DNA of 37,465 bases from Candidatus Desulfofervidaceae bacterium (lineage in GTDB: Bacteria > Desulfobacterota > Desulfofervidia > Desulfofervidales > Desulfofervidaceae), in contig JAMOPI010000021.1 of assembly GCA_027064585.1 (NCBI GenBank), positions 1 to 37,465 of the forward strand, in the 5' to 3' direction. This document shows, one piece after another, positions 1-37,465 of this stretch; positions within the stretch are counted from its first letter, which is position 1, and every line of letters starts with the position of its first letter. Position numbers and translations under genes: made by a program. The notes below the pieces were generated by a model. That model made no database searches and was not told the DNA's origin. It saw only the letters and a program-made list of their open reading frames with translations.

Positions 1-4
1 AAAA

Positions 5-1063
5 ATGGCAAAAATACAAAATTTTTTCCTTTTTTCTTGGCTTCTCTGTGTGGCTTGTCTTCTGTCTTTTACTTCTCAAGCAAATAATCTAAAAAGGGTT
101 CTTATTATTCAAAGCTATGGAAAAAACAATCCTTCCAGCAAGCCTCAAGAAGAAGGTATTCGGGAGGTACTTCAAAGATCTGGGTTAAATCTACAAATAA
201 AGACCTTTTATATGGATACAAAAAAACGCTATATCACGCCAAAGGCCATTGCCCAAAGGGGTAAACTTGCACGCGCAAAAATCCTCAAATGGCGACCAGA
301 TGTAGTAATAGTCATTGATGATAATGCCTGTAAGGAAGTAATGTTAAAGATGATAGATACTCCTTATAAATTTGTCTTTAGTGGCATGAATATGCCGCCT
401 GAGGTATATAACAAACAAGTGCGGTTTATGGAATCGCGCCAACACCCAGGACATAACGTTACAGGCGTGTTTGAAAAGCTATATATCACCGCTTCTGTCA
501 AAATTGCCCAGGAAATTTTACCCCATTTAAAAAAGGCATTTCTTTTTGTAAGTACTTCACCTACAGGCAAGGCCCTCAAGCAAGCTGCTTTATATGAATT
601 ACGAAACAACCCCGTTCCTCTAGAAATAAAACAAGTCGCTACCCTTAAAGAATATGCCGCTTTGTTAGCACAATTAAACAAAACCTATTCTCCGCAAGAG
701 GCCATTATCATACCTATTCTTGACCGGCTTAAGGCCGAAAAGAAGGTTTTTAACCTTCTTGAAGTTGTAGATTTCACCTTAAGCCATAATCGTCTACCAG
801 AAATAGGCGGCACTTTATCTATGGTAGAAAGGGGCTGTTTTGGCACAGCTGCCTTGAACTTTAAACAAATGGGCAAACAAGCAGGAGAAAAGGCAGTGTT
901 GGTTTTAAAAGGAACCCCACCAGGAAATATACCGATTGAAGATGCCAGAGGTTATAAAATTGTGATCAATCTGAAGCGAGCAAAGGAGTTAGGTATTAAA
1001 ATTCCCTTTACGTTTTTAATCTCTGCAGACATTATCTTAGGGGGAGAAGAATTATCAAAATAG
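5..1063 (+). CDS. Secreted ABC-type substrate-binding protein (COG2984-like)
   Basis: Probable periplasmic ligand-binding protein of the uncharacterised ABC substrate-binding family. The N-terminus is a typical signal peptide (FFLFSWLLCVACLLSFTSQA, cleavage after about residue 26), followed by an alpha/beta fold starting RVLIIQSYG. GTLSMVERGCFGTAALNF near the C-terminus is typical of the family's second lobe. No ABC permease or ATPase gene follows. The next gene is a hybrid histidine kinase whose likely start overlaps this gene's end, so I infer that the protein presents a ligand to that sensor rather than to a transporter. The ATG is four bases from the window edge, so its ribosome-binding site cannot be seen. 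The ligand is unknown. Confidence 0.75.
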   Translation: MAKIQNFFLFSWLLCVACLLSFTSQANNLKRVLIIQSYGKNNPSSKPQEEGIREVLQRSGLNLQIKTFYMDTKKRYITPKAIAQRGKLARAKILKWRPDVVIVIDDNACKEVMLKMIDTPYKFVFSGMNMPPEVYNKQVRFMESRQHPGHNVTGVFEKLYITASVKIAQEILPHLKKAFLFVSTSPTGKALKQAALYELRNNPVPLEIKQVATLKEYAALLAQLNKTYSPQEAIIIPILDRLKAEKKVFNLLEVVDFTLSHNRLPEIGGTLSMVERGCFGTAALNFKQMGKQAGEKAVLVLKGTPPGNIPIEDARGYKIVINLKRAKELGIKIPFTFLISADIILGGEELSK

Positions 1064-1095
1064 GACATTTTCCTAAATACATTTATATCTGTATT

Positions 1096-4026
1096 TTGGT
1101 CATAATTATTCTCTTTGGCATCCTTCAGTTTTTTGAGTATAAAAAGGGTTTACATCAGATAGCTCAACGGTTAGACTTTTTTTTAACCCTCAAGTTAGAA
1201 AAACTAAAGGAAGGATTTACAAAAGATATAGACAACATCGCTTTACCACTTCAGGTAGGCCTAAAAGACATTTATGCCCTTTATCCCTTCCCCCCTGTTC
1301 TTTTTTCTGTTTTTTCCCGGTTTCAAAAGCATTTACCTTTTAAAACAGTCTTCTTTATTGATGATAAAGGGCATATTGTAATGCCTGCTTTAAAAGGGAA
1401 GGTTCCAATCTTCCAAACCATTCCATTAAAAGATTTTGCACAAACATCTTCTTTTTTAAAACAGTTAGAAAAGGCCAAATTAAGCAAAAAAATGAATTTT
1501 TATATTATGTATTTACCCTTCTTTCACCGGACCGAAGAAAAATGGGTAAAAAAGCCTTTTTTAGCCTTAATTGTTCCTGTATTTTCTCCTTATTCTAAAA
1601 AATATTTAGGGGCAGGCGTTGGTATCTCAGATTTAGAAACAATCTTAGAAGGAAGACTAAAGGCTTTACTTACTTTTTCTCCTAAAGTTGTGCCTTTTGT
1701 TTTAGATGAAAATAGAAGACTACTCTATCATCCCAACAAAAAAATTATCTATTTGCCTATAAAAGAAATTGCGAAGAAATTGCCTCCTGCTTATGCTAAA
1801 AATTTAGAAAAAGTTTTTGAAAAAACCTTTTATAAGATAAAAAAACAAAAATGCTTTAAGGGAGTAGTACAGACTTATTTATGTAATGCAGAATTTACCA
1901 AATTTTACCCAGTGCGCATTGTTTATACTACTTTTATTCTCCCAGACGGTAGATATTGGATTTTGGGAAGTTATTATCCTATTTTTCTTATAAAAAAAGA
2001 ATTTTTTTCTCTTATCTGGAAAAACTTAGTTTTGAGCATTTTTATCTTTGTCATTTTAGTTGGGATTTTATGGTTTACTAACCGTTTTTATACGAGGGCC
2101 TTTGTCTTTATTTCACGTCTTCAACAGGCAATTGAGAACTTAGCTGACCCCTTTGTGGTTACAGATATGGATGGACGGTGTATATATTTCAATAAGGCGT
2201 TTGAAAAACTAATAGGAAGAACAAAACGGGGGGAACGATTATGTATGATAGACCCTGCTTGGGGTATGGGAAAGATACCTCAATGGCATAAAAAAATGCT
2301 TAGAGCTGTAAGAGAAGGAAGATGTTATGAATTGTTGCGATATAAAGTTCAAACTTTAAATGGCAACTTCTTCTATATACGGGTTACTTTTTCTCCTATT
2401 AAAGATAAAAGCGGCAAACCTGTATATGTAGCCATTGACTTTAACAATATTACCCAACAGGTTAAATTGGAAGAAAAATTAAAGAAATATAATGAGGAAC
2501 TAGAAGAAGTTATCGCTAAGAGGACAAAAACATTAATAGAAAGAGAAAAACAATACAGGGAAATCTTTGAAAATAAATTGATAGGTATTTTTATTATTAA
2601 CCCTACAGGTCAATTTCTCATGTATAACCAAACTTTTAAAACCATAAGTGGATATACAGATGAAGATCTGCAAGAGCTGAATTTTAAAGAAATGTGTTCT
2701 CCAAGCGAGAGAGCAGCTTTGGAAAAATTATTTCAAGACTGCCTAGAGAAAGGCAATGTGTTTTATCGGGAGGTCAAATTCTTTCGTAAACCAGGAAATA
2801 CCATTTTTGTAGATTTATTTTTACAAGTAACTCAATATAAAAGGGAAACGGCCTTATTAGGTTTCCTTTACGATGTTACGCAGCGTAAGGCGTTAGAAGA
2901 AAAGCTGCGTGAGCAGGATAGAATTGTTATTTTGGGTGAAATGGCCGCAGGTGTAGCCCATGATATTAATAATATGCTTATGGTGATAGTAGGTAACTTA
3001 GAACTCGCTAGCCATTTTATTAAAGATAATCCTAAACAGGCTCATGTTTATTTACAAAAGGCCATAAACGCTGTTCAAGAGGGAGAAATCATTGTCCGTC
3101 GCCTTTATGCCTATGCGCATAAGAAACTACAAGCAACAGAGATAATTTATAACCTAAATGAAATTCTTCAAGACACGGTGAAGTTAATGCAACCCTTCTG
3201 GAAGACAACGGCAGAACGAGAGGGCAAAGAAATCATCATTAAAGAAGATTACGGCAAAGTAGGTCCGATAGTTGGGAATAAGGCCGAATTGAGAGAAGTA
3301 TTTGTTAATCTAATTAAAAACGCCATAGAGGCCATGTCAGATGGAGGTAAAATTACAATTAAAACATGGCAAGAAGACAATAGAAATTGCATTATGATTA
3401 GAGATACGGGCCATGGTATTCCTGAGCCGATAAAATCAAAAGTTTTTGAGCCGTTTTTTACCACCAAAGGGAAAAAAGGGACTGGACTTGGCCTGTCTAT
3501 AAGCTTAGGTATTGTGCGGGCCCACGGGGGAGAAATGCATGTAGAAAGTCAAGAAGGAAAGGGGACAACTTTTTATATTTATTTGCCCATCGTCGTTCCA
3601 GAGTTAATCTCGGTTTATAAAGAAAAACCAACTTCCGTCTTGCCTTCTACTTCTCAGGCCAAAAAGAAGATCTTACTTGTAGACGATGAAAAAGAAATTT
3701 TAGAAGTTCTTTCTGAACTTTTAACTACTTTAGGTGTTGAAGTCATAAAAGCCAGTCTTCCCTCTAAGGCCCTAGAGTTGTTTCAAAAACATCAAGACAA
3801 AATTGGAATAGTTATCACTGATCTAGGCATGCCTGAAATCAGTGGCTTTGAATTAGCAGAAAAATTAAAAAAGATAAATCCATCTATTCCTATTGTTCTT
3901 CTTACCGGTTGGGGAGCCACGATTAGCCCCCAGGAGAGAGCACGGTATAAAATTGAAGAAATCCTTACAAAACCTGTTACTTTAGATACCCTTAAGCAAG
4001 TTCTAGCCAAATATGACTTTAACTAA
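1096..4026 (+). CDS. Hybrid sensor histidine kinase, two PAS domains and C-terminal receiver
   Basis: Membrane-bound hybrid sensor kinase. Numbering from the TTG at 1096: first membrane segment in residues 1-12, a large extracytoplasmic sensor region to about 305, second membrane segment about 308-328, PAS 1 about 343-455, PAS 2 about 483-600, then a NtrB-like kinase core with phospho-acceptor His622 in GVAHDINNML. The N box (NAIEAM, about 741), G1 (DTGHGIP) and G2 (GTGLGLSI) are all present. A receiver domain (about 856-976) carries the acidic pair VDDE, phospho-acceptor Asp909 in VITDLGMP, and KPVT. There is no DNA-binding output, so it probably acts through phosphorelay to an unlinked partner. 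The start is uncertain: the frame stays open upstream and encodes a basic stretch (KIGHFPKY) before the membrane segment, with a GGGGAG box at 1041-1046 but no ATG, GTG or TTG nearby. Confidence 0.88.
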   Translation: MVIIILFGILQFFEYKKGLHQIAQRLDFFLTLKLEKLKEGFTKDIDNIALPLQVGLKDIYALYPFPPVLFSVFSRFQKHLPFKTVFFIDDKGHIVMPALKGKVPIFQTIPLKDFAQTSSFLKQLEKAKLSKKMNFYIMYLPFFHRTEEKWVKKPFLALIVPVFSPYSKKYLGAGVGISDLETILEGRLKALLTFSPKVVPFVLDENRRLLYHPNKKIIYLPIKEIAKKLPPAYAKNLEKVFEKTFYKIKKQKCFKGVVQTYLCNAEFTKFYPVRIVYTTFILPDGRYWILGSYYPIFLIKKEFFSLIWKNLVLSIFIFVILVGILWFTNRFYTRAFVFISRLQQAIENLADPFVVTDMDGRCIYFNKAFEKLIGRTKRGERLCMIDPAWGMGKIPQWHKKMLRAVREGRCYELLRYKVQTLNGNFFYIRVTFSPIKDKSGKPVYVAIDFNNITQQVKLEEKLKKYNEELEEVIAKRTKTLIEREKQYREIFENKLIGIFIINPTGQFLMYNQTFKTISGYTDEDLQELNFKEMCSPSERAALEKLFQDCLEKGNVFYREVKFFRKPGNTIFVDLFLQVTQYKRETALLGFLYDVTQRKALEEKLREQDRIVILGEMAAGVAHDINNMLMVIVGNLELASHFIKDNPKQAHVYLQKAINAVQEGEIIVRRLYAYAHKKLQATEIIYNLNEILQDTVKLMQPFWKTTAEREGKEIIIKEDYGKVGPIVGNKAELREVFVNLIKNAIEAMSDGGKITIKTWQEDNRNCIMIRDTGHGIPEPIKSKVFEPFFTTKGKKGTGLGLSISLGIVRAHGGEMHVESQEGKGTTFYIYLPIVVPELISVYKEKPTSVLPSTSQAKKKILLVDDEKEILEVLSELLTTLGVEVIKASLPSKALELFQKHQDKIGIVITDLGMPEISGFELAEKLKKINPSIPIVLLTGWGATISPQERARYKIEEILTKPVTLDTLKQVLAKYDFN

Positions 4027-4084
4027 GAGCCGTGCTTGTCATCCTTTATAAAAGGTGATAACATCTTGTAAAAAGGAGTTTTTT

Positions 4085-5293
4085 ATGCCTGTTTTTGTCT
4101 GGGAGGGGAAAAACGCTGAAGGTAAGGTTGTCAGGGGGGAAATAGAAGCGCCCAATCTGGGCATGGCCCGGTTTGCCCTTAGACGGCAAGGAGTTGTCCC
4201 TACTAAGATCTACCAGAAAAAAAAGACATTAACTACATATTTCTCTTTTCTTCAAAGCGTAAAGAACAAGGAAATTCTTATCTTTATCCGCCAGCTTGCG
4301 GCTATGATTGGTGCAGGTGTGCCCTTAACCAGGGCCCTGGATGTACTTCAAGCTCAACAAAAAAACAAATATTTTAAAGAAATTATCCAACAGATTAAAA
4401 CGGATGTAGAGACCGGTTCTTCTCTGGCCGATGCCCTTAAAAAACATCCTAAGGTTTTTGATGAACTTTTTATCAATATGGTAGCAGCAGGTGAAACAGG
4501 TGGTGTATTAGAATTGGCCTTAAATCGTGTAGGCGAGTATAAAGAAAAGACTGAAGCTTTAAGAAAAAAAGTCAAAGGTGCCATGGTTTATCCATCCATA
4601 GTGCTAGGACTTGCCGTTTTAATCACAATAGGCCTTTTAACCTTTGTGGTGCCCAAGTTTGCCGCTATGTTTGCTGATTTTGGTAGCGCCTTACCTGCTC
4701 CTACACAGTTTGTAATCAATTTGAGTAATTGGCTTAAACAAGATTATGGTTATCTAATCGGAGGCATCATTATATTTTTTGTTCTTTTAAAATTGATAAA
4801 GAAGACAGAAAAAGGACATTATGCAATTGACAAACTTATGTTGAAACTTCCTGTGATGGGAGATTTACTTAGAAAAACAGCCGTTGCCCGTTTTTGCCGC
4901 ACCTTATCTACTATGCTTCAAAGTGGTGTGCCTATTCTTGAAAGTCTCACCATCGTGGCCAAAACGACAGGCAATAAAGTGCTGGAAAGGATTATGTATC
5001 AAATTAGAGATCAAGTAAGCAAAGGACAACCTTTGGCTATACCCATGGAGCAAGCCAAAATTTTCCCTCCCTTGGCTGTGCAAATGACGGCCGTAGGGGA
5101 AGAAACAGGGGAACTTGAAAATATGCTTTCTAAAGTAGCTGACTTCTTTGAAGAAGAAGTAGATGCCGCGGTGGAGGCATTAACTTCTATGATTGAACCA
5201 TTTATGATGGTTTTTCTTGGAAGTCTAATTGGAGGATTGGTAATGGCCCTTTACCTTCCCATCTTTAAGCTTGGGAGCGTGGTTGGTGGATAA
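4085..5293 (+). CDS. pilC: Type IV pilus / type II secretion inner-membrane protein PilC/GspF
   Basis: Polytopic platform protein of type IV pili or type II secretion. It has two T2SSF repeats: about residues 60-185 (beginning FIRQLAAMIGAGVPLTRALD) and about 263-385 (FCRTLSTMLQSGVPILESL). Hydrophobic segments lie near 160-185, 210-235 and 375-395. The 402-residue length is normal for the family. ATG 4085 is chosen because MPVFVWEGKNAEGK is the family's usual N-terminus and AAAAGGAG at 4071-4078 is correctly spaced; an upstream in-frame GTG at 4055 is less likely. No pilB, pilT or pilin gene is adjacent, so this is an orphan copy. It overlaps the following iron-sulfur gene by a few bases, so the two are translationally coupled. 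Confidence 0.9.
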   Translation: MPVFVWEGKNAEGKVVRGEIEAPNLGMARFALRRQGVVPTKIYQKKKTLTTYFSFLQSVKNKEILIFIRQLAAMIGAGVPLTRALDVLQAQQKNKYFKEIIQQIKTDVETGSSLADALKKHPKVFDELFINMVAAGETGGVLELALNRVGEYKEKTEALRKKVKGAMVYPSIVLGLAVLITIGLLTFVVPKFAAMFADFGSALPAPTQFVINLSNWLKQDYGYLIGGIIIFFVLLKLIKKTEKGHYAIDKLMLKLPVMGDLLRKTAVARFCRTLSTMLQSGVPILESLTIVAKTTGNKVLERIMYQIRDQVSKGQPLAIPMEQAKIFPPLAVQMTAVGEETGELENMLSKVADFFEEEVDAAVEALTSMIEPFMMVFLGSLIGGLVMALYLPIFKLGSVVGG

Positions 5294-6380
5294 GACGTGT
5301 ATTAAATGTGGCAGGTGCCTAGCGGTTTGTCCAGTATACAAGGCCACCGGTCAGGAAAGGCTTTCTCCTCGCGGGAAAAATAGCTTAATTGAGTTATTTC
5401 AAGAGGGGTTATTACCCTCGTCTTTGTCTTTTCGCAAAACCCTTAGTGCCTGTATCTTATGTGGTCAATGTACAGAAAGATGTGTGTTAAGTATTAACAC
5501 ACCGGATAGAATCCACAAATTAAGAACATCTTTCTGGCCCCAGCAAAAAAGGCATCTTTATCGTGCTTGGCTAGCCGAACAACTGTTAGCGTCTTTTCAT
5601 AAAGAGCTGGGTATATGGCTTCGTTTTTTAGTCCTTTTAAACCAAATAAAGCCGTTACCTATTTCCCCTGCTCCCAAACCTTTCTTAAGTCAAATTTCAT
5701 CTTCTTCACCATCTCCATCTTCAATTGCGATTTTTGTCGGTTGTGGGGTAAATTTTATTTATCCCTCTCTAGGTCAGAAGTTAATCAACATCTTAACTGC
5801 ACTCAATCATCGGGTTGCCATTCCTCAAGAACAGACCTGTTGTGGTCTTATGGCCTATACCCTTGGAGATATGCAGACAGCCCTTAAATTGGCCCAAAAA
5901 AATATCGCCGTTTTCTCCCAGCTTAACCCAGAAGCGATCATCACGCCTTGTGCTTCTTGCTATCATCATTTAAAAACTTTTCCTCCCTATCAGGAAGCCG
6001 GTATCAGTGCAAAGGTAGTAGAAATAAGTCAGTTTTTGGTAAATAAAAATATTCCCCTAGCTTCTCTCTCTGAAAAGATTACCTGGCACGACCCTTGCCA
6101 TTTGCGTTTTCATCACCAAATATGGAAGGAACCAAGGACATTATTAAACCGCGCTGGTCATTTTGTTGAAAGTAGCCCACAAGGACAGTGTTGTGGTCAT
6201 GGTGGCAGTTTTGCCCTTAATTTTCCGGACCTTTCTAAAGAAATTTTTAACAGAAGAAAAAAGGCCATAGAAGAAAGCAAAGCAAAATTTATTTTTACCA
6301 GTTGTATGGGTTGCCTTATCCAACTCCAGCTCCACCTAGGGAAGGAACGTGTAAGGCATATCTTGGATATCTTTGCGTGA
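5286..6380 (+). CDS. GlcF-like iron-sulfur protein: two [4Fe-4S] ferredoxin motifs and two CCG domains
   Basis: Cytoplasmic electron-transfer or oxidoreductase subunit of the glycolate/lactate oxidase iron-sulfur family (GlcF). Numbering from GTG 5286: a first ferredoxin motif at Cys5, 8, 11, 15 and a second at Cys56, 59, 62, 66. Two cysteine-rich CCG domains follow, the first with QTCCGLMAY and PCASCYHHL, the second with DPCHLRF, GQCCGHGGS and SCMGCL. At about 364 residues it is somewhat shorter than GlcF. The GTG is preferred over TTG 5271 because it places translation just before DKTCIKCGRC and has GGGAG at 5273-5277. No FAD-linked partner (GlcD or LldE/F) is adjacent, so the electron donor is unknown. 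It overlaps pilC at its 5' end and a convergent small gene at its 3' end. Confidence 0.82.
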   Translation: MDKTCIKCGRCLAVCPVYKATGQERLSPRGKNSLIELFQEGLLPSSLSFRKTLSACILCGQCTERCVLSINTPDRIHKLRTSFWPQQKRHLYRAWLAEQLLASFHKELGIWLRFLVLLNQIKPLPISPAPKPFLSQISSSSPSPSSIAIFVGCGVNFIYPSLGQKLINILTALNHRVAIPQEQTCCGLMAYTLGDMQTALKLAQKNIAVFSQLNPEAIITPCASCYHHLKTFPPYQEAGISAKVVEISQFLVNKNIPLASLSEKITWHDPCHLRFHHQIWKEPRTLLNRAGHFVESSPQGQCCGHGGSFALNFPDLSKEIFNRRKKAIEESKAKFIFTSCMGCLIQLQLHLGKERVRHILDIFA

Positions 6381-6660
6381 AGTGTTGTGTTTTTTTTATC
6401 TTTGGCTCCTTGGGCAGAAACTTCTTTATAACCCCATCTAACTGATCCAAAAGCTTAATAAGCGTTTCTATTACACTCCTTTCTACCAAAGAAAGATCAG
6501 GATTCTTCTTTATCTCCTTTAATTCCTCTTTCCATTTTACTATCTGCTTATGCATATCCTTTAAAAAATCACCAAAAACAGGTCTTTGTTGTGCCTTTGT
6601 CTGAAAGGGTAAAAAGAGGAATATACCCACCACAAGCAAGATCATTAATTGCCTTTCCAT
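6316..6660 (-). CDS. Small secreted hypothetical protein
   Basis: A 114-residue protein I do not recognise. Residues 1-24 form a clear signal peptide (LMILLVVGIFLFLPFQTKA, ending before QQRPVFG). The mature part is a highly charged, probably helical stretch (MHKQIVKWKEELKEIKKN, then ETLIKLLDQLDGVIKKFL). A GGAGGAAGGGG ribosome-binding site immediately precedes the ATG, which supports real translation. It lies 15 bp downstream of purA and is probably the last gene of the DJ-1/purA/hypothetical transcript. Its last 65 bases overlap the convergent GlcF-like gene, so the C-terminal 20 residues are constrained by the opposite strand and may not be functional. Confidence 0.6.
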   Translation of the reverse strand: MERQLMILLVVGIFLFLPFQTKAQQRPVFGDFLKDMHKQIVKWKEELKEIKKNPDLSLVERSVIETLIKLLDQLDGVIKKFLPKEPKIKKTQHFTQRYPRYALHVPSLGGAGVG

Positions 6661-6675
6661 CCCCTTCCTCCAGTC

Positions 6676-8551
<1,876 letters not shown>

Positions 8552-8600
8552 CTTCCCACCTGTCTTTTTGTTTTAAATTACCTTGGGGTTTAACGGCTGT

Positions 8601-8632
8601 CAAGAAGAAAAGCCCTCCCCGTAAGGGGAGGG
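8601..8632 (-). terminator. Rho-independent terminator of the porin gene
   Basis: Perfect 8-bp stem (8613-8620 pairing with 8625-8632) with a 4-base loop. On the minus strand it is followed by CTTTTCTTCTT. It begins about ten bases after the porin stop codon. Confidence 0.88.
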
Positions 8633-8642
8633 GATAGAGGCA

Positions 8643-10340
8643 TTAGAAAAACCAGATAAGTTCTAAGGCGAGACGGATGGATTTATCGTTACAACGTCTG
8701 CCTTGGTCAGGAGTAACGTTTCTATTAATGGCGTCTAGGGCCGCGGTTACATCCTTAGCCCCAGCCCCTGGAAAGAGAACAGCCCCCTGGGCCTTAATCG
8801 TTACATTATGATAAACCTTGAAAGCAAGTTCATTATTCCATTCTATACCGATAAAACGATTAATATCGGCAGGCTGTCCTTTACTTTGCAGGGCGATGTT
8901 GATACCGTCAGTCGTTTGGAACCAGAGGAACATAACGTTACCTTTATAGCTCATCCAGGAAAGGGGCTTGGCCTTAAGGCCACCACCAAGCATGACAAGC
9001 CCTGGGTTATCTAAGTTACCGGTACCGGTAATACCACCACCATAGGCGCCAACCATACCCATCTGGGCAGGTACCATGCTGTAAAGGATTTGGCCTAAGA
9101 CGGCATTGCCATCATAAACAATGCTAGCCTCGGTACCAAAGCGAGGTGTAAACCGATCAATACCTGTAACGGCCATAAAACCGGAGAATTTGCCATCCAG
9201 AGGATCGCTATCACCACCTACATAATAAAATCCCACATGCGGCTCAAACTGCTTCCAGCCTATTTGTTTAGACAGATCAAAGGCCACATCGGCATAAAGG
9301 GCATAGGCGCTAATATCAAGGTCTTTATGATCGTTGGTAAAATAAGAAGTACCGTAAACAGTATCATAAGTGCTTTTTAATGTACTATACCCATCCGCAT
9401 CGCCCCAGTCATAGGCAATTTCAAAGACTGGCTTGAGAATACCAAATTGACCATATCCTTGCAGGCCGACAAAATGTCTAAAAACACGGCCAGGCACCTT
9501 ATAAGTATTATATTCAAACACATAGAAACCTTCCAAGGTAAAATTAGGGATAATCTTATAGGCCAAATTACTCCTCAAAAGCCACCTATCGTCATCTATA
9601 TCCTTAGAGGCCTTGCCAATGGCATTTTGAGACCCACGAAAATAACCAGCCTCTCCTTCTTTTTTCATCACAAAACCAATATCCCACTTCCAATTGTCCT
9701 TATGACCGTAGATGCCAAGGGTAGGATCATCATCACCATAGACCAAACCACCAGTGTGAATATCTACACCTTTGGCATCCCAGCCTATCCAAAAACGGGA
9801 ATAAAGGGCGGGCACTTTTACAGATACGGCTAGTCTCTCAATACCAAACTGCTGGCTTTGCTTACCCAGGACAAAGTCTGTCCTGTCAACTGCAGAGGAG
9901 CTTAAAGTAGTATCCATCTCTAGGGCCATGTAAAAGTCCCAGGCATCACCACGGTTGGCGTTAAAGAAAAGGCGGTTTTCAGATCCAATATAATCGTCCT
10001 TAACCGCACCACCACGTTCGGTTAAATGGGCACGAGAGCTTAGGGCCCGGTAAGCATTTATATGTTTACTCGTACCAGAATCAATACCATCGTCTTTAAA
10101 CAAAGATGGTCCCAAAAAACTTAGACATTGAGCATCTCCATTAAAAAAGTCATTATTGATATTGCCCAATCCAAAATCCCGATCATTTTCCCAGGTAGGA
10201 ATAAATCTAACTTGTCCCCCAAAGCGCAAGGAAATATCTCCTTTAGTTACAATCTGAACCGTTCCAGGCCCAGCCTGCGCCAGACTAACCATGAGCGACC
10301 CAAACAGCAATACCAAACAAGCAATACTCCACTTTTTCAT
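8643..10340 (-). CDS. Outer-membrane porin-like beta-barrel protein
   Basis: Large exported protein with a classical signal peptide (residues 1-23, cleavage after SLAQA). The 565-residue sequence alternates aromatic and polar residues in the style of transmembrane beta-strands (for example NFTLEGFYVFEYNTYKV and FEPHVGFYYVGGDSD). The C-terminus ends LIWFF, the terminal aromatic expected for BAM-assembled outer-membrane proteins. I infer a porin or substrate channel; the solute is unknown. It is monocistronic, with its own terminator downstream and a long AT-rich leader upstream. It is one of the clearest signs of a diderm cell in this window. Confidence 0.8.
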   Translation of the reverse strand: MKKWSIACLVLLFGSLMVSLAQAGPGTVQIVTKGDISLRFGGQVRFIPTWENDRDFGLGNINNDFFNGDAQCLSFLGPSLFKDDGIDSGTSKHINAYRALSSRAHLTERGGAVKDDYIGSENRLFFNANRGDAWDFYMALEMDTTLSSSAVDRTDFVLGKQSQQFGIERLAVSVKVPALYSRFWIGWDAKGVDIHTGGLVYGDDDPTLGIYGHKDNWKWDIGFVMKKEGEAGYFRGSQNAIGKASKDIDDDRWLLRSNLAYKIIPNFTLEGFYVFEYNTYKVPGRVFRHFVGLQGYGQFGILKPVFEIAYDWGDADGYSTLKSTYDTVYGTSYFTNDHKDLDISAYALYADVAFDLSKQIGWKQFEPHVGFYYVGGDSDPLDGKFSGFMAVTGIDRFTPRFGTEASIVYDGNAVLGQILYSMVPAQMGMVGAYGGGITGTGNLDNPGLVMLGGGLKAKPLSWMSYKGNVMFLWFQTTDGINIALQSKGQPADINRFIGIEWNNELAFKVYHNVTIKAQGAVLFPGAGAKDVTAALDAINRNVTPDQGRRCNDKSIRLALELIWFF

Positions 10341-10528
10341 CCTCTACCCCCTTACAAAATAATTTTTTGAAAATTTGAAAAAATTTTCCTCTTTTCACCT
10401 CCTTTCATTAAATTTTTGACTAAAAGTTAACCAAAAATTTTGTCCCTCTTATCATAATCCTTGCAAAACAGCAACACGGCAACAAACTCTTCCACAGATA
10501 AACGGTTGATTAAATCGTTAAACGGTTA
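10341..10528 (-). promoter_or_regulatory. AT-rich leader of the porin gene with an unused perfect Shine-Dalgarno sequence
   Basis: On the minus strand the complement of 10396-10407 reads GAAAGGAGGTGA, a full match to the 16S anti-Shine-Dalgarno region, but it lies about 55 bases before the porin ATG. Between it and the ATG is an AT-only inverted repeat. The presumed working site, GGGGGTAGAGG, lies directly before the ATG. I see no convincing promoter, so only the leader is called. Confidence 0.4.
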
Positions 10529-10558
10529 TTGACAAAAGACAAACAAAGTAGGTATATA
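10529..10558 (+). promoter_or_regulatory. Sigma-70 promoter of gmhA
   Basis: TTGACA at 10529-10534, an 18-base spacer, then TATATA at 10553-10558. The predicted transcription start coincides with the gmhA ATG at 10565. An imperfect 19-bp palindrome with AACG/CGTT ends at 10501-10519 lies just upstream and could be an operator. Confidence 0.65.
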
Positions 10559-10564
10559 AAGAAC

Positions 10565-11137
10565 ATGCGTGAGCGGATAAAAAATATTTTTACAACAAGC
10601 ATTGAAGTAAAAAGGCAAACAGTAAGTGAGTGTTTAGATAACATAATTTCCCTTACAGAAATGGTCATTAAGACCCTTAAAGCAGGAGGAAAAATTCTTC
10701 TCTTTGGCAATGGTGGCAGTGCCGCTGATGCCCAGCATATTGCCGCTGAGTTTGTCAATCGGTTTAAAAAAGACCGTCCTCCCCTCCCTGCCCTTGCCTT
10801 AACAACTGACACTTCGGTTTTAACCAGTATTGGCAATGATTATGGTTATGAACTGGTCTTTGTTAAACAGGTTGAGTCTCTGGGCAAACCTGGCGATGTT
10901 GCCTGGGGAATAAGCACAAGTGGCCGTTCGCCCAATGTCAATCTTGCTTTAAAAAGGGCTAAGGAATTGGGCTTAAAGACCGTTGCCCTAACCGGGGGTA
11001 ACGGGGGAGAAATGGCCAAAACGGCTGATTTAAGCATTATTGTCCCTTCTTTTGATACTCCTCGCATTCAGGAAGTACACATTACGATTGGGCATGCGGT
11101 GTGTGAGTTGGTAGAAGAGAAATTATTTGGAAGATAG
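10565..11137 (+). CDS. gmhA: Phosphoheptose isomerase (sedoheptulose 7-phosphate isomerase)
   Basis: SIS-domain enzyme converting sedoheptulose 7-phosphate to heptose 7-phosphate for lipopolysaccharide core. Signatures are LLFGNGGSAADAQHIAAEFV, with the active-site Glu in AEFV, ALTTDTSVLTSIGNDYGY, WGISTSGRSPNV, ALTGGNGG and QEVHITIGHAVCELVE. At 190 residues it is full length. ATG 10565 is chosen over TTG 10529 because that TTG is the -35 element of a good promoter and MRERIKNIF starts the family's usual first helix. No strong Shine-Dalgarno sequence precedes the ATG, which fits a leaderless message. It stands alone rather than in a heptose operon. Confidence 0.93.
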   Translation: MRERIKNIFTTSIEVKRQTVSECLDNIISLTEMVIKTLKAGGKILLFGNGGSAADAQHIAAEFVNRFKKDRPPLPALALTTDTSVLTSIGNDYGYELVFVKQVESLGKPGDVAWGISTSGRSPNVNLALKRAKELGLKTVALTGGNGGEMAKTADLSIIVPSFDTPRIQEVHITIGHAVCELVEEKLFGR

Positions 11138-11397
11138 AGCTAACCAATAGACAAGACAAAAAACTTTTTTTCATACTTCATACCTACCCCATTTATCTAT
11201 TAACGCAGCCATACATTCTCCATCCACGCATTCACTCTCTTCATTCTCCTTTTGGACCCTCTGTGGCCTCACTGGAAAGAAGTGGCGGATACTGTAAAAA
11301 TAGAAGATGATCTCCATTTTATCTTTATAATTAATAGCCATGTCATATCAGAATTTACCTCTAAATAAGTATTGACTACTTCTAAAGAAAAAGTTAC

Positions 11398-11418
11398 TCT
11401 CCTTTTTAAAAGAGGAGA
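11398..11418 (+). promoter_or_regulatory. Near-palindrome covering the vapB ribosome-binding site
   Basis: A 21-base imperfect palindrome (TCTCCTTTT pairing with AAAAGAGGAGA) contains the AGAGGAG ribosome-binding site of the antitoxin gene. It could be an operator bound by the AbrB-type antitoxin or an RNA hairpin that occludes the site. A weak TTGACT at 11372-11377 lies upstream. Confidence 0.4.
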
Positions 11419-11425
11419 CTGAAGG

Positions 11426-11671
11426 ATGTTAGTTAGAGTTTCACCAAAAGGGTATATCTTAATCCCCAAAAAGCTGAGAGAGCGTTATAAGGTAACCCCA
11501 GGGAGAAAGGTCAAACTACTGGAAGACGAAGAAGGAATCATTATAAAACCCCTTCCAGAAGACCCCATTGAAGCGGCCTGTGGTTTTCTGAAAGGGAGCT
11601 TTTCTCTTACCCAAGACCTGCTTAAGGAGCATCAAAAAGAGTTGGATGATGAACAAACCCATAGTCTTTGA
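11426..11671 (+). CDS. vapB: AbrB/MazE-type antitoxin (VapB)
   Basis: An 81-residue antitoxin with an N-terminal swapped-hairpin AbrB DNA-binding domain (VRVSPKGYILIPKKLRERY, then VTPGRKVKLLEDEEGIIIKP) and a C-terminal acidic tail that should wrap the toxin. AGAGGAG at 11411-11417 precedes the ATG by 8 bases. Its last 26 bases overlap the toxin gene, as is usual in vapBC operons. AbrB-type antitoxins normally repress their own promoter together with the toxin, and the palindrome at 11398-11418 is a candidate site. Confidence 0.88.
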   Translation: MLVRVSPKGYILIPKKLRERYKVTPGRKVKLLEDEEGIIIKPLPEDPIEAACGFLKGSFSLTQDLLKEHQKELDDEQTHSL

Positions 11672-12050
11672 TAGCTTTGCCCTTTTAAGTCTCTTTCATA
11701 AAGAGAGAGGATGGAAGAAGGTTAAAAATGTTTTAAAAGAACTTGAGTCTCAGGCTGAAAAGGGACTTTTATGCCGAATAAACTGGGGAGAGTTTTACTA
11801 CATCATAAGAAGACACCTCGGTAAAACCAAGGCAGAAGAAAGTATCGTCCTTCTTGAGCAACTTCCCATAGAGATAGTCTCTGTAGACGACGAATTGGTC
11901 AAAGAAGCCGCAGAGATCAAGTCTGAGTATTCTGTGGCCTATGCAGATGCCTTTTGCATTGCTTTAACCAAAAGGGTTTCTGGTTATGTGCTTACTGGTG
12001 ATCCTGAATTCAGATCAGTAAAAGATTTGATTGATATTGAGTGGCTATGA
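11646..12050 (+). CDS. vapC: PIN-domain ribonuclease toxin (VapC)
   Basis: A 134-residue PIN-domain endoribonuclease. The acidic metal-binding residues are visible: Asp9 in IVFDSFALLSLF, the Glu of NWGEFYY, the Asp of AYADAFCIAL and the Asp of TGDPEF. It overlaps the antitoxin gene by 26 bases, and a second in-frame ATG follows directly at 11649. All catalytic acids are present, so it is probably active. The stop codon overlaps the ATG of a decayed third reading frame (12047). Confidence 0.9.
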   Translation: MMNKPIVFDSFALLSLFHKERGWKKVKNVLKELESQAEKGLLCRINWGEFYYIIRRHLGKTKAEESIVLLEQLPIEIVSVDDELVKEAAEIKSEYSVAYADAFCIALTKRVSGYVLTGDPEFRSVKDLIDIEWL

Positions 12051-12270
12051 GAAGTAAGGTAAAAAAAACGGCAAAAGCTGGCCATTGAGGAGACGAGAAG
12101 GGAAGTTTTAAGGAGGTTGAGGGCATAAAAGAAGGTTTTAGGTGCAGATTTAGTGATCGTCCTGGGCTTTTTTGTCTTCTCGCTTGCGGGTGTGGTTCCT
12201 CAGTGAAGGAGCTTGAAGCCAAAAGAGATATGAAAGAGCTTGTTAAGAAGCTTGGGAGTAGCAATGGTTA
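12047..12270 (+). pseudogene. Decayed gene downstream of vapC
   Basis: An ATG at 12047 overlaps the vapC stop as ATGA, but its frame ends after 13 codons. Removing one A from the run of eight at about 12060 opens a longer frame reading KKRQKLAIEETRREVLRRLR, then a stop, then VLGADLVIVLGFFVFSLAG. A second frame shift gives SVKELEAKRDMKELVKKLG before a stop. The pattern resembles a small gene with at least one frameshift and one nonsense mutation. The basic helix followed by a hydrophobic strand faintly recalls minimal nucleotidyltransferases, but the motif GS(x)6-10D(x)D is not visible. Otherwise the 320 bases from 12051 to 12370 hold no gene. Confidence 0.3.
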
Positions 12271-12370
12271 AGATATTAAGGGTCAGCCCTAAACACTTTT
12301 TCGTCCTGCCCTTGCCTTCTTTAAAGAAAATGTTTACAAATTGAGCCAAAGTTTAAAAGGAGGTTTCCTT

Positions 12371-12574
12371 ATGCCCATTTATGAATATAGGTGTGAGGAC
12401 TGTGGTTATCAGTTTGAAACTCTGGTGAAAAATAATGAAGAAGTAACTTGCCCGAAGTGTAAGGGCAAAAATCTAACGCGTTTACTGTCAGCATGCAGCT
12501 TTACCGGAAGCAGCAAGAGCAATGTTTCGGTAAGTTCAGGAGGAAATTGTAGCACCTGTTCCTCTTTTAGCTGA
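12371..12574 (+). CDS. FmdB-type zinc ribbon protein
   Basis: A 67-residue protein of the FmdB putative regulatory family. The N-terminal MPIYEYRCEDCGYQFE and the TCPKCKGKNL pair form a four-cysteine zinc ribbon (CxxC...CxxC). The tail is Ser/Gly-rich with an extra CSTC pair. ATG 12371 gives the family's invariant start, with AAAAGGAGG at 12355-12363 correctly spaced. The molecular role of the family is not settled. It is 26 bp upstream of hemC and probably shares its transcript. Confidence 0.88.
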   Translation: MPIYEYRCEDCGYQFETLVKNNEEVTCPKCKGKNLTRLLSACSFTGSSKSNVSVSSGGNCSTCSSFS

Positions 12575-12600
12575 GCCACTTGTCGGTAAGGAGACCCTGG

Positions 12601-13533
12601 ATGGGGCTTAAGCAAATAAGGATTGGCACCAGGGGTAGCGCCCTGGCCATAAGGCAAACGGAATGGGTGGCAGCTGAATTAAAACGGATATATCCCCAGC
12701 TTGAAGTAGAAATCGTCAAGATCAAAACCAAGGGGGACAAGATCCTAGATGTCCCGCTGGCCAAGGTAGGAGGAAAAGGGCTTTTTGTCAAGGAAATTGA
12801 AGAGGCCCTTTTAAAGGAAGAGATTGACCTAGCCGTCCATAGCCTTAAGGATATCCCTACATTTTTCCCCGAAGGGCTTTGTTTAGGGGCCATTACTAAG
12901 CGGGAAGACCCCCGGGATGCCTTTATCTCCTTTAAATACAATTCCTTCTCTGACCTTCCTCCCCATGCACGTATTGGGACAAGCAGCCTTAGACGACAGG
13001 CCCAGCTTTTACATCTGTATCCTGAAATCGTTATCGTACCCTTACGAGGCAATATAGACACCCGTCTGCGCAAGTTAAAAGAGCTGGATTTAGATGGTAT
13101 TGTCCTGGCCAGCGCCGGGCTAAAACGGATGGGCATGGAGGATAAGGTTACAGCCTATATTTCACCTGACATCATGCTGCCTGCGATCGGGCAAGGGGCC
13201 TTGGGAATAGAAATCAGAAATGAGAAGAAATGGCTAGAGTTTATTGCCCCTCTAAACCATCTGCCTACAGCCATTGCTACCACGGCCGAACGGGCCTTTT
13301 TGGCTAGGCTAGAAGGAGGATGTCAGGTACCTATTGCCGCCTATGCGGTCTGTAACGGAAATAAGCTAAACATTACCGGCCTCGTTGCCGATACCGAGGG
13401 TAAGCGTTTTTTAAAAAGATCGCTTGAAGGCACATCAAAAGAGGCCGAAGAATTGGGAAAACGATTGGCAGAAATATTATTAGAAAAAGGAGCAAAGGAG
13501 GTCTTAGAAGAAATCTATGCAAACAACGGGTAA
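12601..13533 (+). CDS. hemC: Porphobilinogen deaminase (hydroxymethylbilane synthase)
   Basis: Polymerises four porphobilinogens into hydroxymethylbilane. Motifs are RIGTRGSALAIRQTEWV, KGLFVKEIEEALL, DLAVHSLKDIPT with the catalytic Asp, IGTSSLRRQAQLL, PLRGNIDTRL, PAIGQGALGIE and EGGCQVPI, where Cys241 carries the dipyrromethane cofactor. At 310 residues it is full length. ATG 12601 has AAGGAG at 12588-12593. The end overlaps the start of the cobA-hemD fusion by 17 bases, so consecutive pathway enzymes are translationally coupled. Confidence 0.97.
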   Translation: MGLKQIRIGTRGSALAIRQTEWVAAELKRIYPQLEVEIVKIKTKGDKILDVPLAKVGGKGLFVKEIEEALLKEEIDLAVHSLKDIPTFFPEGLCLGAITKREDPRDAFISFKYNSFSDLPPHARIGTSSLRRQAQLLHLYPEIVIVPLRGNIDTRLRKLKELDLDGIVLASAGLKRMGMEDKVTAYISPDIMLPAIGQGALGIEIRNEKKWLEFIAPLNHLPTAIATTAERAFLARLEGGCQVPIAAYAVCNGNKLNITGLVADTEGKRFLKRSLEGTSKEAEELGKRLAEILLEKGAKEVLEEIYANNG

Positions 13534-15061
13534 GGTATATCTAGTTGGGGCTGGACCCGGTGATCCGGAGCTTTTAACCCTAAAGGCCAAACGCCTTTTA
13601 GAGACGGCCCAAGTAATAGTCTATGACTATTTGGCTCATGTTAACCTCTTAAATTATGCCAAAAAGGCAGAGAAGATATATGTGGGTAAGACGGCAGGGC
13701 GTCATACCCTTTCGCAGACAGAGATAAACGCCCTGCTTGTGAAAAAGGCCAAGGAAGGTAAGACCGTCGTCCGGCTAAAAGGCGGAGATCCTTTCATCTT
13801 TGGACGGGGTGGAGAAGAGGCTGAGGAATTAGCCAAGGCTGGTATTTCCTTTGAAATCGTGCCTGGGATTACCTCGGCCATTGCTGTCCCTGCCTATGCC
13901 GGCATTCCTTTAACGCATCGGGCCTATGCCTCTTCCGTGGCCTTTATTACTGGACACGAAGACCCCACCAAAACAGATTCTTCTATTCATTGGGAACACC
14001 TAGCAAAGGGCGTAGACACCTTGGTCTTTCTCATGGGTGTTGGTCGCCTACCTTTTATCGTAGAACAGCTTAGGCGTTACAGACCAACAGAAACACCTGT
14101 GGCTATCATCCGCTGGGGTACCCTGCCAGAGCAGCAAACCATTTTGGGCAATTTAGACAACATTATAGAAAAGGCCAAGGAGGCCCAGCTCAAACCGCCG
14201 GCCATTATTGTTGTGGGAGAAGTAGTCCAGTTGCGCAAAACTCTCAACTGGTGGGAAACCAGGCCTTTATTTGGACGCCGCATTCTCATCACCCGGGCCC
14301 AAGGTCAGGCAAGCGAGATGCTTACTAAACTCCAGGCCCTAGGGGCTAAGGGCTATCTTTTTCCCACCATTGAGATCATCCCTCCCAAAAACTGGGAGGC
14401 TGCAGATAAAGCCATTACTAATCTTTCTGCTTATCATTGGTGCCTCTTTACCAGTGTTAATGGCGTGGCCTATTTTAGGAAGCGGCTAGAAACATTAGGA
14501 AAGGATGTAAGAGCCCTTGGGCATTTAAAGATTGGCGTGATTGGAGAAAAAACGGCAAAAGCCCTACTTGATTGGGGTATTAAACCGGATGTCCTGCCCA
14601 AGGAATATCGGGCCGAGGCCTTGGCTGATGCCCTTTTAAAGGAAGAGATCCAAGGTAAAAATATCCTCTTGCCACGGGCCGAAGTGGCAAGAGAAGTATT
14701 GCCAGAGATGCTTAGAAAGGCAGGGGCAAGGGTAGATGTTGTGCCTGTATATCGAACCGTATTACCTGAGCGTAAAAAAGAAGAATTTAAAGAGATCTTG
14801 GCTGAAGGCGTAGATGTTATTACCTTTACCAGTTCTTCCACGGTCAAACACTTGGCCGCATTGGTCAAGCCAGATGATTTGTCTACTTTACTTAAGGGAG
14901 TAAAGGTTGCCTGTATTGGCCCTATTACAGCTAATACGGCCGAAGAATTAGGTTTAAAGGTAGACATTATGCCCACCCAATACACCATTGATGCCTTAGT
15001 CCAGGCCATTGCCGATTACTTCATCCAGGGTCAGACGGGCATAACAGGTGGGATGAGCTAA
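13517..15061 (+). CDS. cobA-hemD: CobA-HemD fusion: uroporphyrinogen-III C-methyltransferase / uroporphyrinogen-III synthase
   Basis: A bifunctional 514-residue enzyme. Residues 1 to about 245 are the SAM-dependent methyltransferase making precorrin-2 (VYLVGAGPGDPELLTLKA, VVRLKGGDPFIFGRGGEE, PGITSAIAVPAYAGIPLTHR). Residues about 255-505 are HemD, which closes hydroxymethylbilane to uroporphyrinogen III (RRILITRAQGQASEM, FTSVNGVAYF, FTSSSTVKHL). With HemC just upstream, this takes porphobilinogen to precorrin-2, the branch to siroheme, cobalamin and, in sulfate reducers, haem by the siroheme-dependent route. Domain order places CobA first, although HemD acts earlier. The last 66 bases overlap the convergent M23 peptidase gene. 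Confidence 0.96.
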   Translation: MQTTGKVYLVGAGPGDPELLTLKAKRLLETAQVIVYDYLAHVNLLNYAKKAEKIYVGKTAGRHTLSQTEINALLVKKAKEGKTVVRLKGGDPFIFGRGGEEAEELAKAGISFEIVPGITSAIAVPAYAGIPLTHRAYASSVAFITGHEDPTKTDSSIHWEHLAKGVDTLVFLMGVGRLPFIVEQLRRYRPTETPVAIIRWGTLPEQQTILGNLDNIIEKAKEAQLKPPAIIVVGEVVQLRKTLNWWETRPLFGRRILITRAQGQASEMLTKLQALGAKGYLFPTIEIIPPKNWEAADKAITNLSAYHWCLFTSVNGVAYFRKRLETLGKDVRALGHLKIGVIGEKTAKALLDWGIKPDVLPKEYRAEALADALLKEEIQGKNILLPRAEVAREVLPEMLRKAGARVDVVPVYRTVLPERKKEEFKEILAEGVDVITFTSSSTVKHLAALVKPDDLSTLLKGVKVACIGPITANTAEELGLKVDIMPTQYTIDALVQAIADYFIQGQTGITGGMS

Positions 15062-16291
15062 AATTTCTTTTAACTTAGCCACCTGCTTTCTGAAAAGAGG
15101 AAGATATTTACGGGGCAAAGGTTTGCCGGAAGGAGATTTAAACTTAAGATAATTTATAAAGCGACCATTTTTGATAAAACGGAAATCCAAGTGAGGACCG
15201 GTGGCCAAGCCAGTCATACCCACATAACCAATCACCTGCCCCTGTCTAACACGGCTTCCCCGCCTTAATCCCTTGGCAAAGCGAGAGAGATGGCCATAGG
15301 TGCTGGCGTAAATATGATTATGCTGAATCTTGATGAACTTCCCGTACCCACCGCGCCAGCCAATATAAACAATCCGTCCATCGGCCACGGCCTCTACCGG
15401 TGTGCCCATAGGGGCAGCGTAGTCTATGCCTAAATGTGGCCGCACGATCCCAAGAATGGGATGGAGGCGGTGATAGGAAAAATAGGAACTAATCCGCTTA
15501 TAATGTAGGGGGGCCTTTAAGAAGGCCTTGCGCAAGGATTTTCCGTTTTCATCATAATAATCGGCATGTCCATCCTCGGTTTGGAAGAAAAAGGCTTTAT
15601 AATGTCTTCCCTGATTTACAAATTCAGCCGCTAAAATCCGCCCGTTACGCACAAATTCTCCGTTTATATAAATCTTTTCATAGATAAAACGATAGCGATC
15701 CCCTGGTCTGATATCGGTAAAGAAGTTAATATCCCAAGCAAAGATATCAGCCAGCTCTAAAATAAGGGCAGGACCAATATGATTGGCCAGGGCCGAATTA
15801 TAAAGATTGTCTTCAATTGTGCCCTTGGCCATGGCCAAAAACACACGCTTGGGTCGATGGTCTATATGCGAAACAATACCATAGGGGGTAAGGCTAAAAA
15901 CATACCGATTTGCCTGTGTAGGCGCTAGAATACACTGTTTAAGCATGCCTTGCTTAAATACAAGCGTAAGCTTACAGCCAGGCTTAATCTCTTTCACAGA
16001 AAAAACCTTACCAATGGCTTGCACAACTTCATAGGCCTGATAAGCAGGCAAGCGATAAGTATGAGTGAGGAGGTTATAAAGCACCTCATTTTTCTTAAAT
16101 GTATGCGTAAAAACCCTTTCTTGCTGAAGTTCGCTTTCCTTCCACCCCAGATAGTCAAAGGGATCGGGAATAACAAAGGCAGAAGTAGCAGTTTTTTCAT
16201 AGAAAAAAAGGTAAACTATCCCTATAAGGAAGGGCAAAAAGAAAATTCCAATTCTTTTTATCCAATTTTTTTTAAAATTTGGCAAGTGCAT
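14996..16291 (-). CDS. Membrane-anchored M23 family murein endopeptidase
   Basis: A 431-residue cell-wall peptidase of the LytM/MepM type. One N-terminal membrane anchor (IGIFFLPFLIGIVYLFFY, residues 14-31) is followed by a LysM/OapA-like periplasmic region and a C-terminal M23 domain. Catalytic features are His286 and Asp290 in HLGIDYAAP, His334 in YGHLSRF and His367 in GPHLDFRF. In the archetype the last motif is HxH, with the second His a zinc ligand; here it is HxD (Asp369), a variant also known in other Proteobacteria. It is expected to cut peptide cross-links during growth or division. No Shine-Dalgarno sequence is visible before the ATG, which lies right after the pyrophosphatase terminator. 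Confidence 0.87.
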   Translation of the reverse strand: MHLPNFKKNWIKRIGIFFLPFLIGIVYLFFYEKTATSAFVIPDPFDYLGWKESELQQERVFTHTFKKNEVLYNLLTHTYRLPAYQAYEVVQAIGKVFSVKEIKPGCKLTLVFKQGMLKQCILAPTQANRYVFSLTPYGIVSHIDHRPKRVFLAMAKGTIEDNLYNSALANHIGPALILELADIFAWDINFFTDIRPGDRYRFIYEKIYINGEFVRNGRILAAEFVNQGRHYKAFFFQTEDGHADYYDENGKSLRKAFLKAPLHYKRISSYFSYHRLHPILGIVRPHLGIDYAAPMGTPVEAVADGRIVYIGWRGGYGKFIKIQHNHIYASTYGHLSRFAKGLRRGSRVRQGQVIGYVGMTGLATGPHLDFRFIKNGRFINYLKFKSPSGKPLPRKYLPLFRKQVAKLKEILAHPTCYARLTLDEVIGNGLD

Positions 16292-16293
16292 AA

Positions 16294-16321
16294 GAGAAAA
16301 AGGGGCGGCCTATGCCACCCC
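16294..16321 (-). terminator. Rho-independent terminator of the pyrophosphatase gene
   Basis: Stem GGGGTGGC pairs with GCCGCCCC (16302-16309 with 16314-16321) around a 4-base loop, and on the minus strand it runs into TTTTTCTC. It starts 11 bases after the pyrophosphatase stop and ends just before the M23 peptidase ATG. Confidence 0.88.
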
Positions 16322-16332
16322 TTATTTTCCTT

Positions 16333-17259
16333 TTAAATTTCAGCAAAGGCCTTTTGAAGCGGAGGTACTACCTGTTTCTTACGGCTCATTACACCATCAA
16401 GCCAGACAGATTTGCCTTCCAGTTTCTTACCAAAGGCCTTTTCTACCACGGCCGGTTCATCCGTTACACACAACAGTTCAGTGCCTTCCTTCATGATGTC
16501 GGTAAGCATGAGGAAGATACTGTGACGTCCGCCCTCTTCTTTGACCTTCTTCATCTCTTCATAAAGGGCATCCTTAACATCATCCAGCAAGGAAAGGTCC
16601 ACCACTTCAATCTGGCCAATACCTACCTTCTTACCACTCATGTCAAAGTCTTTGAAATCTCTAAAGATCAGATCCCGTGGAGGCTTACCAGCCACATCAG
16701 ACTTGGCCTTAAACATATCCATACCCAAGGCCTCCATATCTTCCACACCAGCAATTTCGGCCAAGGCCTTGGCTACCTCTACATCCTTATCCGTCTTGGT
16801 AGCGGACTTAAAGATGACGGTATCACTTAGAATGGCACAAAGCATAATGCCGGCAATATTTTTAGGAATTTCTACTCCATAATAATCATAAAGCACCTTA
16901 ATTACAGTGCAAGTGCAACCTACTGGAGCCGCTAAGAAAAAGATGGGATTAGGTGTGGTAATATCGCCAATTTTGTGGTGATCCACAACCTCTACAATTT
17001 CAGCCTGGTCAATGTTGTCCAAGCTCTGGGATTTATCACTATGGTCTACTAAAATAACCTGTTTGCCAGCACCATCAGTCACAACCTCAGGGGCCTCAAA
17101 ACCAAATTTGTCCAGCACAAAGGCTGTCTCTGGATTTAAATCACCCTGTCTGGCCGGCACCGCATCCATACCCAACTGTTTCTTTAAGTAAGCATAAGCA
17201 ATGGCCGCACACACCGAATCTGTATCCGGGCTTTTGTGTCCTACGACATATACAGGCAT
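16333..17259 (-). CDS. ppaC: Manganese-dependent inorganic pyrophosphatase (family II, DHH)
   Basis: Cytoplasmic hydrolysis of pyrophosphate to phosphate. Metal-binding motifs are VGHKSPDTDS, LVDHSDKSQS and the signature VVDHHKIGD, with the C-terminal DHHA2 substrate motif SRKKQVVPPL. The 308-residue length is normal. AAGGAGGGG precedes the ATG. In sulfate reducers pyrophosphatase pulls sulfate activation to APS, which would fit the presumed metabolism, but no sulfate-reduction gene is present here. It is a single-gene transcript with its own promoter and terminator. Confidence 0.96.
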   Translation of the reverse strand: MPVYVVGHKSPDTDSVCAAIAYAYLKKQLGMDAVPARQGDLNPETAFVLDKFGFEAPEVVTDGAGKQVILVDHSDKSQSLDNIDQAEIVEVVDHHKIGDITTPNPIFFLAAPVGCTCTVIKVLYDYYGVEIPKNIAGIMLCAILSDTVIFKSATKTDKDVEVAKALAEIAGVEDMEALGMDMFKAKSDVAGKPPRDLIFRDFKDFDMSGKKVGIGQIEVVDLSLLDDVKDALYEEMKKVKEEGGRHSIFLMLTDIMKEGTELLCVTDEPAVVEKAFGKKLEGKSVWLDGVMSRKKQVVPPLQKAFAEI

Positions 17260-17306
17260 CTTCCCCTCCTTATAATTTTTTTTCTAAAACTACAAAAAGC
17301 TTGTCT

Positions 17307-17335
17307 TTTTTACACAGATAATAAGTTTTTGTCAA
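17307..17335 (-). promoter_or_regulatory. Sigma-70 promoter of ppaC
   Basis: On the minus strand TTGACA (complement of 17330-17335), a 17-base spacer, then TAAAAA (complement of 17307-17312). It is divergent from the tadA promoter. Confidence 0.55.
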
Positions 17336-17353
17336 GTATTTTCTGCACACCTG

Positions 17354-17382
17354 TTGTTCTCTCTTTTCTTGTATGCTATAAA
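17354..17382 (+). promoter_or_regulatory. Sigma-70 promoter of tadA
   Basis: TTGTTC at 17354-17359, a 17-base spacer, then TATAAA at 17377-17382. The expected transcription start is at or one base before the tadA ATG (17390), with no Shine-Dalgarno sequence in between. Confidence 0.55.
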
Positions 17383-17389
17383 TATCAGA

Positions 17390-17893
17390 ATGTTAGAAGA
17401 AAAAGATATTTATTTCATGCGGTTAGCCCTGGAGGAAGCCATCAGGGCTGAAGAAGAGGATGAGGTGCCGGTAGGTGCCGTCTTGGTAAAGGACGGCCAA
17501 GTTATCGCCCGTGCCCATAATGAAGTAATTAAACAAAATGACCCTACCGCCCACGCCGAAATATTGGCCATTAGAAGGGCAGCTAAAATAATTGGTAATT
17601 ACCGCTTGCTTGATAGCGAACTTTATGTTACTATTGAACCATGCTTTATGTGTGCCGGGGCCATTTTACATGCCCGGCTAAAGAGGGTTGTTTTTGGAAC
17701 TTTTGAGCCCAAGATGGGGGCCTTTGGCTCTTTATATAATTTGAGTAGAGACAAAAGGCTTAACCACCACCTAGAGGTTAAAGGTGGTGTGTTGGCAGAA
17801 GAAGCACAAAGGCTTATCCAGGCATTTTTTAGACGGCGGAGAGGTACCGAAGTGGCCGTAACGGGGGCGACTCGAAATCGCCTTGTCCCGTGA
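17390..17893 (+). CDS. tadA: tRNA-specific adenosine deaminase
   Basis: Deaminates adenosine 34 of tRNA-Arg(ACG) to inosine. The zinc and catalytic residues are His55 and Glu57 in TAHAEILA, and Cys85 and Cys88 in EPCFMCAGA. ATG 17390 gives the normal 167-residue length; a TTG at 17354 is the presumed -35 box. The conserved part ends with the usual LIQAFFRRRR. The remaining 18 codons, from residue 150, lie inside the tRNA-Ser gene that starts at 17838, and the stop codon falls within the variable arm of that tRNA. An 8-bp hairpin (17765-17789) inside the coding region is of unknown meaning. Confidence 0.94.
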   Translation: MLEEKDIYFMRLALEEAIRAEEEDEVPVGAVLVKDGQVIARAHNEVIKQNDPTAHAEILAIRRAAKIIGNYRLLDSELYVTIEPCFMCAGAILHARLKRVVFGTFEPKMGAFGSLYNLSRDKRLNHHLEVKGGVLAEEAQRLIQAFFRRRRGTEVAVTGATRNRLVP

Positions 17894-17933
17894 TGAGCGG
17901 GGCACGTGGGTTCGAATCCCACCCTCTCCGCCA
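17838..17933 (+). tRNA. tRNA-Ser (anticodon CGA)
   Basis: Class II tRNA. The acceptor stem GGAGAGG (17838-17844) pairs with CCTCTCC (17923-17929), followed by discriminator G and an encoded CCA. The anticodon stem GGCGA/TCGCC closes a CTCGAAA loop, with anticodon CGA at 17873-17875 reading UCG. The long serine variable arm and the GTGGG-TTCGAAT-CCCAC T-arm are present. Its first 56 bases overlap the end of tadA. Confidence 0.96.
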
Positions 17934-17956
17934 GGAGTTGAGCTTTGGGAGATAAC

Positions 17957-18049
<93 letters not shown>

Positions 18050-18064
18050 TGAAGAATATAAGTT

Positions 18065-18166
18065 GGTAGCTGGGCCCTGTGCAACGGGGGCCTGTGAACC
18101 CCGCCAGGCCCGGAAGGGAGCAACGGTAAACAGGTCCTCCCGTGTGTTGCAGGTAGCCTGGCTGCC
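18065..18166 (+). ncRNA. ffs: Signal recognition particle RNA (4.5S type)
   Basis: Contains the universal SRP domain core CCAGGCCCGGAAGGGAGCA with the GGAA tetraloop and the conserved internal loops. The ends GGTAGCTGGG (18065-18074) and CCTGGCTGCC (18157-18166) pair along their full length, counting G-U pairs, so the molecule is a closed hairpin of about 102 nt without an Alu domain. It lies between the tRNA genes and dnaX, as scr does in Firmicutes. Confidence 0.95.
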
Positions 18167-18181
18167 TTTTAAAAGTATTTG

Positions 18182-18202
18182 CGGCCCCTAACGGCCGTTT
18201 TT
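18182..18202 (+). terminator. Rho-independent terminator after the SRP RNA
   Basis: Stem CGGCC (18182-18186) pairs with GGCCG (18193-18197) around a 6-base loop, followed by TTTTTC and more T. It is only 12 bases upstream of the dnaX ATG. Confidence 0.7.
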
Positions 18203-18214
18203 CTTTTTTCTGCT

Positions 18215-19852
18215 ATGTCTTATCTAGTTCTTGCCCGAAAATGGAGACCTCAAACCTTTGCCGAAGTAGTCGGCCAGGCACATATTACCAAAACCCTTCA
18301 GAATGCCATTAAGTTTAACCGCATTCCTCATGCCCTTCTTTTTTGCGGCCCAAGAGGGGTAGGTAAAACCACAGTCGCTCGGATTTTGGCCAAGGCCTTA
18401 AACTGCGAAAAAGGTCCATCCATAGAGCCATGCAATAAATGTATTTCGTGTCAGGAAATTACCCAAGGACACTCCATGGATGTCTATGAAATGGATGGGG
18501 CTTCTAATCGTGGTATTGATGAAATTAGAGAAATACGAGAAAATGTGCGCTATCTTCCTTCTAAGGGAAGGTACAAGGTTTATATTATTGATGAAGTCCA
18601 CATGCTTACCAAAGAGGCCTTTAACGCCCTCTTAAAGACATTAGAAGAGCCTCCTCCTCACGTTATCTTTATCTTTGCCACGACTGAGCCCCATAAAATC
18701 CCCGCTACTATTATTTCACGCTGCCAGCGATTTCCCTTTAAGCGGATTGCGAGCAAGACCTTATATGAAAGGCTTAAATATATTACTGCCCAAGAACAGA
18801 TAGAGATTGAAGATGAAGCCTTATGGCTGCTGGTGCGGGCAGCGGCCGGTGGGTTAAGGGATGCCTTAAGCCTTCTTGACCAAGTTATTTCCTTTTCTAC
18901 CCCGCCCATTAAGGCCGAAGACATAAGGGCAATTTTAGGGTTGTTTGATACCCAAATTATCTTTGAGGTGATAGAGGCCGTCTTGGATCAGGATATTAAA
19001 CGCACCGTGTCTCTCATCGCCAAGATTGCGGAGGAGGGAGAGGACATTAAAGAATTCTATTATCAACTGACAACCTATTGGCGCCATCTGTTAATGGTCA
19101 AGATCAATCCCAAAACACCCTTAGTAGACTTACCAGACAATGAAATTGACAGACTCCAACAATTCTCCCAAAAACAGCCTTTGTCTAGGCTGGAACAATT
19201 TTTCCATCTTCTTTTAAATGAAGAGGGCAATATTCGCCTAAGCACTCAGCCCCGGTTTGTGCTAGAATCTCTTTTGATCAAGCTTTCTGATTTTGCTCGC
19301 CTGGTGCCCATTGAGACCATCCTTGAAAGGATAGACCGGTTAAAGGATATCCAAAGAATAAGTTCATCTCAGGATCAATCCCTTACCCCACAAACAAAAA
19401 CGGAAATAAAGGATTCCCCTTCTAGATTTACTGACATTACAAAACAACCAACTACAGAGACGTCTCCTTCACTCCAAAGAAATCCTATTCCTATTAAAGA
19501 TGAACTTCTAAAAACATTCAAACGGGAATGCCCATTCATTGCTGCCATCTTAGAAAATGCAGTTTTGAGTTGGCAAAATGGGACGCTTAGGATAAAGCTC
19601 TCTAAACTTCATGCGGATTTAATTAAAGAAGAAGGCCTCTGGAAGATTTTTGAAAAACATTGTAAAGAATGTTTGAAAAAAGAAGATTGTCAAATTTTAA
19701 TAGAAACTACTAATGGCCAAGAGAGGACACTACCAGAAATTCCTAACACACAGAGAGAAAAAAAGAAATTTAATTTACTCAAAGAAGTATTGCAGATATT
19801 TGGTGGAGAAGTAGTATATTTTGAAAACAGGAGGCAAGCAGATGAATATTAA
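18215..19852 (+). CDS. dnaX: DNA polymerase III subunit gamma/tau
   Basis: Clamp-loader ATPase. [20 protein letters not shown] is the canonical N-terminus. Walker A is GPRGVGKTT (Lys51). A zinc module follows ([16 protein letters not shown]), then Walker B with IIDEVHML, the sensor-like [15 protein letters not shown] and the SRC motif (IISRCQRF). At 545 residues it is tau-length, with a low-complexity linker near 390-430. The ATG at 18215 has no visible Shine-Dalgarno sequence and follows a terminator. The stop overlaps the ybaB start. Whether a shorter gamma form is made cannot be told from the sequence. Confidence 0.95.
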
Positions 19853-20150
19853 CCAGATTATGAAACAGGCCAAAAAACTCCAGGCCAAGATGGCTGAAAT
19901 GCAGGAAGAACTGGCTAAGAAGACGGTAGAGTCCTCGGTAGGAGGAGGAATGGTCAAGGTAGTGGCCAATGGTCGTCAAGAAATTCTATCTATCAAAATT
20001 GATCCCGAAGTGGTCAATCCTGAAGATATAGAAATGTTGGAAGATCTTATATTAAGTGCCGTAAATGACGCTCTAAAACGGTCACAACAAATGGTCTCAG
20101 AAGAGATGAGCAAACTTACAGGAGGATTAAAGATACCCGGATTATTTTAA
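19842..20150 (+). CDS. ybaB: YbaB/EbfC nucleoid-associated protein
   Basis: A 102-residue nucleoid-associated protein. The N-terminal helix [39 protein letters not shown] and the C-terminal [14 protein letters not shown] are all standard. AGGAGG at 19829-19834 places the start at 19842, overlapping the dnaX stop by 11 bases. The family is usually followed by recR; here it is followed directly by the promoter of the AOR/Hdr/POR operon. Confidence 0.95.
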
Positions 20151-20155
20151 AAGAG

Positions 20156-20185
20156 TTGACAAAACATTACATTTTCTGGTATAAG
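20156..20185 (+). promoter_or_regulatory. Sigma-70 promoter of the AOR-Hdr-POR operon
   Basis: TTGACA at 20156-20161, 18-base spacer, TATAAG at 20180-20185, starting 6 bases after the ybaB stop. The predicted leader before the ATG at 20213 is about 20 nt and contains GAGG at 20201-20204. No operator-like repeat is obvious. Confidence 0.7.
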
Positions 20186-20212
20186 TTTGACATTGCTTAT
20201 GAGGACAAGAGG

Positions 20213-21871
20213 ATGTTTGGATGGGCAGGTAAAATTTTAAGAGTAAACCTTGGTAAGGAAAGGATTTTTGAAGAGGAGTTAAAACCAGAAGCAAATCTGG
20301 ATGTTCTAGGAGGGCGAGGCTTAGCAGTTAAATTGTTCACCACTGAGGTTAAGCCAGAAGTAGATCCTCTCTCATCGGAAAACAAGATTATTCTTATGAC
20401 TGGTCCCTTAACAGGTACCGGAGTTAATAGTGCTTCTCTTTGTGCTATTGTTACTAAATCGGCTTTAACTCAGACGCTTGTGGGTGCAGAGGTAAAGTTG
20501 TATTTTGGAGCTGAGTTAAAGGCAGCTGGTTATGATGGCATAATTATTGAGGGAAAGGCAAAGGAACCTGTCATTTTGGAAATTCAGGATGAAAGGGTAA
20601 ACATCCTTCCGGCTGATTATCTGGTAGGACAGGATACCAAAACTACTATTACCTTATTTAAAAATACCTTTAACGATCCTTGGGTAGCAAGGGAAGTAAG
20701 GGTACTCTGTATAGGTCCGGCTGGAGAGAAGCAACTACCTGTAGCTGCCTTGGTCGCAGATGGGCTTTTGGTCTCAGAAAGTGTGGGAATCGGAGCAGTT
20801 TTTGGCAGTAAAAACCTTAAGGCCATTGCTGTTAGAGGAACAAAGGACGTTTTGGTAAACAATGGGCAAAGGCTCATTGGTGCAATTTCTACAGCGGTTA
20901 AAGAATGCATTAATAACAAAGCACTTAATACCTTTTCTTTGTTTGGCAGTTATCATACCTATGAGGAGTTTCTTAACAAAGGTATTCTACCCTCCTTTTA
21001 TTTCACACGTCCTTATGTGTTAAGTGTACCTTTAAGTCAAATTCAAACTACTTGGAAAAGAAAAAGGGCATGTTTTTCCTGCCCGGTAGCTTGTTTAAAG
21101 GCTGATCAAAATGGAACCTTTTTCCCTGAGCTTGAGGCCTTTATTGCCTTAGGGCCTTTATGTGGAATTGATGAGCTATCCCTTATTTGTAAGGCCTATC
21201 AAGCCTGTCTTAATAATGGACTTGACCCAGTTGAAACAGGAACCTTTATCGCTAGCTTAATGAAGATAAGCGAAAAGAAGCTATTGGAAGAAAAAGAACT
21301 TCCCATTAAGGTCCAATTTGGGGATAAAGAGGCATATAGGAACTTAATTTCCCTTTTAAACCAACCTGAAGGGCTGTTCAGTTTGGCTAAAGATACGGCC
21401 TCTCTTTGGGAAAAAGTGGGAGAGACTGAAGAATTCGTTGGTATTAAAAGAAGAAGTATTTCTTTAGATATTAGCCACTCTTCCTTTTTGGCCCTCTACG
21501 CTGTTACCTCTAACTGGCCTACACTTCATCCTCATGTTTATGGCTTTATCAATATACATAAAGAGGATATTCCTAAGAAGGTAAAAACTGTTCAGGATAT
21601 AAGTGCTGTGTTAGAGTGTTTGGGTGTTTGCCCTTATTTATACATCGGCCTTCCACTCAAGGCATTTTTACCTATGGTTGCGGCTGTAACAGGTTTAGAG
21701 TGGAAGGAAGAAAACCTGTTAAAGGTGGGAAGTCATATTATTAGTTTAGAATATGGATTCAATCAGAAGGCTGGCATAGGACTTGAGGCAAATCGTTTAC
21801 CTAAGAAACACCAAGCAATTGGGTTTGAAAACATGCTAAAGTCATATTACCAATTGAGGGGATGGCAATAA
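20213..21871 (+). CDS. Aldehyde:ferredoxin oxidoreductase family protein (AOR1)
   Basis: Tungsten-bispterin oxidoreductase family (AOR, also the BamB family); interconverts aldehydes or thioesters and acids with low-potential electrons. At 552 residues it is slightly short. Visible are the N-terminal GWAGKILRVNL, the pterin-loop VLGGRGLAVKLF, LMTGPLTGTG and YFGAELKAAGYDGIIIEG. The [4Fe-4S] ligands are Cys287, 290, 294 and Cys473 (ECLGVC). The catalytic glutamate region PELEAF (Glu306/308) is kept, as is a TSN...H motif near 432-441. The usual DPRG loop is changed to LDISHSS, so the substrate may differ from classical AOR. It is the first gene of the operon, 1 bp before its ferredoxin partner. 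The substrate is unknown. Confidence 0.88.
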   Translation: MFGWAGKILRVNLGKERIFEEELKPEANLDVLGGRGLAVKLFTTEVKPEVDPLSSENKIILMTGPLTGTGVNSASLCAIVTKSALTQTLVGAEVKLYFGAELKAAGYDGIIIEGKAKEPVILEIQDERVNILPADYLVGQDTKTTITLFKNTFNDPWVAREVRVLCIGPAGEKQLPVAALVADGLLVSESVGIGAVFGSKNLKAIAVRGTKDVLVNNGQRLIGAISTAVKECINNKALNTFSLFGSYHTYEEFLNKGILPSFYFTRPYVLSVPLSQIQTTWKRKRACFSCPVACLKADQNGTFFPELEAFIALGPLCGIDELSLICKAYQACLNNGLDPVETGTFIASLMKISEKKLLEEKELPIKVQFGDKEAYRNLISLLNQPEGLFSLAKDTASLWEKVGETEEFVGIKRRSISLDISHSSFLALYAVTSNWPTLHPHVYGFINIHKEDIPKKVKTVQDISAVLECLGVCPYLYIGLPLKAFLPMVAAVTGLEWKEENLLKVGSHIISLEYGFNQKAGIGLEANRLPKKHQAIGFENMLKSYYQLRGWQ

Positions 21872-21872
21872 A

Positions 21873-22262
21873 ATGTATAGAATTAAGGTTGACCATAATA
21901 AATGTACAGGTTGTCGGTATTGTGAATTGGCTTGTTCTTTAAATCACCTTACGACTGCCTTCAATCCCAAAAAGGCACGCATACGTGTAATGAAAAAGAA
22001 TGGCGGTTTCTTTCCCGTTATTTCTGGACCTTGCACTCAAGCCGCTTGTAATGTCAAAATAGATATTGTTATTGGTGAGAATGTATATGATTTTTGTGAT
22101 TTATGTCGGGCAGCTTGTCCGTATAAAGAGGTGTTTAAAGATCCAAATACAGGTGTAGCCTTACAATGTGACTTTTGTGGTATAGATGCTCCCGGCCCGG
22201 CCTGTGTAAGGTGGTGTCCGAGCGGGGCCTTGAGCTTAGTAGAAGTGTCATCTTATATCTAA
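21873..22262 (+). CDS. HycB/BamC-type polyferredoxin (ferredoxin 1)
   Basis: A 129-residue electron-transfer subunit with 13 cysteines: Cys11, 14, 17, 21; Cys54 and 59; Cys75, 78, 82; and Cys99, 102, 111, 115. The spacing suits about three [4Fe-4S] clusters of the HycB/DmsB type. It sits directly after AOR1 and is its likely electron wire, as BamC is for BamB in the benzoyl-CoA reductase complex. Its C-terminal cluster motif (RWCPSGALSLVE) is typical. A second copy follows AOR2. Confidence 0.88.
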   Translation: MYRIKVDHNKCTGCRYCELACSLNHLTTAFNPKKARIRVMKKNGGFFPVISGPCTQAACNVKIDIVIGENVYDFCDLCRAACPYKEVFKDPNTGVALQCDFCGIDAPGPACVRWCPSGALSLVEVSSYI

Positions 22263-22279
22263 CGGGGATAGATTGGAAG

Positions 22280-25200
22280 ATGAACAGAATTGGTACACAT
22301 GTATCTCCTGTAGGTGCGGTCATGGTGGTAGGGGGAGGTATTGCAGGCATTCAAGCCTCCCTTGATTTGGCAGAAGCTGGTTTTAGAGTCTATCTGGTGG
22401 AAAAAGGACCTTCTATCGGTGGGAAAATGGCCCAGTTGGATAAGACTTTCCCCACGAATGACTGTTCTATGTGTATTCTTTCTCCTAAGCTTTCTGAATG
22501 TGGCCGTAATGTCAATATTGATATCATCACTCTGGCCACGGTAAAATCTATTGCTGGCGAACCAGGCCGCTTTAAAGTCGTTTTACATAAAGAGCCTCGG
22601 TATGTAGATGAAACTAAGTGTACCAACTGTGGTCTTTGTGCTCAGTATTGTCCTACCTTAATACCAGACAAATATAATGAAGGGCTATCCTATACTAAAT
22701 GTATCCATTTGCCCTTCACCCAGGCCATTCCGGCTGTGCCATATGTAGAGGCTGATGCTTGCCTTTATCTTCAAGACAAGATGTGCCAGATTTGTACTCT
22801 GGCCTGTAATTACGGGGCGATTGACTTTACTCAAAAACCTCAAGACATAGAACTGGAAGTCGGGGCGGTTATTCTCGCCCCTGGTTATGAAATATTTGAT
22901 CCTCATCTGCGCGCTGAGTTTGGCTATGGTCGTTATGAGAATGTGGTTACTTCTCTTGAATTTGAACGTCTTATCTCAGCTAGTGGTCCTTATATGGGAC
23001 ATATCAAACGCCCCTCAGATAAAAAAGAGCCTAAACGCATTGCCTGGATTCAGTGTGTCGGTTCAAGAGACAGAAAACTAGGCCGGGGCTATTGTTCTTC
23101 GGTTTGTTGTATGTATGCCACCAAGGAAGCCATTTTGGCCAAAGAACATATTTCTGATCTTGAGGCAACTATCTTTTATATAGATATCCGTGCTTTTGGT
23201 AAGGGATATGAAGCCTATTATGAACGGGCTAAACGCCAATATGGTATAAGGTATATCAAAAGCCATATTTCTACGGTTAAAGAGGATCCAAAAACTAAAA
23301 ACCTTATCATTACCTATCTGGACGAAACAGGGCAAAGACAAGAGGCAGAGTTTGACCTAGTTGTGCTGTCTGTCGGAGTAAGTCCAGCCCCAGAAATAGA
23401 AAATCTGGCTAAAACCTTAGGTATTAAGCTTAATCACTACCGTTTCTGTCAGACAACTCCTTTTACGCCAGTAGAAACCAACAGACCGGGCATCTATGTG
23501 TGCGGAGCTGCCAGCGCCCCTAAGGATATTCCTGATGCCGTTATGGAGGCAAGTGGGGCAGCAGCAGGGGCAGCGTCTCTTCTGGCTCAGGCCCGGTTTA
23601 GCCTCAGCCGAACCAAGGAAATACCACCAGAACGAGATATTTCCCAGGAAGAACCACGGATTGGCGTGTTTATCTGTCATTGCGGTACCAACATTGGCGG
23701 TGTATTGAACGTGCCAAGACTAGCAGCGTATGCCAGGACATTACCCCATGTTGTCTTTGCCACCAATGTGCTCTATGCCTGTTCAACCGACACCCAAGAG
23801 GTAATTAAAAAGGCCATCCAAGAGCACAGGCTTAATCGTTTAGTTGTGTGTGCTTGCACGCCTCGTTCTCATTTACCCCTCTTTCAAGAGGTAGCCCAAG
23901 AGGCTGGCCTCAATCCTTATTTGGTGGAAATGGCCAATATACGTGAGCACGATGCCTGGGTACATGCCCGTGCCGGTGAAATGGCCATGGAAAAGGCCAA
24001 GGATACCATCCGCATGGCCGTAGCCAAGGCGGCTCTGCTTAAGCCTCTTTATAGATCTGAATATCCCGTTGAGCATACGGCCCTTGTCGTCGGAGGCGGC
24101 ATTGCAGGTATGATTGCGGCCTTAGAACTAGCAGAACAGGGGTTTAAGGTTCACTTAGTAGAAAAAACAGACAGGCTGGGGGGGAACGCTAACCGTATTT
24201 TTTACACGGTTGAAGGGCTAGATGTGAAGAAATTTTTAAAGAGTTTGGTAGAAAGAGTAACTAAACACGAAAGGATCAACGTTCATACCCTGACAGAAGT
24301 GGAAGGCACAGAAGGGTTTGTGGGAAACTTTATTACCCGGATTAAAAACCAAACCAGTGGTAAGGTGAAGGAAATAAAACATGGTATAACCATCATTGCC
24401 ACAGGTGCCCAAGAGTTTAAACCACATGGTCTTTATAAATATGGAAAACATCCTTGTATCTTGACTTCTCTGGAACTTTCAGAGGCCATTGCCCAAAGCA
24501 AAGAGCAGTTTCGGAACATAAATTGTGTCGTTATAATCCAGTGTGTTGGCTCAAGGGACGAGGAGCGTCCCTATTGTAGTCGCACCTGTTGTACCCTAGC
24601 TATTAAGAATGCTCTAGCTTTGAAGAAGATAAATCCCGGTATGGATATCTATATCCTCTACCGTGATATTCGCACCTATGGTTTTAGAGAAGATTATTAT
24701 ACCAAGGCTAGAGAGGCAAATATCAAGTTCATCCGTTTTGAAAAGGAAAATCCTCCCCAAGTTTCTGTTAAAGGCGATAAAATAGAAGTTACAGTCTATG
24801 AGCCGGCGCTTAAGGAAAACATTACCTTAATACCTGATTTTTTAGCCCTGAGTGCAGCCATTGTAGCTAATCCAGATAATGAAAGGCTTTCTCAATTATT
24901 TAAAGTTTCTTTAACCCAAGATAAGTTCTTTTTAGAGGCCCACATGAAATTGCGGCCTGTAGATTTTGCTTCCGATGGTTTCTTTATGTGTGGATTGGCA
25001 CATGGGCCTAAGTTTATCAGTGAAAGTATCACTCAGGCCAAGGCGGCTGCTAGTCGGGCAGCCACGATATTGGCTAAAGAAAAGCTAAAAGGCGAAGCTA
25101 TTGTCGCTGAAGTAAATGAAGCAAACTGCGATGGCTGCGCTTATTGCGTAGGTGTCTGTCCTTATAAGGCAATTAAACTTATAGAATACATGCATAAGGG

Positions 25201-25366
25201 AAGAGTAAGAAAGGTTGTTGAAGTAAATACCTCACTTTGCAAAGGTTGTGGTGTATGTATGGCAACTTGTCCTAAATGTGGTATTATGGTGAAAAACTTC
25301 ACTTTGGATATATTATCTGCGATGATAGATGCTGCTTTAACCCCGCAGGAGGTAGAAGCCTTGTAG
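22280..25366 (+). CDS. hdrA: Tandem HdrA-HdrA fusion, FAD- and iron-sulfur-containing
   Basis: A 1028-residue fusion of two HdrA-like units. Unit 1 has an FAD site GGGIAG at 18-23, the HdrA motif FPTNDCSMCILSPK, a ferredoxin motif at Cys114-124, and IQCVGSRD (Cys259) with YCSSVCCMYATKEA. Unit 2 has the HdrA N-terminal module (FICHCGTNIGGV, Cys466/468, and VVCACTPRSHLPLF), a second FAD site at 605-610, a second IQCVGSRD...YCSRTCC, and two C-terminal [4Fe-4S] motifs (Cys950-960 and Cys987-997). In methanogens HdrA's FAD bifurcates electrons; two FADs in one chain would allow a bifurcating and a relay site. ATG 22280 is chosen for the standard entry into the first Rossmann motif. It lies 17 bp after ferredoxin 1 and 46 bp before porA. 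Confidence 0.92.
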   Translation: MNRIGTHVSPVGAVMVVGGGIAGIQASLDLAEAGFRVYLVEKGPSIGGKMAQLDKTFPTNDCSMCILSPKLSECGRNVNIDIITLATVKSIAGEPGRFKVVLHKEPRYVDETKCTNCGLCAQYCPTLIPDKYNEGLSYTKCIHLPFTQAIPAVPYVEADACLYLQDKMCQICTLACNYGAIDFTQKPQDIELEVGAVILAPGYEIFDPHLRAEFGYGRYENVVTSLEFERLISASGPYMGHIKRPSDKKEPKRIAWIQCVGSRDRKLGRGYCSSVCCMYATKEAILAKEHISDLEATIFYIDIRAFGKGYEAYYERAKRQYGIRYIKSHISTVKEDPKTKNLIITYLDETGQRQEAEFDLVVLSVGVSPAPEIENLAKTLGIKLNHYRFCQTTPFTPVETNRPGIYVCGAASAPKDIPDAVMEASGAAAGAASLLAQARFSLSRTKEIPPERDISQEEPRIGVFICHCGTNIGGVLNVPRLAAYARTLPHVVFATNVLYACSTDTQEVIKKAIQEHRLNRLVVCACTPRSHLPLFQEVAQEAGLNPYLVEMANIREHDAWVHARAGEMAMEKAKDTIRMAVAKAALLKPLYRSEYPVEHTALVVGGGIAGMIAALELAEQGFKVHLVEKTDRLGGNANRIFYTVEGLDVKKFLKSLVERVTKHERINVHTLTEVEGTEGFVGNFITRIKNQTSGKVKEIKHGITIIATGAQEFKPHGLYKYGKHPCILTSLELSEAIAQSKEQFRNINCVVIIQCVGSRDEERPYCSRTCCTLAIKNALALKKINPGMDIYILYRDIRTYGFREDYYTKAREANIKFIRFEKENPPQVSVKGDKIEVTVYEPALKENITLIPDFLALSAAIVANPDNERLSQLFKVSLTQDKFFLEAHMKLRPVDFASDGFFMCGLAHGPKFISESITQAKAAASRAATILAKEKLKGEAIVAEVNEANCDGCAYCVGVCPYKAIKLIEYMHKGRVRKVVEVNTSLCKGCGVCMATCPKCGIMVKNFTLDILSAMIDAALTPQEVEAL

Positions 25367-25412
25367 TCTTAAAGGGAGCTACAAGCCAGGAATTTAAAAG
25401 GAGGGAAAGTTA

Positions 25413-26603
25413 ATGCCTTCTAAAAATGTAGCGAATAAACGCGTTGGCATGGAGGTTTCTATTGCCATCGCCGAGGCGGTGAAGTTGTGCGATGTAGACG
25501 TGATTTCGGCCTATCCTATTACTCCCCAAACTCATATTGTAGAGCATCTTTCTGAACTGGTGGCTAATGGTGAGCTGGACGCAGAGTTTATCCCTGTAGA
25601 ATCTGAACATACGGCCATGAGTGTGGCAGTAGGGGCATCGGCCACAGGGGCAAGGGTATATACAGCAACCAGTTCTCAAGGATTGGCCCTTATGCATGAA
25701 ATTCTTTTTATTGCTTCTTCTATGCGTTTACCGATAGTTATGACCGTAGCCAACCGGGCCTTATCTGCTCCCATCAGTATCTGGAACGACCACAGCGACA
25801 TTATGGCCGAACGTGATATTGCCTGGATTCAAACCTTTGCCATCAATGGACAAGAGGCCTATGACCTTACCTTCCATGCCTTTAGGGTCTCTGAAGATGA
25901 GAGAGTGCAGTTACCAGTAGTGGTTAATATTGATGGTTTCACCCTTAGCCATGTAATTGAACCTATTGAAATAACGGAAAAAGGAATTGTAGATCAATAT
26001 TTACCTCCCCGCAAACCTATATTCACCCTCCATCCTGACCATCCAGTAACAATGGGACCGGTAGGTATTCCAGAGGTATATACTGAGGCCAGACGGCAGT
26101 TGGAAATGGCAGTAATCAATTCTAAAAAAATTGTTATTGAAGCATGGAAGGAGTTTGCCAAGATATTTGGACGGAAATATCACCCGATAGAGACTTATAA
26201 AACTGAGGATGCAGAGATAATCTTTGTTACTATGGGCTCAGTAACCGAAACGGCTATGTTAGCAGTAGATCTATTGCGGGAAAAGGGTGAAAAGGTAGGC
26301 CTTGTTTATATTCGTCTGTGGCGGCCATTTCCGCATGAAGAGCTCTATAAGGCCATCAAACAGGCAAAGGCCCTGGCGGTGTTGGATCGGGCCATTTCTT
26401 ACGGCGCGAGTGCTGGTCCTGTATATACGGAAATAAGATCCTCTCTTTTTGACAAGCGTAAACGGCCTGCTGTTTATGGCTTTGTTGCTGGATTAGGTGG
26501 AAGAGACATTCCGGCCGAGAGGTTTTTTGAAATGTTAGATGTTGTTAAGTCTGAAAAGGCAGAAGGGCCACAATACTTACATCTTGATGTAAAGGAAGAT
26601 TAA
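25413..26603 (+). CDS. porA: 2-oxoacid (pyruvate):ferredoxin oxidoreductase, alpha subunit
   Basis: Alpha subunit of the four-subunit, CoA-dependent, reversible enzyme that makes acetyl-CoA, CO2 and reduced ferredoxin from pyruvate. Motifs are SAYPITPQTHIVEHLSEL, PVESEHTAMSVAVGASATGA, TATSSQGLALMHEIL and WNDHSDIM. At 396 residues it is full length. AAAAGGAGGG precedes the ATG. It is separated from its partner genes porG, porD and porB by aor2, ferredoxin 2 and hdrCB, unlike usual porGDAB operons. Its stop is followed immediately by the AOR2 start codon. Confidence 0.94.
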   Translation: MPSKNVANKRVGMEVSIAIAEAVKLCDVDVISAYPITPQTHIVEHLSELVANGELDAEFIPVESEHTAMSVAVGASATGARVYTATSSQGLALMHEILFIASSMRLPIVMTVANRALSAPISIWNDHSDIMAERDIAWIQTFAINGQEAYDLTFHAFRVSEDERVQLPVVVNIDGFTLSHVIEPIEITEKGIVDQYLPPRKPIFTLHPDHPVTMGPVGIPEVYTEARRQLEMAVINSKKIVIEAWKEFAKIFGRKYHPIETYKTEDAEIIFVTMGSVTETAMLAVDLLREKGEKVGLVYIRLWRPFPHEELYKAIKQAKALAVLDRAISYGASAGPVYTEIRSSLFDKRKRPAVYGFVAGLGGRDIPAERFFEMLDVVKSEKAEGPQYLHLDVKED

Positions 26604-27926
26604 ATGTTTGGGTGGCAAGGAAAGGCGTTAAGGATCAATTTAAGCAACGGTTTGGTCAGGACAGAAGTTATAGACGAGGCCCTGTTGGCAGATTATGTAG
26701 GTGGTTGTGCTTTAGCCAAACAGATTGCCCGCTTAGAAGATATTTCGGCCCAAAACAACAAGTTGATTTTGGCTAGCGGTGCCCTTACCGGCACGGCCGT
26801 GCCAACGGCGGCCTTTTGTGGGTTAGCAAGTTATGACCAGATAAGAGAAGACGTTACTTGTTGTTCTCTTCTGTACCACTTTGGGCCGGAGTTAAAGGCA
26901 TGTGGTTATGATGTACTCATCATAGAAGGAAAGGCCTCTAAGTGGAGTTATCTGTTCATTACTGAAGATAAGGTAGAAATCGTACCGATAGAACCTGAGC
27001 TGTCTCCATTAGAAACAGAAAGGGTTATCAGAGGAAAGTTTAAAAAGTGGTATAGTAACGATATCCGAACTCTCTGTATTGGAAAGGCTGCCCTTATGCG
27101 GTCGGCCTTAACGGGACTGGTTACGGATGGTCTTTTGGTTAACCGCTCTGGCAGGTTTGGGCAAATTTTTGCCGAAAAGAGGCTAAAGGCCATCGCTTTA
27201 AGGGGCACAGAAGAGATTAAACTTGCCAAACCAAGCCAGTTGCAGCAGCTTGTTACGGACATGCTTGACTCTTTTAGAGAAAAGAAACAGACATTCTTTG
27301 AGGCCATTCACGCCAAGTTTGTCAAGATTGATTTGCCCCTTCTGTGGGAAATCCATCACCATGGCATAGAAAAACGCGCTTGTTTTGCCTGTCCTATAGC
27401 TTGTTTACATACGCGGAAAAACAAATTTCTTCCTAACTTTACAGTTATATTTTGTTTTGCCCGGTTACTTGGCATTGACAGGCAAGAAGATGCCGAAAGG
27501 CTTTATAATCTATGTATAGATCTAGGCATTGATCCTGTCGGCCTCTCGCTGGCAGCGAGGTGTCTTCTTGAGCTAGAAGCAGCTGGGAAAATTGCCAAAT
27601 CCCATTTTAGGCTTGGTAATACGGCAGGGCTTATGCAGCTTTTAAAAGATAAAAAGGCCATTATTCATAAGGGTAACGTTGGACTGGCCAAGGAGTATGG
27701 ATTAGAGGCAGAGTGTGAAAATCTGTTAAACATCATTAACAAACAGTGGGAGCAAATCTTTAGTAATATTGAAAATTTCAGTGAAAAAAGGCAGGTGTTA
27801 AATGCCCTTGGCCTATGTGATTATGCCCTTTTAATTTTCCCTTATGCGGATTTAATAAAGGCCTTTTCCTTTGTGACAGGAAAGGAGTTAGATAAAACAT
27901 TTCTTTTAGCAGGGAATAGAGCATGA
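26604..27926 (+). CDS. Degenerate aldehyde:ferredoxin oxidoreductase paralogue (AOR2)
   Basis: A 440-residue AOR-family protein, more than 100 residues shorter than AOR1. The fold is recognisable: MFGWQGKALRINL, SGALTGTAVPTAA, HFGPELKACGYDVLIIEG. The [4Fe-4S] ligands Cys260, 263, 267 and Cys405 (ALGLC) are kept. Active-site features are lost: the pterin loop GGRGL is GGCAL; the catalytic-glutamate segment PELEAF of AOR1 is PNFTVI; and the region holding TSN...H is deleted, with Cys267-Cys405 spanning 138 residues against 179 in AOR1. I infer a non-catalytic scaffold or electron-relay subunit, perhaps partnering AOR1. The reading frame is intact and the ATGA overlap with ferredoxin 2 is precise, so it is not a decaying gene. 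Confidence 0.85.
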   Translation: MFGWQGKALRINLSNGLVRTEVIDEALLADYVGGCALAKQIARLEDISAQNNKLILASGALTGTAVPTAAFCGLASYDQIREDVTCCSLLYHFGPELKACGYDVLIIEGKASKWSYLFITEDKVEIVPIEPELSPLETERVIRGKFKKWYSNDIRTLCIGKAALMRSALTGLVTDGLLVNRSGRFGQIFAEKRLKAIALRGTEEIKLAKPSQLQQLVTDMLDSFREKKQTFFEAIHAKFVKIDLPLLWEIHHHGIEKRACFACPIACLHTRKNKFLPNFTVIFCFARLLGIDRQEDAERLYNLCIDLGIDPVGLSLAARCLLELEAAGKIAKSHFRLGNTAGLMQLLKDKKAIIHKGNVGLAKEYGLEAECENLLNIINKQWEQIFSNIENFSEKRQVLNALGLCDYALLIFPYADLIKAFSFVTGKELDKTFLLAGNRA

Positions 27927-28342
27927 TAGATCCAAGGCATTACCGCATGCGGGTAGATACCAACAAGTGTACTGGGTGCAGACATTGCGAAATGGCCTGT
28001 TCTATGGTACACAATCAAGACAAAGTCAATTACCACCGGGCGCGAATACGGGTTATTGCTCTAGAAGACAGGTTTTTACCCCTTATCGCTGGACCTTATG
28101 TGTCTGAAACAGAAGAATGTGCTTCTAAAAAGTTGGTGCAAATTGGGGATAAAGTCTACGATCAGTGCATTCTTTGTCGGGCCTCTTGTCCAAATAAGTC
28201 TATTTTTAAGGAACCTGATAGTGGCATTCCTCTCAAATGTGATTTTTGTGCCTTTAGGGAGGAAGGCCCAGCTTGTGTGCAGGTATGTACTAGCGGGGCC
28301 TTAGAAATAATCAAAATTGAGGAAGAAGTGGAAGAGATATGA
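27923..28342 (+). CDS. HycB/BamC-type polyferredoxin (ferredoxin 2)
   Basis: A 139-residue paralogue of ferredoxin 1. Cluster cysteines are Cys16, 19, 22, 26; Cys82, 85, 89; and Cys106, 109, 118, 122, with Cys66 in the middle insert. It overlaps AOR2 and hdrC by ATGA at both ends, so all three are translationally coupled. It probably carries electrons between AOR2 and the Hdr core. Compared with ferredoxin 1, the Cys54/Cys59 pair is reduced to one cysteine, so the middle cluster may be bound differently. Confidence 0.88.
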   Translation: MIDPRHYRMRVDTNKCTGCRHCEMACSMVHNQDKVNYHRARIRVIALEDRFLPLIAGPYVSETEECASKKLVQIGDKVYDQCILCRASCPNKSIFKEPDSGIPLKCDFCAFREEGPACVQVCTSGALEIIKIEEEVEEI

Positions 28343-28863
28343 GCTTTTTACAAGAGGTGAATCGGCGCAGTGGAGAACAGGTGCAGCTCTGCTTTCAATG
28401 TTTCAAATGTAGTCTTGGCTGCCCTGTAGCCTTTGCTATGGATTATCTACCGCATCAGTTGATGCGCTTGATCCAACTAGAGAAAAGAGAAGAAGTATTA
28501 AATAGCCATACTATCTGGCTTTGTGCGGCCTGTGAAACCTGCACCACCCGTTGTCCTAATGGGATAGACATTGCTAAAGTTATTGATACCTTACGCCAGA
28601 TGGCAATGGAAGAAAACAAGGGGACCGAAAAAGAAATTGTTGCCTTTCACAAATCCTTTTTGGACACCGTATACCATCTGGGACGGGCCCATGAGGTAGG
28701 TCTGATGGCCCTGTATAAACTACGGACAAAAAGGTTTCTTGATGATCTTTGGCTGGTGCCAGAATTAGTTAAGCGGCAAAAGCTTTCTTTCAGACTAAGT
28801 AAGGTAGAAAATTTAGGGGAAGTAAAAAAAATCTTTAAGAAGGCGGCTTTATGGCAGAAATAG
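28339..28863 (+). CDS. hdrC: Heterodisulfide reductase subunit C-like protein
   Basis: Iron-sulfur relay between HdrA and HdrB. It has two [4Fe-4S] motifs: Cys18, 21, 24, 28 (LCFQCFKCSLGCP) and Cys62, 65, 68, 72 (LCAACETCTTRCP). The 174-residue length is normal for HdrC. It starts within the last codons of ferredoxin 2 and overlaps hdrB by 13 bases. Order hdrC-hdrB is the usual one. Confidence 0.93.
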   Translation: MSFLQEVNRRSGEQVQLCFQCFKCSLGCPVAFAMDYLPHQLMRLIQLEKREEVLNSHTIWLCAACETCTTRCPNGIDIAKVIDTLRQMAMEENKGTEKEIVAFHKSFLDTVYHLGRAHEVGLMALYKLRTKRFLDDLWLVPELVKRQKLSFRLSKVENLGEVKKIFKKAALWQK

Positions 28864-29708
28864 AGTTAGCTTATTATCCAGGGTGTACTTTAAAAACAAC
28901 GGCTGAGGAGTTTGACCTAACCAGTCGGCAGGTTTGCCGAGAATTGGGGATAAAGCTTATTGAAATTCCTGACTGGAACTGTTGTGGGGCCAGTTCTGCA
29001 CATGAGATAGATGCCTATCTAGCAGTGGGACTTGGTGCCCTTAATCTCGTAAAGGCAGAAAAGGAGTTAGGGCTTGATATAGTAGTGCCTTGTGCAGCCT
29101 GTTTTCAGCGCCTTAAGGTAGCAGAGAAGGAGTTGCTTAAGGGTAAATATCCAGAGTTTCCCTTTGAGGGCAAGATTAAGGTCTATGATCTGTTACGTTT
29201 TTTGGCCCAACCTGAATATCGCCGTAAGCTTAAACAAAAGGTTAAAAAGCCATTAAGGGGATTACGTGCAGTGGCCTATTATGGTTGCCTCCTTACCCGT
29301 CCCCCAGAAATCACCGACCATCCTCAGCCTGAAAATCCCATGGATATGGACCAAATCTTAAAGACGATTGGGGTTGAATGTTTGCCTTGGTCTTATAAAA
29401 CTGATTGTTGTGGAGCTAGCCTGGTAGTAGGAAGGATAGATATTGTTCACCAGTTAGTGAAAAAGCTTTATGAAAAGGCCCAAGAGGTTGGGGCCGAGTG
29501 TGTTGTCACAGCCTGCCCTCTTTGCCACGCTAATCTGGATTTACGCCAAAGGGAAATAAACACAAAGTTTCATACTAATTACTATTTACCGATCTTTTAC
29601 TTTACCGAATTAATGGCATTGGCCATGGGAATTGGCCAGCCTGAAAAATGGGCTAAGGGACACTTGGTTGATCCTCTGCCTTTACTTAAGGCCAAAAATC
29701 TTTTATAA
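28851..29708 (+). CDS. hdrB: Heterodisulfide reductase subunit B-like protein
   Basis: Catalytic disulfide-reducing subunit family with two CCG domains. All ten cysteines expected for the two noncubane [4Fe-4S] clusters are in place: Cys12, 44, 45, 81, 84 and Cys146, 186, 187, 222, 225. So the site should be functional, although a bacterium without methanogenesis will not use CoM-S-S-CoB. The true acceptor, such as a DsrC-like or other thiol/disulfide partner, is not in this window. At 285 residues it is full length. It is followed 12 bp later by porG, joining the Hdr and POR halves of the operon. Confidence 0.94.
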   Translation: MAEIELAYYPGCTLKTTAEEFDLTSRQVCRELGIKLIEIPDWNCCGASSAHEIDAYLAVGLGALNLVKAEKELGLDIVVPCAACFQRLKVAEKELLKGKYPEFPFEGKIKVYDLLRFLAQPEYRRKLKQKVKKPLRGLRAVAYYGCLLTRPPEITDHPQPENPMDMDQILKTIGVECLPWSYKTDCCGASLVVGRIDIVHQLVKKLYEKAQEVGAECVVTACPLCHANLDLRQREINTKFHTNYYLPIFYFTELMALAMGIGQPEKWAKGHLVDPLPLLKAKNLL

Positions 29709-29720
29709 AGAGGTATTGTT

Positions 29721-30263
29721 ATGTTAGAAGTGAGATTTCATGGACGTGGTGGTCAAGGAGCTGTTACCTGTACGGAGCTAGTAGCCAAGGCAGCCATTGC
29801 TGAAGGAAAATATGCGCAGGCTTTTCCCAGCTTTGGTGCAGAGAGAAGAGGAGCACCCGTAATGGCCTTTTTACGGGTTTCAGATGAGCCCATTCGGATA
29901 CGGCAGAAGATTTATGAACCTGATGTAGTAGTCGTTCTTGACCCTACCCTTTTGGGTTTAGCTAGTGTCGTGGAAGGGCTTAAGGAAAACGGCTTGATTA
30001 TTGCCAATTCCCCTAAAACACCTCAAGAATTACAAAAAGAGTACGGCTTTAAACAAAAGGTAGCCACGGTAGACGCTACCAAGATTGCCTTAGATACCTT
30101 AAGACTACCCATTACCAATACCACCATGTTAGGTGCTCTTGTAAAGGCAACACAAGTTGTAAGTATGGAGGCCTTAATTGAGGCCTTGAAAGAACGATTT
30201 GGACGTTTGGCCGAACGTAATAGGTTGGCTATGGAAAGGGCATTTCAGGAGACAAAAATATAA
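29721..30263 (+). CDS. porG: 2-oxoacid (pyruvate):ferredoxin oxidoreductase, gamma subunit
   Basis: Gamma subunit. The N-terminal VRFHGRGGQGAVTCTELVA and the AFPSFGAERRGAPVMAF stretch are hallmark motifs of the gamma domain, which helps bind CoA. The 180-residue length is normal. It lies 12 bp after hdrB and 17 bp before porD. Confidence 0.95.
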   Translation: MLEVRFHGRGGQGAVTCTELVAKAAIAEGKYAQAFPSFGAERRGAPVMAFLRVSDEPIRIRQKIYEPDVVVVLDPTLLGLASVVEGLKENGLIIANSPKTPQELQKEYGFKQKVATVDATKIALDTLRLPITNTTMLGALVKATQVVSMEALIEALKERFGRLAERNRLAMERAFQETKI

Positions 30264-30280
30264 GTGAAGGGAGCATAACT

Positions 30281-30577
30281 ATGCCCAAAAAGATAGATGC
30301 TATTGTTAGTTGGAAAAAATTAAATTTGGGATGCGTCATTACTGAACCTGGCAATGCAAGAGAGTTTCTCACCGGGGATTGGCGTACGCAGCGTCCAATA
30401 TTAGATAAAGACAAGTGTATTCGGTGTGGGCGGTGTTGGATATATTGCCCAGAGGCAGCATATAAGGAAGATGAGGAAGGATATTATCAATGTGACCTCA
30501 ATTATTGTAAAGGCTGCGGTATCTGCGCCCAAGAGTGCCCGGTAGGGGCCATTACCATGGTTCTAGAAGAAGAATAA
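30281..30577 (+). CDS. porD: 2-oxoacid (pyruvate):ferredoxin oxidoreductase, delta subunit
   Basis: A 98-residue ferredoxin-like delta subunit with two [4Fe-4S] motifs ([17 protein letters not shown] and [17 protein letters not shown]). The N-terminal [16 protein letters not shown] is typical of pyruvate synthase delta chains. It would pass electrons from the TPP site to an external acceptor, or here perhaps to the Hdr core. Confidence 0.95.
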
Positions 30578-30588
30578 AGGGGAAGAAA

Positions 30589-31542
30589 ATGCCATATAAA
30601 GGGAAGAAAGCAAGAGAGCTGCCAAAAGAAGAACTTTTTACTCAAGGCCATCGGGCCTGTCAAGGTTGTGCAGGTGCTTTGGCTCTGCGTTTGATTCTAA
30701 AGGCGGTGGGCGATCGTGTGATTATCGCTGCTGCCACCGGATGTATGGAAATCATTTCTTCACCCTTTCCGCAGACGGCTTGGCGTGTACCTTGGATTCA
30801 TGTTGCGTTTGAAAACGCGGCTGCGGTCGCTTCTGGGATAGAATCGGCTTTAAAGGTATTGATGCGAAAGGGAAAATTGAAAAAGGAAAAAATATATGTC
30901 GTAGCCATTGCTGGTGACGGTGGTACGGCTGACATCGGGCTGCAGTCTCTTTCTGGAGCATTAGAAAGAGGACATGATTTTGTTTATGTCTGTATTGACA
31001 ATGAGGCTTATATGAATACGGGTATCCAGCGGTCTTCCTCTACTCCTTTTGGTGCCAGAACGACTACCTCTCCCGCAGGGAAAAAGAGCATTGGTCAGAT
31101 GACTTGGAAAAAAAATGTGGCTGAAATTGCTGTAGCGCATCGTATCCCCTATGTAGCGACGGTTTGCCCAACTTATTACCAAGATATGATAAATAAATTG
31201 AAGAAGGCAGCCAATACCCCTGGTCCGGCTTATGTTCACTGTCTTGCCGTATGTCCTACGGGCTGGCGTGTAAGTCCTAATTTAACCATTGAAGTAGGAC
31301 GGCTGGCCGTAGAAACAGGGGTGTTTCCCCTTTATGAGGTAATAAATGGCAAATACAAGATCAATTATCCTCATCGTCGTCTAAAACCTGTACAGGAGTA
31401 CTTACAACTCCAAGGAAGGTTTAGACACCTCACCGATGAATATATTGAGATAATTCAAAAACGCGTAACTGAAGAGATGGCTAGGCTGCGAGCTTTAGAG
31501 AAATTTGGTAGCTTTTACAACAACTTCACTGCCCATTCTTAA
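30589..31542 (+). CDS. porB: 2-oxoacid (pyruvate):ferredoxin oxidoreductase, beta subunit
   Basis: TPP-binding subunit. The TPP/Mg motif is [19 protein letters not shown] with the partner [19 protein letters not shown]. Cysteines for the proximal cluster are seen in [23 protein letters not shown] and AVCPTGWR. Resemblance to pyruvate synthase beta chains is strong ([19 protein letters not shown]), so pyruvate is the most likely 2-oxoacid. At 317 residues it is full length. ATG 30589 is chosen because AAAGGGGAAG precedes it. It completes the POR set begun by porA more than 5 kb upstream. Confidence 0.95.
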
Positions 31543-31547
31543 ATTTT

Positions 31548-32504
31548 ATGGCTTTTGAAGAACTTATCCCTATTTTAGAAGCCATTGAGGCAGAGATTGG
31601 CCTTCACTTAAAGGCACGCACGTCCTTAACCAAAGAAGTTAGTGAGTATATTTTAAAAAGCGGCGGGAAGAAACTCCGGCCGCTTCTTTTTGTCCTTTCG
31701 GCCAGACTTTGTGGTGTAGATGATGGTGAAGAAATAAGGTTGTCTCCCATCTTTGAATACCTGCATGTAGCCACCCTTTTACACGACGATGTCATAGATG
31801 GTGCGCATTTAAGGCGAGGGAAACCGGCAGCTAATGTTATTTGGGGTAATACCATTCCTATCTTAGTAGGAGATTTTCTTTTGGCCAGTGCCTTAGAGTT
31901 GGCTGCCTCTTCTGGTAATCTTAAGATGGTTCAAATCCTCTCCGAAACCACCTCATGTCTAGCCCAGGGAGAAATTCATGAAATTACAAGGAATAACACC
32001 TTAGATTTGAGTGAAGAGGAGTATTACGAAATCATCACTGGCAAAACGGCTGTCCTTATTGCTGCCGCCACACGTTTAGGAGCCGTCTTGGCCAATGCGG
32101 ATGAAGAAAAAGAAATGGCCCTTAAAGAATATGGTTTAAGGCTTGGTACTGCCTTCCAAATCGTAGATGATGTTCTTGATTACATTGGTAGTGAAAAAGA
32201 GCTTGGCAAGCCTGTAGGGCATGATCTCCTAGAAGGAAAGGTAACTTTACCATTGATCTATGCCCTTAAGGAAAGTATAGACAAAGAAAGGAAGCAAATT
32301 AAGAAATATTTTAGCCGTCGGCAAAAAGAGGATATCGCAGCTATTGTTTCTTTTGTAAAAGAAAAAAAGGGAACTGAGCAGGCCTTAGCCAAGGCAAAGG
32401 ACTTAATCCATCAGGCCAAAGAAGTCCTCTTAGCCTTTCCGGATCGTCCGGCCAAAAAATTTCTTTTAGACATTGCCGATTTTGTCGTAGAAAGACGGCA
32501 TTAA
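31548..32504 (+). CDS. Long-chain trans-polyprenyl diphosphate synthase
   Basis: Adds isopentenyl diphosphate units to an allylic primer to make quinone side chains. The first aspartate motif is LLHDDVID and the second is DDVLDY; KKLRP and TGKTA are also present. The fifth residue before the first aspartate motif is Ala, and small residues there permit long products, so heptaprenyl or octaprenyl is likelier than farnesyl. At 318 residues it matches IspB/HepT. It starts 5 bp after porB with no visible ribosome-binding site, so it probably depends on coupling to the upstream gene. Confidence 0.92.
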   Translation: MAFEELIPILEAIEAEIGLHLKARTSLTKEVSEYILKSGGKKLRPLLFVLSARLCGVDDGEEIRLSPIFEYLHVATLLHDDVIDGAHLRRGKPAANVIWGNTIPILVGDFLLASALELAASSGNLKMVQILSETTSCLAQGEIHEITRNNTLDLSEEEYYEIITGKTAVLIAAATRLGAVLANADEEKEMALKEYGLRLGTAFQIVDDVLDYIGSEKELGKPVGHDLLEGKVTLPLIYALKESIDKERKQIKKYFSRRQKEDIAAIVSFVKEKKGTEQALAKAKDLIHQAKEVLLAFPDRPAKKFLLDIADFVVERRH

Positions 32505-32515
32505 GAGCATAATCT

Positions 32516-33502
32516 ATGCATCCTCAACTCCTTTTATGGCTTCAATTTTTGACCTGTAGCCTTTTTATCTTTGTGGCTGGGCGTAAGCTCTCCCTTTACG
32601 CTGACATCATTGCCGAACAGACAGGTATAGGCAAAAGTTGGATTGGCATCCTTGTCCTGGCTCCCCTTACCTCCTTACCTGAACTTTTTAACGGTGTCAG
32701 TGCCGTTTTGTGGGTAAAGGCGCCGGATATCGCTATTGGCGGTATCTTAGGAAGTTGCGTATGTAACTTATTTATCCTCTCCCTACTAGACTTCATTTCA
32801 GGAGATATTCCTTTAAACCAAAGGGTTAAGAGTAACCACTTTTTTTCGTTAGATTTTGGGATCATTATGCTTGCCTTAACCGGTCTAGGAATGACTTTGA
32901 ACCGCCACATTCAGCTTGGCTGGCTAAGTCCAATCAGCATAATCCTCTTTTTGACCTACTTCATTGCCTTGTATTTCATTTATCAAGCCGAAAAAGACAT
33001 AACTTCTAAAACAAAGAGTACCTATCCTTACCTTTCCCTTTCTAGGGCTATAAAGAGATTTGTGCTTAATGCCGTCATCATCATTATTGCTGCTATCTGG
33101 CTGCCTAGGATTGGTAATGCCTTAGCCGAGGTAACAGGACTTGGCCAAACATTTGTCGGTAGTATCTTTATCGCCCTTTCCACTTCTTTACCTGAACTGG
33201 TTGTTACCTTTTTTGCTTTTAGATTGGGCAATGCCGACATGGCGGTAAGTAACATTCTTGGCAGCAATATTGTCAACCTTTGGTTCATTCCCCTTTATGA
33301 CCTTCTTTACACGCAGGGCCCGCTTCTGGCCTTTAGTAGCCCAAAGCAACTGATTAATATCTTTTCTAGCCTTTTAATGACGGCTACCTTTAGTTTAGAC
33401 TTGACTCTAAAGCCTGCTAAAAAATGGCACATTAATCCCCTTACCCTTTTTTTAGGAATTGTCTACTCTGTCAACCTCCTTGCCCTTTATTATCTGCGTT
33501 AA
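32516..33502 (+). CDS. Sodium/calcium exchanger family (CaCA) membrane protein
   Basis: A polytopic cation antiporter of about 10 membrane helices. The two alpha-repeats are visible: PLTSLPELFNGVSAV with GGILGSCVCNLF, and ALSTSLPELVVTFFAF with SNILGSNIVNLW. Acidic residues in both SLPEL motifs are the ion ligands. The 328-residue length is normal for prokaryotic CaCA proteins. Ion and direction cannot be told. It starts 11 bp after the prenyl synthase and ends 3 bp from convergent panB. Confidence 0.9.
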   Translation: MHPQLLLWLQFLTCSLFIFVAGRKLSLYADIIAEQTGIGKSWIGILVLAPLTSLPELFNGVSAVLWVKAPDIAIGGILGSCVCNLFILSLLDFISGDIPLNQRVKSNHFFSLDFGIIMLALTGLGMTLNRHIQLGWLSPISIILFLTYFIALYFIYQAEKDITSKTKSTYPYLSLSRAIKRFVLNAVIIIIAAIWLPRIGNALAEVTGLGQTFVGSIFIALSTSLPELVVTFFAFRLGNADMAVSNILGSNIVNLWFIPLYDLLYTQGPLLAFSSPKQLINIFSSLLMTATFSLDLTLKPAKKWHINPLTLFLGIVYSVNLLALYYLR

Positions 33503-33505
33503 AAT

Positions 33506-34348
33506 TCAGTCTTCTACCGCCTTTTTGATGGCCCCCCAGGCTTCTTCAGAAAGACTATAGGCGTGACTAAAGTCAGGGAAAATGCCTTCCTTAACTTCGG
33601 TTTGATATTGAAAGAGGGCCTGCTTAATCTGGGGAGCAAGGTTGACATAGGTCTTTACAAACTTAGGCTTATGTCCAAGGGTAAGACCTAAAAGGTCATG
33701 AATAACCAATACCTGACCATCACAATAAGGACCAGCCCCAATGCCAATGGTAATTACAGAACATCTCTCAGTGATTAATTTCGTCAATTGATAAGGAACA
33801 CACTCAAGGACAATGCCAAAGACCCCAGCCTTCTCCAAGGCAAGGGCATCTTGAACAAGCCTTTTAGCCGATTGTACATTCCTTCCTTGTACCCGGTATC
33901 CTCCTAGCTGAGCAATACTTTGAGGAGTAAGGCCAATGTGGCCTAGCACTGGAATACCTGCCTTGACAATGGCCTCTACCTTATCCGTAACTTCCTGTCC
34001 GCCTTCTAATTTCACGGCATCGCAACCAGCCTTCATAAATCTACCTGCATTTCTCACGGCCTCTTCTACCGAAGCTTGATAGGACATAAAGGGCATATCC
34101 CCGATGAGAAAGGCCCTTTTAACCGCTCGTTTAACGGCCCTTATGTGATGGAGCATCTCTTCCATGCTTACCGGTAGGGTAGATTCATAGCCTAGCACAA
34201 CCATACCTAGTGAATCCCCTACCAAAATGATATCTATCCCTGCCTCATCTACCATCTGGGCAAAGGGATAGTCATAGGCCGTAAGCATGGTAATCTTTTT
34301 GCCCTGATCCTTTTTGGCCTTTAAGTCTAAGAGGGTAATTTTTTTCAT
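33506..34348 (-). CDS. panB: 3-methyl-2-oxobutanoate hydroxymethyltransferase
   Basis: First step of pantothenate (hence CoA) synthesis: transfers a hydroxymethyl group from methylene-tetrahydrofolate to 2-oxoisovalerate. Motifs are MLTAYDYPFAQMVDEAGID, LVGDSLGMVVLGYESTLPVS, IGDMPFMSY, AVKLEGG, GHIGLTPQS and IGIGAGPYCDGQVLV. The 280-residue length is normal. The start has an AGGAAAG box. It stands alone with its own promoter; panC and panD are not adjacent. Confidence 0.97.
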   Translation of the reverse strand: MKKITLLDLKAKKDQGKKITMLTAYDYPFAQMVDEAGIDIILVGDSLGMVVLGYESTLPVSMEEMLHHIRAVKRAVKRAFLIGDMPFMSYQASVEEAVRNAGRFMKAGCDAVKLEGGQEVTDKVEAIVKAGIPVLGHIGLTPQSIAQLGGYRVQGRNVQSAKRLVQDALALEKAGVFGIVLECVPYQLTKLITERCSVITIGIGAGPYCDGQVLVIHDLLGLTLGHKPKFVKTYVNLAPQIKQALFQYQTEVKEGIFPDFSHAYSLSEEAWGAIKKAVED

Positions 34349-34378
34349 CTTTCCTATCCCAAAGAAAGTCTTTGTCTC

Positions 34379-34407
34379 GTTTTATTGCAGCCTTTGCCGT
34401 TTGTCAA
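34379..34407 (-). promoter_or_regulatory. Sigma-70 promoter of panB
   Basis: On the minus strand TTGACA (complement of 34402-34407), a 17-base spacer and TAAAAC (complement of 34379-34384), with a leader of about 25 nt before the ATG. Confidence 0.5.
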
Positions 34408-34491
34408 GCAGAAGGGGCTTGATGGAACAAAGCGAGAAGAGAGTGCATCTGAAAAGAAAACTTACCCTCCCATCAGCATAAGCGGATTGTC

Positions 34492-34521
34492 TTGAATTTT
34501 GGTGTAGTTTTTTTGTATACT
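34492..34521 (+). promoter_or_regulatory. Sigma-70 promoter of the restriction-methylation gene
   Basis: TTGAAT at 34492-34497, an 18-base spacer and TATACT at 34516-34521. AAGAAAGGA at 34564-34572 is the ribosome-binding site for the ATG at 34581. Confidence 0.55.
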
Positions 34522-34580
34522 TGCAAACAATGAGCAATTGCTGAAGAATGGATTGAAAACAATAAGAAAGGATCAAAACG

Positions 34581-37355
34581 ATGAAGGGTGCTCTTTTTAG
34601 TAATTATTTTTTAGAAGAAGGAATAAAGGCTACCGAAGACTGGAAAAGATGTTCTAAAGAAGAATTGGATAACCTTTATTCCCAAATAAGTAAGATTTTT
34701 AAGTCATTCAGCCAGAGAAAAAAACCAGATGAAGCAGATACAGAAGACGGTTTAATTCGTCCTATTATAGAACTTCTTGGTTTTAAGTACTCAACGCAAA
34801 AATCTCCCTCTAGAAAGGGCAGGCAAGATGTTCCAGATTTTGTTCTATTTCCTGATGAAAAATCTAAAGAAGATTTTGATAGAGAATCTCATGACCGTAA
34901 ACCTTGGGATAAAGTCATCTGTATTTTAGAAGGAAAAAGATGGAAGAGGCATTTAGATAGAGGAGAGAAAACTGATTCTATAGACCCTCATATTCCTTCT
35001 AATCAAATTTTGAGATACCTTTCGGTGGCAGAACCTGCTTCAAATGGAAGGATAGTATGGGGAATGCTAACGAATGGAGAAAGCTGGAGGTTATACTACC
35101 ATCACTCTCCCTCAAGGGCAGAGGGATTTATTGAATTCAATCTAAACAAAATTTTGAAAGATGCCTCTTTAAAAGACCAATTTAAACTATTTTATCTCCT
35201 TTTCAGGAAGGAAGCCTTTATTCCTACTGTTTGGAGGCCTCACAAAACATTTCTGGAAGTAGCCCTTGAAGAAGGAAAACGATGGGAAGAAAAGGTATCA
35301 GAAGACCTTAAAGAGAAAATATTTTATGAAATTTTTCCCGATATAGCCAAGGGCTTTTTAAGAGAGGCGGAAGCAAGGGGGAAAAAGGTTGACGACAAAC
35401 TCTTACAAGAAATTTATAACAACACCTTGGTGCTGTTATATAGATTATTATTCACTTTTTATGCCGAAGACAGAGATCTTCTCCCTATAAGAAGCGAGGA
35501 ATACCAAAATTATTCCTTAAGTAAAATCCGAGACGAAATAGCCGAAAAGATTGACAGAGGGAAGGCGTTAAGTGAAATAGCTTCTTTCTATTGGGACCAA
35601 ATAAAAAATCTTTTCAAAATTATAAATAAAGGAGATAAAAGTTTGGGAGTGCCTCCTTATAATGGAGCTCTCTTTAATCCTCAGAAACATCCCTTTTTAG
35701 AAAATTATTCCGTTCCAGATAAGCTCCTAGTGCCGACTATTGATAAATTAAGCAGAGATTACACCGTAAAGCCCCCCAAAAGAATAAACTACAGGGACCT
35801 TTCGGTTAGACAGTTGGGGAGTATTTATGAAGGGCTACTTGAGTTTAAGTTAAAAATCGCCCAAACCCATCTTGGGGTAAAAAAAGTAAATGGAAAAGAG
35901 ATATATTATCCAGTAGAGGACGAAAGGAAGGCCAAGATTAAAAAAGGAGAGTTATATCTAACAAACGATAAATCAGAGCGCAAAGCTACCGGTTCTTATT
36001 ATACCCCTGACTACATTGTGCAATACATTGTCAAAAACTCTATAGAACCTTTTATCCAAGAAAAATTGCAAGAATTTGAAGAATGGAAGGAAAAATTAAG
36101 AACAAAAACTAAAAGTGAATTACAAAAACTGCTAAGAGAACATAATATCTCCTTTGACCCAAAGCGGTATGATGATAGTGGTGGTATTATAGGTAAACAA
36201 AGCGTCAATACTTATAAAAATGTTCTTTTAAAAGTAAAAGACCCAGCGGAGTCGGTACTGAAAATAAAGATTTTAGACCCAGCTATGGGAAGCGGGCATT
36301 TTCTTGTGGGGACGGTTGACTATCTCGCAGATAGGATACTTGAAATGTTAGCCGAAACCTCCGAGAAGAATTACTTCGGAGAAGAGATTTATCGTAGCCC
36401 GTTGCTAGATAAATTAGAGGATATAAGAAAACAAATTTTAACTAAAGCCCAAAAAGACGGTTACATAATTGATGAAACCAAACTTGAAGATAAAAACCTA
36501 ATCAAAAGAATTATCTTGAAGCGCTGTATTTATGGTGTTGATGTAAATCCCCTTGCGGTTGAACTCGCCAAAGTATCTCTATGGCTCCATAGTTTTACGG
36601 TAGGTGCTCCTCTTTCATTTTTAGATCATCACTTAAAGTGTGGCCATTCTCTCATTGGGGCTGACCCAGAAGATTTTAACAAAGTTTTAACTCCTCTCTT
36701 TGGCTTGCGATATGCTGGTCTTATGAACGCGGTGGAAATGATTGAAGAAATTCAAGCAATGACTGATGCCGATATATCAGAGGTAGAAGAGAGTGCGAGA
36801 ATCTATAGAGAAGTCACAAAACAACTTGAACCATATAAAAAACTTTTAGATATTTATACCGCTGAGTTTTTCTTAAAACCTAAGAAAAAATCTGATCTTA
36901 AAAAGTATCAATCACCTTTGCGTTTGCTTGATGGAACAAAAGGAAATCCTCTGGATATTATTTCGGGAAAAGCAAATCTAACACAAGAGGAACAAAATTT
37001 AATAAATACTGCTCTTAATCTTGCCCAAAATAAGCGATTCTTTCACTGGAAACTGGAATTTCCAGAAGTGTGGTATAAAAGGGAAAGTGGGAAAGCAAAT
37101 GGTGGATTTGATGTTGTGATTGGAAATCCTCCGTATGTTAGGATTCAAGAAATGAGGAAGAGCCATGTTGAAGAAGTTAACCTTTATAATGATTTTTTTA
37201 AAACTCCAACAGGTTCATACGATATCTATATCCTTTTTGTAGAAAAAGGTTTTACACTTTTGCATCAAACTGGCATCTTGGGATATATTCTACCTAACAA
37301 ATTTACTAAATTGGACTATGGTGCAAAATTAAGAAAACTAATTAGTCATCCCTGA
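34581..37355 (+). CDS. Type IIG-like restriction-modification protein (Eco57I-type methylase), apparently C-terminally truncated
   Basis: A combined nuclease-methyltransferase. The N-terminal PD-(D/E)XK-type domain shows Asp86 in VPDFVLF and Glu117/Lys119 in ILEGKRW. A long helical linker leads to an N6-adenine methylase: motif I is DPAMGSGHFLVG (Asp566), YGVDVNPLAVELAKVSLWL holds motif II, and the catalytic motif IV is GNPPYVRIQE (Asn849-Tyr852). After GILGYILPNKFTKLDYG the frame stops at residue 924, where family members continue for a few hundred residues with the target-recognition region. The end reads LRKLISHP, and the last few codons look unrelated, so I infer truncation by an insertion. 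Without specificity sequences it is probably inactive. The gene looks more A-rich than its neighbours, consistent with transfer. Confidence 0.8.
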   Translation: MKGALFSNYFLEEGIKATEDWKRCSKEELDNLYSQISKIFKSFSQRKKPDEADTEDGLIRPIIELLGFKYSTQKSPSRKGRQDVPDFVLFPDEKSKEDFDRESHDRKPWDKVICILEGKRWKRHLDRGEKTDSIDPHIPSNQILRYLSVAEPASNGRIVWGMLTNGESWRLYYHHSPSRAEGFIEFNLNKILKDASLKDQFKLFYLLFRKEAFIPTVWRPHKTFLEVALEEGKRWEEKVSEDLKEKIFYEIFPDIAKGFLREAEARGKKVDDKLLQEIYNNTLVLLYRLLFTFYAEDRDLLPIRSEEYQNYSLSKIRDEIAEKIDRGKALSEIASFYWDQIKNLFKIINKGDKSLGVPPYNGALFNPQKHPFLENYSVPDKLLVPTIDKLSRDYTVKPPKRINYRDLSVRQLGSIYEGLLEFKLKIAQTHLGVKKVNGKEIYYPVEDERKAKIKKGELYLTNDKSERKATGSYYTPDYIVQYIVKNSIEPFIQEKLQEFEEWKEKLRTKTKSELQKLLREHNISFDPKRYDDSGGIIGKQSVNTYKNVLLKVKDPAESVLKIKILDPAMGSGHFLVGTVDYLADRILEMLAETSEKNYFGEEIYRSPLLDKLEDIRKQILTKAQKDGYIIDETKLEDKNLIKRIILKRCIYGVDVNPLAVELAKVSLWLHSFTVGAPLSFLDHHLKCGHSLIGADPEDFNKVLTPLFGLRYAGLMNAVEMIEEIQAMTDADISEVEESARIYREVTKQLEPYKKLLDIYTAEFFLKPKKKSDLKKYQSPLRLLDGTKGNPLDIISGKANLTQEEQNLINTALNLAQNKRFFHWKLEFPEVWYKRESGKANGGFDVVIGNPPYVRIQEMRKSHVEEVNLYNDFFKTPTGSYDIYILFVEKGFTLLHQTGILGYILPNKFTKLDYGAKLRKLISHP

Positions 37356-37465
37356 AAAACGCTCTAAGCTACCATTTTATCACACATTTTTCTTGAAATA
37401 AGGCTGACAAAAATGCAAAGATATGCTAAAAATCAGTTTAAAACCTTGCAATTTGGGACATCAAA
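37356..37465 (+). other. Non-coding window edge, possible end of an inserted element
   Basis: 110 bases without a recognisable gene follow the abrupt stop of the restriction gene. The methylase similarity ends at about 37345, so the junction lies near there. AT-rich sequence leading to the edge could be the left end of an insertion sequence, but no inverted repeat, target duplication or transposase can be seen within the window. Confidence 0.3.

Follow-up and report, generated by a model that had tools for sequence, protein, structure and literature searches.

A probably tungsten-free protein of the aldehyde oxidoreductase fold in a pyruvate synthase-HdrABC operon of Desulfofervidaceae

The window analyzed in this study is a stretch of 37,465 nucleotides, contig C21 of a Candidatus Desulfofervidaceae genome (G000) of 1.92 Mb in 38 contigs. 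It carries an operon with the order AOR1, ferredoxin 1, double HdrA, PorA, AOR2, ferredoxin 2, HdrC, HdrB, PorG, PorD and PorB (Table 1). PorA scored just below its own NCBIfam pyruvate cutoff, and two other POR-type alpha subunits are present in the genome. Judged by their sequences, both ferredoxins are of the three-cluster, BamC type. Scans for promoters and terminators gave results no richer than those of shuffled sequences. In another genome, G002, which consists of a single contig, the coding sequence of the double HdrA is broken into overlapping frames of 836 and 195 aa (L039:5200-8252). Two serine tRNA genes (CGA and GGA) lie side by side at 17838-18049 of the window, upstream of dnaX, and the minus-strand ORF that runs over them (17623-18123) looks spurious.

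Table 1. Genes of the operon and features of AOR2, in window coordinates.
Feature	Position	Strand	Remarks
AOR1, 552 aa from this ATG	20213..21871	+	full-length paralogue, atypical pterin contacts
Ferredoxin 1	21873..22262	+	12 conserved Cys (three clusters, BamC-like)
Double HdrA-type flavoprotein	22280..25366	+	
PorA	25413..26603	+	2-oxoacid (pyruvate-type) oxidoreductase alpha
AOR2, 440 aa	26604..27926	+	AOR-fold paralogue without second-shell residues; frame, Pfam, residue mapping, AlphaFold2, VIA-align
GGCAL, residues 33-37	26700..26714	+	most AORs have GGRGL; C35 invariant in 5/5 AOR2
CFACPIAC, residues 260-267	27381..27404	+	first three [4Fe-4S] cysteines
PNFTVI, residues 277-282	27432..27449	+	Glu313 replaced by T280
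C284	27453..27455	+	invariant in 5/5 AOR2; aligned with P. furiosus Ala317, which is four residues past Glu313
C405	27816..27818	+	fourth cluster cysteine
Ferredoxin 2	27923..28342	+	12 conserved Cys
HdrC-like	28339..28863	+	
HdrB-like (CCG domains)	28851..29708	+	
PorG/PorC gamma	29721..30263	+	above an NCBIfam pyruvate cutoff
PorD	30281..30577	+	
PorB	30589..31542	+	above NCBIfam pyruvate synthase cutoff

The AOR2 frame is open from an ATG start to a TGA stop. Its start directly abuts the stop of PorA, and its stop overlaps the start of ferredoxin 2 by 4 bases (ATGA, 27923-27926). Both Pfam domains, AFOR_N and AFOR_C, scored above cutoff in AOR2, and the AFOR_C match covered only residues 253-349. 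The original prediction, which was made from the letters of the window, had described an intact frame, four retained cluster cysteines, a PELEAF segment changed to PNFTVI and a loss of about 40 residues, the TSN...H region among them, between the third and fourth cysteines, and all of these were borne out. The cluster ligands are C260, C263, C267 and C405, which are invariant in the five AOR2 sequences described below, and the spacing between the last two is 137 residues in AOR2 versus 178 in AOR1, which leaves 41 missing. In addition, AOR2 lacks approximately 30 residues before the cluster motif, which form a second gap, and its C-terminal end is absent from P. furiosus residue 531 onward. 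The predicted change of GGRGL to GGCAL was also found; however, it was rejected as a diagnostic of AOR2 because BamB and several full-length AORs likewise lack that arginine. An AlphaFold2 model from the five AOR2 rows alone was poor (pLDDT 59.8), and a model built on a 39-row alignment was used instead (pLDDT 91.7, pTM 0.91). VIA-align superposed this model on P. furiosus AOR (1aor, chain 1-533) with a Z of 34.8 and 2.5 A over 435 residues. As modeled, the fold of AOR2 is the AOR fold, from which the segment of Tyr427 and His448 is absent.

The residues of the active site were mapped at 21 positions across 44 proteins, with the P. furiosus AOR sequence as the reference. Thr243, Glu313, Tyr427 and His448 constitute the second-shell set of AORs (PMC12096430, PMC13328260), and the same studies stressed that the second-shell and pterin-site residues vary little. 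In all five AOR2 sequences this second shell is gone: Thr243 is replaced by Leu or Ile, Glu313 is replaced by Thr or Ile, and Tyr427 and His448 are deleted together with the segment around them, approximately 35 residues in all, that would also hold Lys450 and Tyr452. Moreover, Arg76, Asn93, Gly95 and Arg182 are gone in each of the five, and Arg76, Gly95 and Arg182 are the P. furiosus counterparts of pterin contacts named for AorB (PMC10413684). Glu311 is also lost throughout (Asp in one sequence), whereas of two further pterin contacts, Asp343 and Asp489, the first is retained and the second is Asn, Glu or Asp. The comparison with P. furiosus AOR, which had been proposed as a check of the Glu313 and His448 equivalents and of the pterin contacts, went in favor of the prediction on these residues. 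The invariant residues of AOR2 are concentrated near the cluster, with 14 of 29 positions invariant there versus 107 of 440 overall (Fisher p 0.003).

AOR2 was sought in 59 relatives and was found in all four other Desulfofervidaceae genomes examined, so that with the window it is present in 5/5 genomes of the family. The other copies are 428-448 aa long and 47-57% identical to that of the window. The five sequences span four genera, have a mutual identity of 43-57% and have all the stripped features in common, which places these features beyond chance or local error. Furthermore, these genomes share a core of eleven operon genes, in which AOR2 always holds the same place. AOR2 is a conserved paralogue. 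A contig search with the single AOR2 protein matched only the contig of G004. In a profile comparison with 395 genomes drawn evenly from the phylum, the five AOR2 proteins scored 733-776 bits and the next matches were AOR1 proteins at no more than 276 bits; no stripped AOR2 was found outside Desulfofervidaceae among these 395 genomes. AOR2 had also been described as tightly coupled to ferredoxin 2. The adjacency of the two genes was confirmed, but the tight coupling was not general, as a gap of 113 bases separates them in G004; in the others they overlap or lie 2-24 bases apart. In the sister family (G005), the order is YbaB, ferredoxin 1, PorA, one full-length AOR, ferredoxin 2 and PorGDB, the AOR2 slot is filled by that full-length AOR, and Hdr genes are absent from the operon contig.

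Phylogenetic analysis placed AOR2, AOR1 and the POR-linked AOR of G005 in one clade (100/99), in which AOR2 stands on a long stem of 1.22 changes per column; the grouping of AOR1 with the G005 protein beside this stem was weak (90/63). The two AORs show clearly faster evolution than the remainder of the operon, with a dN of 0.37-0.51 versus 0.07-0.26 for the other operon genes measured. Between G000 and G001, dN was 0.504 for AOR2, 0.371 for AOR1 and 0.188 for a canonical AOR elsewhere in the genome. As dS was about 2 or saturated for AOR1 and AOR2, purifying selection acts on both genes, though the constraint is loose.

AOR2 and AOR1 fall in a larger supported group (100/100) together with the AORs of G005, the POR-linked one of G009 and those linked to HdrA in G022, G059, G094, G166 and G369. 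Arg76, Asn93, Gly95 and Arg182 are gone throughout this group, and their loss was therefore rejected as a feature unique to AOR2. Outside AOR2, the Glu313 position holds Glu, Asp, Leu, Asn or Thr, and His448 is kept except in the AOR1 of G001, where it is Ser. Part of the residue loss of AOR2 thus predates AOR2, since full-length relatives that keep His448 also lack these four residues. The same loss of the glutamate in relatives makes it a trend among Hdr- or POR-linked AORs, of which AOR2 is the end point. The original prediction had proposed a catalytic and non-catalytic AOR pair, and this is its weak part. The pterin contacts missing from AOR2 are missing from AOR1 too; Glu313 is Asp in three of the four AOR1 orthologues that are intact, and the G001 copy lacks His448. 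On its residues, AOR1 is not safe as a catalytic partner. In G004, AOR1 is interrupted by a frameshift or an error of the MAG, with frames of 201 and 399 aa that overlap (L037:11987-13653), and AOR2 is intact there. In G009, which belongs to another family, an AOR with Asn at the Glu313 position belongs to an AOR-ferredoxin-PorGDAB operon (L060:5399-10674). At four loci (L059, L061, L064 and L065), full-length AORs with Leu or Thr for Glu313 have a ferredoxin and a double HdrA as neighbors and a conserved protein of approximately 521 aa (CVTCxDGCEGPCEIGRS) upstream, forming an AOR-Hdr system without POR. An HdrA-linked-type AOR on G122:C102 (L076) is split by one in-frame TGA into frames of 390 and 198 aa. 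The window genome holds a further AOR on another contig (G000:C36; L043:6067-7500), which, unlike AOR2, is a real decaying copy: in-frame stops interrupt it, beginning shortly ahead of the cluster motif.

The loss of the second shell and of most of the named pterin contacts, in a state conserved across the family, makes a conserved pseudoenzyme, as originally proposed, the best reading of AOR2. That AOR2 is non-catalytic is well supported, and most likely it binds no tungsten and turns nothing over. We infer not only the absence of tungsten but also a complex, its direction and a relay or scaffold role for AOR2. Our preferred explanation, to which we give a probability of roughly 0.55, is that AOR2 is a tungsten-free adaptor of the AOR fold that holds ferredoxin 2, together with its own cluster, in a pyruvate synthase-HdrABC complex. 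A POR- or Hdr-linked AOR would have been duplicated to give AOR2, and the tungstopterin site would then have been lost while the fold and the [4Fe-4S] cluster ligands were kept, leaving a partner that carries a cluster and on which ferredoxin 2 docks. In the structures of AorAB and BamBC, such ferredoxins are docked on the subunit of the AOR fold, and this docking could be the reason why the fold was kept after its chemistry was lost. On the basis of the conserved operon order, the complex would comprise pyruvate synthase (PorABGD), AOR1 with ferredoxin 1, and HdrABC, in which HdrABC would bifurcate electrons and the two ferredoxins would wire it to POR. POR in the rTCA cycle needs a supply of electrons of very low potential. 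A plausible role of the complex would be to deliver low-potential electrons from flavin-based bifurcation to reductive pyruvate synthesis, and HotSeep-1 has been predicted to fix carbon via the rTCA cycle (PMC10553843).

Whether AOR2 itself passes electrons is uncertain. In AorAB, the [4Fe-4S] cluster lies between the tungsten and the ferredoxin (PMC10413684), so that without tungsten the cluster would lead nowhere unless a further centre came within reach. A cluster with no obvious redox partner would suit a purely structural subunit or assembly factor in which the cluster is also structural, as would the fast evolution of AOR2 outside the cluster region and the precedent of StnC, a protein with a catalytically inactive FdhF-like domain whose own contacts mediate tetramer formation: it is those of StnC as a whole (PMC10482914). 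We consider this rather unlikely, because the four cluster cysteines are invariant and ferredoxin 2 is always the neighbor, which a relay fits as well or better. Residue loss alone does not prove inactivity, since BamB, which binds tungsten with a Cys ligand, is catalytic without the usual second-shell residues (PMC12096430). AOR2 might accordingly be a reshaped but active tungsten enzyme with another chemistry, relying on different residues as acid or base or on a cysteine, for example C284, as the ligand; Asp343 and the cluster cysteines are retained, C284 and H355 are invariant in AOR2, and MoeA is encoded in the genome. However, BamB keeps its full length, Arg76 and Gly95, all of which AOR2 has lost along with the Tyr427-His448 segment and the C-terminal end, and an active AOR2 is therefore unlikely.

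The invariance of C35, C72, C86, C100 and C284 in all five AOR2 sequences raises two further readings, both of which have a very low probability. In one, which is only slightly the better of the two, the tungstopterin pocket would have been rebuilt for a different redox centre (C35, C86 and C284, perhaps with C72 and C100), and AOR2 would serve as an iron-sulfur relay linking pyruvate synthase to HdrABC; in the other, the emptied pocket would simply hold another metal centre bound by these cysteines. Apart from CaAOR, which has a Cys at the 284 position, none of the other tabulated AORs has C35 or C284, but CaAOR is a normal tungsten enzyme, C72 is also present in AOR1, C86 is frequent among AORs, C100 is found in one relative, and the pattern comes from five sequences. 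It is hardly credible that AOR2 is decaying toward loss, for although its dN is high relative to its neighbors, it has an open frame, invariant motifs and the same slot in five genomes at the identities given above, whereas the truly decaying AOR of the same genome already has in-frame stops.

The Desulfofervidaceae are heat-loving sulfate-reducing bacteria, and the bacterial partner of archaea that oxidise methane and ethane belongs to this family. If the adaptor reading is correct, it suggests that pyruvate synthesis in the family involves a POR-AOR-HdrABC complex. The gene for a tungsten enzyme would then have been retained long after losing the parts that hold and use tungsten, its product apparently serving a larger complex of carbon metabolism in a structural or electron-passing capacity, and annotation based on domains would label the gene a tungsten aldehyde oxidoreductase. 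A literature search for a non-catalytic AOR paralogue that keeps the fold and cluster and has shed the tungsten site found no described case.

Among known systems, P. furiosus AOR shares with AOR2 the fold, the CxxCxxxC...C motif and Asp343, but it possesses the second-shell residues, the pterin contacts and the C-terminal end that AOR2 lacks. The full-length Hdr- and POR-linked AORs of G022, G009 and G005 resemble AOR2 in their genetic linkage, in the loss of the four residues from Arg76 to Arg182 and in the replacement of Glu313 by Leu, Asn or Asp, and differ in their full length and retained His448. The AorAB nanowire of Aromatoleum aromaticum is likewise a pair of an AOR and a polyferredoxin; however, AorB is catalytic, which AOR2 is not expected to be, and ferredoxin 2 would carry three clusters rather than four. 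In class II benzoyl-CoA reductase, an AOR-fold subunit without the aldehyde second shell (BamB) is partnered by an HdrA-type protein and by BamC, a three-cluster ferredoxin (PMC13328260). BamB differs from AOR2 in its full length and in binding tungsten with Cys322. No clear counterpart of this Cys is present in AOR2, whose C284 is placed four residues beyond the Glu313 site; the BamB cysteine lies near Glu311, as counted from the third cluster cysteine across a gapped loop. Moreover, AOR2 sits with POR and not, as BamB does, with BamGHI. NuoG of complex I retains a pterin-enzyme fold without catalysis in an electron-transfer complex, and its fold is the molybdopterin fold and not that of the AOR family. 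The same is true of the inactive FdhF-like domain of StnC, which is formate dehydrogenase-like (PMC10482914). If our reading is correct, AOR2 parallels these inactive pterin-enzyme folds of StnC and complex I.
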